64,000 nt of DNA. It comes from Larsenimonas salina. Lineage in GTDB: Bacteria > Pseudomonadota > Gammaproteobacteria > Pseudomonadales > Halomonadaceae. The notes beneath the pieces were generated by a model. That model saw nothing but the letters and a program-made list of their open reading frames with translations. It was not told where the DNA came from and made no database searches. Numbering within the stretch: position 1 is the stretch's first letter; every line of letters starts with the position of its first letter. The position numbers were made by a program, and so were the translations under genes. This document shows positions 1 through 64,000 of this stretch, one piece after another. The DNA is taken from positions 1 through 64,000 of the forward strand of contig NZ_JAMLJJ010000001.1 in NCBI RefSeq assembly GCF_023736155.1. The letters are read 5' to 3'.

Positions 1-115
1 ACGACCATAGCAGGTGGGAACCACCCGATCCCATGCCGAACTCGGAAGTGAAACCACCCCGCGCCGATGGTAGTGTGGAGCTTCTCCATGCGAGAGTAGG
101 TCATCGTCAGGCATC
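1..115 (+). rRNA. rrf: 5S ribosomal RNA, 5'-truncated by window edge
   Basis: The sequence matches the gammaproteobacterial 5S pattern almost base for base: the conserved CCCATGCCGAACTCGGAAGTG core, then GCGCCGATGGTAGTGTGG, then CATGCGAGAGTAGG and the closing 3' strand near 100-115. About six bases of the 5' end are missing by comparison with the E. coli 5S numbering. It is presumably the last gene of an rRNA operon entering from the left. The exact 3' end is estimated. Confidence 0.95.
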
Positions 116-123
116 TATACCAA

Positions 124-157
124 AGGCTCCGATCAAATCGATCGGGGCCTTTTTTTG
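124..157 (+). terminator. rRNA operon intrinsic terminator
   Basis: A GC-rich inverted repeat (ggctccgatc paired with gatcggggcc, one G-T type mismatch) with a short A/T loop is followed directly by seven T residues. It sits just after the 5S 3' end, where an rRNA operon terminator is expected. Confidence 0.9.
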
Positions 158-350
158 TGCCTGAAAACGACCGTACGTAAAGCTTCATGGCCATTTATAA
201 AGCTTTAAGAAAGCTCAGGTCGCGAAATCACTGTCTGTATATAGCTATTGCCCCTCAGGTCAGAGAACGTCTGTTCATACATTGATAAACAGGGGCGATC
301 ACTCTAGGCTTGGCAAGCTTTAAAAACGGTTATTCGATCAAAGGTAATGT

Positions 351-1424
351 ATGCCAAACACAGCTCCGGGTGAACTCCTTCTTTACTGTCGCCCCGGTTT
401 CGAAGCCGATTTGGTGAATGAGCTTGTAGACAAGCTTGAGCACTCGGAATGTGCCTGGCATCCCGTCGCCACGACCAATAGTGGTTATGTGCGCGTGGTC
501 ATCGACAGTGACCTGGTCGCAAATGAGCTTCACAAGGAAGTGCAATTATCGTCTTTGGTGTTTGCCCGCCAAATACTTGTGGCCTTTGAGCCCAATACCC
601 TTGACCGTAATGATCGTATTACCGCAATCATTGAGCAGGTTGTCGCTGCGGGCTGGAGTTTCGAAGAGCTTTGGCAGGAATCTCCGGACACCAATGATGG
701 CAAAGGGCTTGCCGGGCTTAAAAAGTCTCTGCAGCGGCCCTTGGAAAGCACCTTGAAAAAGCGCCAGGCTCTTCGAAGAAAGGCCGGTAAACGTCGATTG
801 CATCTGTTCTGGTCCTCTGGTGATACCGTACAGCTCGCGATGAGTTTTCCTCAAAACCGCAGTGAGTGGCCAAACGGCATCAAGCACCTGCGGTCACCAT
901 CACGTGCGCCCAGTCGTTCGACGTTAAAACTTGAAGAGGCCTGGCATACCTTCATTCCGAGCGATAAATGGGAGCGACGGCTCAATGCCGGGATGCAGGG
1001 GGCTGATCTAGGTGCGGCGCCAGGAGGCTGGACGTATCAATTGGTTCAGCAGGGCATGTACGTTTATGCGATCGATAATGGGCCAATGAGCGAGGAGCTC
1101 ATGCGAACCGGTCAGATAGAGCATTTGCGAGAGGATGGATTTACGTGGTCGCCGCCTTACCCGTTGGACTGGCTTGTGTGTGACATCGTTGATCGACCCG
1201 TTCGTGTTTCAGAGATGGTTGAGCGGTGGTTGGTTAATAGATGGTGCCGGCATGCGATATTCAACCTAAAACTGCCCATGAAAAAGCGATGGCAAGAAGT
1301 TAAACGGTGCCTTGAGTACTTAGAGCAACGACTGAATGATGAAAATATTGCTTATGAGTGTCTCGCTCGACATCTCTACCATGATCGTGAAGAGATCACC
1401 GTCTATATAAGGCTAAAAGAGTGA
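351..1424 (+). CDS. rlmM: 23S rRNA (cytidine-2'-O)-methyltransferase RlmM
   Basis: Predicted SAM-dependent methyltransferase that adds a 2'-O-methyl group to C2498 of 23S rRNA before ribosome assembly. The 357-residue length fits the family. The N-terminal part is the THUMP-like RNA-binding region (starting LLLYCRPGFEADLVNEL). The C-terminal Rossmann-type half carries the SAM-binding motif DLGAAPGGWTYQL near residues 217-230 and the FNLKLPMKKRW segment near 303. The ATG is preceded by aaaggtaat, a usable ribosome site. The gene stands alone after the rRNA terminator, with tusA following about 40 bp later. Base composition is less GC-rich than most of the window. Confidence 0.93.
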   Translation: MPNTAPGELLLYCRPGFEADLVNELVDKLEHSECAWHPVATTNSGYVRVVIDSDLVANELHKEVQLSSLVFARQILVAFEPNTLDRNDRITAIIEQVVAAGWSFEELWQESPDTNDGKGLAGLKKSLQRPLESTLKKRQALRRKAGKRRLHLFWSSGDTVQLAMSFPQNRSEWPNGIKHLRSPSRAPSRSTLKLEEAWHTFIPSDKWERRLNAGMQGADLGAAPGGWTYQLVQQGMYVYAIDNGPMSEELMRTGQIEHLREDGFTWSPPYPLDWLVCDIVDRPVRVSEMVERWLVNRWCRHAIFNLKLPMKKRWQEVKRCLEYLEQRLNDENIAYECLARHLYHDREEITVYIRLKE

Positions 1425-1466
1425 AAAGCGAGTCAGGTACTAACGTGAGGTTAAAAGGAGACTGAT

Positions 1467-1712
1467 ATGTCTGATGAGCCCTTAAAGGCAGATGGCATAC
1501 TGGATACGACAGGACTGTACTGCCCTGAGCCGATCATGATGATGCATACACGTGTCGCGGATATGGCCAGTGGCGATATTCTGCACGTAGTTGCAACGGA
1601 CCCGGCAACTCAGCGCGACATCCCGCAGTTCTGCCATTACCTGGGTCATGAGCTGATCCAACAGGATACCCTGTCGGATAGCTTCAACTACTTCATACGT
1701 ATCAACCGTTAG
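1467..1712 (+). CDS. tusA: sulfurtransferase TusA
   Basis: Small (81 aa) sulfur-carrier protein of the TusA/SirA family. It accepts persulfide sulfur from a cysteine desulfurase and passes it to the TusBCD/TusE relay for 2-thiouridine formation at tRNA position 34. The diagnostic CPEP motif is present, with the reactive cysteine at residue 19 (GLYCPEPIMM). The typical C-terminal half ending in FNYFIRINR is also present. A strong aaaaggag Shine-Dalgarno sits about 7 bp before the ATG. It may be cotranscribed with rlmM and converges on the next gene with only 10 bp between the stop codons. Confidence 0.93.
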   Translation: MSDEPLKADGILDTTGLYCPEPIMMMHTRVADMASGDILHVVATDPATQRDIPQFCHYLGHELIQQDTLSDSFNYFIRINR

Positions 1713-1722
1713 TGCACACGCT

Positions 1723-2970
1723 TCACTGAAAGATTGCTTCGATTTGCTCACGCGCGAGGGATGCATGGCGTGTGACCTGGGCTTGCATATGAGCCACTGT
1801 GCGCTCGAAGTCACCTTCGAGCGTTTCCACGCGATTAAGTGTTTCTCCTTGAATGAATTCCTGCATGCTCAAGGAGAGCGCGTTCAGTTCCATATCGTTC
1901 AAGATGCCCTGGCTTTTATGCTCATAGGCAATGACCAATGCTGGAGTACCGTAGCGCATTGAGATAATGCCGCTATGAAGGCGAGTCGCAATAGTGAAAC
2001 GGCACTGCGCCAGCACACCACCAAGCTGAAGATCACTCAGCTCATCGAAAATGACATGGCAGGCATGCGGATGTCGCATTTTCTTGCGGATATTGTGCAG
2101 CGTGACACGATCATCTCGGTGATAGCCGTTAAGCCCGGTACACGTCGATACACCTATAATCACGTACCCCTGATCAATCAGTGTGTCACACGTAGAGGCC
2201 ATCTGAGTTTCATATTCCTCCTGAGTAACGCCGAGAGTTCGATCGAACGGGGCGAGGCGACGTGCGGTAATCGCGACAAGCGGTTTTCTTTCAGGGTTGA
2301 GTGCACTGATGTCGTAATGCTGAGCATCCGGCAGCAGCCAGGCTGTATCTGCACCATGCTGGACATTATCAAGACGAATGTCGGCGTCGCTTAAAATTTG
2401 GTCACTAACATGTTCGCGAAGATAAACGACCTCCGGGTAGGGCAGCAGCTTCTGGCATAATTCACGAAATTTCTGATGTTCGAACGGTCCTACGCTGTGT
2501 CCAATCAGATAGACCGGTTTTTGTGCCATTTTTGCACCGAAAATGATGTCGAGTTGCGTGAACCCATACGCATCGACAATAAACGAGCCGCCTACCTGGA
2601 TAATGTAATCGTATTTCTCCAGCGCATCGATGGCTTCATTGTACGCCTTGGGTAAGCGTTTTCGTGTCTGCTCGATGCCCCAGTTTTTAGTGCTTGAAAG
2701 GTACATTATGCCGTTAAGGTATCTCGGCATTACCTTACGTTTGTAAAAAGGCACTTGAAGCGTTTTTTGACGCGCCTCCTCAAACATGTCTGGTATAACC
2801 GGCACGTTGATCTCCGAGAGCACGATCTCCGTGCTGAGTGGGTCTCGGGAAGCAATTTCCACGTTGAACTTGTTAAGATCCAGTACCTCGACCAATCCTC
2901 TCAAAATGGCAGCGTCACCTCGGTTCGAGCAGGAGTGGTTTCCGATCAGTAGAATATTCTTGGTGGGCAT
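1723..2970 (-). CDS. polysaccharide pyruvyl transferase family protein (WcaK/CsaB type)
   Basis: 415 residues matching the polysaccharide pyruvyl transferase superfamily. The N-terminus has the nucleotide-sugar-enzyme-like motif NILLIGNHSCSNRGDAAIL (residues 5-23). IIQVGGSFIVD, YLIGHSVGPF and a C-terminal ATRLHSGIISMRYGTPALVIAYEHKSQGI block are also typical. Family members add a pyruvyl ketal to a sugar in exopolysaccharide or cell-wall polymers, or are related glycan enzymes; the acceptor cannot be told from sequence. No glycosyltransferase or polymerase genes are adjacent, which is unusual because the family normally sits in glycan clusters. Composition is more AT-rich than the genes from 4 kb on. 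It converges with tusA. Confidence 0.82.
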   Translation of the reverse strand: MPTKNILLIGNHSCSNRGDAAILRGLVEVLDLNKFNVEIASRDPLSTEIVLSEINVPVIPDMFEEARQKTLQVPFYKRKVMPRYLNGIMYLSSTKNWGIEQTRKRLPKAYNEAIDALEKYDYIIQVGGSFIVDAYGFTQLDIIFGAKMAQKPVYLIGHSVGPFEHQKFRELCQKLLPYPEVVYLREHVSDQILSDADIRLDNVQHGADTAWLLPDAQHYDISALNPERKPLVAITARRLAPFDRTLGVTQEEYETQMASTCDTLIDQGYVIIGVSTCTGLNGYHRDDRVTLHNIRKKMRHPHACHVIFDELSDLQLGGVLAQCRFTIATRLHSGIISMRYGTPALVIAYEHKSQGILNDMELNALSLSMQEFIQGETLNRVETLEGDFERTVAHMQAQVTRHASLAREQIEAIFQ

Positions 2971-3111
2971 AGACGACCAGTATCAATGGGTAAAAGGGGA
3001 TAGTAGTAAAAACCAATGGCAATCAGTGTAGGTTATTGTGCCCAAACTAATACTTGAGTAAGTTTTTATAACCAGTCTTTAAGTTTCTAGTTTTACTTAA
3101 AACATAAGCCG

Positions 3112-3150
3112 CACGTAAAAAAGCAGCGCCATGCGCTGCTTTTTTACGTG
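3112..3150. terminator. bidirectional intrinsic terminator
   Basis: A perfect 18-bp inverted repeat (cacgtaaaaaagcagcgc against gcgctgcttttttacgtg) with a three-base cat loop. The A-tract on one side and T-tract on the other would give a U-run on both strands. It ends the minus-strand gene at 3184-3879 and also isolates the promoter of the pyruvyl transferase gene. Confidence 0.88.
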
Positions 3151-3183
3151 AAGCGAATATGTATTTTTGCCCGATCATGGGGT

Positions 3184-3879
3184 TCAAGTGCCGGTATGTA
3201 CCATGATTGCTAGAGCGTTCATGGTATCCGGGTCCTGTTCCTTGATGCGATTGGCGATCGTTCTCTGAAAGAAATAAATCATCTCGTGGCGGCTTTTACC
3301 GGGGTAAAGACAGTCGTCACCCAGAAGGATCGGAGTGTGTTGCACGGCCTCATCATCGACAAGGAGTGCTTCGATACTGCCGTCATTATAAAGCTGCCAG
3401 CCGTAAACCTGTTTGAGCTGCCACGGGCCATCGCTTTCGTCCACGCAAAGCGCATGGGTTCCCTGAGTGTCAGGCAGGCTCTGAAGGAGGGTTTTTTCGT
3501 TGGTAGGCTCGTAATCGAAGTAGGCCGCCGAGTGCTCGAGCTCCATTTGCTTGTGTGACGGCGCGACGTCGAAAACGTCATCGGTTTCAGGGTCGCGATA
3601 GCCTAGGAAAACGCCATGCTCAGGGTCGTCTATGGTTTCGCAATCCACTAATGAATCGAGCCAGGGGACGACGCCGACAACATCGCCATTTGATTTCATG
3701 GCCCACCCAAGAATTGGCATGGCATAGGCAGCATCGGGGTCCGAGGCAACCTGATAGACCATTTGAAGGCCGTCGAGCTCGGGTGCCAATCGAACGATAT
3801 GGTGCTGAGCTTTGTACCGCTCACGCATTTCACTAAGGTCGATCACCTTGGCAGGCTGACGTTGCATGATTGCGCCCAT
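3184..3879 (-). CDS. conserved hypothetical protein, 231 aa
   Basis: I do not recognise a named domain. The product is acidic and soluble, with no signal peptide or membrane segment. An N-terminal basic stretch (QRQPAKVIDLSEMRERYKAQHHIVRL) is followed by a mixed alpha/beta body. The segments MPILGWAMKSNGDVVGVVPWL and WQLKQVYGWQLYNDGSIEALLVDD look like two related beta-rich halves (each has a G-W-x-x-x-x-x-G/D pattern), which could indicate an internal duplication. The start is well supported: aaggagg lies 7 bp before the ATG at 3879. It is a single transcription unit with its own terminator. Confidence 0.75.
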   Translation of the reverse strand: MGAIMQRQPAKVIDLSEMRERYKAQHHIVRLAPELDGLQMVYQVASDPDAAYAMPILGWAMKSNGDVVGVVPWLDSLVDCETIDDPEHGVFLGYRDPETDDVFDVAPSHKQMELEHSAAYFDYEPTNEKTLLQSLPDTQGTHALCVDESDGPWQLKQVYGWQLYNDGSIEALLVDDEAVQHTPILLGDDCLYPGKSRHEMIYFFQRTIANRIKEQDPDTMNALAIMVHTGT

Positions 3880-4059
3880 AATGCCTCCTTATCGACTTAT
3901 TTTCCTTACAGCGATGCTGCTGTGAAAAGGTCCTTAACGCGTGGCTCTCTTCAATTAGTAGCACAACTTCTCTCGAAGGTTAATCACCCCTCGATCAGAC
4001 CAGATCGATCAAAGCGTTCATACAATGAATAATCGGCAAATACAGCGATTATTTAGACA

Positions 4060-5457
4060 TTACCTTGAGACGGCTGCGCACGCACGATGCTTTAGGCGAA
4101 CACCGAGCATGAGCGCCGCGGCCGAAAGCCCGATTATCAAGCCTGTCCAGTATCCGTAGACGCCTAGACCGAAGGTTTCGCTTAGCACCACGCCACTGCC
4201 CAGACCAATCACCCAGTAGGCGATCAGGGTGCACCCCATGATGACGCGGGTATCCTTATAACCTCGAAGCGCTCCGGCCATGCTGACCTGTAGCACATCA
4301 GAAACCTGATAGACGATTGCGATCAGAATCAGGGAGGAGGCGAGTGCTTGAACGGACTCGTTGCCGGTATAGAGTTCAGGCAACTGGTGGCGACCGAGCC
4401 ACAGAATCACATCGTTGAGCAGAGCCGACAACAGCGAGATCGCAATGCCATTGTAGGCGACGAAACGCGCACGCTCAGGGGTATTTTCCCCCAACGCCTG
4501 CCCGACTCGCACCGTTAAGGCCATGCCGATCGACAGCGGCAGCATGAATAGCAGCGAGGTCACGTTCAAGGCAATCTGGTGCGCCGAGACCACGATTTCA
4601 CCCATGCCGGCGATAAGCAGTGCGATCAGTGTAAACAGTGTCGTTTCGGTAAAGATTGCCACCCCGATCGGTACGCCAATATGCGCAAGCTCGCCCAGAC
4701 GCTTTATATCCGGTCGAGGCATACCGAGCCCCTGTTTCACGAAGCGGTATGCAGAGGCTCGTCGGCAGTAGGCGTACATTCCGCCATACATGACCCACAT
4801 CGAGATGGCCGTTGCGATGCCGCATCCCTGGGCGCCGAGTGCCGGCAGGCCGATTGCCTCGCCAAGCCACGCCATGCCAAGCGCTTGCCCCACGGCGTCT
4901 GAGCCAAAGATGAGCAACGCGTTGGCGGGAATATTGACAGCAAGCCCCAATAGACTGAACAAGAGCGCCGGTCGTGAATGGTTGAGTCCATCAGAATAGG
5001 CACGAAGGGCTTGATAGAGGGCAAGTCCCGGTAAGCCGAACGCAAGCGCCTGTAGGTAGTCTGTCGAAAGCCTGGCTACCTCTTGAGGCACGTCCATCCA
5101 GCCAAAGATTCGCTCGGGCAGCAGTGTGAGAAGAAGTACGCCGAGCCCGCCCATGAACAGCGCAAGCCACAGGCTCTGGCCCTTGTAGTTTGAGACTTCT
5201 GAATGGCGCTTGCCACCGACACAGTGGGCGACAATCGGCGTCAGCCCCATCAGCGTGCCGGTAATCAGCAAAATCAACGGCACCCACAGGCTGGTGCCAA
5301 CCGATACCGCGGCCAGGTCCGAGGCACTCTTGTGCCCCGACATCATGACATCCACGGTGCCCATGGCGGCCTGGGCGAGCTGGGCGCCAAAAATGGGGAT
5401 GGTCAATCGAATCAGCGGGCGCGCCTCATATAGGCTGCGCCGAATCAAGGTCGGCAT
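4060..5457 (-). CDS. MATE family efflux transporter (NorM-like)
   Basis: 465-residue inner-membrane protein with about twelve hydrophobic segments in two repeated halves, as expected for a multidrug and toxin extrusion antiporter that exports cationic drugs in exchange for Na+ or H+. The N-terminus (RLTIPIFGAQLAQAAMGTVDVMMSGHKSASDLAAVSVGTSLWVPL) is very characteristic of the NorM branch. A matching second half starts around residue 240 (LGELAHIGVPIGVAIFTETTLFTLIALLIAGMG). Substrate and coupling ion cannot be assigned. The gene diverges from epmC across about 85 bp. Confidence 0.9.
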   Translation of the reverse strand: MPTLIRRSLYEARPLIRLTIPIFGAQLAQAAMGTVDVMMSGHKSASDLAAVSVGTSLWVPLILLITGTLMGLTPIVAHCVGGKRHSEVSNYKGQSLWLALFMGGLGVLLLTLLPERIFGWMDVPQEVARLSTDYLQALAFGLPGLALYQALRAYSDGLNHSRPALLFSLLGLAVNIPANALLIFGSDAVGQALGMAWLGEAIGLPALGAQGCGIATAISMWVMYGGMYAYCRRASAYRFVKQGLGMPRPDIKRLGELAHIGVPIGVAIFTETTLFTLIALLIAGMGEIVVSAHQIALNVTSLLFMLPLSIGMALTVRVGQALGENTPERARFVAYNGIAISLLSALLNDVILWLGRHQLPELYTGNESVQALASSLILIAIVYQVSDVLQVSMAGALRGYKDTRVIMGCTLIAYWVIGLGSGVVLSETFGLGVYGYWTGLIIGLSAAALMLGVRLKHRACAAVSR

Positions 5458-5543
5458 TGAAGATCACGCGTTGCAAAAAAGAAGACGGAGCGCACAATAG
5501 CGCCGTATCAATCCGCGAGTATAGCGAAAGAGTACGTTAGTTC

Positions 5544-6101
5544 ATGAAACACGACCCGACTGAGTTGATGGCCCTGTTCGATGGCCTGTTCGCAGACACC
5601 TTTCATACTCGGCTGGTCCTTGGCGCGGATGAGCCGCTGTACCTGCCGGCCGATACGGGCTGCCCGTATCATCGGATCATGTTTGCCCGCGGCTACTTTT
5701 CCAGTGCACTTCACGAAATCAGTCACTGGTGCATTGCCGGCGCCGAGCGACGACTGAAGGAGGATTACGGCTACTGGTACATACCAGATGGTCGGGACGC
5801 ATCCCAGCAACACGCCTTCGAGCAGGTCGAAGTCGCGCCTCAGGCGCTTGAATCCCTGCTGTGCGCTGCCTGCGACCATCCCTTTAACGTAAGCGTCGAT
5901 AACCTCGACGGCGACGCCGAGATCGACCGCTACGCGTTCGAGGCCAAGGTGCGCGCTCGAGCCGAGCGCTATTTAAATGAGGGGTTGGCCCCGCGCCCGC
6001 GGGCGCTGTGTGATGCGCTTACGGCGCTCTATCAGCAGCAGACACCGCTTGACCAGGCGATTGAACATGGTCGCGCGGCGCTATTCTCGATTCAGAGCTG
6101 A
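5544..6101 (+). CDS. epmC: elongation factor P hydroxylase EpmC
   Basis: 185 residues, YfcM family. EpmC hydroxylates the beta-lysylated lysine of translation elongation factor P, the last step after EpmA and EpmB. The metal-binding HEISH motif is at residues 57-61, inside the signature FARGYFSSALHEISHWCIAG. The DYGYWYIPDGRDA block follows, as in the E. coli protein. No clear Shine-Dalgarno precedes the ATG (only a distant gag), so the start rests on family length. Neither epmA nor epmB is in the window. Confidence 0.92.
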   Translation: MKHDPTELMALFDGLFADTFHTRLVLGADEPLYLPADTGCPYHRIMFARGYFSSALHEISHWCIAGAERRLKEDYGYWYIPDGRDASQQHAFEQVEVAPQALESLLCAACDHPFNVSVDNLDGDAEIDRYAFEAKVRARAERYLNEGLAPRPRALCDALTALYQQQTPLDQAIEHGRAALFSIQS

Positions 6102-6113
6102 TCTATTCCCGGT

Positions 6114-6602
6114 TCAGGCCTGATCCTCGGCCTCGCTTTGCGCCCGCATGTGCAGCGTCAGCATGACCTGCAGCTCGTCTTCGGGCTTGAACGGCTCAAG
6201 GCCAAGTTCATTGAAGAGATCGTTGCGCTGGCGATGCCACTCACCAAGCGTCAGGTGCTCGTATAGGCTGTCGGCCGGGGCAAGCTGAATGAATGGATCC
6301 ATCCCGTACTCATCAAATAGCCACGACAGCGCCTGTTCGTCATCGACCAAGCCGTTACTGTAGAGCGTTTCGTTGTAGTGATCCTCTTCAAGCTCACGCA
6401 GCACATCGATCGGGCTGACCCCCATCATGTTCAGCTCGTCTTCGGTGTAGTCGCCAAGTGAGGCGTCGCTTCGTTGAAGCCAATCCGGATCGGGTTGAAT
6501 GAGGGTGTGCTTGAGCTGGCCATCGGGCAATGTCCAGGCGATGGCGACCGGGAGGTCCTCATCACCGACTTCGATGGCAATAAATCCAGGCAGATCGGCC
6601 AT
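6114..6602 (-). CDS. hypothetical protein, possible degenerate 3'-5' exonuclease fold
   Basis: 162 residues. The order of segments resembles small DnaQ-like 3'-5' exonucleases: FIAIEVGDEDLPVAIAWTLPDG (first strand pair), HTLIQPDPDWL, a D/E-rich helix ending LNMMGVSP, then NETLYSNGLVDDEQALSWLFDEYGM. In active relatives the first strand carries Asp-x-Glu and the YSD motif carries a catalytic Asp. Here the positions read Ala-Ile-Glu and Tyr-Ser-Asn, so catalysis looks lost. The alignment is from memory and is an inference. The ATG lies only 2 bp after the tatD stop codon, so translation is probably coupled to tatD. Confidence 0.6.
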   Translation of the reverse strand: MADLPGFIAIEVGDEDLPVAIAWTLPDGQLKHTLIQPDPDWLQRSDASLGDYTEDELNMMGVSPIDVLRELEEDHYNETLYSNGLVDDEQALSWLFDEYGMDPFIQLAPADSLYEHLTLGEWHRQRNDLFNELGLEPFKPEDELQVMLTLHMRAQSEAEDQA

Positions 6603-6604
6603 GG

Positions 6605-7444
6605 TTACGCGTCCTCGGTCAGGGGCAGATTGAAAAAGCGACGAGCGGTTTCCGTGCTCGATACGCTGAGCTCATGCTCGCTTTCGCCTCGGTAATGGGC
6701 GATCTCGCGCACGATCCAGGGTAATAGCGCCGGTTCATGACGACGTCCCTTGAGCTTTGCCGGCAAATTTCGGGGCAGCAGATACGGGCAATCGGTTTCC
6801 ACCATGAGTCGATTCGCCGGAATGTCTCGAACCAGCGAGCGCAGGTGGTGCCCCCGACGTTCATCGCACAGCCAGCCGGTCAGCCCGATGTGCAGATCAA
6901 GATCCAGATAGCCGTAAAGCGTTTCCTTCTCACCGGTAAAGCAGTGAATGACGGCGTCGCCAAGATCATCACGCCACTGCTTGATCATATCGAGCATGTC
7001 GACGCCGGCGTCCCGCTCGTGCAGAAACAGCGGTTTTTGCGTGCGTGCGGCAAGTTCGAGCTGCGCTTCGAAGGCCCGTTTCTGATCGATTCTGCTCGAA
7101 AAGTCGCGGTTGTAATCCAGGCCGCACTCGCCAATGGCCTTGACGCGTTGATGCTGGGCAGCGCTCGCCATCCAGTCGGCAAAGGCTGGGGTCCACTCGC
7201 TTGCGTGATGGGGGTGCAGGCCAGCCGTGGTATGAAGCGCCACAGGTGAGTCGCGCTCGCAAAGTTCAAGGGCTGACTCGATGGCGGCGCGCTCCGTGCC
7301 GGTCAAAATGAGCGTGGTCACATTGGCCGAGCGAGCACGTTCGAGCACGGCATCCAGATCGGCTGCAAAGCTCTCATGGGTCAGGTTGGCACCGATATCG
7401 ACCAGCGGCGCGGGCGCGGTAAAGGTTAGGGCGTCCGGTAACAT
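6605..7444 (-). CDS. tatD: TatD family deoxyribonuclease
   Basis: 279 residues, TIM-barrel metal-dependent hydrolase of the TatD branch, a 3'-5' exonuclease linked to DNA repair and quality control. Seen are DIGANLTHESF at the N-terminus (TatD itself, unlike YcfH, lacks the HxH pair here), GECGLDYNRDFSS around 130, PLFLHERDA, VIHCFTGEKETL and the metal-binding VETDCPYLLPRN near 235. The ATG has an aaagga ribosome site. About 13 residues precede the usual N-terminus of the family, so an internal start is possible. It forms a two-gene unit with the downstream 162-aa gene. Confidence 0.9.
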   Translation of the reverse strand: MLPDALTFTAPAPLVDIGANLTHESFAADLDAVLERARSANVTTLILTGTERAAIESALELCERDSPVALHTTAGLHPHHASEWTPAFADWMASAAQHQRVKAIGECGLDYNRDFSSRIDQKRAFEAQLELAARTQKPLFLHERDAGVDMLDMIKQWRDDLGDAVIHCFTGEKETLYGYLDLDLHIGLTGWLCDERRGHHLRSLVRDIPANRLMVETDCPYLLPRNLPAKLKGRRHEPALLPWIVREIAHYRGESEHELSVSSTETARRFFNLPLTEDA

Positions 7445-7557
7445 GACGGTCCTTTAGGAAATCGGAAGCGAATTTGAGGTCGTGCATTGTAACGGCCCCG
7501 AAAACCCCCGGCTATGCGTTACACTAGCGCGCTGACATTTTCTGCGGGAGGCGGCAC

Positions 7558-9477
7558 ATGACGCTGCTGCGACTGGAACAACTTCATCTGGCCTACGGCA
7601 CACACGTGCTGTTGGATGGCGCCGAACTCACGATCGAAAAGGGCGAGCGACTGGCGCTGGTCGGGCGCAACGGCGCGGGTAAATCGACGCTCCTGTCGTT
7701 GGTCTCTGGCAAGGTCGACCCGGACTCCGGCACGATCTGGCGCGCACCGGGCCTTCGTATCGGGGTGCTCGAGCAGGACCTTCCCGACGCCGAAGGCCGA
7801 CGAATCTTCGATGTGGTGGCCGAAGGGCTGCCGGAAGTCGGTGCTTTGCTTGCAGAGTACGATCAGCTCGTTGCCTCGTCGGATCCGGACATGACGCGGC
7901 TTTCAAGCCTTCAATCCGAGCTCGAGGCCCGCGACGGCTGGTCCTATCATCAGCGCATTGACACGGTACTGACTCGGCTCGGGCTGCCGGCCGATGAATC
8001 CATGAGCAAACTTTCAGGCGGCTGGCGCCGGCGCGTGGCGCTGGCGCGGGCACTGGTGACCGACCCTGATGTACTGCTGCTCGATGAGCCGACCAACCAT
8101 CTGGATCTGGACACCATTCTCTGGCTCGAGGAGCAGCTTCTTCAGTTTAACGGCGCGGTACTGTTCATTACCCACGACCGGGCCTTTTTGAAAAAGCTGG
8201 CCACGCACATTCTCGAACTCGACCGCGGGCGCCTTGGGCGCTACCCCGGCGATTACGACAAGTATCAGCAACAGAAAAACGCTGAACTTGACGCTGAAGC
8301 GCGCGAACGGCGCGAATTCGACAAGAAGCTGGCCCAGGAAGAGAAGTGGATACGCCAGGGCATCAAGGCGCGCCGCACCCGCAACGAAGGTCGCGTGCGT
8401 GCCCTTGAAAGCATGCGTGCTCAGCACGCCGAGCGCCGTCATCAGACCGGCAATGCGCGCCTTAACGTCGATAACGCCGACCGAAGCGGCAAGCGTGTGG
8501 TCGAGCTCGAGCACGTCAGTCAGTACTTCGAGCGCGAGGCTGTACTCAAGGACGTCTCGCTCGAAGTCCAGCGCGGTGACCGCATCGGGTTTATCGGTCG
8601 AAACGGCGCCGGAAAAACCACGCTTTTGAAGATCATGCTTGGCGAGCAGGCACCGAGCGAGGGCCAGGTTCATATGGGCACCAATTTGCAGGTGGCCTAT
8701 TTCGATCAGCTTCGCGCGGGGCTCGAGCCTGAAAAGACGGTGTATGACAACGTCGCTCAGGGGCGCGATCGCGTGACGGTCGGCGGCAAGGATCGCCACG
8801 TCATCAGTTATCTGCAGGATTTTCTGTTCACTCCCGAGCGTGCGCGTCAGCCGGTCAAGGCGCTCTCCGGCGGGGAGTCAAACCGGCTGCTGCTGGCGAA
8901 GCTCTTCACTCAGCCGGCCAACGTGCTGGTGATGGATGAGCCGACCAACGATCTGGACGTTGAAACGCTTGAGCTTCTGGAAGAACTTCTGATGCAGTTC
9001 GAGGGCACGCTGCTTCTGGTCAGTCACGACCGAGACTTTCTGGACAACGTTGTGACAAGCGTCATTGCCTTTGAAGGCGAGGGGCAGGTCCGTGAGTACG
9101 TGGGGGGCTATCACGACTGGGTGCGCCAGGGCGGCACGCTTCCTCCGGCGCCGTGGTACAAGGGGGCTGAGCCGACGGCAAAGTCTGACGCCAAAAAGGC
9201 AGCCAAGACACCGGCGGACACGGCAGCACCTGTGGCCAAGGCAAAGCCTAAAAAGCTCTCCTACAAACTGCAGCGAGAGCTTGATGAGCTTCCGGCGCGG
9301 ATCGAAACACTCGAGGCCAGTGTGGCCGAATTCGAGGCAACGATTTCGGACCCTAATTTCTACGGTCAGGACGCTAGTACGGTCTCAGAAACCCTTGAGG
9401 CGCTTGGCAAGACTCAAGGCGAGCTGGATGAGGCGATGGAGCGCTGGATGGAGCTGGAAGCCCAGCAAAACGACTGA
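7558..9477 (+). CDS. uup: ABC-F family ATPase Uup
   Basis: 639 residues with two ATP-binding cassettes and no membrane domain, as in ABC-F proteins that act on ribosomes and, for Uup, on genome stability. Cassette 1 has Walker A GRNGAGKST (about 37-45), LSGGWRRRVALARAL and LLLDEPTNHLD. Cassette 2 has GRNGAGKTT, LSGGESNRLLLAKLF and LVMDEPTNDLD. The C-terminal 80 residues form a coiled coil (YKLQRELDELPARIETLEASVAEFEATI), which identifies Uup rather than EttA or YheS. An Ala/Lys/Pro-rich linker precedes it. A gggaggcgg ribosome site precedes the ATG. Single gene. Confidence 0.93.
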   Translation: MTLLRLEQLHLAYGTHVLLDGAELTIEKGERLALVGRNGAGKSTLLSLVSGKVDPDSGTIWRAPGLRIGVLEQDLPDAEGRRIFDVVAEGLPEVGALLAEYDQLVASSDPDMTRLSSLQSELEARDGWSYHQRIDTVLTRLGLPADESMSKLSGGWRRRVALARALVTDPDVLLLDEPTNHLDLDTILWLEEQLLQFNGAVLFITHDRAFLKKLATHILELDRGRLGRYPGDYDKYQQQKNAELDAEARERREFDKKLAQEEKWIRQGIKARRTRNEGRVRALESMRAQHAERRHQTGNARLNVDNADRSGKRVVELEHVSQYFEREAVLKDVSLEVQRGDRIGFIGRNGAGKTTLLKIMLGEQAPSEGQVHMGTNLQVAYFDQLRAGLEPEKTVYDNVAQGRDRVTVGGKDRHVISYLQDFLFTPERARQPVKALSGGESNRLLLAKLFTQPANVLVMDEPTNDLDVETLELLEELLMQFEGTLLLVSHDRDFLDNVVTSVIAFEGEGQVREYVGGYHDWVRQGGTLPPAPWYKGAEPTAKSDAKKAAKTPADTAAPVAKAKPKKLSYKLQRELDELPARIETLEASVAEFEATISDPNFYGQDASTVSETLEALGKTQGELDEAMERWMELEAQQND

Positions 9478-9484
9478 GATTAAT

Positions 9485-9520
9485 GCTGCCTCGCCCTGTG
9501 TCGGTTGTGGGCGAGGCAGC
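9485..9520. terminator. strong inverted repeat between convergent uup and usp genes
   Basis: A perfect 12-bp stem (gctgcctcgccc with gggcgaggcagc) and a 12-nt loop lies between the stop codons of uup and the universal stress protein gene. It can fold on both strands. No T-run follows on either side, so it may work as a transcript 3'-end stabiliser or a weak or Rho-assisted terminator rather than a classical intrinsic one. Confidence 0.6.
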
Positions 9521-9538
9521 GACACTCAGCTTGTGCGA

Positions 9539-9994
9539 TTACTCGGCGGCGGTCTTGTCGTTGCCGACGCGTACCGCCAGTACATCGCACTCCGCACCGT
9601 GGAGAACGCCGGTTGAGGTCGAGCCGAGCAGCAGAGCGAACCCATGACGCCCGTGAGAGCCGACCACGATCAGATCGACCTGGCGCTCCTTGGCAAAACG
9701 CTGGATTTCGGAGTCGGGCATGCCGACCACGACGTGTTGATCGGCGGCGTTGATGCCATGGGGTGTGGCGATGTCGCTCAAGCGCTCGCGTGCGTGGCCA
9801 TCGAGCTGCTCTTGAATGCTGGTCAAATCCATCGGTATATCACCGCCGTAGGCAAACCCCAATGGCTCCAGCGTGTGCATGATCGAGATCTTGGCCCCGT
9901 TTCGCTCAGCGATCGGCAAGGCGCGTTTGAGCACCAGGTGTGAATCCTTGGTGAGATCGACCGCGACCAGGATATGGCGGTATTCGTTGCTCAT
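9539..9994 (-). CDS. universal stress protein, UspA family
   Basis: 151 residues, one Usp domain spanning nearly the whole protein (YRHILVAVDLTKDSHLVLKRAL at the start). The C-terminal segment VGSHGRHGFALLLGSTSTGVLHGAECDVLAV has the G-x2-G-x9-G-S/T pattern of ATP-binding Usp proteins, so nucleotide binding is likely. Such proteins are cytosolic dimers induced by starvation and stress. It is a single gene converging with uup. The target process is unknown. Confidence 0.9.
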   Translation of the reverse strand: MSNEYRHILVAVDLTKDSHLVLKRALPIAERNGAKISIMHTLEPLGFAYGGDIPMDLTSIQEQLDGHARERLSDIATPHGINAADQHVVVGMPDSEIQRFAKERQVDLIVVGSHGRHGFALLLGSTSTGVLHGAECDVLAVRVGNDKTAAE

Positions 9995-10113
9995 GGCGTG
10001 TCCTCATGGCCGTAAAAAGAGAAGCGGTTCTACTTTAGAACGCGCCATTACCATACACAATCGCATTTGACGCGTTACTTTGGCGCAGTGCGGTAACTCG
10101 GGCAGAGAGAGTC

Positions 10114-10575
10114 ATGACCGTTTTCTGGATTATTGCCGGCTTGATTTTCGTGGCGTTGGCGCCGGTGATCAGTCTGAACCCCTCACGGCGACAGCGTCAG
10201 ATGGTCGCGCTAAGAGATCGGGCGCGCGTGTTGGGGTTTCGAGTGGAGCTGAATCCGCCGGGCCGCCCGCACGCGTCCGAGCGAGATGTGTTGGCGTATC
10301 GGTTGATGTATCTGGGAGTTCGTCAGGGGCCTGCGTTTCGCTGGACGCCCGATGAGGGCCTCGTGGAGGAAGAGGGCGCGCTTGATTCGAACCAGCGGGC
10401 CTTGTTGGATCAGGTTATCGACGCTCTGCCTCAGGATACGCTCTTGCTCACCTCGGGTACGGCCACACTGACGCTTTGGTGGCAGGAGCGAGATGAACTC
10501 GAGCGTTTCGAAGCGGTCGCAAAGCGGCTACTTGAGCTGCGCCAGGCCATCGCCCCTTATGAGGAGACCGGCTGA
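10114..10575 (+). CDS. membrane-anchored hypothetical protein, 153 aa
   Basis: One N-terminal transmembrane helix (FWIIAGLIFVALAPVISL, residues 4-21) is followed by a basic stretch (PSRRQRQMVALRDRARVLGF) and an about 100-residue cytosolic domain rich in acidic residues. The layout recalls short proteins sometimes annotated as YajC-like in pseudomonads, but the resemblance may be only the anchor plus basic linker, so I give no function. The stop overlaps the 3' end of the convergent MarR gene by 19 bp. Confidence 0.75.
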   Translation: MTVFWIIAGLIFVALAPVISLNPSRRQRQMVALRDRARVLGFRVELNPPGRPHASERDVLAYRLMYLGVRQGPAFRWTPDEGLVEEEGALDSNQRALLDQVIDALPQDTLLLTSGTATLTLWWQERDELERFEAVAKRLLELRQAIAPYEETG

Positions 10576-11036
10576 GGCTCGTCGGCGTCGCAGGTCGCCC
10601 CCTGTTCGGCGCACAGAAGCTTTTGACCGTTTTTCTCGATGGCATCGAGAATGCTGTCAAACTGATCGAGCGTCTCCTGGTCGAGCCCTGCGAGCATTTC
10701 AACGCGCGCCTGCTGGACCACCGACTCGATCTGCTTGAGCAGTGGCATGGCGTTCGGCGTGAGATACACCAGTTTTGTTCGGCGATCGCTTTCACTTGGA
10801 CGGCGCTCGATCAGTGACTGTTGCGTCAGTTGGTCGAGCGTGCGGACAAGCGAGGGCGCCTCGACGCCGATTGCCTTGGCAAGCTCGCACTGAGGCAGCC
10901 CTTCACCGTAATGCGACAGATGATAAAGCGTGGTCCAGCGTGTCTGTGTCAGACCCAGCGGCGCAAGGCGCTCATCGATGATGGCGCGCCAGAGCCTTGG
11001 AATGCGGGTCAGTTTGAGGCAAAGAGTCTCATTCAT
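10557..11036 (-). CDS. MarR family transcriptional regulator (SlyA-like)
   Basis: 159 residues. The winged helix-turn-helix spans about residues 35-100: TQTRWTTLYHLSHYGEGLPQCELAKAIGVEAPSLVRTLDQLTQQSLIERRPSESDRRTKLVYLTP. The DRR-T/K wing and the overall layout match SlyA. SlyA-type proteins are dimers that respond to small aromatic ligands and antagonise H-NS-type silencing. The C-terminus has two cysteines (LLCAEQGATCDADE) that could be redox-sensitive, though this is speculative. It overlaps the end of the preceding convergent gene. The target is unknown; the neighbouring membrane gene lies 97 bp away in the same direction. Confidence 0.88.
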   Translation of the reverse strand: MNETLCLKLTRIPRLWRAIIDERLAPLGLTQTRWTTLYHLSHYGEGLPQCELAKAIGVEAPSLVRTLDQLTQQSLIERRPSESDRRTKLVYLTPNAMPLLKQIESVVQQARVEMLAGLDQETLDQFDSILDAIEKNGQKLLCAEQGATCDADEPQPVSS

Positions 11037-11133
11037 TTAAAAGATACGTCAGAGTAGTGTTTTCAAAGATTGTCCGAATCTGGTCTGGCTTATGCAAGCG
11101 TAATCTCGCGGCAAGCCGTGAATGAGCGCCTCT

Positions 11134-12225
11134 CTAGTCGGTATTGAGCCACCCGATACCCGGAGTGTGTCGCTGTTCGCCATCAGCACGTTCGGCACTT
11201 GAGGCATCGTTATTGACATCAAAGCGAATCACACCGATCCGTTGCCCTGTGGCGGTCATGACATCAACCTGCCACCGCCCGGTGGAATCTGCCGGGAAAT
11301 GCAGCTTGTGTGACCAGGCCCGATAGCCGTCAGCACCGGTTCCGCGAATGGTCAGCTTGATGCGATCCACCTCGCGTCCGTCATGGCGCCAGACGTGGTA
11401 AATGGTCTCGTTCAAGCCTCGTGGCGCGTGCACCGAGGTGTACGCATACAGCCCATTCGACTTAAGCGCAGTGTTGGTCAACGCGATATTGCCCATCGGG
11501 GCACGCTCGGCGCGGTTGAACGCAGGCGACAGCGCGCTGCTTGTGATCCAAAGCGTTGCGGGTGGAATCCAGGTGCGCCCCATCCAGGCCGCACCGCTTA
11601 GCGCGACGGCAAGTCCGATCATTGCAAGCCAGTCCAGTACCCCTCGCCCCTGAAACAGCGTCATCAGACTCGGAAGGCTCAGGATGGGGACCGCAAGCGT
11701 TGCCATCAAAAAGCTTTGACCGGTCGTTACATGCAATAAAAGCGGCGCCGAGACCAGAATCAACACGAACGCGCATAGGCCGTGAAAAGCGAAATAGAGC
11801 CAGCGTACCCGCTCGGCGAGCTTGAAGTAGAGTGGGTCGATCACGGAAAGCAGCGCGCAGCCAACCAGAATGACCGCGAACAGCGCCTGACCTGTTCCCC
11901 AGGCAGTAGTGACCAGAATGAAAGGCAGACAAAAACAGAGCGTTTCCTGATGCGTCAGCTGGGTGACGAAGGTCGCGACCAGCCGAGGAAGCCGGGATTT
12001 CGCACGGTGCTGGCGCAGGCTGCTCCAGACGTTTTCGCCGATCAAAAGAACCCAGGTGCCAAGAAGTGCCACCGCCAGAAAGCCCCCGAGCGACTGCTGC
12101 CTTGTGACCAAGAAAAAGCTGATGACGCCGCTTGCGAAGCTGACAATCGGCCACAGATAGTGATAGCGCTGGAGGCGTTCCATCCAGGCCTTGAGCCAGC
12201 CGGGAAGAGCGAGTTCGTTAACCAT
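11134..12225 (-). CDS. membrane protein with DUF5924/DUF2914 domains
   Basis: 363 residues. The N-terminal 230 residues hold about seven hydrophobic helices (YLWPIVSFASGVISFFLV onward). They are followed by a soluble C-terminal domain of about 110 residues that matches DUF2914 (LKSNGLYAYTSVHAPRGLNETIYHVWRHDGREVDRIKLTIRG, then WSHKLHFPADSTGRWQVDVMTATGQRIGVIRFDV). In this family the soluble part is thought to be a periplasmic beta-sandwich. The function is unknown. The last residues include a short Asp/Ser-rich tail. Single gene. Confidence 0.8.
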   Translation of the reverse strand: MVNELALPGWLKAWMERLQRYHYLWPIVSFASGVISFFLVTRQQSLGGFLAVALLGTWVLLIGENVWSSLRQHRAKSRLPRLVATFVTQLTHQETLCFCLPFILVTTAWGTGQALFAVILVGCALLSVIDPLYFKLAERVRWLYFAFHGLCAFVLILVSAPLLLHVTTGQSFLMATLAVPILSLPSLMTLFQGRGVLDWLAMIGLAVALSGAAWMGRTWIPPATLWITSSALSPAFNRAERAPMGNIALTNTALKSNGLYAYTSVHAPRGLNETIYHVWRHDGREVDRIKLTIRGTGADGYRAWSHKLHFPADSTGRWQVDVMTATGQRIGVIRFDVNNDASSAERADGEQRHTPGIGWLNTD

Positions 12226-12373
12226 GAGCTAAAGTAGGCCCTTGAGTCGGTAAGGTGAATGAACGTATACGTGATACATCGGTAAACATGACCCTGTGCT
12301 TGACCATGGTCTTAGACCAAGGTTCATCTTGGCCGACTTGACCCGTTGCTCGCACTCGCCGACGATAAGGATT

Positions 12374-12387
12374 CAAACACTCGTTTA
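12374..12387. promoter_or_regulatory. candidate PsrA operator upstream of fadBA
   Basis: The sequence CAAAC-ACTC-GTTTA fits the half-site pattern known for PsrA, the TetR-type fatty-acid sensor of pseudomonads and halomonads ([G/C]AAAC, 2-4 bp, GTTT[G/C]), with only the last base off consensus. It lies 66 bp before the fadB start, where repression of beta-oxidation genes by PsrA would be expected. It was identified by eye only. Confidence 0.45.
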
Positions 12388-12413
12388 AATTGGCGGCTGC
12401 GGTCATACATCGC

Positions 12414-12443
12414 CTCTATCACTCAGGACTCTATCACTCAGGA
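12414..12443 (+). repeat. 15-bp exact tandem duplication covering the fadB ribosome site
   Basis: The 15-mer ctctatcactcagga occurs twice in a row (12414-12428 and 12429-12443). Each copy ends in cagga, so the Shine-Dalgarno of fadB (cagga, completed as caggag before ATG 12453) is present in two copies, one correctly spaced and one 15 bp too far upstream. Confidence 0.9.
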
Positions 12444-12452
12444 GTAGTGCTC

Positions 12453-15796
<3,344 letters not shown>

Positions 15797-15814
15797 GCTT
15801 TAAAGCCTTGTCAC

Positions 15815-15842
15815 AAAAAAGCCCGCATCGCGGGCTTTTTTA
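15815..15842. terminator. bidirectional intrinsic terminator after fadA
   Basis: Perfect gcccgc/gcgggc stem with an atc loop, flanked by six A residues on the left and five or six T residues on the right. It serves fadBA on the plus strand and the convergent DUF1772 gene on the minus strand; that gene's stop codon overlaps the T-tract. Confidence 0.88.
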
Positions 15843-16361
15843 GGTCGATGGGGTGGGTTTTGACGTGGTGCGGATACTCAGAGCCGCAATGGCGAGCAAA
15901 AAGGTGCTCAGGGCCGCAATCAGGCGGTACTCATTGCGCTCGCGCCAGAGGGCTCGAATGTCGACCCAGTCACCCGGCATCGCGATCGGATTCCACGCCT
16001 GAATGTCATGATTGATCGGTACCATCACCAACTTGGTGTAGGCAACGATGCCCCCGAGATAGACGATCAGGGCCAGTACCGTCAGTACAAACGATGGGCT
16101 TCGCCAGCGCGTGATGTCAAACGCCGCGCTCAACGCGAGAAACGCCGCGCCGCCAAAGAACATGAACAGAAAAAACGGGTTTCGAAGATCGTGAGTGATC
16201 TCGGCTTGAACGGTGCCGTAGATGTCGGCGCCCATGTTCATCATGGCGGGTTGGAGGGTTACCCAGTGCATGGCGAAGTAGCCGGTGATCAGTCCGGTTG
16301 TCATGACCGCCAGCATCAAGGGCAGGTTGTCGGCGAAGGTATAGCCCGCGCGTGAAGACAT
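15840..16361 (-). CDS. DUF1772 (anthrone oxygenase-like) membrane protein
   Basis: 173 residues from the ATG at 16361, preferred over an upstream in-frame ATG (16403) because aggga precedes it and MSSRAGYTFADNLPLML gives a natural N-terminus. Four hydrophobic helices are visible (LPLMLAVMTTGLITGYFAMHW, FLFMFFGGAAFLALSAAFDI, FVLTVLALIVYLGGIVAYTKLVMVPIN, YRLIAALSTFLLAIAALSI). The VPINHDIQAWNP motif and the W-x-x-x-N-x-x-R signature near the last helix are typical of DUF1772. The biochemical role is unknown; relatives occur next to diverse oxidoreductases. Confidence 0.78.
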   Translation of the reverse strand: MSSRAGYTFADNLPLMLAVMTTGLITGYFAMHWVTLQPAMMNMGADIYGTVQAEITHDLRNPFFLFMFFGGAAFLALSAAFDITRWRSPSFVLTVLALIVYLGGIVAYTKLVMVPINHDIQAWNPIAMPGDWVDIRALWRERNEYRLIAALSTFLLAIAALSIRTTSKPTPST

Positions 16362-16453
16362 GCGTGTTCCCTGAATCGAAAATGAATTGTCGGTGGGGAG
16401 CAATCAAACCATAAAGTGGGGGGCGGGTGTAGGTTCGTTTTGAATTTGCCATG

Positions 16454-16479
16454 AAAAAGCCCGACGTATGCCGGGCTTT
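16454..16479 (-). terminator. intrinsic terminator of the porin gene
   Basis: An 8-bp stem (aaagcccg/cgggcttt) with a short loop, followed on the minus strand by a U-run (AAAAA at 16454-16458 on the plus strand). It lies about 27 bp past the porin stop codon. Confidence 0.8.
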
Positions 16480-16505
16480 GAGTGATCAAGTCTAGCTAAA
16501 TAGAC

Positions 16506-18180
<1,675 letters not shown>

Positions 18181-18276
18181 CCCGGAAAAACCACCTAGCC
18201 AATAGTCGATAGACCTTAGGGATGAGCGCCCAATGTCTAATGGATTTAGTGATGTGTGATCCTTATGTTGATCTAA

Positions 18277-18290
18277 CTTAATCGATTAAG
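18277..18290. promoter_or_regulatory. LacI-type operator, ABC-operon side
   Basis: CTTAATCGATTAAG, a perfect 14-bp palindrome with central CG, 47 bp before the binding-protein start codon. It differs by one base from the palindrome at 18167-18180. The pair flanks the divergent promoters, an arrangement suited to joint repression, possibly through a DNA loop. Confidence 0.75.
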
Positions 18291-18336
18291 AAGTGCAGTT
18301 TTTCTTGGAACAGTACTTAACGTGAGGGGATGCCCC

Positions 18337-19596
<1,260 letters not shown>

Positions 19597-19617
19597 GCGC
19601 TAAGCAAAGGACGTGTC

Positions 19618-20589
19618 ATGACTGTTCACGAAACGACAACGGCGACCGCCGGGCCAAAGAAGGCCCGGCAGGATGCACGCGGCACCAAGGTACGCCGGCG
19701 CCGGGTGAGGGCGGCCTGGCTGTTTTTGACCCCGATGCTGGTGGTGCTTGCGCTGGTGGCCGGCTGGCCACTTCTTCGAACCATCTGGTTCAGCTTTACC
19801 GACGCAAGCCTTAGCCAGATGGGCAGTGCCAACTTCATTGGTGTCGAAAACTATCTGGTCTACGACGAGGGCTGGTACGGCCTGCTTGCTGACCCGCTCT
19901 GGTGGCAATCGGTCTGGAATACGCTCTTTTTCACGGTCATATCGGTCGGGCTTGAAACCGTATTGGGCGTCATCGTTGCGCTGGTGCTGAACGCGAAGTT
20001 TCGTGGCCGCATGGTGGTTCGGGCCGCAATGCTGATCCCCTGGGCAATTCCAACCATTGTCTCGGCCAAGATGTGGGCCTGGATGCTCAACGACCAGTTC
20101 GGCATTCTCAATCACATGCTGATGGGGCTTGGCATTATCTCGGCGCCGCTTGCCTGGACCGCCGATGCCGATCTCTCCATGTGGGCGGTGATCATCGTTG
20201 ACGTGTGGAAGGCTACTCCGTTTGTTGCGCTTTTGGTGTTGGCGGCCCTTCAGATGCTGCCGTCGGACTGCTACGAGGCGGCTCGTGTCGATGGCATCTC
20301 ACCGGTTCGGGTCTTTTTCAAGGTCACGCTGCCCTTGATCGCACCGGCATTGATGGTCGCGGTTATTTTCCGTGCGCTCGATGCGCTTCGTGTGTTCGAT
20401 GTGATCTACGTGCTGACCTCGAACGCCTCGTCGACCATGACAATGTCGATCTACGCGCGTCAGCAGCTGGTCGAGTTTCAGGACGTCGGCTACGGCAGTG
20501 CGGCCTCGACGCTTTTGTTCCTGATCATCGCGCTGTTCACGATCGTCTATCTCTACCTCGGTCGGCGGCAACTGGGAGGTGAACAATGA
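19618..20589 (+). CDS. sugar ABC transporter permease (MalF/ThuF-like)
   Basis: 323 residues. A basic N-terminus (KKARQDARGTKVRRRRVR) precedes six hydrophobic helices starting at AAWLFLTPMLVVLALVAGWPLL. The cytoplasmic EAA loop that contacts the ATPase is EAARVDGISPVRVFFKVTLPLI near residue 220, followed by ALDALRVFDVIYVLTS, typical of trehalose/maltose/sucrose systems. It overlaps the next permease gene by 4 bp (ATGA), so the two membrane subunits are translationally coupled. It likely pairs with the 280-aa permease in a heterodimer. Confidence 0.9.
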   Translation: MTVHETTTATAGPKKARQDARGTKVRRRRVRAAWLFLTPMLVVLALVAGWPLLRTIWFSFTDASLSQMGSANFIGVENYLVYDEGWYGLLADPLWWQSVWNTLFFTVISVGLETVLGVIVALVLNAKFRGRMVVRAAMLIPWAIPTIVSAKMWAWMLNDQFGILNHMLMGLGIISAPLAWTADADLSMWAVIIVDVWKATPFVALLVLAALQMLPSDCYEAARVDGISPVRVFFKVTLPLIAPALMVAVIFRALDALRVFDVIYVLTSNASSTMTMSIYARQQLVEFQDVGYGSAASTLLFLIIALFTIVYLYLGRRQLGGEQ

Positions 20590-21428
20590 CGCTTACGCAC
20601 TTGAAGCGCGCTGTATTGAAGCTCGGGTTCTGGCTGATGGTCATTACCCTGGTCGTCTACGCCACCTTTCCGTTCTATTACGCAGTGGTGACCTCGCTCA
20701 AGCCGTCAAGCGAGATGTTCAAGGTCGGCTACTGGATCGATTCCGTCGACTGGTCGAACTATGTGGCGGTGCTGTCGCAGAAGGCGTTCGTGCAGAGCAT
20801 TGCCAACTCGGTCATCGTCGCTCTGAGCGTAGTCGCGATCGCGCTGCTGCTTGGCCTCACGGCGGCCTACGCGCTTGGGCGGGTCCGTTTCAAGGGCCGC
20901 ACTCGGGTAATGATGCTGGTGCTCGGGGTCTCCATGTTCCCGCAGGTGGCGGTGCTTTCGGGGCTCTTTGAGGTCATTCGCGTGCTCGATCTGTACAACT
21001 CGCCGGGCGGGCTGATTCTGAGCTACACCATTTTCACGCTGCCGTTCACGGTGTGGGTGCTGACCACGTTCATGCGCCAACTGCCCGATGAGCTCGAAGA
21101 GGCCGCCATCATGGACGGCGCTTCGCCCTGGGTCACCCTGACCAAGGTTTTCATGCCGCTTCTGTGGCCCGCGATGGCTACGACCGGTCTTCTGGCGTTC
21201 ATCGCCGCCTGGAACGAATTCCTGTTCGCCCTGACGTTCACGCTGACCGACTCCGAGCGCACCGTGCCGGTGGCCATCGCCCTGATTTCAGGCGGCAGCC
21301 AGTACGAGTTGCCCTGGGGCCCGATCATGGCGGCCTCGGTCATTGTCACGGTCCCGCTGGTGATTCTGGTGCTGATCTTCCAGCGCCGCATCGTCTCCGG
21401 TTTGACCGCCGGCGCCGTCAAGGGATGA
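20586..21428 (+). CDS. sugar ABC transporter permease (MalG/ThuG-like)
   Basis: 280 residues with six helices, the first at FWLMVITLVVYATFPFYYAVVTSLK. The EAA motif is EAAIMDGASPWVTLTKVFMPLL around residue 180. The following FIAAWNEFLFALTFT block is the standard MalG-type signature. The start overlaps the upstream permease stop by 4 bp. A 29-bp gap separates it from the ATPase gene. Confidence 0.92.
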   Translation: MTLTHLKRAVLKLGFWLMVITLVVYATFPFYYAVVTSLKPSSEMFKVGYWIDSVDWSNYVAVLSQKAFVQSIANSVIVALSVVAIALLLGLTAAYALGRVRFKGRTRVMMLVLGVSMFPQVAVLSGLFEVIRVLDLYNSPGGLILSYTIFTLPFTVWVLTTFMRQLPDELEEAAIMDGASPWVTLTKVFMPLLWPAMATTGLLAFIAAWNEFLFALTFTLTDSERTVPVAIALISGGSQYELPWGPIMAASVIVTVPLVILVLIFQRRIVSGLTAGAVKG

Positions 21429-21457
21429 ACATGCACACCGACAGACAAGGAGCATCT

Positions 21458-22555
21458 ATGGCCAGCGTTCAACTGGAGCGGGTCAGCAAGCGGTTCGGCA
21501 GTACCCACGTTATCGACGAGGTGTCGCTGTCCATCGATCACGGCGAATTCGTGGTGTTCGTTGGCCCCTCGGGCTGCGGCAAATCCACGCTTTTGCGCCT
21601 CATCGCCGGGCTTGAATCGATCAGTGACGGTGATCTGATGATCGGCGACAAACGCGTCAACGAGCTGTCGCCGCAGGAGCGGGGCGTTGGGATGGTGTTT
21701 CAGTCCTACGCGCTGTACCCGCACATGAGCGTCTATGAAAACATGGCGTTCGGGCTGAAACTCGGCAAGGCCTCAAGCGAAAGCGTGGCCGAGCGCGTCA
21801 AGGAGACCGCCCGTATTCTTCAGCTTGAAGCGCTGCTCGAACGCAAGCCCAAGGCCCTCTCGGGCGGGCAGCGCCAGCGCGTGGCAATGGGGCGGGCGAT
21901 TGCCCGCGAGCCGGACATTCTGCTGTTCGATGAGCCGCTCTCCAACCTCGACGCCTCGCTTCGCGTTCAGATGCGCAACGAGATCGCGCGTTTGCACGGA
22001 CGCCTGGGCTCGACCATAGTGTACGTCACTCACGATCAGGTCGAGGCCATGACGCTTGCCGACAAGATCGTGGTGCTGAACAAGGGCCATATCGAGCAGG
22101 TCGGCTCCCCGCGCACGCTGTATGAACGCCCGGCGTCGAAGTTCGTGGCGAGTTTCATCGGTTCGCCGTCGATGAACTTCCTCGAAGGGACCTGCCGGTC
22201 TACCGATGCCCGTGAAACAAGAGTCGAACTCAAGGCGCTTGGCGAGGTGGTGCTGCCGTACGGCGTCGACTCAAACGCCGTGGGCAGCCCGATTACGCTT
22301 GGCATTCGCCCGGAGCATCTGACGCCGGTACAGGCAACGGGCAGCGACGCCTTTGAGGTCATCAACGTCGAGTACCTTGGGAACGAGTGCTGTGTGTACG
22401 TCGACAGCGACGCCGAGCAGTTTCTGACGTGTCGGGTCGAGGCCGATACCTCGATTGCCCGCAATGACACGGTTTCGCTGCGCATCGATACCGCTCAGGC
22501 GCACCTGTTCGATGAGCACGGCCAGGCGCTGGTGCGAGCTCAAGACAGCGCCTGA
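21458..22555 (+). CDS. sugar ABC transporter ATP-binding protein (MalK/UgpC/ThuK-like)
   Basis: 365 residues from the ATG at 21458, which has an aaggag site 5 bp upstream and gives the family N-terminus MASVQLERVSKRFG; the frame is open much further upstream only because it overlaps the permease gene. Walker A GPSGCGKST is at about 37-45, the signature is LSGGQRQRVAMGRAI, Walker B is ILLFDEPLSNLD, and the H-loop is THDQVEAMTLADKIVVL. The C-terminal 120 residues are the OB-fold regulatory domain of the MalK group (GIRPEHLTPV). It energises the two permeases; such ATPases are sometimes shared among several sugar systems. Confidence 0.92.
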   Translation: MASVQLERVSKRFGSTHVIDEVSLSIDHGEFVVFVGPSGCGKSTLLRLIAGLESISDGDLMIGDKRVNELSPQERGVGMVFQSYALYPHMSVYENMAFGLKLGKASSESVAERVKETARILQLEALLERKPKALSGGQRQRVAMGRAIAREPDILLFDEPLSNLDASLRVQMRNEIARLHGRLGSTIVYVTHDQVEAMTLADKIVVLNKGHIEQVGSPRTLYERPASKFVASFIGSPSMNFLEGTCRSTDARETRVELKALGEVVLPYGVDSNAVGSPITLGIRPEHLTPVQATGSDAFEVINVEYLGNECCVYVDSDAEQFLTCRVEADTSIARNDTVSLRIDTAQAHLFDEHGQALVRAQDSA

Positions 22556-22633
22556 TAAACATGCGATCAAATGAAAAGAAGTAGGGCCACCGGGTCGACC
22601 GGCGCGGTGGCCGAGGCTCCTTTTGAAAACGGC

Positions 22634-22712
22634 TCAAAGGCGGTTTTCAAGACAGTTTCAAAGATACTTTTTAAGACAGCTTCAAAGATGGTTTCAACGA
22701 CGGTTCAAGGAG
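22634..22712 (+). repeat. imperfect 24-bp tandem repeat in the leader of the GH13 gene
   Basis: Three consecutive units begin tcaaag at 22634, 22658 and 22682 (periods 24, 24 and 23 bp), with a fragment from 22705. Units share the pattern tcaaagaYRgttttcaagac. The segment runs into the ribosome site (aaggag) of the alpha-glucosidase gene. In the frame of that gene it would encode an Arg/Phe/Gln octapeptide repeat. Confidence 0.8.
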
Positions 22713-22718
22713 ACAGCA

Positions 22719-24332
22719 ATGAGTGCGCAGGCATGGTGGCGCGATGCGGTGATCTATCAGATTTATCCGCGAAGCTTCAAGGACAATAACGGCGATGGCA
22801 TCGGTGATCTGCCGGGTGTGACGTCAAAGCTCGACTATCTGGCAGAGCTTGGTGTCGATGCCCTGTGGCTGTCGCCGTTCTATCGCTCGCCGCAGGCCGA
22901 TGCGGGCTATGACGTCGCCGATTATCGCGACGTCGACCCCTTGTTCGGAACGCTTGCCGATTTCGATGCGATGCTTGAAGGCGCCCACGCGCGCGGTCTC
23001 AAGATCATCGTCGATCTGGTGCCCAACCACACCTCCGATGAGCACGTCTGGTTCAAGGCCGCGCTCAACGCAGACCCCGCAAGCCCCGAGCGTGCCCGCT
23101 ACATGTTCCGCACCGGCAAGGGTGAACACGCGGAGCTTCCGCCCAACAACTGGCAGAGCGTGTTCGGCGGCCCGGCCTGGACCCGTGTCGAGGGCGAGGA
23201 TCAATGGTATCTTCACCTCTTTGACAGCAAGCAGCCGGATTTGAACTGGGAAAACCCGGAGGTGCGCGCCGAGTTCGAAGACGTGCTGCGTTTCTGGCTG
23301 GACCGGGGCGTCGACGGTTTCCGGGTCGATGTCGCTCACGGCATGATCAAGGCGGAAGGGCTGCCCGATTTCGGCCAGAGCCAGTGCATGATCGAGGGGG
23401 GCAACGTCGGTCCAATGTGGGATCAGGACGGCGTCCATGAGATTTATCGCGCCTGGCGCCGGGTGCTCGATGAGTACGACGGTGACCGGATGATGGTGGC
23501 CGAGGCCTGGGTGCAGCCGCAGGAGCGGCTGGCGCGCTATGTCCGCCCCGATGAAATGCAGCAGGCGTTCAACTTCGATTACCTGCTCGCGCGTTGGAAC
23601 GCCGATGCGCTCAAGCGCGTGATCGACACCTCCATCATGCACTCCGACAGTGTGGGTGCGGTGCCGACCTGGGTGATGTCGAACCACGACGGTGTACGGC
23701 ATCCTTCCCGCTTGGGGCTTGCTGATCCGGGCTGTCGGCCCAACGGACTGACCGCCAATGACGAACAGCCCGATGAAGCGCTTGGCCTTCGTCGCGCTCG
23801 CGCGCTGATCATGTTGACGCTTGCGCTGCCGGGCTCGGCGTATGTGTATCAGGGGGAAGAGCTTGGCCTGCCGGATCACACCACCATGGACGCCAAGTAC
23901 CGTCAGGATCCGACGTTTCATCGCACCAATGGCGAAGAGACCGGGCGCGATGGCTGTCGAGTGCCGCTGCCCTGGAACGCGAGTCAGCCTGCGTTCGGGT
24001 TTGGCGGTGAACAGACCTGGCTCCCGCAGCCAGAGAACTACGCCCGCTACGCCGTGGACGCTCAGCTCGACCAGAGCGACTCGACGCTTGCCCTGTATCG
24101 TACGCTTTTGACGCAGCGCGCCGAGCACGCGCTTGGCCGTGGGCGTATCGTCTGGAACGAGACCGGGCGGTCTGATGTGCTGTCTCTGACCAATGGCGCC
24201 ATAACGGTGGTGCTCAATCTGAGCGACCGTGACGTTGAGCGGCCCGAGGGCGACGTAATCGTCGAAAGTATCCCGGGCATTGGCAATGGGCAGGTAGTGC
24301 CGGCCAACAGCGCTGTCTGGCTTGCCTGCTGA
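22719..24332 (+). CDS. GH13 alpha-glucosidase (oligo-1,6-glucosidase/alpha-glucosidase type)
   Basis: 537 residues from the ATG at 22719, chosen for its aaggag site and the family N-terminus WWRDAVIYQIYPRSFKDNNGDGIGDL. The frame could also open at a TTG at 22623, which would add a repetitive Arg-rich tail. The (beta/alpha)8 barrel has the conserved regions DLVPNHTS, GFRVDVAHG (nucleophile Asp about 203), VAEAW (acid/base Glu about 262) and SNHDGVRH (Asp about 323). There is no signal peptide, so it is a cytoplasmic enzyme that splits imported alpha-glucosides. The last gene but one of the uptake operon. The sequence suits a GH13 alpha-glucosidase better than trehalose-6-phosphate hydrolase, but substrate preference is inferred. 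Confidence 0.88.
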   Translation: MSAQAWWRDAVIYQIYPRSFKDNNGDGIGDLPGVTSKLDYLAELGVDALWLSPFYRSPQADAGYDVADYRDVDPLFGTLADFDAMLEGAHARGLKIIVDLVPNHTSDEHVWFKAALNADPASPERARYMFRTGKGEHAELPPNNWQSVFGGPAWTRVEGEDQWYLHLFDSKQPDLNWENPEVRAEFEDVLRFWLDRGVDGFRVDVAHGMIKAEGLPDFGQSQCMIEGGNVGPMWDQDGVHEIYRAWRRVLDEYDGDRMMVAEAWVQPQERLARYVRPDEMQQAFNFDYLLARWNADALKRVIDTSIMHSDSVGAVPTWVMSNHDGVRHPSRLGLADPGCRPNGLTANDEQPDEALGLRRARALIMLTLALPGSAYVYQGEELGLPDHTTMDAKYRQDPTFHRTNGEETGRDGCRVPLPWNASQPAFGFGGEQTWLPQPENYARYAVDAQLDQSDSTLALYRTLLTQRAEHALGRGRIVWNETGRSDVLSLTNGAITVVLNLSDRDVERPEGDVIVESIPGIGNGQVVPANSAVWLAC

Positions 24333-24396
24333 CGACTTTTTAAGCGAAGAGGCTGATCCGGCGCCCAGGTTCGTTTGATCATCGAGGAAGGATGGT

Positions 24397-25452
24397 GTGA
24401 AAAAGCGTGAAACAGGCGCGTCGGGTCAGTCGCTGACGCTCAAGGAAGTCGCCGAACATTTGGGCGTGTCGACGGCAACGGTCTCCAATGCCTTCAACCG
24501 CCCGGATCAGTTATCGAAAACGCGCCGGCAGGAGATTCTGGCGGCGGCGAAAGCACTTGGCTATCGTGGCCCGGACAGCCGGGCTCGTAGCCTTCGAACC
24601 GGCCATAGCCGAATCATCGGTGTCATGCTCTGGGATACCCTGAGTTTCAGCTTGAGCGACAGCGTCGCAAGCGAATTGCTGTCCGGGATTTCTGAAGTGC
24701 TCGATGAGCACGACTACCGCATGCTGCTGTTGCCCCAGTCGGCCCGACCGGCGCAACGGGAAAACTTCAACGGCGTCGCCGATGGGTACCTGGTGTACGG
24801 CACCATGCCCGACGGCACCACCGAGCGGTTGCAGCAGGGTGAGTTCAGCCCGGCCGTGACCATCGACAAGACCTACGGCAGTTACCCGACGATTTGCATC
24901 GACGACCGCGCAGCCAGTCGCGGCGTCGCCGAACTGGCGCTTGCCAAGGGTAAACGACGCCCGGCCATTGTTGCCCTTCGAATGACACTCGATGCTCCTC
25001 CAGGCCCGTTCAAGCGACAGGCGCGCCCGCGTCAGTTCAATGCCATGGCACAGGCTCGACTGGGTGGGTTTGATGATGCCCTGACAGCGGCCGGCATCGA
25101 TCCTGCGTCGGTGCCGATCTGGAACGTCGATGGCAACACCTTCAATCAGGCGGTGCCTGTGATCGAGGCGCTTCTTGACGGTTCAACCGCAGACACGCTG
25201 CTGTGCATGTCCGATCAGCTGGCGCTGGCGGCACTGGCGGTTGCCGAGCAGCGTGGGCTTGACGTACCGGGAGCGCTTACGATCACGGGATTTGATGGTG
25301 CGCCGGAGGGCCAGCAGCGCCGGCCGATGCTCACGACCGTCTATCAGGATAACCGGGCAAAAGGGCGATTGGCCGCGCGGATGATTCTCGATCAGATCAC
25401 TGAGCACGACGCGACGCTTCCCACCTGGCTGATTCATGGTGATACCTGTTGA
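24397..25452 (+). CDS. LacI family transcriptional regulator of the alpha-glucoside locus
   Basis: 351 residues from a GTG start with an aggaagga site. The helix-turn-helix is LTLKEVAEHLGVSTATVSNAFNRPDQLS (about 13-40), followed by the hinge region ALGYRGPDSRARSLRTGHSRIIGVML and a periplasmic-binding-protein-like sensor domain. It closes the sugar operon, so it is probably autoregulated. It likely represses both the ABC operon and the porin through the palindromes at 18167 and 18277; the inducer would be an alpha-glucoside or its product. The placement parallels AglR/ThuR in rhizobial alpha-glucoside systems, though gene order differs. Confidence 0.88.
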   Translation: MKKRETGASGQSLTLKEVAEHLGVSTATVSNAFNRPDQLSKTRRQEILAAAKALGYRGPDSRARSLRTGHSRIIGVMLWDTLSFSLSDSVASELLSGISEVLDEHDYRMLLLPQSARPAQRENFNGVADGYLVYGTMPDGTTERLQQGEFSPAVTIDKTYGSYPTICIDDRAASRGVAELALAKGKRRPAIVALRMTLDAPPGPFKRQARPRQFNAMAQARLGGFDDALTAAGIDPASVPIWNVDGNTFNQAVPVIEALLDGSTADTLLCMSDQLALAALAVAEQRGLDVPGALTITGFDGAPEGQQRRPMLTTVYQDNRAKGRLAARMILDQITEHDATLPTWLIHGDTC

Positions 25453-25479
25453 GCAACCGGCGATTCGAGTAATGGCGCG

Positions 25480-26535
25480 TCAGGCGCTTCGGTAGGCGCC
25501 CGGCCACTCCGCCAGCAGCCCCTTGCCACCGGCAAGCGTCAGTGACAGATCGGTCAGGCCATCCCAGAGCGGCAGTGCATGCGTGCCCTTGACGGCTTGA
25601 TCGATGCGCTGTGAGAACATCAAAAGCTTGTTCAGACGCTTGTGGGGAAGGCGTGCCAGCGCGTTTTGATAATAGGGGCGGCGCTTTTCCGGAATCATCG
25701 GCTTCTGCGCCTTGCAGGCGTGCTCGACGCTTTGTCCCTGATCAAGCAATTGCCTGAGCGACAAAAGCGTTCTCAGTTCCCGCGTCAGCGCCCAAAGCAC
25801 CACCGGCGCTTCGACCCCTTCGCCCTTGAGGCCGGCAACGATACGTACGGCCCGGGTCGGCTCGCCTCGAAGGCAGGCGTCGGTCAGGCTGAAAACGTCA
25901 AAGCGGGCGCTGTCCTCGACGTTATCGACGATGGCGTTACCGTCAAGGCGTGTGCGTTTGGGGTGATACAGCGCAAGCTTTACAAGCTCCTGATCGGCGG
26001 CCAGCAGGTTGCCCTCGACGCGCTCGGCGAGCAACTGCGCGGCCTCGCTGGTCAGTTCGAGCTGGTGGCGCTCGGCCCGGTCCTTGATCCAGTAGCCCAT
26101 GCGCTGTGTGTCCACCGGCCAGACCGGTACGAACACGCCGACCTTGTCGAGGGCCTTGAACCAGCTGCTTTGCTGGGCCTTGCGGTCGAGCCTGCCGGCG
26201 GTAATCAAAAGCACGTTGTCGTGCTGGGTGGACTGCGCGTACTCGGTCAGAACCCGGGCGCCTTCCTGGCCGGGCGATTGGGTGCCAAGGCGCACTTCGA
26301 TCAGCTTGCGCGACGAAAAAAGCGACAGCGCATTGGCGCTTTCAATCACCTGCCCCCAGGCAAAATTGTTGTCCACGTGAAGCACTTCCCGCTCGTCGAT
26401 GCCTTCGCGCCGCGCGGCGGCCCGAATACTGTCGCAGGCTTCCATATGGGTCAACGGCTCGTCGCCCGCCACCAGGTAGATGGGGGCGAGCGATTTGGCG
26501 AGCGCCGGGTCAAGCTTATTGGGAAAGACTTTCAT
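25480..26535 (-). CDS. holA: DNA polymerase III subunit delta
   Basis: 351 residues from the ATG at 26535, because MKVFPNKLDPALAKSLAPIYLVAGDEPLTHMEACDSIR is the conserved N-terminus; 24 extra codons upstream belong to the overlapping lptE end. The delta subunit opens the beta sliding clamp within the clamp-loader complex. Typical features are YLVAGDEPL (the degenerate nucleotide-binding region), QELVKLALYHPKR (Glu/Leu-rich middle domain) and RRPYYQNALARLP near the C-terminus. It overlaps lptE by 20 bp and follows leuS-lptE, the standard gammaproteobacterial order. Confidence 0.93.
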   Translation of the reverse strand: MKVFPNKLDPALAKSLAPIYLVAGDEPLTHMEACDSIRAAARREGIDEREVLHVDNNFAWGQVIESANALSLFSSRKLIEVRLGTQSPGQEGARVLTEYAQSTQHDNVLLITAGRLDRKAQQSSWFKALDKVGVFVPVWPVDTQRMGYWIKDRAERHQLELTSEAAQLLAERVEGNLLAADQELVKLALYHPKRTRLDGNAIVDNVEDSARFDVFSLTDACLRGEPTRAVRIVAGLKGEGVEAPVVLWALTRELRTLLSLRQLLDQGQSVEHACKAQKPMIPEKRRPYYQNALARLPHKRLNKLLMFSQRIDQAVKGTHALPLWDGLTDLSLTLAGGKGLLAEWPGAYRSA

Positions 26536-27109
26536 TATCTGCCTGAGGCTGATCGGTCCCTGATGCGTCGCTCTTGCCGGTTTCAACGGACTCAAGGCGC
26601 TGTGCATTTGGCTTGAGCGTCTGCAGTCGCTCGATCAGCTGTTGTGCGGCCTCGCGGCGAAGGTCGTCCTCGAGATCGCTTCGCTGGCTGTCTCGGCTGA
26701 GCAGGCGGTCTTCACTGGTGGTGTAGGTGCCGCTGGTTTCGACGCTTTGCTGGTCTTCGAGGTAGGCGCCATCGCGTGTGCGCTGTACCGAGTAGGGCAG
26801 AGTGAACACGACCTGGCGTTCCTGACTGCCGGCGTCGCCGAAGGTCAGTTCGTGCTCGTCAAAGCTGCTCTTGCCGAGGTTCAGGCGAAGCGGTGCGGTG
26901 GCATCGAGCGTAACGTCTGCGTTTTTCAGTGCGCGGGTCACGGCCTGATAGGCCAGGTCGCGGGTACCGCCGCCGTCGCTTGAGTTCACGGTCAGCGTCG
27001 AGAAGGGCAGTGTGGTGTCCTGATAGCCACGAAGCTGAAAGCCGCAGGCGCTCAGCGTCAGAGTGGCGGCAAGGGCGAGGGTGGTGCTTAAAAGGGCGCG
27101 TCGTTTCAC
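26516..27109 (-). CDS. lptE: LPS assembly lipoprotein LptE
   Basis: 197 residues. A lipoprotein signal peptide ends at the lipobox LSAC with the lipidated cysteine at about 22, followed by GFQLRGYQDTTLPFSTL, the LptE/RlpB signature. LptE plugs the LptD barrel in the outer membrane and helps insert lipopolysaccharide. The C-terminal 45 residues are low-complexity, rich in Ser, Asp and Gln. The gene lies between leuS (77 bp gap) and holA (20-bp overlap). Confidence 0.92.
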   Translation of the reverse strand: MKRRALLSTTLALAATLTLSACGFQLRGYQDTTLPFSTLTVNSSDGGGTRDLAYQAVTRALKNADVTLDATAPLRLNLGKSSFDEHELTFGDAGSQERQVVFTLPYSVQRTRDGAYLEDQQSVETSGTYTTSEDRLLSRDSQRSDLEDDLRREAAQQLIERLQTLKPNAQRLESVETGKSDASGTDQPQADNESLSQ

Positions 27110-27186
27110 GAAGGCCTCCTGGCAGTGAAGGCGGGCCGTATGCCCGCCGGTCCTTGAGGGTCAGATCGATCGGCGCTTTTGGCCGA

Positions 27187-30479
<3,293 letters not shown>

Positions 30480-30491
30480 CCAGACAACGAT

Positions 30492-30511
30492 GGCCGGCCC
30501 TAGTGGCCGGC
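30492..30511. terminator. inverted repeat between convergent genes
   Basis: GGCCGGCC and GGCCGGC separated by ctagt form a hairpin in the 20-bp gap between the YbeL-like and YdcF-like genes, which converge here. There is no T-run, so termination efficiency is uncertain. Confidence 0.4.
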
Positions 30512-31231
30512 TATCCAGCCCATGTACTCATGCAGGGCCCACCGGCTCCGTTCGAGACTGTCGAACTGGGGCGCCCACCAGAGCCAACCGCCGGAAATGT
30601 CGCTGCCAAAGCCTGTCGGGGCGGGCACGACGTCAAGGCCTGCACGCTCGAAATCACGCTGAGCGCGGGCCATGTGAAAGGCGGTCGTCACCAGAACGAC
30701 GCGGTTCACGCCATCGCGTTTGAGAAGCCGGGCACTGAACTCGGCATTTTCCTCGGTGTCGGCGCTCTTGGTTTCAAGCCACGTTGCCTTGAGTCCGAAT
30801 TCCTCGGTCAAACTTCGCTGCATCAGCTCGGCCTCTGAGGCACGGCTCCAGGGCTCCTTGCCGCCGGTCAACAGAATCGGCAGTCCTGTCTTTCGAGCAA
30901 TCCGTGCGCCTTCTGCCAGACGCGCCAGCGCCAGGGGGTTGGTGCGGTCACGCCCGTTCAGTTCCGGGGCGCCGTAATCCCGGCCATTGCCGAGCACGAC
31001 AATGGCGCCGGCACTTTCCCACTGCGCCGGCGTCGAGGGCATCACGCGCTCGACCGGGCCCAGTAGAAGGCTCGAGACCACCGGTGTCGAGATCAGCCAC
31101 AGCACGGCAAGCGTTGCGCCACTCAGGCAGCGCATGAGTTTCGGATAGCGGGGCATCAACATCAAAAAGCCCAGCAGCAGCACCAAAAATAACCCCGGTG
31201 GCAGGATGAATACCTTGATCAACGAGATCAT
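30500..31231 (-). CDS. YdcF/ElyC family (DUF218) membrane protein
   Basis: 243 residues. Two N-terminal helices (FILPPGLFLVLLLGFLMLM and GATLAVLWLISTPVVSSLLL) anchor a DUF218 domain with AGAIVVLGNGRDYGAPE, LPILLTGG, ETKSADTEENA and VVLVTTAFHMARAQRDFERAGLDVVPAPTGF. E. coli relatives (ElyC, SanA, YdcF) affect envelope integrity. The gene overlaps lnt by 4 bp and is the last of the miaB-lnt run, which suggests a role in envelope lipid or peptidoglycan metabolism. Confidence 0.86.
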   Translation of the reverse strand: MISLIKVFILPPGLFLVLLLGFLMLMPRYPKLMRCLSGATLAVLWLISTPVVSSLLLGPVERVMPSTPAQWESAGAIVVLGNGRDYGAPELNGRDRTNPLALARLAEGARIARKTGLPILLTGGKEPWSRASEAELMQRSLTEEFGLKATWLETKSADTEENAEFSARLLKRDGVNRVVLVTTAFHMARAQRDFERAGLDVVPAPTGFGSDISGGWLWWAPQFDSLERSRWALHEYMGWIAGH

Positions 31232-32736
31232 GCGGCAGAGGCCTCTTTACGTTTCTGGACAAGGCGCACCAGTGCGCCGGTAAGCACCATTAGCGCGGCA
31301 AGAATACCGGCAGGCCAGGAGCCCAACACTGTAAAGGGCGTCATGCCTTTCATCGGATAGACCATGCCGGTCAGTACGGCCGGTTCGAAGCGAGGGGCTT
31401 TGGCCGTAATCTTGCCGGTGGAATCGACGATCGCGGTCAGGCCGTTGCTGGTGGCGCGCAGTAGATACCGGTTATTTTCAAGCGCGCGCAGACGCGCCAT
31501 CTGCATGTGCTGGAGCGGGCCGATGGAGTGGCCGAACCAGCTGTCATTGGACACGGTCAAAAGGGCGTCGCTTGAATGGGCGCGCTGCCGAACAAGGTCG
31601 GGATAGACGATTTCATAGCAGATCGCGACACCCAGCGAGACACCGTCGGCGTGAAGCGGCTCGGGGTCGCTTGGACCTGCCTTGAAGTCCGACATTGGCA
31701 GATTGAAGAAATCGATCAGCCCTCTTAGCAGCGAATCAAGCGGCAGGTACTCGCCAAACGGCACCAGGTGGGCCTTCTTGTAGACGCCGTGGCCGTCCCC
31801 AAGCGTGATGACGCTGTTGAAATAATGGCCCTTGGCGTCCTGCTGAACGAGCCCGGTAATGAGCGTGGTGTCGGAATCAAGCGTTGCCTGCATGCGCTCC
31901 AGAAACGGAATCGCCTGCTGCTCGAGCATCGGCAGCGCCGTTTCCGGCCAGACAATGATCTCGGCGTTATCGGCATCTCGCCGGGTAAGGGAGGCGTAGG
32001 TGTTGGCTGCCTGGCGCTGGCCGCTGGGTGTCCATTTATCGAGCTGGGCCAGATCGCCCTGGACTAGCGCCACGGATTTGGGAGTGTCGAGCGGTACGGC
32101 CCATTCGAGCGGCAGCGCCGACGGTGAAAGCCAGAGGAGCGCGACCATAACGGCCGCAACCCAGGAGCGACGCTCCACAAGTCGTGCGATCAGACCACCG
32201 GTCAACGCGATGACAAAGCTCAACAGGTAGACACCACCAAGAGGCGCCAGCGTGTTGATGGGCGAATCGACCTGAGCACTGCCCAGATAAAGCCATGGAA
32301 AGCCCGTGAAGGCCCAGCTTCGAAACAACTCGCCGATCACCCAGATGCCGGCGAACGCCCAGGCATTGAGCAGGCCCCGGGGGCGACAGAAGCGGTAAAG
32401 GCCGAACATCGCCATGTAAAAAAGTGCAAGCGTTGCCACAAACAGCGCCGTCAGAAACAGGGCCAGTGGCGCGCCGGTGTAGCCAAAGTCGTGGATCGAC
32501 ACATACACCCAGGAGGTGCCCGTGCCAAAAAGGCCCACCCCGAACAGCCAGCCGCGCCAGAGCATGCGCTTGACGCGGGCGCGCTGAGCACAGGTAAAGA
32601 CGAGCGCCATCAGAAGCGGTGCGAGCCACCAGGCGTTGAAGGGCGCGAACGTCAGCGTCATGGCTGCCCCGGCACCCAGCGTTAGAAGATCGCTGAGCCA
32701 GGGGCGATCATGAAGGGGCGAAGTCAATGTCTTCAT
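31228..32736 (-). CDS. lnt: apolipoprotein N-acyltransferase
   Basis: 502 residues. It N-acylates the lipidated cysteine of outer-membrane lipoproteins in the inner membrane. Six or more hydrophobic helices fill the first 200 residues, then comes a nitrilase-like periplasmic domain with the catalytic triad Glu about 265 (VWPETALPM), Lys about 321 (KKAHLVPFGEYLP) and Cys about 373 (GVAICYEIVYPD). A final helix lies near 475. It is downstream of corC by about 120 bp and overlaps the DUF218 gene. Confidence 0.95.
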   Translation of the reverse strand: MKTLTSPLHDRPWLSDLLTLGAGAAMTLTFAPFNAWWLAPLLMALVFTCAQRARVKRMLWRGWLFGVGLFGTGTSWVYVSIHDFGYTGAPLALFLTALFVATLALFYMAMFGLYRFCRPRGLLNAWAFAGIWVIGELFRSWAFTGFPWLYLGSAQVDSPINTLAPLGGVYLLSFVIALTGGLIARLVERRSWVAAVMVALLWLSPSALPLEWAVPLDTPKSVALVQGDLAQLDKWTPSGQRQAANTYASLTRRDADNAEIIVWPETALPMLEQQAIPFLERMQATLDSDTTLITGLVQQDAKGHYFNSVITLGDGHGVYKKAHLVPFGEYLPLDSLLRGLIDFFNLPMSDFKAGPSDPEPLHADGVSLGVAICYEIVYPDLVRQRAHSSDALLTVSNDSWFGHSIGPLQHMQMARLRALENNRYLLRATSNGLTAIVDSTGKITAKAPRFEPAVLTGMVYPMKGMTPFTVLGSWPAGILAALMVLTGALVRLVQKRKEASAA

Positions 32737-32860
32737 GGCATTCCTTGTTGCACGGGGCGAAAGGGCGCGGTGCGATGCACCCGAGGGCCAGGGATGAGCG
32801 CAGGCCTTTGACGGGATCGAAAGGACAGGGGCGGCGCCGGCCTAGGACGGCGCCTTGGCC

Positions 32861-33772
32861 TTAGTAGGACGTATCCTGAGCGTTTGATGCGTGCTCATCG
32901 TCGTCGGCGGTATACCCCTTGCCGAGCGGTGTGGCCTTGAGCAGGCGAATACGTCGATTATCGGCGTTCATGACCGTGAAACGCCACTGCTCGAGATCGG
33001 TCGACTCAAGGCGTCTCGGCAGGTGCCCGAACCGCTGCATGACCAGCCCGCCGACGGTGTCGAACTCGTCATCTGAAAACCGGGTTTCGAAACGCTCGTT
33101 GAAGTCTTCGATCGGGGTCAGTGCCTTGACGGCAAAACTGCCATCGCCGAGGTCGCGGATGTCGTCCTCATCCTCGATGTCGTGCTCATCCTCGATGTCG
33201 CCCACGATCTGTTCGAGGATGTCCTCGATCGTGACCAGTCCAGCGGTGCCGCCATACTCATCCACAACGATCGCCATGTGGTTGCGGGTATCGCGAAATT
33301 CCTTGAGCAGATTGTTTAGCCGCTTGGATTCCGGAATGAACATGGCGGGCCGCATGAGCTTGCGCATATCAAACAGGGCGCGCTGCTCAGCGCTTTGCAT
33401 GATCAGGGGCAGCAGGTCCTTTACGAGCAGAACGCCTATGATTTCATCGAGATTGTCATCGACCACGGGATAGCGCGAGTGTGCACTTTCCATGATGATG
33501 GGCAAAAAGTCGTCCGGTTGCTGGTCAGCGCTGATCGCAACGATCTGGGAGCGAGGGATCATCGCCTCCCGAGCTTGCTGACTGCTGATTTCGAACGCGC
33601 CTTCGATGATGGTCATGCCGTCCTGATCGAGGCTTAGCCGAGTGCCGGCGTCACGCAGGAAGTTCTTCAGCTCATCGACGGAGCTGGGTTCTTCACTGTC
33701 GTTTGAAAAGGCACCGAGCAACTTATCAAGCCAGGACTTGCTGCCCTGGCTACTCGATCGGTCATCGCTCAT
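32861..33772 (-). CDS. corC: HlyC/CorC family transporter-associated protein (YbeX)
   Basis: 303 residues: an acidic N-terminus, two CBS domains (about residues 75-190: PRSQIVAISADQQPDDFLPIIMESAHSRYPVV... and FIPESKRLNNLLKEFRDTRNHMAIVVDEYGGTAGLVTIEDILEQIVGDIEDEHD) and a CorC_HlyC FAD-like C-terminal domain. There are no membrane segments. It has been linked to Mg/Co efflux and, as YbeX, to ribosome metabolism together with YbeY and YbeZ. It lies 30 bp after ybeY. Confidence 0.92.
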   Translation of the reverse strand: MSDDRSSSQGSKSWLDKLLGAFSNDSEEPSSVDELKNFLRDAGTRLSLDQDGMTIIEGAFEISSQQAREAMIPRSQIVAISADQQPDDFLPIIMESAHSRYPVVDDNLDEIIGVLLVKDLLPLIMQSAEQRALFDMRKLMRPAMFIPESKRLNNLLKEFRDTRNHMAIVVDEYGGTAGLVTIEDILEQIVGDIEDEHDIEDEDDIRDLGDGSFAVKALTPIEDFNERFETRFSDDEFDTVGGLVMQRFGHLPRRLESTDLEQWRFTVMNADNRRIRLLKATPLGKGYTADDDEHASNAQDTSY

Positions 33773-33802
33773 GCGAGTTGTCTCTCATCCTCTTTGATGT
33801 GA

Positions 33803-34258
33803 TTAACGGTACGGATCACTGATGTCGAGCCGGGCTAGCAGTTCGCGTTCGAGCTGCTCCATTTCCTCGGCCTCGCTGTCATCTATATGGTCATAGCCAA
33901 GCAGGTGCAAGCACCCGTGTATCACCAAATGGGCGTAGTGATCCATCAAGGGTTTGGTTTGTTCAACGGCTTCACGCTCAACGACCTGAGTACAAATGAC
34001 CAGATCGCCCAGCAGGGGAAGCTCAATGCCGGGTGGGGCCTCGAACGGAAAGGAGAGCACGTTGGTGCTTTTGTCCTTGTCGCGATAGGTGTGGTTGAGC
34101 TCACGGCTTTCCGGTTCATCGACGAACCGGACGGTAAGCTCGGGCGCCTCGAGTTCGAGGCGCTCGGTCACGGTATCAAGCCAGCGCTCGAGCTGGGCCA
34201 CCTCGGGCAGCGTCTCGGCCGACGTTGCCACCTGGCGGTCGACGATCACCTGGCTCAT
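33803..34258 (-). CDS. ybeY: rRNA maturation endoribonuclease YbeY
   Basis: 151 residues, metal-dependent single-strand RNase acting in 16S rRNA 3'-end maturation and ribosome quality control. The zinc-binding H-x3-H-x5-H motif is [11 protein letters not shown] (His 113, 117 and 123). The [22 protein letters not shown] block around 50-72 is diagnostic. The start overlaps the phoH stop by 4 bp, so translation is coupled. Confidence 0.95.
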
Positions 34259-35319
34259 TGGTAGCTCGAGTCCTCGAAGCGGTCATAGGCTTCGATGATG
34301 CGCTGAACGAGGGGGTGGCGAACGACGTCCTTGGCGGCGAAATGGGTCATGCCGATGCCGGGTACGTCCTTCAGGATGTTCATCACGTGAATCAATCCAG
34401 AGCTCTGCCCCTTGGGCAGGTCGACCTGGGTCGCATCGCCGGTGATCACGGCGGTGGAGCCAAAGCCAATGCGCGTCAGGAACATCTTCATCTGCTCGCG
34501 GGTGGTGTTCTGGCTTTCATCGAGAATGATGAAGGCGTTGTTGAGCGTACGTCCGCGCATGTAGGCAAGCGGGGCAATCTCGATCACCTGACGCTCGATC
34601 AGTTTGCCGACCTGCTCGAACCCGAGCATTTCATACAGGGCGTCATAAAGCGGGCGCAGATAGGGGTCGATCTTCTGGGCGAGATCGCCTGGCAGAAACC
34701 CGAGCTTTTCACCGGCCTCGACCGCCGGGCGTACCAGAAGGATACGCCGCACCTGCTGCTGGTTGAGCGCCTCGACGGCGGCAGCCACCGCCAGGTGGGT
34801 CTTGCCGGTACCGGCCGGGCCGATGCCGAAGTTGATGTCGTTTTCGTGGATGCTTTTGACGTAGGCCTGCTGATTGAGGCCTCGAGGCTTGATCATCACC
34901 CGCGGGGTGCGAATGATCACGCCGCCGCCCTCGGCGTCGTTGCCAGCGCCTTCCTCGTTCTCTTCCTCTTCGAGCGCTTCCATGCCGGATTCCTGCAGAT
35001 AGAGGTGCACGGCTTCAGGCGTCAGCTCGCTGGTGGCGGTTTCGCGGTAGAGATGCTCGACCAGGGTTGAGGCAATCTTGGCCTTGGCGTTGGGGCCTGC
35101 AATCTGGAAGGCATTGCCCCGGTTTCGAATGGTGACGTCGAGTCGGCCTTCGATGAGCTTTAAGTGTTCATCCTGCTGACCGCACAGGCTCGACAGCCGC
35201 ATCGGGTCATTGGGTTCCAGCGACAGCTGGATAATTCGGTGCGCGTTACCGGCGTTTTGGGTCAAGATGCGTGTCCATGCTGGTTGCTGAATGTATGCGG
35301 CCAGCTTACTGCGATGCAT
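34255..35319 (-). CDS. ybeZ: PhoH family ATPase (YbeZ)
   Basis: 354 residues. After an about 110-residue KH-like N-terminal domain comes the PhoH ATPase domain: Walker [17 protein letters not shown] near 160, [29 protein letters not shown], and Walker [13 protein letters not shown]. It works with YbeY in RNA metabolism. The N-terminus is uncertain: family members usually begin near [12 protein letters not shown] (about residue 27), and no good ribosome site precedes the ATG used here, so an internal TTG is possible. Confidence 0.92.
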
Positions 35320-35389
35320 GCACGAGGGGCAATAACATCAGGCAGGGCATGGAGAATTAGCCTCGTCTCCATGCCCGTGGCAGGCAAGA

Positions 35390-36733
35390 TCAATGGCGTG
35401 CGTCGGAAATCAGTTCACCGCGCAGGGAATTCGGATAGGCCGTGGTGATGGTAACGTCGACGAAATGGCCGATGAGCTCGATCGGGTTGGCGGCCCGGAA
35501 GTTGACCACGCGGTTGTTCTCGGTGCGGCCCGAGAGCTCGCCCGGATCCTTGGGCGAAAACCCGGTGACCAGAATGCGCTCGGTATTGCCGACCATGCGC
35601 CGTGAAATCGCCATCGCCTGCTGGTTGATTCGCTCCTGCAGGATGGCAAGGCGCTGTTTCTTGAGCTGCTCGGGGGTGTCATCCTCAAGATCGGACGCCG
35701 GCGTGCCGGGGCGCTTCGAGTACACGAAGCTGAACGACATGTCGAAGCCGATGCGATGAATCAGATCCATAGTGTCTTCGAAGTCGGCCTCGGTTTCGCC
35801 GGGAAAGCCGATGATGAAGTCCGAGGAAAAACTGATGTCGGGCCTTAGCGCGCGAATGCGCTCCATCTTTTCGATGTACTCGTCTCGGGTGTGACCGCGT
35901 TTCATCATTTCAAGCACGCGGTTGGAGCCTGACTGCACCGGCAGGTGCAGGTGACTTACAAGCTCTGGAATCTCGCCATAGGCCTCGATGAGGCTATCGG
36001 AGAACTCGACCGGGTGCGAGGTTGTGAAGCGAATGCGGTCGATGCCGTCCACGGCCGCGACGCAGCCGATCAGCTCGGCCAGGTCGATCTCGTCGCCGTT
36101 TTGATCAAGGCCCTGATAGGCGTTGACGTTCTGACCGAGAAGGTTGATCTCGCGGACGCCCTGATCGGCCAGATGCACCACCTCGCTCATGACGCTTTCG
36201 AACCCGCGCGAGATTTCCTCACCGCGGGTGTAGGGCACCACGCAAAAGCTGCAGTACTTCGAGCAGCCCTCCATGATGGACACGAACGCGGTAGCGCCGT
36301 CGGAGGTTGGCTTGGGCAGCCGGTCGAACTTCTCGATCTCGGGAAAGGTCACATCGACCACCGAAATCTGGTTTTCGGCGCGAGTGTTGAGCATGTCCGG
36401 GACGCGGTGCAGCGTCTGTGGGCCAAACACCAGATCAACGTGCGGCGCGCGCTTGTTGATGTTGGCGCCTTCCTGGCTTGCCACGCAGCCGCCGACGCCG
36501 ATGACCAGGTTCGGGTTGGCTTCTTTCAGTTTCTTCCAGCGCCCGAGCTGATGGAACACCTTTTCCTGCGCCTTTTCACGAATGGAGCAGGTGTTCAGGA
36601 GGACCACATCAGCCTCGGTTTCGTCGTCGGTCAGCTCCATCTGATGCGAGTCGCCAAGCAGATCCGCGATCCGGTCGGAGTCGTACTCGTTCATTTGGCA
36701 GCCGTGGGTCTTGATGAAGAGTTTCTTCGTCAT
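35390..36733 (-). CDS. miaB: tRNA-2-methylthio-N6-dimethylallyladenosine synthase MiaB
   Basis: 447 residues, radical-SAM methylthiotransferase that converts i6A37 to ms2i6A37 in tRNAs reading UNN codons, including tRNA-Trp. The N-terminal UPF0004 domain starts [17 protein letters not shown] with cluster cysteine 12. The radical-SAM triad is C157-x3-C161-x2-C164 ([15 protein letters not shown]). A TRAM domain closes the protein. It heads the miaB-phoH-ybeY-corC-lnt run. Its tRNA target links it in principle to the trp attenuators further right in this window. Confidence 0.96.
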
Positions 36734-37024
36734 GATCGAAGTCGTTCTCTTGAAGGCGTAGGCCTTGTTGCATGTCAGGGTCGATCGACGACGACGTGAT
36801 CGATCACCGGCCTAGAGCCAGGTCAGAGGGCATCAGGTAAGGAAAAAGCGGTGAACGTGCGGGTTTGGCCCGGATGGGTGCATCGTCGATGTTTGGCGTT
36901 TGCGCGGTATTATACGGAGCTATCGGGCCCACGACCAGAGGCGCAGTGCAGTGTCGTGACTCTGTGGTAGACTCGCGGTTTTTGTGTCGTCAACCCATGA
37001 CAGTGCGGGGAGGGGCAGGCGCGG

Positions 37025-37351
37025 ATGCCAGCCAAATCGGTGTATCGAGTCATCTTTCATCAACAAAACGAGGTCTGGGAGCTTTACGCCCGCGAGATCT
37101 ATCAAAGCGACCTGTGGGGGTTTCTCGAGGTCGAGGGGGTAGTGTTCGGTGACACGTCCTCGGTCGTGGTCGACCCGAGCGCCGAAAAGCTCAAGAAGGC
37201 CTTCGAGGGCGTTCAACGAAGCTACATTCCCATGAACGCCATCGTTCGGATCGATGAGGTCGAGCGTGAGGGCGAGGCGCGCGCGGTCAAGGCCAGCGGC
37301 AATGTCGCGCCGTTTCCGACGCCACCGAACTGGGGACAGCGAGACGACTAG
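37025..37351 (+). CDS. DUF1820 family protein
   Basis: 108 residues matching the DUF1820 pattern (VYRVIFHQQNEVWELYAREIYQSDLWGFLEVEGVVFG, then EKLKKAFEGVQRSYIPMNAIVRIDEVEREG). It is a small cytosolic beta-rich protein of unknown function, common in gammaproteobacteria. The start ATG follows a gaggggcagg region. It is divergent from miaB across 291 bp. In that gap I see only an AT-rich stretch (tattatac near 36907) that might belong to a promoter. Confidence 0.88.
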   Translation: MPAKSVYRVIFHQQNEVWELYAREIYQSDLWGFLEVEGVVFGDTSSVVVDPSAEKLKKAFEGVQRSYIPMNAIVRIDEVEREGEARAVKASGNVAPFPTPPNWGQRDD

Positions 37352-37451
37352 AATGGCAGCGGGCATGCTGGTGGTTAAAAAGTGAACAATCTGTTGTGAT
37401 CATAGAGCATTCGGCACTTTAAAAACGTCCGACGACCTGTTGTCCAAAATG

Positions 37452-37474
37452 TTATCCACAGAATGTGTGGATTA
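37452..37474. promoter_or_regulatory. inverted pair of DnaA-box-like sequences
   Basis: TTATCCACA (37452-37460) matches the DnaA box consensus exactly. It is followed after 5 bp by TGTGGATTA (37466-37474), a one-mismatch copy in reverse orientation. The two halves could also form a 7-bp hairpin (atccaca/tgtggat). It lies in the 231-bp spacer upstream of the SH3-domain gene. Confidence 0.5.
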
Positions 37475-37582
37475 AACACCTCGATAAAAAACGTGGCGTG
37501 GGACCTGCGCTCACCGCCACCTGGTACAGGCTGTCCGGTACGAGGGTACAGGCAGCTCCAACGGCGAGAAGATGATGTGATC

Positions 37583-38194
37583 ATGTCTAAAATCAAACGC
37601 TTAACAATAGGTGCGGTGATGCTCTCGATTGCGGGTGTCGCCCACGCCGAGCCGTCGCGCTGGGTCAGCGACGATCTGACCGCCTATGTTCGAAGCGGGC
37701 CGACCGATGAATACCGCATCGTGGGTACCCTGACCTCTGGGGATAAGGTCACATTACTGCAAACCAGTGGTGACTACAGTCAGGTTCGAAGCGAAGGCGG
37801 CGACACCGTGTGGATAATGAGCAGCGACCTTCAGGCTCAGCGAAGCGATGCCGAGCAGGTGCCCGCGCTCAAGGACAAAGTGGCCACGCTTCAACAGAAG
37901 CTCGACACCGTCAATAATCGCTGGGAAGACAAGGTTTCGGGCTCGACGCAGTTGCTCAATACGCGTCAGCAGCGCATCGCCGACCTCGAGCAGCAAAATG
38001 GCGAGCTCGACCAGGAACTCAGTCAGGCCCAGGAGCAGCTTCGTACCTACAAGGCTCGGCTCGACAGCGAGCGTGACGACCTGCTGATGCGCTATTTCGT
38101 GTATGGCGGAAGCGTCGCCGGGGCGGGGCTTCTTGTCGGACTGATGGTGCCCCATCTGCCGCGCCGCCGGAAAAAACGCGACCGCTGGTTCTAA
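37583..38194 (+). CDS. TIGR04211 family SH3 domain-containing protein (YgiM-like)
   Basis: 203 residues from the ATG at 37583, chosen because it gives a signal sequence MSKIKRLTIGAVMLSIAGVAHA. It is followed by a bacterial SH3 domain (WVSDDLTAYVRSGPTDEYRIVGTLTSGDKVTLLQTSGDYSQVRSEGGDTVWI, about 27-80). A long coiled coil runs about 90-170 (LKDKVATLQQKLDTVNNRW... IADLEQQNGELDQELSQAQEQL). A transmembrane helix (YGGSVAGAGLLVGLMVPHL) and a basic tail RRRKKRDRWF close it. The topology is a periplasmic domain anchored to the inner membrane. The role is unknown. Confidence 0.87.
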   Translation: MSKIKRLTIGAVMLSIAGVAHAEPSRWVSDDLTAYVRSGPTDEYRIVGTLTSGDKVTLLQTSGDYSQVRSEGGDTVWIMSSDLQAQRSDAEQVPALKDKVATLQQKLDTVNNRWEDKVSGSTQLLNTRQQRIADLEQQNGELDQELSQAQEQLRTYKARLDSERDDLLMRYFVYGGSVAGAGLLVGLMVPHLPRRRKKRDRWF

Positions 38195-38258
38195 TTGCCC
38201 GGCGGCTGTCGCCCAGGCGGCGTCAGGACACGTCAAACGTCAGCACACGTCTTGGTAT

Positions 38259-38293
38259 GACGTTCAACCACTGACGTAGACGTTCAACCACTG
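38259..38293 (+). repeat. 15-bp direct repeat upstream of tpm
   Basis: gacgttcaaccactg occurs exactly at 38259-38273 and 38279-38293, a period of 20 bp, in the spacer directly before the tpm ribosome site. Confidence 0.9.
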
Positions 38294-38309
38294 CACTAAG
38301 GACGATCGA

Positions 38310-38969
38310 ATGACCAACGATGCCTGGCTCAGTCGCTGGGACGAGGGGCGCATCGGGTTCAATCTCGACGCGCCTCATACGGGGCTGACCGATTACTGGT
38401 CAGAGCTCGCGCTTGCGCGGCATGCACGCGTACTGGTGCCGCTGTGCGGCAAGAGCGTCGACATGCGCTGGCTTGCCCATCGGGGGCATCCGGTCGTTGG
38501 GGTCGAGCTTGCCCAGGCGGCGCTTTTGCAGTTCACCCAGGGCAGCGACGATGACGTCGAGCATGTCTCACGCGATGGGTTCAAGGGGATTCGCCAAAGC
38601 GGGGTCGAAATCCTGTGTGGGGATTTCTTTCAGTTCCGGCGCGACCACGGCGGCCCGTTCGGCGCCTTCTACGACCGCGCCGCCCTGATTGCCTTGCCGC
38701 CGGCCAGGCGTCAGCGTTACGCCTTTCATCTGGCGCAGCTGCTGCCGCCCGGTGCAGCCGGACTCTTGATCACGCTTGAGAAAACCGGAGAGGCGATCAA
38801 GCACGGCCCACCGTTTCACGTGTCAAAAGAGGAGCTTGAGCATCTGTTCGATGCCAACTTCGAGCGTACCTGGCTGGGCGAATTTACCGCCATCGACGGT
38901 GAGCGCGAAGACATCTGGCAGCTGGTGCGCAAGGGGCCCGTCGATGATGAGGTTCAGGTGCAGCGTTAA
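38310..38969 (+). CDS. tpm: thiopurine S-methyltransferase family protein
   Basis: 219 residues, SAM-dependent methyltransferase of the TPMT family; in bacteria such enzymes are linked to selenium or tellurium detoxification. It shows the N-terminal WLSRWDEGRIGFNLDAPHTGL, the SAM-binding region RVLVPLCGKSVDMRWLAHRGHPVVGVELA (about 45-73), the FGAFYDRAALIALPPARRQRYA block and the C-terminal GPPFHVSKEEL. An aaggacg ribosome site precedes the ATG. It is a single gene; the physiological substrate is unknown. Confidence 0.93.
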   Translation: MTNDAWLSRWDEGRIGFNLDAPHTGLTDYWSELALARHARVLVPLCGKSVDMRWLAHRGHPVVGVELAQAALLQFTQGSDDDVEHVSRDGFKGIRQSGVEILCGDFFQFRRDHGGPFGAFYDRAALIALPPARRQRYAFHLAQLLPPGAAGLLITLEKTGEAIKHGPPFHVSKEELEHLFDANFERTWLGEFTAIDGEREDIWQLVRKGPVDDEVQVQR

Positions 38970-39086
38970 GCGCCGCCTCGTCGGACACCATTCGAGTTTG
39001 GCATGAGTCAGAAGCGGCGGGCATTAGACGGCACCTGCGCGCGGCCGTAGATTGGCGGTCCTGTCTAATCGCAACCGGATACCGTC

Positions 39087-40505
39087 ATGAATGCTGCCTT
39101 TCGTTTGGAAAAAGATTTATTGGGTGAAAAGGACGTCCCTCGAGAGGCCTATTACGGCATTCAAACCCTGCGCGCGGTCGAGAACTTCAATCTGACCGGC
39201 GTTCCGCTGTCGCACTACCCGAAGTTCGTTGTCGCACTGGCAATGGTCAAGCATGCGGCAGCCGATGCCAACCATCGGCTTGGCTACCTCGATGATACCA
39301 AGCACGGCGCCATCACCCAGGCGTGTCAGAAGCTGATCGATGGGGAGTTTCACGAGCAGTTCGTGGTCGACATGATCCAGGGCGGTGCCGGTACGTCGAC
39401 CAACATGAACGCCAATGAAGTCATCGCAAACATTGGCCTTGAATGCCTGGGGCACGAGCGGGGTGCGTATCATTACCTGCATCCCAACAATGACGTCAAC
39501 ATGGCTCAATCGACCAATGACGCCTATCCCACCGCGATTCGAGTCGGCCTTCTTCTAGGGCATCAGTCCCTGCTCGATAGTCTGTCCGAGCTGTGTGACG
39601 CCCTTGGTCGAAAGGGCGATGAGTTCGCCTCCGTCCTGAAAATGGGTCGAACCCAGCTTCAGGACGCGGTGCCGATGACCCTTGGCCAGGAATTTCACGC
39701 CTTTGCCAACACGCTGCGCGAAGATCTCCAGCATCTGGAGCGGATGGCCCCTGAGCTTCTGGTCGAGGTCAATCTGGGGGGCACCGCGATCGGCACCGGC
39801 ATCAACGCCGACCCTGCCTATCAGCGATTGGCCGTTGAGCGTTTGGCCGAGATAAGTGGCATGCCGCTTCGTCCCGCACTTGACTTGATCGAGGCGACGT
39901 CGGACATGGGCGCATTCGTTCTGATTTCAGGCATGCTCAAGCGGTTGGCGGTCAAGCTTTCAAAGATCTGCAATGACCTGAGGCTGCTTTCCAGCGGCCC
40001 GCGCACCGGGTTGAACGAAATCAACCTGCCGGCCCGCCAGCCGGGCAGTTCCATCATGCCGGGCAAGGTCAATCCGGTCATTCCCGAGGCAGTCAATCAG
40101 GTGGCGTTCGACGTCATCGGCAACGACCTGGCCGTCACCATGGCCGCCGAAGGCGGGCAGCTTCAGCTCAACGTCATGGAGCCCTTGATCGCCTACCGCA
40201 CGTTCGATTCAGTGCGTCTTTTGAGCCGGGCCATGACCATGCTGCGCGCGCACTGCATCGAGGGGATCGTCGCCAATGAGGCGCACTGTCGTAGCCAGGT
40301 AGAGCACTCGATCGGGCTGATCACGGCGCTCAATCCCTACATCGGCTATGAGAACGCGACCCGCATCGCGCGTGAGGCGCTTGAAAGCGGTCGTGGCGTG
40401 CTGGAGCTCGTCCGTGAAGAGCGGCTGCTTGACGAGGCTGTTCTAGCCGACATCCTGCGTCCTGAAAACATGATCGCGCCACGTTTGAAGCCGCTGGCGC
40501 CCTAG
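39087..40505 (+). CDS. aspA: aspartate ammonia-lyase
   Basis: 472 residues, fumarase/aspartase superfamily. It deaminates L-aspartate to fumarate and ammonia. The catalytic-loop signature GSSIMPGKVNP lies near 320. The N-terminus FRLEKDLLGEKDVPREAYYGIQTLRAVENF and the GGAGTSTNMNANEVIAN and NNDVNMAQSTNDAYPTA segments are those of aspartase rather than fumarase C. Its stop codon falls inside a triplicated spacer motif. The asparaginase gene follows 58 bp later. Confidence 0.93.
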   Translation: MNAAFRLEKDLLGEKDVPREAYYGIQTLRAVENFNLTGVPLSHYPKFVVALAMVKHAAADANHRLGYLDDTKHGAITQACQKLIDGEFHEQFVVDMIQGGAGTSTNMNANEVIANIGLECLGHERGAYHYLHPNNDVNMAQSTNDAYPTAIRVGLLLGHQSLLDSLSELCDALGRKGDEFASVLKMGRTQLQDAVPMTLGQEFHAFANTLREDLQHLERMAPELLVEVNLGGTAIGTGINADPAYQRLAVERLAEISGMPLRPALDLIEATSDMGAFVLISGMLKRLAVKLSKICNDLRLLSSGPRTGLNEINLPARQPGSSIMPGKVNPVIPEAVNQVAFDVIGNDLAVTMAAEGGQLQLNVMEPLIAYRTFDSVRLLSRAMTMLRAHCIEGIVANEAHCRSQVEHSIGLITALNPYIGYENATRIAREALESGRGVLELVREERLLDEAVLADILRPENMIAPRLKPLAP

Positions 40506-40543
40506 GTTCAACGTATCTTGGGTTCAACGTATTAGGTTCAACG
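40505..40543 (+). repeat. triplicated ggttcaacg motif between aspA and ansA
   Basis: ggttcaacg occurs at 40505-40513, 40521-40529 and 40535-40543. The wider pattern is (a/g)ggttcaacg(t/c)at. The first copy overlaps the TAG stop of aspA by one base. Confidence 0.85.
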
Positions 40544-40563
40544 CATCGATTGGAGACCGCCCT

Positions 40564-41553
40564 ATGACGGGAAGCGTCCATATTCTGTACACCGGTGGCA
40601 CCATTGGCATGCGTGAAGGCCCCAATGGGCTGGCGCCGGCCGATGGGCTGGACCGGCTGGCCCAAAACCATCAGGCGCAGTCGACGTGGGCCACGCCGCT
40701 GCCGGCGTGGTCATTTCATGCACTCGCGCCCCTGATCGACAGCGCCAACATGACCCCGACGCACTGGCGGCGGGTGATCGAGGCCGTGCGCGCGAGCGCG
40801 CGCGCGGGCGCCTCCGGTGTGGTCGTCCTGCACGGTACCGACACGCTTGCCTACAGCGCGGCGGCGCTTTCGTTCTGGCTCAAGGACATCGACCTTCCGG
40901 TGATCATCACCGGCTCGATGTGGCCGGCAGGTGTCGAGGGGGGCGACGCCTGGCCGAACTTCTTCGGAAGCCTCCAGGCGCTTGAGCGCGCGCCCAACGG
41001 CGTCAGCCTGTTCTTTCATGAGACGCTGATGCCGGCCACGCGTACGCGTAAGGTGAAAAGCCACGGCTGGCAGGCGTTTCAGGCGGTGCCCTACGCCGAT
41101 GATCAGGTAAAGGCGCAGGCGCGCACTCAGGTCCCTGTCACGTGTGAACTGCCCGAAACAATGCCGAAGGTCGGTGTTTTTCCACTCTATCCAGGCGTTG
41201 ACCCGGCGTTACTTGAGTCCATGTTAGATACAGGCCTCGATGCCGTGGTGCTTGAGTGCTTCGGCAGCGGCACCGGGCCGTCCGAGAACGGGGCCTTCAT
41301 GGCGGCGCTCAAGCGTGCCCACGCCGAAGGCGTCCTGGTCGTCGCGATCAGTCAGTGCGCGCAGGGCGGTGTTGCACTTGCGACCTATGAGGCCGGACAG
41401 GTGCTGCAAGACGTCGGCGTGCTCTCGGGCGGTGACATGACCCGAGAGGCGGCCTACGCCAAGCTCCACTTCGTGCTGGCTCAACGCAATTTGTCCGCGT
41501 TTGAGCAGGCTGAATTGATCGATATGAATGTGTGCGGGGAGCGCTCGATCTGA
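40564..41553 (+). CDS. ansA: type I L-asparaginase
   Basis: 329 residues, cytoplasmic asparaginase hydrolysing L-asparagine to aspartate and ammonia. It has the nucleophile motif ILYTGGTIGM (Thr 10) and the second active-site motif VVLHGTDTLAYSAAALSFWL near 88-107. No signal peptide is present, which fits the cytosolic AnsA type. A ggag site lies 8 bp before the ATG. With aspA it would turn asparagine into fumarate and two ammonia molecules. Confidence 0.92.
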   Translation: MTGSVHILYTGGTIGMREGPNGLAPADGLDRLAQNHQAQSTWATPLPAWSFHALAPLIDSANMTPTHWRRVIEAVRASARAGASGVVVLHGTDTLAYSAAALSFWLKDIDLPVIITGSMWPAGVEGGDAWPNFFGSLQALERAPNGVSLFFHETLMPATRTRKVKSHGWQAFQAVPYADDQVKAQARTQVPVTCELPETMPKVGVFPLYPGVDPALLESMLDTGLDAVVLECFGSGTGPSENGAFMAALKRAHAEGVLVVAISQCAQGGVALATYEAGQVLQDVGVLSGGDMTREAAYAKLHFVLAQRNLSAFEQAELIDMNVCGERSI

Positions 41554-41602
41554 CGCCGCCTCTCATGCAGACGTCACCTCGAGCGCGGTTCAGGGCACGC
41601 GC

Positions 41603-41688
41603 CTGTGCTTGAAGGTTCTGTGCTTGAAGCTCTGTTTTTTTAAAGGTCTTACTTTTTAAAGGCGCTATTTTTTTAAAAGCCTTTTTTT
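41603..41688. repeat. tandem duplications and T/A-rich repeats between ansA and ggt
   Basis: ctgtgcttgaag is repeated exactly at 41603 and 41618 (period 15). Then come four related blocks of five to seven T residues followed by aaagg or aaaag, between about 41634 and 41693. The inner part contains aaaggc (41658-41663) and gccttt (41679-41684), which can pair in front of a seven-T run and so may form the ansA terminator. Confidence 0.65.
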
Positions 41689-43420
41689 AAAGGCCCATGG
41701 CGCTTGAGGTGGCTCGGCGCGGGTCAGCGCCGCCCTGGAACTGGCCGTTTTCAATCAGAATCGATTCGCTGGCCCCTATGGCCGGTTTGGTCTCGACCTT
41801 ATGCCCCATCGCCTCGAGCAGTCGCACGGTGTCGGGGCTGATGCCCTGTTCGATGCGAAGCTCTTCCGGGAGCCACTGATCGTGAATGCGCGGCGCGCTT
41901 ACGGCGGACTGGATGTTCATGTCATGATCGATCACGTTCATGATGACCTGAAGCGTGGTCGTGATGATGCGCGAACCACCGGGGCTTCCCGTGACCAGAA
42001 AGTTCTTGCCATCTTTCTTGACGATGGTCGGCGACATCGACGACAGCATGCGCTTGTTGGGCTCGATGGCGTTGGCTTCCCCACCGATCAGGCCGTAGGC
42101 GTTGGGCACGCCGGGCTTCGATGAAAAGTCATCCATTTCGTTGTTGAGCAAAAAACCGGCGCCGGCAACGGTCAGCCCCGAGCCGTAGCTGAAGTTCAGG
42201 GTGTAGGTGTTGGATACGGCAAGCCCCGAGTCATCGGCCACCGAAAAGTGTGTGGTTTCGTTGGATTCATAACGCTGAACCGGGCCGGGGCCAATGTCGC
42301 TTGAGGGCGTCGGATGGGCGAGATCGAACTCGGCGCGAAGCGTCTTGGCGTAGTCCTTGCTGGTCAGCGCCTTGAGCGGGACATCAACAAAATCGCTGTC
42401 GCCCAGGTACTTGGAACGGTCGGCGTAGGCCCGTTTCATGGCCTCGCTCATCACGTGAATCGTTGCGGCCGAGTTGAGCCCCATCGCACCGATGTCATCG
42501 CCTTCAAGTATGTTGAGTATCTGAACGATGTGGACGCCGCCCGAGGAGGGCGGCGACATCGAGTAAACGTCATAGCCGCGGTAGGTGCCATGCACCGGCG
42601 TGCGTACCTTGGGCGTGTAGTTGGCCAGGTCGTCTTTGGTCATCATCCCGCCGTGGGCCTGAATGGTGTCGATCAGGTAGTCCGCGGTCTTGCCGGTGTA
42701 AAACTCCTCTGGCCCATGTGCGGCAATGCGCTTGAGGGTGGCGGCCAGCTCCGGCTGGATGAAGCGTTCACCGGCCTGATAGGCGCTGCCATCGGGCTTG
42801 TAGAATGTTTTGGTGCTCTCCGGCCACTTGGTCAGCCGCTCTCTGGCCTCGATCAGGCCATCGGAGAACCGCTTGGGCACGATGAAGCCGTCTTCGGCCA
42901 GCGTGATGGCAGGCGCCAGTGCCTTGGCCAGTGAATACGTGCCGTAGTGGTCAAGCGCGAGTGCAAGGCCTGCGACCGTGCCGGGCACGCCGGATGCGTT
43001 GGCGGAAAAGCGCGAACGCTCCTCGACCACATTACCGTCATCATCCTGGAACATGGTGCGATAGGCCGCACTCGGCGCCGTTTCGCGATAATCGATCGCG
43101 ATGACCTTGTCGTGCGCGTCATCGGAAATCAGCATGAACCCGCCGCCGCCAATATTGCCCGAGCGCGGCTGAGTGACCGCCAGGGCAAAACCTGCTGTCA
43201 CTGCGGCGTCGACGGCGTTACCGCCCTCTGCCAGCACGTTTCGCGCGACCTCGCTTGCAAGCTCGTGGCTGGTCGAGACCATGCCGTGAGTGCCGTGTTC
43301 CGGTTGGAAACGTTCGCTTTCGAGGATCGCTTCACTGGCCACAACGCCTTGAGGGCCTGACATCAAAAGCGTGGTGACTAGTGCAAGCCACGTGCCGGGG
43401 CGTTTTATGGATCGACGCAT
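41687..43420 (-). CDS. ggt: gamma-glutamyltransferase
   Basis: 577 residues, periplasmic N-terminal-nucleophile hydrolase that transfers or hydrolyses the gamma-glutamyl group of glutathione. A signal peptide (TWLALVTTLLMSGPQGVVA) ends around residue 28. The autoprocessing site is SNETTHFSVADDSG, with the catalytic Thr at about 389 starting the small subunit. Other landmarks are QPRSGNIGGGGFML, the lid-side PSSGGVHIVQILNIL and the oxyanion GSPGGSRII near 475. It converges with ansA. The last residues lie inside the T/A-rich repeat region. Confidence 0.95.
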   Translation of the reverse strand: MRRSIKRPGTWLALVTTLLMSGPQGVVASEAILESERFQPEHGTHGMVSTSHELASEVARNVLAEGGNAVDAAVTAGFALAVTQPRSGNIGGGGFMLISDDAHDKVIAIDYRETAPSAAYRTMFQDDDGNVVEERSRFSANASGVPGTVAGLALALDHYGTYSLAKALAPAITLAEDGFIVPKRFSDGLIEARERLTKWPESTKTFYKPDGSAYQAGERFIQPELAATLKRIAAHGPEEFYTGKTADYLIDTIQAHGGMMTKDDLANYTPKVRTPVHGTYRGYDVYSMSPPSSGGVHIVQILNILEGDDIGAMGLNSAATIHVMSEAMKRAYADRSKYLGDSDFVDVPLKALTSKDYAKTLRAEFDLAHPTPSSDIGPGPVQRYESNETTHFSVADDSGLAVSNTYTLNFSYGSGLTVAGAGFLLNNEMDDFSSKPGVPNAYGLIGGEANAIEPNKRMLSSMSPTIVKKDGKNFLVTGSPGGSRIITTTLQVIMNVIDHDMNIQSAVSAPRIHDQWLPEELRIEQGISPDTVRLLEAMGHKVETKPAIGASESILIENGQFQGGADPRRATSSAMGL

Positions 43421-43575
43421 CGCTTTTTTCCTTGGTTGTTGTTGAACGTTGACGTGGTTTCACTTTAGCAGCTGCTGCACACGTGCACGGTCTGCTATAT
43501 CTTCAGAGCACGTGTTGACGAAATGGATGACACGGGTCTTTGATTGTGAACGTGACTTGATGAGAGAGGTGAGCA

Positions 43576-43767
43576 ATGCCGGATCGAGCGCCAGGTCCCC
43601 GTAAGGCCGAAATTCAAAAGGTCGAGCGTGGTGTCACGCCGGAAGGCGAGACAGTGTATGTGTACGAACTTCGAGGTGTTACGCCCGAAGACGGTATTTT
43701 GCTCAGCGAATACGAGGATCTTGCAGACGCAGAAGATGCCAAGCATCGCTACGAAAACGCGGAATAA
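43576..43767 (+). CDS. small conserved-looking hypothetical protein, 63 aa
   Basis: A short acidic protein (PRKAEIQKVERGVTPEGETVYVYELRGVTPEDGILLSEYEDLADAEDAKHRY) with no signal peptide or membrane segment. The repeated -E-R/L-R-G-V-T-P-E- pattern (about residues 16-23 and 32-38) suggests a small beta structure. A gagaggtgag ribosome site precedes the ATG and a UUCG-type terminator closely follows the stop. Those flanking signals make it a credible real gene. The function is unknown. Confidence 0.72.
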   Translation: MPDRAPGPRKAEIQKVERGVTPEGETVYVYELRGVTPEDGILLSEYEDLADAEDAKHRYENAE

Positions 43768-43781
43768 CGTGCAGTGACTGG

Positions 43782-43804
43782 GGCGGCTTCGGCCGCCTTT
43801 TCTT
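43782..43804 (+). terminator. intrinsic terminator with TTCG tetraloop
   Basis: ggcggc-ttcg-gccgcc followed by ttttctttg, 14 bp after the stop of the 63-aa gene and before rpe. Confidence 0.88.
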
Positions 43805-43849
43805 TGTTATACTTTTTTCCTTTCGATGTCGGATCTATAGGAGTGTTTT

Positions 43850-44536
43850 GTGACCGATTGCCGTATTGCCCCGTCCATCCTGTCTGCTGATTTTGCACGT
43901 CTGGGGGCTGAGGTGGAAAACGTGCTTGCCAGTGGCGCGGACATGATCCACTTCGATGTAATGGACAACCATTTCGTCCCGAATCTGACCTTCGGTGCGC
44001 CGGTGTGCAAGGCGCTTCGAAACTACGGCGTCACCGCGACCATTGACGTTCACCTGATGGTCGACCCGGTTGACCGGTTGATCGGCGATTTTCTCGATGC
44101 CGGCGCCGACATCATTACCTTTCACCCGGAAGCGAGCGCCCACATTGACCGCTCCCTCTCACTGATCAAGGAGGGCGGCGCCAAGGCAGGTCTTGTGTTC
44201 AACCCGGCGACGCCTCTTGCGTACCTGGATTACGTCATGGACAAGATCGATATGGTGCTCATCATGAGCGTCAATCCAGGCTTTGGCGGTCAGTCTTTCA
44301 TACCTACCGCGCTTGATAAGCTCCGCGATGCGCGCGCGCGCATCGACGCAAGCGGCCGGGACATCTGGCTCGAGGTCGACGGCGGCGTCAAGGTCGATAA
44401 CATCAAGGAGATTGCCGCCGCCGGCGCCGATACATTCGTTGCGGGCTCGGCAATCTTCAATCACCGCCGCGACGACGACCCGAACGGCTACGATTCGGTC
44501 ATCCGCGACTTGAAGGCCGAGGCCGCCAAGGCGTGA
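43850..44536 (+). CDS. rpe: ribulose-phosphate 3-epimerase
   Basis: 228 residues from a GTG start (taggag site 6 bp upstream). TIM-barrel enzyme interconverting ribulose-5-phosphate and xylulose-5-phosphate. It shows the N-terminal [57 protein letters not shown] and the C-terminal phosphate-binding [10 protein letters not shown]...[13 protein letters not shown]. The stop overlaps the GTG start of the next gene by 4 bp. Confidence 0.95.
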
Positions 44537-44805
44537 GCCGCGACTGGTACCTGTATATGCTTCAAACCCGGCGCGGTACGCTCTATACCGGCATTACCAC
44601 CGACGTTGAACGCCGATGTGCCGAGCATGAGGCCGGGCGAGGGGCCAAGGCGCTTCGCGGCAAGGGGCCCTTGGTGCTCATGCACTGGGAGTGGGTCGGT
44701 GATCACGGCAAGGCCTTGCGCCTGGAGGCCTCGATCAAGCGCCTTTCCGCGCTCGAAAAACGCCGCTGGCTTGCGGCGCGGTCATCCGCTGACGCGGTGC
44801 GTTGA
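44533..44805 (+). CDS. GIY-YIG domain nuclease, YhbQ/UPF0213 type
   Basis: 90 residues, almost entirely one GIY-YIG fold: [39 protein letters not shown]. The diverged GIY reads YLY and YIG reads YTG, with the catalytic Arg in ERRCAEH and the Glu in [10 protein letters not shown]. coli YhbQ-type proteins are thought to act on DNA. It starts with GTG overlapping the rpe stop (GTGA), so the two are cotranslated. Confidence 0.88.
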
Positions 44806-44821
44806 GCGTGTTAATATTTAG

Positions 44822-44920
44822 GTGCCCCGCGATTGGACCGAGTGGGGCTAAAATCGATAGGGTGCCGTAGAGTACTTGATGAGAAGCACGCCACGCGGTT
44901 GTACCGGGTGGCGTTTTTTT
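44822..44920 (+). ncRNA. candidate structured leader or small RNA upstream of the panE-like gene
   Basis: Two hairpins follow each other. The first pairs gccccgc (about 44824-44830) with gtggggc (about 44842-44848), counting one G-U pair. The second is cgccac/gtggcg (44889-44894 with 44908-44913), followed by seven T residues, which is a good intrinsic terminator. The preceding gene ends at 44805 and the next starts at 44976. So the element is either the rpe-operon 3' end or an independent short transcript or attenuator. Confidence 0.4.
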
Positions 44921-44975
44921 GTGCCGTTTTCATGGCCTGGGTGTATTGAACGTGTGTGTTGAACGTGATGAGACC

Positions 44976-45875
44976 ATGAACACAGTCGTGTTCGGCGCCG
45001 GAGCGGTCGGCTGTTTCTTTGGCGGGCTTTTGGCCGAGGCCGGGCATTCGGTGACATTGATCGGCCGGGCGCGTCATGTTGAACGCATCCAGGCCGAGGG
45101 GCTTCGGATCGAGACGGCCTCAGGGCGTCGCTGGGTCCGAGACATCACCGCAAGTACCGGCCTTGAATGCCTTGAAGGAGCCTCGCTGGTGCTCTGCTGC
45201 ACCAAGAGCGCGCAGATAGATGAGGCCGCAAAGCATCTTGGCTCCCGGTTACATGCGCATGTGCCGGTGCTGAGCCTTCAAAATGGGCTGACAAGTGCCG
45301 AGCGGTTACGAAAGGCGTTGCCAAACAACCCTGTCTGGCCGGCACTGGTGTACGCCGCGGTCGGGATGAATGAGCCGGGTGTGGTGGCGCATCGCGGCGG
45401 GCAGCGGTTGTGTTTGGACGCGCGCTGTCGAATCGAGCCCTTTTTCAATGTGCTGTCAGGCAGTGCGATCGAGTGTCAGTTGTATGCCGACATGGAGGCG
45501 ATGCGCTGGCACAAGCTGTTGGTCAACTGCGCCCTCAACGCGCTTTCTGCCATTAGCCAGTCCACCTATGGGGCGCTGCTTGAGGTGCCATCACTCGGTG
45601 CGTGGTTTGGTGAGCTGATCAGGGAGTGCGTGGAGGTGGCCCGCGCATGCGGCGTCGATGTAGGGGCAACGCTTGAACATGACGTGCTCGAGCTCATGCA
45701 GGCCATGGCGCATCAGCGCTCCTCCACCGCGCAGGATCTGGCGCGAGGCCGACCGACCGAGGTCGATGAGTTCAACGGGTTTTTGATGCAAAAAGGGCGC
45801 GAGCACGGTGTGCCCACGCCCATCAACACGACGCTCTACACTTTGATCAAGGCGCTCGAGATGCCGAGCGCCTGA
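44976..45875 (+). CDS. panE: ketopantoate reductase (2-dehydropantoate 2-reductase) family protein
   Basis: 299 residues from the ATG at 44976, which puts the NADPH-binding GxGxxG motif at the N-terminus (MNTVVFGAGAVGCFFGGLLAEAGHSVTLIGR). Catalytic-type features follow: CTKSAQ, LQNGLTSAERL and the Lys in MRWHKLLVNCALNALSAISQSTYGAL near 180. PanE reduces 2-dehydropantoate to pantoate for coenzyme A synthesis. Paralogues with other substrates are common in this family, so the symbol is tentative. It follows a terminator, so it probably has its own promoter. Confidence 0.82.
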   Translation: MNTVVFGAGAVGCFFGGLLAEAGHSVTLIGRARHVERIQAEGLRIETASGRRWVRDITASTGLECLEGASLVLCCTKSAQIDEAAKHLGSRLHAHVPVLSLQNGLTSAERLRKALPNNPVWPALVYAAVGMNEPGVVAHRGGQRLCLDARCRIEPFFNVLSGSAIECQLYADMEAMRWHKLLVNCALNALSAISQSTYGALLEVPSLGAWFGELIRECVEVARACGVDVGATLEHDVLELMQAMAHQRSSTAQDLARGRPTEVDEFNGFLMQKGREHGVPTPINTTLYTLIKALEMPSA

Positions 45876-45882
45876 GCCGGTC

Positions 45883-47184
45883 TCAGTGCAGTTTCATGCG
45901 CGGTCGAATCCAGGTATTGATGCCATCGACCAGCATGGTCATGCCCGCCTTGGCGGTACCGTGGATGGTTTGCTGGTGCATTCGGTAGAGCGAGGCGTAG
46001 AACAGTTTCGCGAGCTTGCCCTCGACAAACAGCCCCTTGGAGGAGTTGCTGCGCATGAGATTGCCGACGGCGTCGAAATGCGATAGCGACACCAATGAGC
46101 CCATGTCTCGGTAGTTGAACTCCTTCAGGGGTTTGTCGTCGATTGCCGCCAGAAGGTTCTTGTAGAGGCGGCTGGCCTGCTGGTGAGCCGCCTGAGCCCG
46201 CGGAGGCACAAGCTTGCCGCCGGGCTGGGGGCAGGCCGCGCAGTCGCCCATGGCGAAGATATTGCTGTCGTCGACGCTTTGAAGGGTCTGATTGACCATG
46301 ACCTGATGGTTGGACTGGGTCGAAAGCCCCAGCTCCGAGAGAAAGGCCGGGCCGCGAATGCCCGCCGCCCATACGGTCAGATCGGCATCGATGTGCGTGC
46401 CGTCGGCGGTTTCGAAGCCGCCGTCATCGGCCTGAGTGACCTTGGTGTCGGTGTGGATACGCACGCCGATGCGCTCGAGCTGGCGATGCACGGGGGCACT
46501 GATGCGCTCGGGCAGAGCCGGCAGTACCCGCGGCGCCGCTTCAATCAGATGCACCGTGAGCTTATGGCGGTCCATGCGAGTGACGCCGTAGCTGTTGAGC
46601 ATGTCGCTTGCGTCCAGAAGCTCCGCAGAGAGTTCCACCCCGGTCGCCCCGGCGCCAACGATTGCAACGCTGAGCGGGCGGGTAGACTGGGTTTCCTGAT
46701 CGTGATTGTGACGCAGGAAGGTGTTCAAAAGCGCCTTTCGAAAGATTTCGGCCTGCTTGGGGCTGTCCAGAAAGTAGCAGTGGTCGGCTACGCCCGGGGT
46801 GCCGAAATCGTTGCAGACGCTTCCAAGTGACAGCACGAGGTAGTCGTAATCAAGCGTTCGCTCGGGCAGGATTTCATGGTCGTCCTCATCGATGATGGCG
46901 CCGAGCTGAATGCGGCGGTTTTCCTTGTCGAGCCCGGTCATGGTGCCGCGTTGAAAGCGGTAGCCGTTATGGCGCGAATGGCCTTGATAGGACACTTCAT
47001 CGAGCCCGGAGTCGAGCTTGCCGGTCGCCACTTCATGCAAGAGCGGTTTCCAGATGTGCGTCGGGTCCCGGTCGACCAGCACGATGTCGGCCTTGTTGCG
47101 CTTGCCGAGTTTCTTGCCAAGCCGGGTGACCAGCTCCAGGCCGCCGGCACCGCCGCCGACGACCACGATTCGCGGATGTTTCAT
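45883..47184 (-). CDS. ndh: type II NADH:quinone oxidoreductase
   Basis: 433 residues, single-subunit flavoprotein passing electrons from NADH to quinone without pumping protons. The FAD-binding motif is RIVVVGGGAGGLELVTRLGKKLG at the N-terminus and the NADH motif is VAIVGAGATGVELSAEL around 172-188. The IFAMGDCAACPQP block and the C-terminal amphipathic KLFYASLYRMHQQTIHG region are typical of bacterial Ndh. It converges with the panE-like gene 7 bp apart and diverges from gph. Confidence 0.94.
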   Translation of the reverse strand: MKHPRIVVVGGGAGGLELVTRLGKKLGKRNKADIVLVDRDPTHIWKPLLHEVATGKLDSGLDEVSYQGHSRHNGYRFQRGTMTGLDKENRRIQLGAIIDEDDHEILPERTLDYDYLVLSLGSVCNDFGTPGVADHCYFLDSPKQAEIFRKALLNTFLRHNHDQETQSTRPLSVAIVGAGATGVELSAELLDASDMLNSYGVTRMDRHKLTVHLIEAAPRVLPALPERISAPVHRQLERIGVRIHTDTKVTQADDGGFETADGTHIDADLTVWAAGIRGPAFLSELGLSTQSNHQVMVNQTLQSVDDSNIFAMGDCAACPQPGGKLVPPRAQAAHQQASRLYKNLLAAIDDKPLKEFNYRDMGSLVSLSHFDAVGNLMRSNSSKGLFVEGKLAKLFYASLYRMHQQTIHGTAKAGMTMLVDGINTWIRPRMKLH

Positions 47185-47342
47185 CGATGCTCCCGAATTG
47201 GGCAGGCTGCGCGGCGCTTATGCGCTACGCTGTACCTGCGCCTTAAGTTGAAAAGATTCAAACCTGAAAATGTGTATCGGTAGAATAGCGTGCGCGGCAA
47301 GGCGATGATAGCGCCTCGCATTTCCCGGCCTATGGAGACTCA

Positions 47343-48020
47343 ATGCATCACTTACTTGACTCGATCGATCTGATTCTGTTCGACCTGGACGGCACGCTGG
47401 TGGATTCCGCCCCCGATCTCGGCGGCGCCCTTGCCGAGGCCATGAGCGAGCGAGGCTATCCGGCACCCAGGCTTGAGGCCGTGCGTGACTGGGTCGGCAA
47501 CGGCTCGTATGTGCTGGTTGAGCGGGCCTTGAACGCCGCCCGCGATCAGGGGCTGATCTCGCCGTTTAACGAGGCGACCGTCGACAGTATCCATCAGCGC
47601 TTTCTTCATCATTACGGTCAACGGCTCTGCCGCAACACCGACGTATATCCCGGCGTACGAGAAAGTCTCGCCGCCTTCAAACAGTCCGGGCGCCGTCTGG
47701 CGGTGGTCACCAACAAGCCGGCGCTGTTCATTACCCCGATTCTTGAAGGCCTTCAGCTTGGCGGTTTGTTCGATCTGCTGGTCGGCGGCGATACGCTTGC
47801 GGTCAAAAAACCCGATCCTGGCCCCCTCGAGCATGCGATGGCGGCCTTTTCAGTGCCCGCCGAGCGCACATTGATGGTGGGTGACTCGATCAATGACATA
47901 CGCGCCGCCCAGGCCGCCGGCTGTCAAAGCGTGGCGCTTACCTATGGCTATAATCACGGGCAACCCATTGACGAGGCGGGCGCGACGCTCGTTATTGAAT
48001 CGCTTGCACAACTCGTTTAG
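47343..48020 (+). CDS. gph: phosphoglycolate phosphatase
   Basis: 225 residues, HAD-superfamily phosphatase removing 2-phosphoglycolate formed during repair of oxidised DNA ends. Motif I is LILFDLDGTLVDSAPDL (nucleophile Asp about 13), motif II is VVTNKP, and motifs III/IV are KKPDPGPLEHA and MVGDSINDIRAAQAAG. It lies immediately upstream of trpE, as is common in pseudomonads and relatives, but a terminator separates the two. Confidence 0.92.
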   Translation: MHHLLDSIDLILFDLDGTLVDSAPDLGGALAEAMSERGYPAPRLEAVRDWVGNGSYVLVERALNAARDQGLISPFNEATVDSIHQRFLHHYGQRLCRNTDVYPGVRESLAAFKQSGRRLAVVTNKPALFITPILEGLQLGGLFDLLVGGDTLAVKKPDPGPLEHAMAAFSVPAERTLMVGDSINDIRAAQAAGCQSVALTYGYNHGQPIDEAGATLVIESLAQLV

Positions 48021-48029
48021 GGTAAATTT

Positions 48030-48051
48030 GCCGTCTGAAACGGCTTTTTTT
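48030..48051 (+). terminator. gph terminator
   Basis: gccgt-ctgaa-acggc stem-loop followed by seven T residues, 9 bp after the gph stop codon. The following AT-rich segment (taatttctaat) is where a trpE promoter would have to lie. Confidence 0.78.
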
Positions 48052-48078
48052 AATTTCTAATGTGCGTTGAGCCTACCC

Positions 48079-48132
48079 ATGACTCCCACGGTGCCCGAAT
48101 CGATGCAAAAGGTATTACGCTGGCGATGGTGA
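48079..48132 (+). CDS. trpL: trp leader peptide upstream of trpE
   Basis: A 17-codon ORF reads MTPTVPESMQKVLRWRW and stops at TGA 48130-48132; alternative starts are GTG 48091 and ATG 48103 (9 codons). Two of its last three codons are Trp (TGG at 48121 and 48127). A hairpin plus T-run follows 24 bp later and trpE starts 83 bp after the leader stop. This is the layout of a transcription attenuator in which ribosome stalling at Trp codons controls read-through. The ribosome-binding site is weak (tgag 8 bp before 48079), so the exact start is uncertain. Confidence 0.7.
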   Translation: MTPTVPESMQKVLRWRW

Positions 48133-48133
48133 C

Positions 48134-48173
48134 GCCCACCCTCGTACGACGCTTGAGCCCACCGGGCTTTTTG
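48134..48173 (+). terminator. attenuator hairpin of the trpE leader
   Basis: agccc (48156-48160), loop acc, gggct (48164-48168), then a run of five T. The 7-mer gcccacc occurs twice, at 48134-48140 and 48157-48163. So the gggc right arm can pair with either the near copy (terminator) or the far copy (possible antiterminator). The terminator stem is short for a strong terminator. Confidence 0.6.
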
Positions 48174-48214
48174 TTGCAATGATGCGCCCAGCGCAACTGC
48201 CTTGAGGTCACCCC

Positions 48215-49699
48215 ATGACACCCGAACGCTTTGATGAGCTGGCACACGCCGGCTATACCCGTATCCCGGTTTCGCGCGACATTCTCGCGGATCTGGACAC
48301 ACCGCTTTCCACCTATTTGAAACTGTCCAACGAGCCGTGGACCTTTCTGCTTGAATCCGTCCAGGGCGGCGAGAAGTGGGGGCGGTATTCCATCATCGGG
48401 TTGCCGTGCCGCGAGCGCATTGAAGTGCGTGGTTTCACCATTCGCCACATCATTGACGGCCACGACGCTGGCGCCACTCAGGTTGAGGATCCGCTTGAAT
48501 GGATCGATACCTTCCGGCAGCGCTTCAAGGCGCCGGAAGAGGACAACCATCTGCGCTTTTCAGGCGGACTGGTGGGATATTTCGGCTACGACACCATTCG
48601 CTATATCGAGCCCAGGCTTCAAGGCGTCGAGAAGCCCGACCCGATCGACGTGCCGGACATTTTGTTGATGGTGGCCGAGGAAGTGGTGGTCTTCGATAAC
48701 CTCTCCGGCAAGCTGACGCTTCTGGTGCACGCAGACCCTGCAACGCCTGACGCGCTTTTACAGGCGCGAGAGCGGCTCGACGTGCTCGAGGCGCAGCTGC
48801 GCGCGGCGGTGTTGTCGGCTTCGAGCCCCGGCACTGGGCGCGATGAAATCGGCGAGGACGATTTCTTTGCAAGCTTTTCCGAGCAGGGCTACAAGGACGC
48901 GGTCGCCCGGATCAAGGATTACGTGCGCGCAGGCGATGTCATGCAGTGCGTGCCGTCCCAGCGGATGTCGATTCCCTTCAGCGCGCCACCGCTCGATCTT
49001 TACCGAGCGCTTCGCCACCTGAATCCATCGCCCTACATGTTCTTTTTCAATCTCGACGATCATCACGTGGTTGGCGCCTCCCCGGAAATTCTGGCGCGGC
49101 TCGAGGGTGAGGAAATCACGCTGCGACCGATTGCTGGAACACGCCATCGCGGTGCAACGCCTGAAGAGGACCGGGCGCTTGCCGAGGAGCTTTTGGCTGA
49201 TCCGAAAGAGCGCGCCGAGCACGTGATGCTGATTGATCTTGGACGCAACGACGTGGGGCGCATCAGCACCCCGGGCTCGGTCGAGCTGACCGAGAACATG
49301 TCGATCGAGCGCTACTCGCACGTCATGCACATCGTTTCGAACGTGACCGGGAGACTTTCACCGAAGCTTGGGCCGCTCGATGTGCTGCGCGCGACCTTTC
49401 CGGCCGGCACGCTCTCGGGGGCGCCGAAGATTCGGGCGCTCGAGATCATCGACGAGCTCGAGCCGGTCAAGCGCGGTATCTATTCCGGCGCCGTGGGCTA
49501 TCTGGACTGGTCCGGCAACATGGACATGTCGATCGCGATTCGCACCGCCGTGATCAAGCGTGGCGAGCTTCATGTGCAGGCCGGTGGCGGGATTGTTGCC
49601 GACTCCGACCCCGATGATGAGTGGAACGAAACGCTCAACAAGCGCCGGGCGATGTTCCGGGCAGTAGCCATGGCCGAGAAGGGCCTCGACAACCTCTAA
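48215..49699 (+). CDS. trpE: anthranilate synthase component I
   Basis: 494 residues. It makes anthranilate from chorismate using ammonia supplied by TrpG, the first committed step to tryptophan. The N-terminal feedback site is present ([22 protein letters not shown], with the LLES element of tryptophan-sensitive enzymes near 43). Catalytic regions include [71 protein letters not shown] and [21 protein letters not shown]. It is preceded by a leader peptide and attenuator; a second leader separates it from trpG. Confidence 0.96.
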
Positions 49700-49745
49700 C
49701 TGTCCGCGTTCCTGCGCTTGACAGTGTGGGTGAGGGCAACACACT

Positions 49746-49811
49746 ATGATGTACATGATGCCGATAAATGACGTACGCACCGACGCAGTGTCAACGTGGT
49801 GGCCTTTCTAA
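49746..49811 (+). CDS. second trp leader peptide, upstream of trpGDC
   Basis: An ORF of 21 codons from ATG 49746 (in-frame ATGs also at 49749, 49755 and 49758) ends with the residues STWWPF before TAA 49809-49811. It thus carries two adjacent Trp codons (TGG TGG at 49797-49802) two codons before Pro-Phe. A gaggg ribosome site (49732-49736) precedes 49746 by 9 bp. A terminator follows 42 bp downstream and trpG starts 53 bp after that. Tandem Trp codons in a short ORF just before a trp gene are strong evidence for an attenuation leader. Confidence 0.8.
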   Translation: MMYMMPINDVRTDAVSTWWPF

Positions 49812-49852
49812 CGCGAGGCGGCCCCGGTGTGTTCGTAGGCTATGAATACCCT

Positions 49853-49882
49853 AAAAAAGCCGCCGCTCAGGCGGCATTTTTA
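49853..49882 (+). terminator. attenuator terminator before trpG
   Basis: gccgcc (49859-49864), loop gctca, ggcggc (49870-49875), then attttta; A residues precede the stem. The upstream segment ggcggcc at 49817-49823 can pair with the left arm gccgcc (antiterminator). Its ggcc part can pair instead with the ggcc at 49801-49804, which overlaps the second Trp codon. That provides the mutually exclusive structures required for attenuation. Confidence 0.75.
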
Positions 49883-49934
49883 TGAGTGTCCGCCGCGCGG
49901 TGGCCTGCACGTTTGTCGAGTAAGGAGATAATAC

Positions 49935-50567
49935 GTGTCCGTTTTGATGATCGATAATTACGACAGCTTTACCTACAACATCGTTCAGTATCTGGGCGAG
50001 CTGGGGGCCGAGGTTACAACGCTTAGAAATGACGCGGTGACGCTTGAAGAGGTGGCCGAGACGTCGTTCACCCACTTGATCATCTCCCCGGGGCCCTGCA
50101 CGCCGAACGAGGCGGGCATCTCGATGGATCTGATCAGGGCCTATGCGGGCAAGGTGCCGATTCTTGGCGTCTGCCTTGGCCATCAGGCCATCGGTCAGGT
50201 GTACGGCGGCGATGTCGTGCGCGCGCCTGAAGTGATGCACGGCAAGACGTCGTTGATCCATCATGAAGGTCACGGCGTGTTCGACGGGCTTTCCAATCCG
50301 CTGGAAGTGACGCGCTATCACTCGCTGGTGGTCGACAGAGCAACGCTTCCTGAGTGTCTCGAGGTGACGGCCTGGACCGGTGACGATGACGTTACCCCCG
50401 GTCAGATCATGGGGCTTCGTCACAAGACGCTTGATATTGAAGGCGTTCAGTTTCACCCCGAGTCGATCCTGACCCACCAGGGGCATCAGCTGCTGGCAAA
50501 CTTTCTGCGCCGGGGGGAGCATCCGCTCGATGTCCTGCCGGTGGCCGACACACGCGCTATTGCCTGA
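49935..50567 (+). CDS. trpG: anthranilate synthase component II (glutamine amidotransferase)
   Basis: 210 residues from a GTG start with an aaggag site. It supplies ammonia from glutamine to TrpE. The class I amidotransferase triad is present: Cys about 80 in [13 protein letters not shown], and His/Glu in [14 protein letters not shown] near the C-terminus. [20 protein letters not shown] is the N-terminal signature and [12 protein letters not shown] lies near 58. It opens the trpGDC transcription unit downstream of its own leader. Confidence 0.96.
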
Positions 50568-50602
50568 GCGTTTCATTCGATCCAAGAACGGGAGTCGTGT
50601 AC

Positions 50603-51634
50603 GTGGAGCTTAAAGAAGCCATTGCCCGAGTAAGCCGGCGTGAAGACCTGAGCCTTGATGAAATGCGCTCGGCCATGCGTCAGATGATGAGCGGCGAGGC
50701 CGACCCGGTTCAGATGGGCGGGCTCTTGATCGCCCTGGCCATGAAGGGAGAGAGCACCGATGAAATTACCGCAGCCGTCGAGGTCATGCGGGAATTGATG
50801 ACGCCTGTACACATCGAGGCCGAAAACATCGTGGATATCGTGGGCACTGGCGGGGATGGGGCGGGCCTTTTCAACGTCTCGACCGCGTCCAGCTTCGTGG
50901 CCGCCGCCGCAGGTGCCCATGTAGCCAAGCACGGTGGCAAGGGCGTCTCCAGCACCTCCGGCAGCGCCGACCTGCTTGCCCGCGCCGGCATCACGCTCAA
51001 TCTGGCGCCGGAGGAAATCGGTCGCTGCGTGCAGGAAGTGGGCGTTGGCTTCATGTTCGCGCCCAACCACCACACGGCGATGCGCCACGCGGTGCCGGTG
51101 CGCAAGTCGCTCGGGGTTCGCACCATGTTCAATATCCTGGGCCCGCTCACCAATCCGAGCGGGGCCAAGCAGCAGGTCATCGGTGTCTATGATGAATCAC
51201 TGGTCGCACCGTTTGCCGAAGTCCTGAAGCGCGTGGGCAGCACACACGCGTTGATCGTCCATGCCGCCGATGGTCTCGATGAGTTTTCCATCGCCGCCAC
51301 CTCGCGGGTCGCCGAGCTCAAGGACGGTACCATCACGACCTTCACGCTCGAGCCCGAGGATGTCGGTTTGCCGCGCCATTCATTGGATGCGCTCAAGGTC
51401 GATAATGTCGATGAGAGCCTGGTGATGGTCAAGCAGGCCCTCAAGGGCGAAGGCGCCGCCGCCGACATGGTGGCGTTCAACGCAGGCGCTGCAATTTATG
51501 TGTCCGGGATCGCCGGCTCCATCAAGGAGGGCGTCGCCATGGCGCAGGACGCGATGGACACCGGGCTTGCCCATGAAAAGATGCGCGAACTGTCGCATTT
51601 CACATCGGTCTTCGAAGGAGATGGCGATGAGTGA
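50603..51634 (+). CDS. trpD: anthranilate phosphoribosyltransferase
   Basis: 343 residues from the GTG at 50603, preferred over an in-frame GTG at 50597 because gggag then sits 8 bp away and the product starts [10 protein letters not shown] like its relatives. It joins anthranilate to PRPP. Substrate-binding motifs are [46 protein letters not shown] and [36 protein letters not shown]. It overlaps trpC by 8 bp. Confidence 0.96.
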
Positions 51635-52424
51635 GCTGCCAACGATTCTTGCACGAATCATTGCGCGCAAGCGCGAGGAAGTGAGCGAACGCCGTCAGGC
51701 GGTCAGTGAGGCCGAACTCAAGGCGCGCATCGCTCAGTGCTCACCCACTCGCGGGTTCATCAAGGCGCTGGAGCGAACCATGCTGGCCGGTGATCCGGCC
51801 GTGATCGCCGAGGTCAAGAAAGCCTCGCCGTCCAAGGGGGTGATCCGTGAGCAGTTCGATCCGCCGGCGATCGCCAGGGCCTATGAAGACGCCGGCGCGA
51901 GCTGCCTGTCGGTACTCACCGACGTCGATTTCTTTCAGGGCCATGACGACTATCTGGCCTCCGCGAAGGACGCCTGTGCGCTGCCGGTGCTTCGAAAGGA
52001 TTTCGTGGTCGACCCCTATCAGGTGCTTGAGTCCCGCGCGCTCGGTGCCGACTGCATCCTGTTGATCGTTGCGGCGCTGGACGATGACACGCTCAAGGCG
52101 CTTCACGATCAGGCTCGTGCCCTCAGCATGGATGTCCTGGTTGAGGTGCATGACGCGCATGAGCTCAACCGGGCGCTGGCGCTCGAGCTCGAGCTGGTCG
52201 GCATCAATAACCGTGACCTGCACACGTTCGACACCACACTCAATACCACCTTCAGTTTGCTGCCGATGGTGCCGGAAGGCGTGACGGTCATTACCGAATC
52301 GGGCATTGCCACACGAGACGACGTGCACCGCATGCAGGCCCACGACGTTAACGGATTTTTGGTGGGTGAAAGCTTCATGCGTGACGACGACCCGGGTGCT
52401 GCGCTTCGTCGACTGTTTTTCTAG
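51627..52424 (+). CDS. trpC: indole-3-glycerol-phosphate synthase
   Basis: 265 residues from the ATG at 51627, which overlaps the trpD stop and has a gaaggag site. TIM-barrel enzyme closing the indole ring. It shows [19 protein letters not shown] at the N-terminus, [21 protein letters not shown] (active-site Lys), [44 protein letters not shown] and [11 protein letters not shown]. There is no TrpF fusion. trpF, trpA and trpB are not in the window, as expected for the split trp layout of pseudomonads and relatives. Confidence 0.96.
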
Positions 52425-52436
52425 GGGCCATGCCCT

Positions 52437-52462
52437 GGTTTGACGCTTATTTGGTCTGACGC
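52437..52462 (+). repeat. imperfect direct repeat in the trpC 3' spacer
   Basis: ggtttgacgc (52437-52446) and ggtctgacgc (52453-52462) differ by one base with a period of 16 bp, directly before the trpC terminator. Confidence 0.65.
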
Positions 52463-52463
52463 C

Positions 52464-52496
52464 TAAAAAAACGCCCGCGCATTGCGGGCGTTTTTG
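52464..52496. terminator. bidirectional terminator between trpC and ugpQ
   Basis: acgcccgc/gcgggcgt 8-bp perfect stem, loop gcatt, with a seven-A run on the left and a T run on the right. The two genes converge here. Confidence 0.9.
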
Positions 52497-52519
52497 GATG
52501 TGGGCCGTCGCTGACGGAG

Positions 52520-53254
52520 CTAGCGGGCGGAGTCGAATTCCGGAAAGCTCAAGGGGTCATCGCTGATGACGCCTGTGATGCCGAAGTCCCACCAGGGCTC
52601 GAACTCCTCGGGCTGGTTAACGGTAAAGCACAGCAGGTGATAGCCCGCTTCCCGTATTTCCTTGACCCGCTCCTCGCTCATGTAGCGCCAGTCGACATTA
52701 ATGCTGACCGGCGACAGCCGTTCGGCGTCCCAGTGCCAGTTCCTTGGGATCTTTTCATCGAACAGGATGCCGATCGGGGCGGTATCGTCCAGCTTTCGAA
52801 TGTGGTCGAGCGCGTCCATCGAAAAGCTCGACAGCAGCAGACGCTCTTCCGGCACCTTCTCCCGCACCGTTGAAAGAACACGCTCGACCAGACTGACCGG
52901 GTCTTCCTGCTGGCCGATCTTCAATTCGAGATTAAGCCCGAGCCCGCGCTCGTTGAGCGTGTCGAGCGCCTCATCAAGCGTTGCCATGCGCTCGCCTTCA
53001 AAGCGCGGGTCGAACCAGGCGCCGACGTCGAGGGCCTTGGCCTGATCGAGTGTGAGCTCGCTCAAAAGGCCCTGACCATCGCTGCAGCGGCGAACGTGGC
53101 TGTCATGCCAGATCACCGGTGTGCCGTCGCCGAGGCACTGTACATCGAGTTCAACCCATTTTATTCCGGCATCGGCGGCGGCGTGGAGGGCGGCTCGGGT
53201 ATTTTCCGGCGCCTGAGCGCTTAAGCCACGGTGTGCGATAAATTTAGCGAGCAT
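52520..53254 (-). CDS. ugpQ: glycerophosphodiester phosphodiesterase (cytosolic, UgpQ-like)
   Basis: 244 residues, GDPD TIM-barrel enzyme splitting glycerophosphodiesters to glycerol-3-phosphate and an alcohol. It has the motif FIAHRGLSAQAPENTRAAL at the N-terminus (catalytic HR, then EN), WVELDVQCLGDGTPVIWHDSHVRRCSDGQG with metal-binding E-x-D and the second catalytic His, LNLELKIG, and TGVISDDPL at the end. There is no signal peptide, so it is cytoplasmic. No ugp transporter genes are nearby, so the symbol reflects similarity only. Confidence 0.9.
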   Translation of the reverse strand: MLAKFIAHRGLSAQAPENTRAALHAAADAGIKWVELDVQCLGDGTPVIWHDSHVRRCSDGQGLLSELTLDQAKALDVGAWFDPRFEGERMATLDEALDTLNERGLGLNLELKIGQQEDPVSLVERVLSTVREKVPEERLLLSSFSMDALDHIRKLDDTAPIGILFDEKIPRNWHWDAERLSPVSINVDWRYMSEERVKEIREAGYHLLCFTVNQPEEFEPWWDFGITGVISDDPLSFPEFDSAR

Positions 53255-53416
53255 GATTTGGGGTCCTGCGAAAACGTGTATGACACGACGGGTGTCGCGC
53301 TCAAAGTATAGTTGTTCTGGTCGGATATGCCCTCGCTGGCTACTGCGCGATGGCCTGCGGCTGTGCTAGTCTGCGCCCCACATTGTGCCGTTGGCACAGG
53401 CGTATGTCAGTCAACA

Positions 53417-54013
53417 ATGAGTCTCCGAATGAGAGTGGCCGAAATAAAAGATCCTGCAGCGCGGGAAAGTTGTGTGGCGCAGCTGTGCGCTGATGTCTAC
53501 GGCATGGAAGCGGGGCTCAAGCCGCTGGTCGTATTCACCGGAACGCTTGCCGCGTTCATTGATAACGAGGTGGCGCGCGTGGTGGCGCTGCTTGACGGTG
53601 ATCAGAAAATTCTGAGCATGGCCCTTCTGGCGCTCGACAGTGAAGGCGATGGGCTCGAGCTTCAGATGCTCGCCACGCCCGAGCGGCTGCGAGGCAAGGG
53701 GTACGCCCGTGAGCTGGTCGAGCGTTTGACCGCGACCACAAGCCTTCGCGTCGAAACACGTGACCCGCGCCTTGAGCAGTTCCTGTTCGGGCTTGGGTTC
53801 AACAAGTGGTTCTACGCCGACACCGGGGCCCGCGTGGGCTTCAACGCGCTTGCCAAGGTCACGGCGCTTGGGGATGCACCGGCGCCCTCACGCTTTGATG
53901 AAGACGCGATCATTCGAAGCTTCAAGCACAAGAGCGATCTGTTCGAGACCTACAAGCAGCGCTTCACCGATGCGCTTGCGCGCGCCCCCGAGCTGATGCC
54001 GGCGTCTGCCTGA
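53417..54013 (+). CDS. GNAT-like acetyltransferase family protein
   Basis: 198 residues from the ATG at 53417 (MSLRMRVAEIK); the ATG at 53429 is equally possible and neither has a good ribosome site. The middle part has the acetyl-CoA-binding pattern of GNAT proteins: LELQMLATPERLRGKGYARELVERL (R-x-x-G-x-G-Y/A) around 90-112, followed by LRVETRDPRLEQFLFGLGFNKWF. The C-terminal 50 residues are outside the core. The substrate is unknown. A 13-bp perfect hairpin and a repeat array follow it. Confidence 0.7.
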   Translation: MSLRMRVAEIKDPAARESCVAQLCADVYGMEAGLKPLVVFTGTLAAFIDNEVARVVALLDGDQKILSMALLALDSEGDGLELQMLATPERLRGKGYARELVERLTATTSLRVETRDPRLEQFLFGLGFNKWFYADTGARVGFNALAKVTALGDAPAPSRFDEDAIIRSFKHKSDLFETYKQRFTDALARAPELMPASA

Positions 54014-54027
54014 TCCTTGGCTCGATG

Positions 54028-54056
54028 ACTTGAGCGCGCCTAGGGCGCGCTCAAGT
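54028..54056. terminator. long perfect hairpin after the acetyltransferase gene
   Basis: acttgagcgcgcc (54028-54040), loop tag, ggcgcgctcaagt (54044-54056): a 13-bp perfect stem that is self-complementary on both strands. No T-run follows, so it is either a Rho-assisted or stabilising 3' structure. Its right arm runs into the 22-bp repeat array. Confidence 0.55.
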
Positions 54057-54163
54057 CCCTCCATCTATCTCCACTAGTCCCTCCGTCTATCCCCACTAGT
54101 CCCTCCGTCTATCCCCACTAGTCCCTCCGTCTATCCCCACTAGTCCCTCCATCCGCACCCACT
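54054..54163. repeat. five-copy 22-bp tandem repeat array
   Basis: Five consecutive 22-bp units start at 54054, 54076, 54098, 54120 and 54142, each beginning agtccctcc and ending cact. Units 2-4 are identical; unit 1 differs at two positions and unit 5 diverges in its middle. The array fills the gap between the hairpin and the stop codon of the RND gene at 54167. No spacers separate the copies, so it is not a CRISPR. Confidence 0.93.
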
Positions 54164-54166
54164 CGA

Positions 54167-57100
54167 TCAGTGTTTCGCTTTTTTGCGGCGCAGCTTGTCC
54201 ATGTAGAGATACACCACCGGGGTGGTGTAGAGCGTCAGCAGTTGACTCACGATCAGCCCGCCCACGATCGCGATGCCAAGCGGTGCGCGGATGTCGGCGT
54301 TTTCATCAGTGCCGAACACCAGCGGCAAGGCGCCCAGAATCGCGGCGAGCGTGGTCATCATGATCGGTCGGAAGCGAACGATGGCCGCCTCCCGAATGGC
54401 GTCCAGTGGTGAAAGCCCCAGGCGACGCTCGGCGTCGAGCGCGAAGTCCACCAGCATGATGGCATTTTTCTTGACCACCCCGATCAACAAAATGATGCCG
54501 ATGGCGGCGATCAGGGTGAACGGCTTGCCGAACACCATCAAAAGCAGCAGCGCCCCGATGCCCGCGGAAGGAAGCGTCGACAGGATCGTCAGCGGATGGA
54601 CGTAACTCTCGTACAAGATCCCGAGCACCAGATAGACCGTCAAAAGCGCGCCCAGAATCAGAAGCGGCATGGTCAGCGCGCTGTCCTGATAGGTGCCCGC
54701 GCTGCCTTCGAAGCTCGACTGAATCGAGGTGGGCAGGTTCAGTTGGTCCAGGCGTGCATTGATATCGGCCGTGGCCTGACTCAGCGGCACTCCCTCGCGC
54801 AGGTTGAATGAGACCGTGGCGGCGGCGAACTGGCCCTGATGGCTGACGCTTACCGGCGTGTTGCCGCGCTCGATGCGGGTAAAGGCCGAGAGCGGAATGC
54901 GCTGACCGTCGTTGCCAATCACGTGAAGCGTCGACAGCACCTCCGGCGAGCGCCGGTGGTCGGGCGCAAGCCCCATGATGACGTAATACTGATTGACGCC
55001 CTGGTAGATGCTTGCGACCTGATGCTGGCTGAAGGCGTTTTGCAGCAGCGTATCCACCATCGCCACATTCACGCCGAGCTGGCTGGCGCGGTCGCGGTCG
55101 ATGCGCACGACGCTTGAAAGCCCCTGCGTCTGACTGTCACTGCTGACACTTGTGATGCTTTTAACCTCGCGCATGGCCTCGCTTACGGTCGAGGTCCAGT
55201 CGCCAAGCTCATCAAGGTCGTCGCTCTTGAGCGTCAGCTCGAACTGGCCGTTGCTTTCCCGGCCGCCGAACTGAAGGTCCTGCATGGCCCGAAAGTAGAC
55301 GTTGAGACCGGGTTCATCCTTGAACATGCCGCTCAACCGGTTGGCGACGGCGTCAGTCGAGGCGGCGTGGTCTTTCTTGAGCGTCACAAACATCGTGACG
55401 GAGCTGCTGCCGCCACCGCCCGGGCCTCCGCTGCCGCCGAGCATACCGAGCACCTGCTCGACGTCGGGGTCGGCAAGCAGCCGCGTTCGAACGGCGTTGA
55501 CCTTGTTGGTGAGCGCGTCGTAGGAAATGCTTTGATCGGCCTGAGCGCTGCCCATTAGCCGCCCGGTGTCCTGATTGGGAATCAGTCCCTTGTCGATCGC
55601 GGTATAGAGATAGCCGTTGAAAACGATTACCGCGACCAGAGAAAGAAGCGTCAGGCATCGATGATTGAGCGCGATATCGAGCGTTCTGGTATAGCCACGC
55701 GCGATCGACTCGCCCAGCCGTTCGATGGCGCGTTTCCAGCGCGCTCGATTCTCGGTCTGGGGATCGTGGCGAAGCCAGCGCGCGCAGAGCATCGGCGTCA
55801 GTGTCAGCGACACTAGAAGCGACACCAGCACCGCAATTGAGAGCGTCATGGCGAACTCGTGAAACAGTCGCCCGATGAAGCCACCGAGCAACAGCAGCGG
55901 AATAAACACCGCAATCAACGAGATGCTCATCGACATCACGGTGAAGCCGACTTCCCGGGCGCCAAGCAGGGCGGCGCGGAAGGGCGGCTCGCCCCGCTCG
56001 ATGTGTCGGGCGATGTTCTCGGTCACAACGATGGCGTCATCGACCAGAAAGCCGATCGCAACGATCAATGCCATGAGCGAGAGGCTATCGAGTGAGTAGC
56101 CGAGCAGGTACATCAGGCCGAACGTGCCCAGCACCGACACCGGAATCGTGGCGCTTGGGATCAGGGTGGCGCGAAAGCTTCTTAAAAATACGAACACCAC
56201 CATCACCACAAGAATTACCGCGATGATCAGCGTGAACTGGGTTTCGTTGAGCGAGGCCTTGATGCCGGGGGAGCGGTCCATGATGGTGGCAAGTTTCGCC
56301 CCCGGCGGCAGGGCGCGCTCGACGCCTGGCAGGCGCGCCTTGATGTCGCTGATGGTCTGAACCACATTGGCGCCGCTGACGGTCTTGACGATCAGCAGGA
56401 TGGCTTTCCGGTCGTTGACAAAGCCTGTGCGATAGAGGTCTTCGACGCCTTTTTCGATGGTCGCGACATCGCCCAGCCGGGTGATCTGACCGTTGCCGTC
56501 GTCCTTGAGCACCAGTCTTTTGTAGCCCGCCACATCGAACATCTGACTGTCGGCGTCGATTTCCCAGCGGTAGCGGTCGCTGTGCAGAAACCCCTTGGGG
56601 GAATTGCTGTTGGCGTTTTGAATGGCGGTGGCGACATCGTCGAGCGCGATGCCTGAGTGATCGAGCGCGTCAGGGTCGAGATCGACCCGGATGGCCGGTG
56701 ACGAGCTGCCGGCGACCGAGACGCTGCCGACGCCGTTGACCTGAGCAATCTTGGGCGCGACCTGCTCATCGGCGATCGAATAGAGCGTGCCCTGATCGAT
56801 GTCGTCCGAGGTCAGCGCCAGAATGAAGACCGGCGCCGAGGCCGGGTTGAACTTGCGATAGGTCGGCGGGCTTCGCATGGCGCTTGGCAAAAGCGCCTGG
56901 GCGGAGTTGATGGCGGCCTGCACCTGGCGGGCGGCGTCATCGACGTTCTTGTCCAGATCGAACTGAAGAATGATTCGGGTCGAGCCCTGGGAGCTCGAGG
57001 AGGTCATCTGATCGATGCCGGCAATTTCACCAAGTGAGCGCTCAAGCGGCGTGGCCACCGTTGAGGCCATGGTTTCAGGGCTTGCACCGGAGAGGCTTGC

Positions 57101-57244
57101 GCTGACCAGAATGACCGGAAACGACACGTTGGGCAGCGGCGCGACTGGCAGGCGAAAGTAGGCCAGCGTGCCGGCAAGGATAACGGCAAGCGACAGCAGC
57201 AGGGTGCCGATCGGGCGCCGAATGAAGGGCGATGACAGGCTCAC
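54167..57244 (-). CDS. mdtC: RND multidrug efflux permease, MdtC/MuxC type
   Basis: 1025 residues, inner-membrane proton-driven exporter with twelve transmembrane helices and two large periplasmic loops. It starts SSPFIRRPIGTLLLSLAVILAGTLAYFRLPVAPLPNVSFPVI. The proton-relay helix 4 reads LMALIVAIGFLVDDAIVVTENIARHIERG (Asp-Asp near 407). The second half starts near 520 (NHRCLTLLSLVAVIVF). MdtB and MdtC act as a heteromultimer, B2C. It overlaps the upstream mdtB by 4 bp. B/C assignment follows gene order and resemblance. Confidence 0.9.
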   Translation of the reverse strand: MSLSSPFIRRPIGTLLLSLAVILAGTLAYFRLPVAPLPNVSFPVILVSASLSGASPETMASTVATPLERSLGEIAGIDQMTSSSSQGSTRIILQFDLDKNVDDAARQVQAAINSAQALLPSAMRSPPTYRKFNPASAPVFILALTSDDIDQGTLYSIADEQVAPKIAQVNGVGSVSVAGSSSPAIRVDLDPDALDHSGIALDDVATAIQNANSNSPKGFLHSDRYRWEIDADSQMFDVAGYKRLVLKDDGNGQITRLGDVATIEKGVEDLYRTGFVNDRKAILLIVKTVSGANVVQTISDIKARLPGVERALPPGAKLATIMDRSPGIKASLNETQFTLIIAVILVVMVVFVFLRSFRATLIPSATIPVSVLGTFGLMYLLGYSLDSLSLMALIVAIGFLVDDAIVVTENIARHIERGEPPFRAALLGAREVGFTVMSMSISLIAVFIPLLLLGGFIGRLFHEFAMTLSIAVLVSLLVSLTLTPMLCARWLRHDPQTENRARWKRAIERLGESIARGYTRTLDIALNHRCLTLLSLVAVIVFNGYLYTAIDKGLIPNQDTGRLMGSAQADQSISYDALTNKVNAVRTRLLADPDVEQVLGMLGGSGGPGGGGSSSVTMFVTLKKDHAASTDAVANRLSGMFKDEPGLNVYFRAMQDLQFGGRESNGQFELTLKSDDLDELGDWTSTVSEAMREVKSITSVSSDSQTQGLSSVVRIDRDRASQLGVNVAMVDTLLQNAFSQHQVASIYQGVNQYYVIMGLAPDHRRSPEVLSTLHVIGNDGQRIPLSAFTRIERGNTPVSVSHQGQFAAATVSFNLREGVPLSQATADINARLDQLNLPTSIQSSFEGSAGTYQDSALTMPLLILGALLTVYLVLGILYESYVHPLTILSTLPSAGIGALLLLMVFGKPFTLIAAIGIILLIGVVKKNAIMLVDFALDAERRLGLSPLDAIREAAIVRFRPIMMTTLAAILGALPLVFGTDENADIRAPLGIAIVGGLIVSQLLTLYTTPVVYLYMDKLRRKKAKH

Positions 57245-60200
57245 CTTGCCACCTCCTCGGTGGTGTCAGTGTTCGACCTGCGCGCGGTGGGGTCGCCGCC
57301 GGAAAGTCGGTCGAAGAACAGATAGATCACAGGCGTCGTGAACAGGGTCAGCAGCTGGCTGACCAGGAGCCCGCCGACCATCGCGATGCCCAGCGGCTGG
57401 CGCAGTTCGGCGCCGTAGCCCGAGGCGAACATCAACGGCAGTGCCCCGAGAAGGGCGGCAAAGGTGGTCATCATGATCGGTCGAAAGCGTAGGCAGGCGG
57501 CCTTGTAGATGGCCTCGCTCGGGCTCAGGCCGTCACGGCGCTGCGCGTCCAGCGCGAAGTCAATCATCATGATCGCGTTTTTCTTGACGATACCGATCAA
57601 CAATATGATACCGACGATACCGACCATGCCCAGCTCGAATCCGGACAGCATCAGCGCCAGCAGGGCGCCGATGGCGGCAGAAGGCAGGGTGGACAGAATC
57701 GTCAGCGGATGGATGTAACTTTCATACAGTACGCCCAGCACGATGTACATCGTGACCACCGCGGCCAAAATCAGCCACAGGGTGTTGGCCGTCGAACTTG
57801 AAAACGACAGCGCCGCGCCCCGGTACTCAAGGGTCGTGCCGCTATCGAGCCCGGCAGAGGTCTGGGCGGTGTCGATGGCCTCAAACGCCTCGGACAGCGA
57901 GTGCCCTGGGGCCACATCGAATGACATCAGCGCCGATGGGAACTGGTTGGTGCGCTGAATGGACAGGGGCGTTGTCGTCTCATGGGCCGATACCACGGTG
58001 GTCAGCGGAATTCGGTCGCCATCGTCGTTGTTGATGTAGATGCGCGACAGGGCCGAGGGCCCCTGTTGATGGGGCTGGGTGGCGCTTAAAACGACCCGAT
58101 ACTGATTGGCCTGAGTGAAAATGGTGGAAATCAGACGCTGGCCGAAGGCGCTGTAAAGCGCGTTGTCGATGTCTGCCACGCTGATGCCGAGGCGGCTCGC
58201 CCGGTCGCGGTCGATGGTGAGCATCAGCTTGCGCCCCTGGTTTTGCATGTCAGTCGAGACACTTGAGAAGGCGGGGCTTTTTTCGAGTGTGCCCATCAGC
58301 CGGTCGACGTCACCTGCCAGTACGCTGCGGTCGCTGTTGCTCAGTGTGAACTGGTATTGATTGCGGCTGACGCTGTCTTCAAGTGTCAGATCCTGCACGG
58401 GTTGCAGGTAGAGCGTGACGCCCGGTACGTCACGCACCGACTGCTCAAGCCGCGCGATGATGTCGCCGATCGAGGCGTCGCGGTCATGAATCGGGGTCAA
58501 TTGAATCTGAAGCCGCCCGGTGTTCAGGGTGGTGTTGGTGCCGTCGATGCCTGAAAAGGCCGTGATGTTCTTGACGGCGGGGTCGCGGGCAAGCCGCGTG
58601 GCGAGCTGATGCTGGCGCGCCTGCATGGCCTGGAATGACGTGTTTTGGCTGGCCACCGCAATGCCTCGAATCACACCGGTGTCCTGCGTCGGAAAAAGTC
58701 CCTTGGCAATGGCCAGATACAAAAGTGCCGTGACGCCGAAGGTGGCTACCGCGACCACAAGCGTCAGACGCTGATGACGGAGCACCACCAAAAGCGCGCG
58801 CTGATAGGCCTGGCTCAGACGCTCGAACAGGGTGGTCCGGTGTCGGGCGTCAGACGTATCGCTTGTGGTCTTTTCAGGGGCCTGCTTGAGCATCTTCGAG
58901 CAGAGCATCGGCGTCAGCGTGAGCGAGATGAACGCCGAAATGACGATCGAGATGGCAAGCGTGAGTGCGAATTCCTGAAAGAGCCGTCCGACCACATCCC
59001 CCATGAACAGCAGAGGAATCAGCACCGCCAGGAGCGACACCGTCAGCGAGACAATGGTGAAGCCGATTTCCTTCGAGCCGATCAGCGCCGCTTCTCGGGG
59101 GCGCTTGCCCTGCTCGATGTGGCGCATGATGTTTTCAAGCACCACGATGGCATCATCGATGACGAACCCGGTAGCGATCGTCAGTGCCATCAGAGACAGG
59201 TTGTTCAGGCTAAAGCCCAGCAGATACATCACGCCGAAGGTGCCGATCAGCGACAGCGGAACGGCAAAGCTTGGAATGAGGGTGGCAGGAATATTGCGCA
59301 GAAACAGAAACGTCACCATCACCACCAGCGCCACCGCCAGCATCAGCTCGAACTGTACGTCGCTGATCGAGGCGCGGATGGTCTGGGTGCGGTCGGTCAT
59401 GACCTGAACCGTGATGTTCGAAGGCAGCGTGTTCTCGAGTTGGGGCAATAGACGCTTGATGCTGTCGACCACCTCGATCACGTTGGCACCGGGCTGGCGG
59501 CGGACGTTCATGATGATCGCGGGCTCGCCGTTGGCCGAGGCGCCGAGATAGGCGTTTTCACTGCCTTCCCCGATCCGGGCGACGTCTGAGAGCCTGAGCG
59601 CGGCGCCATTGTCGTACTTGAGGATCAAATCGGCGTATTGCTCGGGTGAAGTCAACTGATCGTTGGCATCGAGGGTCAGCGTGCGGTAGGGGCCGTAGAG
59701 GCTGCCCTTGGCCTGGTTGACGTTGGCGGCATTGATGGTGGTACGAACGTCTTCCATATCAAGGCCGTGGGCTGCGAGTTTTCGAGTGTCGACCCGAACA
59801 CGCACGGCAGGCTGATGGCCGCCGACCACGGACACTTCACCCACGCCGCTGATCTGTGACAGCTTCTGCGCCATTCGGGTATCGACCAGATCGTAGACGC
59901 GGGTCAGCGGCAGAGCGCTTGAGGTGATCGCAAGGGTTATCACCGGCGTGTCGGCGGGGTTGACCTTGCTGTAGGCCGGCGGCCGGGGCAGGTCCGTCGG
60001 CAGCAGGCTGTTGGCTTGATTGAGGGCGGCCTGAACGTCCTGTTCCGCCACACCGATATCGCTGTCGAGCCCGAAACGCAGCGTGATGATCGAGGCGCCG
60101 CCGGTGCTGGTCGAGGTCATGTTGTCGAGCCCGGAAATTTCTCCAAGCTCATCTTCAAGCGGCCCGGTCACGTTCGAGAGCATGACATCCGGGCCGGCGC

Positions 60201-60357
60201 CGGGATAAAGCGTCTTGACCTGAATGGTTGGGTAATCCACCTGCGGCAGCGAGGAAACGCTCAAGAGCCGATAGGCCAGAAGCCCTGCGATCAGGATGGC
60301 AGCCATCACCAGCGACGTGGCGATGGGGCGCTGAATAAACAGTCGGGAAGGGTTCAT
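57241..60357 (-). CDS. mdtB: RND multidrug efflux permease, MdtB/MuxB type
   Basis: 1038 residues. The N-terminus [59 protein letters not shown] is the MdtB pattern. Helix 4 carries [32 protein letters not shown]. The C-terminal MdtB-like segment is [43 protein letters not shown]. It sits between mdtA (11 bp gap) and mdtC (4-bp overlap). Known MdtABC/MuxABC systems export bile salts, novobiocin or beta-lactams; the spectrum here is unknown. Confidence 0.91.
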   Translation of the reverse strand: [1038 protein letters not shown]

Positions 60358-60368
60358 GCGTCGGCTCG

Positions 60369-61580
60369 TTACTGGCTGTCGGACAGGGTGGTGCCGTGCG
60401 CGTTACCATCGTCGCTGTCGTCACCGGGCAGCGCCTGGCTCACGACCTTGACGGCGGCGCCGTCGCTCAAACGGTCGACGCCATCGACCACCACCGTATC
60501 GCCGGCCTTGATGCCGCGTGCGATGGCCGCCTGATGGTCATTGCTTGCACTGAGGGTGACGGGGCGGCGCTCGACCGTCGCATCCTCCTTGACCCGGTAC
60601 ACGAAGTTCTGGCCGTCCTTGGTCTGGATCGCTGTTGCCGGGACGATAACCGCGTTATCAAGGCGTTCGAGCGTCAGCGTGACGTCAACGAACTGATTGG
60701 GAAACAGCGCCCCGTCCTCATTTTGGAAAAGGGCCCGCAGACGAAGGGTGCCGGTATCGGTGTCGATGGCGCTGTCGAGGCTTGTGACCTGGCCTTTGGC
60801 GATCACCTCGCCATCCTCGCTCAAGGTCGCCATGAGCGGCCGCGCTTGATCGAAGGCGGTGGTCAGTTTGGTTCGGTACTTCGATGGCAGGGCAAACACC
60901 ACCGAGATGGGGGCGCTTTGCGTGATGGTGGCAATAGGGTTTTCGTCCCCCAGCTGCACGATGTTGCCGGGGTCGACGTTTCGGATGCCGAGCCGGCCGC
61001 TGACAGGCGCTGTGATGGTGGTGTAACCGAGCTGAACCTCTGCATTCTCGATGCTTGCCCGGTCGGCGCGGACCGCGCCCTCATAGCGCTTTACGGTCTG
61101 GCGCTGGGTGTCGAGATCCTGCTGGGAGACGTAGCTGCCACCGGCCAGTTTCTGAAAGCGGGCAAGGTCCTTGCGGGCGGTGTCTAGCTGGGACTGGTCC
61201 TGAGCGAGCTGGCCTTTCGCCTCCTCAAGCTGTGCCTGATAGCTTCTGGGGTCGATGCGTGCGATCACGTCGCCCTTGGCCACCTTTTGACCTTCCTTGG
61301 CTTCGATTGACAGCAGCTCGCCTTCAACGCGCGGGCGAACCTCGACCGTGTTGAGCGAGGTGACCGTGCCGAGCGCGTCCACGGTCACCGGGAAGGTGCC
61401 CTGGGTGGCGTCCTGGGCGGCGACCGAGGTGGTCGGGCGCATGGACGGTTGGTCGGAGTCCGAATCAGCGCCGTCGGGCCAGAGCCAGATGCCAAGAGCG
61501 ATCAATAGTGCTGCGAGTGTGAGGAGCGCAAGCCAGATGACAGATGAGCGCAGGGTGGACGGCGATGAGGGATGGGGCAT
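60369..61580 (-). CDS. mdtA: RND efflux periplasmic adaptor, MdtA/MuxA type
   Basis: 403 residues, membrane-fusion protein linking the RND pump to an outer-membrane channel. An N-terminal helix (VIWLALLTLAALLIALGIWLWP) precedes the lipoyl/barrel-sandwich half (GTVTSLNTVEVRPRVEGELLSIEAKEGQKVAKGDVIARID). An alpha-hairpin coiled coil follows (YQAQLEEAKGQLAQDQSQLDTARKDLARFQKL), then VSGRLGIRNVDPGNIV and the beta-barrel. It is the first gene of a three-gene operon. No outer-membrane factor gene follows mdtC, unlike muxABC-opmB. Confidence 0.91.
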   Translation of the reverse strand: MPHPSSPSTLRSSVIWLALLTLAALLIALGIWLWPDGADSDSDQPSMRPTTSVAAQDATQGTFPVTVDALGTVTSLNTVEVRPRVEGELLSIEAKEGQKVAKGDVIARIDPRSYQAQLEEAKGQLAQDQSQLDTARKDLARFQKLAGGSYVSQQDLDTQRQTVKRYEGAVRADRASIENAEVQLGYTTITAPVSGRLGIRNVDPGNIVQLGDENPIATITQSAPISVVFALPSKYRTKLTTAFDQARPLMATLSEDGEVIAKGQVTSLDSAIDTDTGTLRLRALFQNEDGALFPNQFVDVTLTLERLDNAVIVPATAIQTKDGQNFVYRVKEDATVERRPVTLSASNDHQAAIARGIKAGDTVVVDGVDRLSDGAAVKVVSQALPGDDSDDGNAHGTTLSDSQ

Positions 61581-61720
61581 GGCGATCTCTATGAAACGAA
61601 AGGCACGGGGTCACACACGACAGTGACAAGCAGCGCGTGCGCAGGCAAAGATCAAGGGTAATGAATCGTAAGGCAAGAAGGAAACGGGAACTGAGCAAGT
61701 TCTGCGTAAATGTGATAAAC

Positions 61721-61746
61721 CGACGGCCTCGATCACGAGGCCGTCG
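61721..61746. terminator. hairpin downstream of fadE
   Basis: cgacggcctcg/cgaggccgtcg, an 11-bp perfect stem with an atca loop, 6 bp beyond the fadE stop. Only a short T-rich stretch (gtttatcaca) follows on the minus strand, so it is a moderate terminator candidate. Confidence 0.6.
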
Positions 61747-61752
61747 CGAATC

Positions 61753-64000
61753 TCAGGTGCGGGTCGTGGTTGAGTGGGGCGAGGCGGCGCTCTTGTTGAG
61801 GGCGAAGCCGTCAAAGGCGAAATCGTCCACGGTCAGCATGTCGAGCACTTCCGCTTCGAACGCGTGCATGAAGCTGCCTTCCTCGTCGGTCAAAAGGCCA
61901 CTTGCGATGCCTGCTTCGATGCGCTCCTCGGGATGCAGCTTGTTCATCGGCAGCTCGCCCTTGGCGTAGGCCTTTTGAAGCTTGCGGTAGATCGGCTCGG
62001 CGCGCGGCATCTCTTCGAGCAGCTTGTTGTAGCGCTGCAGCGGGTTATCCCGGTTGCCGTCTTCCCATGTGTCCCAGGTCAGCTCGGTCAACCGGCTGCG
62101 CAGTGGGGTATCACTTGAAATGGCCTGTGCGATGCTTCGGGCGTCGTCGTCCTGTGGCGGGCGATGGCGGCGGCCACGCGGGAAGATAATGACCTTGAGC
62201 GTGCGGGCCATGGTTCGGTTCGGCAGGTTGCCGAGAAATTCGATCAGCGCCTTTTCGGCCAGATAAAACAGGCGCATGAGGCTGAAGTCCAGAAGCGTTC
62301 GCTCGCCGTCGACCAGCGTTCGTTCGTCGGCCTGTTTGATGACCATCGATGCCAGATAGAGATTCGACAGCACATCGCCAAGCCGGGCCGAGAGCATCTC
62401 GCGGCGCTTGAGCTGACTTCCGAGCGAACCCATGGCTGCATCGGCGCACAGGGCGAAGGCCGAGCTCAGACGGTCGATGGCGCTGACGTGCGGGGCAAGT
62501 ACAGCGTCGAATTCCCGATGCTTCCGTGAAATCCCAAGGCCCTGGATCAGGCTGCGAGCGGCGTTGCCGGCGACGAACCCGAGGTGGCTGAACACGGCGC
62601 CATCGAAACCGATCAGGTCGTCCTCATCCTTGGCGGCCAGTTCTTTCAGAACGTAGGGGTGGCAGCGGATGGCGCCCTGGCCAAAGATCATCAGGCTTCG
62701 GCCCATGATGTTGGCGCCTTCAACCGTGATCAAGACCGGCGTTGCGGCAAAGGCAAGGCCGATGTAGTTGCGCGGGCCGAGCGTGACGGCGCGGCCGCCG
62801 TGCACGTCCATGGCATCGATCATGATCTCGCGGGCCATCTCGGTCAGGTGGGTCTTGAGAATGACCGAGGGCACCGCTGGCTTTACGCCGTGATCGATCA
62901 TGTTGGCGGTGTGCATCACCGCGGCCTGGGCGATGTAGGCGCGGCTGGCGATGCGTGCCAGCGCTTCCTGAACGCCCTCCATTTCCGCAACCGGCTGATT
63001 GAACTGGCGGCGAATGCGGGTGTAGCCGCCGGCGAGGCCGACCATGTAACGGCCTTCGCCGCTGGAGCCTGAGGGCAGGGTGATGCAGCGCCCGATCGAG
63101 AGGCATTCGACCAGCATGCGCCAGCCCTGGCCGGCCATGTCCGGGCCGCCGATGATCCAGTCGAGCGGGATAAACACGTCCTTGCCGCGAATCGGGCCGT
63201 TCATGAACGGGCTGCCAATGGGGTGGTGGCGCCGGCCGATCGCCATGCCCTCGGTTTCACGAGGAATCAGGGCGCAGGTGATGCCGATGTCTTCCTGCTC
63301 GCCGAGCAGGTGGTCGGGGTCGAACATGCGAAAGGCGAGCCCGACAACCGTCGCGATCGGGGCGAGCGTGATCCAGCGCTTGTCGAAGGTGAGGCGAATG
63401 CCCAGGCGTTCTTCGCCGTCGAACAGTTGTCGGCAGACAACGCCGACGTCTGGAATGGAGGTCGCGTCACTGCCCGCGCGCGGTCCGGTCAGGCCAAAGC
63501 AGGGGATTTCCCGACCATCGGCCAGGCGGGGCAAATAGTGGTTTTTCTGCTCGTCGGTGCCGTACTTCATCAAGAGCTCGCCCGGGCCGAGCGAGTTGGG
63601 CACGCCCACGGTCACCATCAGGGTTTCATCGATCGAGAGCTTTTGAAGCACCGCCGACTGCGCTCGCGCCGAAAAGCCGAGACCGCCGTATTCCTTGGGA
63701 ATGATCATGCCGAAAAAGCGTTCTTTCTTCAGGTACTCCCAGAGTTCGGGCGGGAGGTCGGCACGCTCGCGGGATATTTCCCAGGCGTTGCACATGCTGG
63801 CGGCCACCGAGCACTGATTGTCCAGAAAGGCCTGTTCGTCGTCGGTGAAGTCGGGCAGGCGCTGGTCGCGAAGCCGCCCCCAGTTCGGCTGACCGCTGAA
63901 CAGCTCACCGTCCCAGAGCACGGTGCCGGCTTCGAGCGCAATACGCTCGGTGGGCGATACCCGCGGAGCAACCTGCTTGAACAGCCGAAACAGGCGAGGG
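61753..64000 (-). CDS. fadE: acyl-CoA dehydrogenase FadE, N-terminus beyond window
   Basis: About 748 C-terminal residues are present; the frame stays open to the right edge (ending with RLFRLFKQVAPRVSPTERIALEAGTV), so the membrane-spanning N-terminus of the roughly 815-residue family is cut off. An apparent GTG start at 63921 is internal. It oxidises acyl-CoA to enoyl-CoA with FAD, the first beta-oxidation step. Signature blocks are ADLPPELWEYLKKERFFGMIIPKEYGGLGFSA, VPNSLGPGELLMKYGT, CFGLTGPRAGSDATSIPDVG, VFIPLDWIIGGPDMAGQGWRMLVECLSIGR and VEGANIMGRSLMIFGQGAIRCHPYVLKEL. It functions upstream of FadBA, encoded 46 kb away. Confidence 0.94.
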   Translation of the reverse strand, partial: PRLFRLFKQVAPRVSPTERIALEAGTVLWDGELFSGQPNWGRLRDQRLPDFTDDEQAFLDNQCSVAASMCNAWEISRERADLPPELWEYLKKERFFGMIIPKEYGGLGFSARAQSAVLQKLSIDETLMVTVGVPNSLGPGELLMKYGTDEQKNHYLPRLADGREIPCFGLTGPRAGSDATSIPDVGVVCRQLFDGEERLGIRLTFDKRWITLAPIATVVGLAFRMFDPDHLLGEQEDIGITCALIPRETEGMAIGRRHHPIGSPFMNGPIRGKDVFIPLDWIIGGPDMAGQGWRMLVECLSIGRCITLPSGSSGEGRYMVGLAGGYTRIRRQFNQPVAEMEGVQEALARIASRAYIAQAAVMHTANMIDHGVKPAVPSVILKTHLTEMAREIMIDAMDVHGGRAVTLGPRNYIGLAFAATPVLITVEGANIMGRSLMIFGQGAIRCHPYVLKELAAKDEDDLIGFDGAVFSHLGFVAGNAARSLIQGLGISRKHREFDAVLAPHVSAIDRLSSAFALCADAAMGSLGSQLKRREMLSARLGDVLSNLYLASMVIKQADERTLVDGERTLLDFSLMRLFYLAEKALIEFLGNLPNRTMARTLKVIIFPRGRRHRPPQDDDARSIAQAISSDTPLRSRLTELTWDTWEDGNRDNPLQRYNKLLEEMPRAEPIYRKLQKAYAKGELPMNKLHPEERIEAGIASGLLTDEEGSFMHAFEAEVLDMLTVDDFAFDGFALNKSAASPHSTTTRT

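Follow-up and report, generated by a model that had tools for sequence, protein, structure and literature searches.

Two Trp leaders in the trp region of Larsenimonas salina

The window analysed here, a stretch of 64,000 nucleotides from the genome of L. salina, carries trpE, a 235-nt gap, trpG, trpD and a trpC-type ORF, in this order. One leader with Trp codons lies ahead of trpE and another inside the gap. The features of the region are:

48103–48132, + strand: leader peptide of trpE, MQKVLRWRW*, belonging to the first attenuator
48155–48169, + strand: terminator-like hairpin in the trpE leader, with a T-run after it (terminator scan)
48215–49699, + strand: trpE (ORF; used as tblastn query)
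49718–49723, + strand: −35 element TTGACA of the trpG leader promoter (read in the sequence; conserved, perfect match)
49732–49736, + strand: gaggg, inside the −35/−10 spacer
49742–49747, + strand: −10 element CACTAT, spacer 18 nt
49755, + strand: predicted transcription start, at the A of the leader ATG, with C as the base before it (from promoter-ATG spacing and initiator base)
49755–49811, + strand: leader peptide MMPINDVRTDAVSTWWPF* in the leaderless reading, with its predicted start at ATG 49755 (family-wide module detector)
49797–49802, + strand: tandem Trp codons (read in the sequence)
49798–49806, + strand: segment 1, overlapping the Trp codons (fold; co-variation with segment 2)
49815–49823, + strand: segment 2, GAGGCGGCC, partner of segment 1 or segment 3 (fold; duplex energies)
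49859–49864, + strand: segment 3, the terminator left arm (terminator scan, fold, alignment)
49870–49881, + strand: segment 4, the terminator right arm with its T-run (terminator scan, alignment)
49935–50567, + strand: trpG (ORF), whose first codons, MSVLMIDN, are the counterpart of the prophage crossover site in relatives
50597–51634, + strand: trpD (ORF; used as tblastn query)

The predicted fold of the trpE-leader hairpin (48155–48169) was no more unusual than those of shuffled sequences. Leaders of the RWRW* type, as in this peptide, also precede trpE in many relatives and in Pseudomonas loci. On both strands of positions 47900–50100 the terminator scan listed 7 terminator-like sites (shuffle mean 2.4), none of them between the trpE stop and the trpG leader. 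An Rfam covariance-model scan of window positions 44000–56000, with E up to 1, retrieved no trp-leader match and only a chance snoRNA. The species' own genome gave no match to TrpR, which fits attenuation as the main control.

The gap before trpG contains an in-frame ORF (49746–49811) that ends TGG TGG CCT TTC TAA, followed by the terminator GCCGCC-GCTCA-GGCGGC-ATTTTT (49859–49881). The region thus combines a short ORF with Trp codons near its end, alternative pairings, and an intrinsic terminator before the structural gene, as classical attenuators do. The Trp-Trp leader ORF, the terminator and the competing fold that the original prediction placed in this gap are all present in the sequence as it had described them.

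Distribution of the trpG leader in the Halomonadaceae

The nearest named TrpG matches came from Salinicola (a member of the Halomonadaceae), Halomonas, Billgrantia, Vreelandella and others. We searched 151 genomes of the family and examined the region upstream of trpG in 149 of them (24 genera), G085 and G101 having no usable trpG match. A detector was built to require, in this order, a TTGAC-type −35, 16–19 nt, NANNNT, 4–10 nt and an ATG with a short ORF that has Trp at its end. It found a promoter-leader-terminator module in 80 of the 149 genomes and in 15 of the 24 genera, a count that takes in the window's own genome and a near-identical one; by this detector 69 genomes were without the module. 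One genome (G119) has the leader and the terminator, and the ATG expected at the promoter-defined distance reads ATC. Its leader (L091) has three Trp codons and may use another start or be decaying.

Presence of the module followed the distance between trpE and trpG. It was found in all 22 genomes with a gap of 171–600 nt, where the gaps themselves measured 235–600 nt, in 29 of the 32 whose gap exceeds 600 nt, and in none of the 30 with a gap of 170 nt or less; where trpE lay outside the fetched stretch (some of these stretches being about 1.5 kb long) it was found in 29 of 65. This pattern indicates that the second attenuator is no relic of contiguity, and that it is gone where the genes are tightly fused. 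The original prediction of a second, independent attenuator is supported as to its attenuator-type nature, its separateness from that of trpE and its conservation. Its picture of contiguous genes keeping two attenuators is not supported as worded, since the module also occurs with a distant trpE and is absent at gaps of up to 170 nt. A promoter-plus-attenuator module of trpGDC is a better description of the element than an intra-operon relay.

For searches beyond the detector we built a covariance model, R1, from 43 of the 80 sequences (L082 was left out, L097 was lost to the pattern, and the rest were more than 93% alike). In a search of 194 genomes of the order R1 gave only weak matches outside the family, and none of those that were fetched lay beside trpG. 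The weak matches of R1 elsewhere (E 1e-5 to 1e-3) we took to be terminators.

Alternative pairings upstream of trpG

In the predicted fold, positions 49798–49806 pair with 49815–49823 (1:2) and 49859–49864 with 49870–49875 (3:4). Segment 2 pairs with the last Trp codon together with the codons that follow, and the stop codon precedes the end of segment 2 by 7–13 nt, in keeping with the classical model. The ggcggcc at 49817–49823 had been proposed to be complementary both to the Trp-codon region and to the terminator left arm, giving alternative folds; the fold and the duplex energies agree with this, the 2:3 duplex (ggcggc with the left arm) being nearly as strong as the terminator (−14.1 vs −14.9 kcal/mol).

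The folding of the single sequence was mildly unusual over 203 nt (z −2.26) and 101 nt (z −2.68), and the 61-nt 1:2 region alone was not unusual (z +0.65). With z values of about −2.3 to −2.7 single-sequence folding is too weak as a proof of the attenuator, and the case rests on conservation in the relatives. Complementarity for 1:2, 2:3 and 3:4 is present in the 46 distinct forms, with co-variation for 1:2 only; the 3:4 and 2:3 stems are nearly invariant and so lend no co-variation support. When arms were swapped among the 46 forms, the 1:2 pairing of own arms was −12.83 as against −11.50 for swapped arms, and 0 of 5000 permutations reached the observed value; with one form per genus (15 forms) the values were −12.57 and −11.00, again with 0 of 5000 permutations, although relatedness inflates such tests, and in only 34 of 46 forms did own arms pair better than the average for other genera. 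In three of the four predicted 1:2 pairs both partners change among 43 aligned sequences, for which the alifold covariation term is only −0.38.

Tandem Trp codons (WW) occur in 71 of the 80 leaders, and a single Trp or a WR form in the other 9. The N-termini of the peptides vary widely among genera, only the C-terminal Trp stretch being kept; in the window the peptide has 18 amino acids. Had the gap held a mere terminator after trpE, the Trp ORF standing there by chance, relatives could be expected, as the original prediction pointed out, to keep the hairpin and not the ORF. In fact the Trp ORF is conserved too, and the comparison of spacers within the family returned both the module in more than half of the genomes and co-varying 1:2 arms. 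The mildly unusual single-sequence folding would sit well with a mere terminator; set against the C-terminal Trp, the stop a few codons later and the fixed distance from promoter to ATG in 80 genomes of 15 genera, and against the co-variation of the 1:2 arms, it leaves this explanation very improbable.

A predicted leaderless start

Upstream of the leader the relatives share a promoter pattern, TTGACA-N17/18-CACTAT, in which the −10 reads CACTAT in 48 of 80 (variants in the rest) and the spacer measures 17 or 18 nt in 79 of 80. CACTAT agrees with TATAAT at only 3 of 6 positions, which is why a strict promoter scan listed no promoter. Within the species' own genome the pattern was found once, at the trpG leader, and a reversed control also once, so that the site is significant only through its conservation.

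The leader ATG follows the −10 element after 6 nt in 36 and after 7 nt in 44 of the 80 detected modules. As the detector carried a slight built-in preference for a spacing of 6–7 nt, the distance was measured again from TTGAC alone, and an in-frame ATG was found 29–31 nt downstream in 72 of 78 distinct leaders (the 6 others having none at that distance when measured from the last TTGAC). A pyrimidine (C or T) precedes the ATG in 68 of 71 distinct sequences. Pairing with the anti-Shine-Dalgarno sequence averaged −1.25 kcal/mol at leader ATGs, −5.18 at trpG starts and −2.10 in shuffles (n = 64), and only 8% of the leader ATGs in relatives have a Shine-Dalgarno sequence of −4 kcal/mol or better. 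Promoter spacing, initiator base and the absence of a Shine-Dalgarno sequence together suggest that the trpG leader RNA probably starts at the leader ATG itself, that is, leaderless. The ATG of the window that matches the family spacing is the one at 49755, which makes MMPINDVRTDAVSTWWPF the main predicted peptide.

The gaggg at 49732–49736 had originally been read as the ribosome site of the leader ORF. It lies between a perfect −35 and a conserved −10 element, within the promoter spacer, and so probably does not act as a ribosome site on the main transcript; it could serve only transcripts that read through from trpE. A corresponding model, in which a second attenuator on the trpE read-through transcript is translated from gaggg and retunes trpGDC within one operon, draws on the lack of a listed terminator between the trpE stop and the leader, and on two earlier in-frame ATGs (49746 and 49749) that have Shine-Dalgarno matches in the window species (−8.1 and −6.5 kcal/mol), so that the leader could there be translated on such a transcript. 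We nevertheless consider this model unlikely, given that gaggg sits inside a conserved promoter, that the leader ATGs of relatives usually lack a Shine-Dalgarno sequence, and that the module is also found with trpE kilobases away.

Returning to the leaderless module, the terminated RNA or its peptide might also, or mainly, act in trans, as is reported for rnTrpL and peTrpL of Sinorhizobium. The parallel lies in a short leaderless RNA with a Trp leader peptide, as described in PMC7298713. Conservation of the C-terminal Trp stretch alone, with N-termini that differ widely among genera, speaks against such a role, which we regard as improbable.

Prophages integrated at trpG

In one genome (G003) R1 finds two copies of the module, 45 kb apart, with a prophage between them. 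Behind the first copy only the first codons of trpG remain, with an integrase after them, and the second copy precedes an intact trpG; both prophage ends lie on a single 854-kb contig. Matches of ten chosen prophage proteins include a terminase large subunit, a head-tail adaptor, a major head protein, a tail protein and an endolysin. Relatives of the integrase occur in 94 of 275 family genomes (E ≤ 1e-60). Among the ten closest (46–100% identical) a truncated trpG precedes the integrase in nine, while the remaining one (in G054) is not at trpG. In G101, one of the nine, the contig ends at the truncated trpG. Of the other R1 matches, the one in G018, near another integrase, is an ordinary terminator, and the two in G383 are one place at overlapping contig ends.

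Both prophage ends could be compared in eight genomes (G003, G014, G015, G081, G057, G141, G143 and G372), and in all eight, tandem repeats of integrase type (T-G-G/A-GTAA), spaced by 12 bp, are found on the integrase side as well as on the trpG side. The longest word common to both sides is the trpG crossover sequence in G003, G015, G081, G141 and G372; in G014, G057 and G143 it is the repeat itself.

Two of these eight prophages, those of G003 and G372, have a Trp module at their trpG-side end. The leader at the G003 prophage end, MTTAPIASIKSWRLH, contains one Trp and was in the training set of R1. That of G372, MTLFRPTQRIRQWWPF, was outside the training set and was found with 48.9 bits (E 1.5e-7), with a fold z of −5.2. 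In G372 contig C50 keeps the host's own module, behind trpE; the phage's module forms the end of the prophage contig C27, and the trpG contig C55 overlaps this end by 95 bp, prophage repeat included. Both genomes thus have the integrase, a truncated trpG at one junction and an intact trpG at the other; phage genes between the junctions were scanned in G003, and the integrase and junctions in G372.

The modules at prophage ends might instead be host sequence, through misassembly or chance insertion between two host copies, and the breakage of G372 into contigs at the repeated site would fit such an origin. The unbroken contig of G003 and the overlap across the G372 junction argue otherwise, as do the differences between phage-side and host-side leaders, the integrase-type repeats that flank both ends, and the presence of both stretches as viral records in IMG/VR. 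We hold a host origin to be unlikely.

A leader scan (10 stretches) and a promoter-ATG scan (52) of viral contigs detected no leader beyond the two known proviruses. Within the 330 nt read at the trpG-side end, the other six of the eight prophages show no Trp leader; in G014, which is one of them, trpGDC may escape tryptophan control. The host leader of G014 (L407/L408) is stranded at the far prophage end, some 50 kb away.

Repeats and module exchange

We scanned the 120 nt before trpG for a 12-bp repeat pair with a score of 12 or more out of 14. The pair occurs at 7 of 7 prophage ends, in 26 of the 79 genomes that have a leader and no recognised prophage, from 7 genera, and in 4 of 33 module-less genomes with a distant or unseen trpE, all of genus g10; it is absent from all 30 short-gap genomes, and shuffles give it in 0.1–0.8%. 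The window's genus has no repeat scar in this stretch. The 12-bp spacing was read off the prophage ends, and so chosen after the prophages had been seen; a first scan, at 11-bp spacing, had given 2 of 79 leader genomes and 5 of 7 prophage ends, and spacings other than 12 bp average 1.6 of 79. We infer that repeat-bearing modules without a prophage may be old prophage ends.

In one genome of genus g2 (G025) the stretch from promoter to crossover is 78% identical to that of a g20 genome (G073) and 42–54% identical to those of eight members of its own genus. After the crossover its trpG is 78% identical to that of G073 and 88–95% to those of the same eight. The identities switch at the crossover site, where the control module was exchanged.

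Directly behind trpE, G073 itself has an attenuator that has decayed; some 1.6 kb downstream, ahead of trpG, stands an intact one (L402), an arrangement that is probably the remnant of a lost prophage. The idea that kilobase-long trpE-trpG gaps are prophage remnants in general was dropped, as the ORFs listed in these gaps were varied and only the gap of G003 was prophage-like.

Discussion

Taking these results together, we consider it likely that positions 49718–49881 form a self-contained trpGDC promoter-plus-attenuator, leaderless and inherited within the family, and also mobile with prophages. RNA polymerase would start at the A of the leader ATG, and the leaderless RNA would serve for translation of the leader peptide. 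With charged tRNA-Trp in good supply, the ribosome would reach the stop codon and cover segment 2, letting the 3:4 terminator form; when it is scarce, the ribosome would stall at the two Trp codons, segments 2 and 3 would pair, and trpGDC would be transcribed. In the event that the leader is not translated, 1:2 plus 3:4 would form and transcription would end.

A prophage entering the first codons of trpG would cut the gene off from its old module. Some prophages would bring their own copy, which, if working, would then control trpG, and decaying prophages would leave theirs behind before trpG. On balance we favour the reading that temperate phages inserting in trpG carry a leaderless Trp attenuator that restores control, and that decayed ends have repeatedly replaced the host control across genera, as the junctions, repeats and identity patterns would suggest.

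If so, an amino-acid-sensing attenuator travels as a phage end. Attenuators are usually regarded as fixed parts of their operon; contrary to this view, the one before trpG would be a portable 5' module that is swapped at the crossover site of phages. It would show how a lysogen keeps a biosynthetic gene regulated after its leader has been cut off, and would explain why trpE-trpG spacing and control vary so strongly within one family. Relatives with two, one, decayed or no attenuator before trpG form a natural experiment on the worth of the second attenuator, and a leaderless leader peptide in gamma-proteobacteria would allow tests of what the initiating ribosome does in attenuation.

Parts of this system have known counterparts. 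In Escherichia coli the trp RNA is leadered, TrpR takes part in the control, and a single attenuator serves the whole operon. The module resembles that attenuator in the tandem Trp codons and the 1:2 / 2:3 / 3:4 logic, and differs in that its genome gave no TrpR match and the Rfam scan no trp-leader match. Attenuation of trpGDC is already known in Pseudomonas, as are leaderless trpL RNAs in Sinorhizobium and Streptomyces. In Pseudomonas putida it was reportedly described by Olekhnovich and Gussin in 2001. For the trpGDC leader of P. aeruginosa, premature 3' ends next to a GTG uORF are reported in PMC8297930. As in Pseudomonas, the halomonad leader lies upstream of trpG and trpE is attenuated separately; what differs is that trpE may be contiguous and that the start seems to be leaderless. 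The two systems also differ in leader form (WWR instead of RWRW). At 14 Pseudomonas-type loci (one labelled Pantoea) a leader of the form ...ARWRWR[AG]* precedes trpG, and a scan of these loci did not find the TTGACA-CACTAT-ATG module.

Leaderless trpL RNAs are described for Sinorhizobium meliloti (rnTrpL/peTrpL; PMC7298713) and Streptomyces lividans (PMC8079986). There, as predicted here, the transcript has the AUG of a Trp leader peptide at its 5' end and an attenuator at its 3' end. In alpha-proteobacteria and actinobacteria those leaders stand before trpE(G), or before trpE and trpS, as opposed to trpGDC in a gamma-proteobacterial family.

Our search of the open-access literature, with subscription trp surveys mostly outside its scope, turned up no account of an amino-acid attenuator borne by a phage, nor of the trpG module in Halomonadaceae. 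Elements that integrate at the 5' ends of genes, for example prfC and dusA, supply a new start or promoter, and like them the trpG prophage puts new sequence in place of the 5' end of its target gene; to our knowledge, none of the known ones supplies an amino-acid-sensing attenuator. The space between trpE and trpG is also an insertion hotspot for pyocins in P. aeruginosa, whose clusters are described as lacking an integrase (PMC13075995). Phage-related DNA between trpE and trpG is thus common to both, while the halomonad prophages, unlike the pyocin clusters as described there, bear an integrase and cross over in the first codons of trpG, and two of them carry an attenuator. A 45.7-kb IMG/VR record (L285) has an integrase 46% identical to that of G003 after an apparent Pseudomonas-type trpG start (MLLMID), so that the trpG site may be used outside the family as well.
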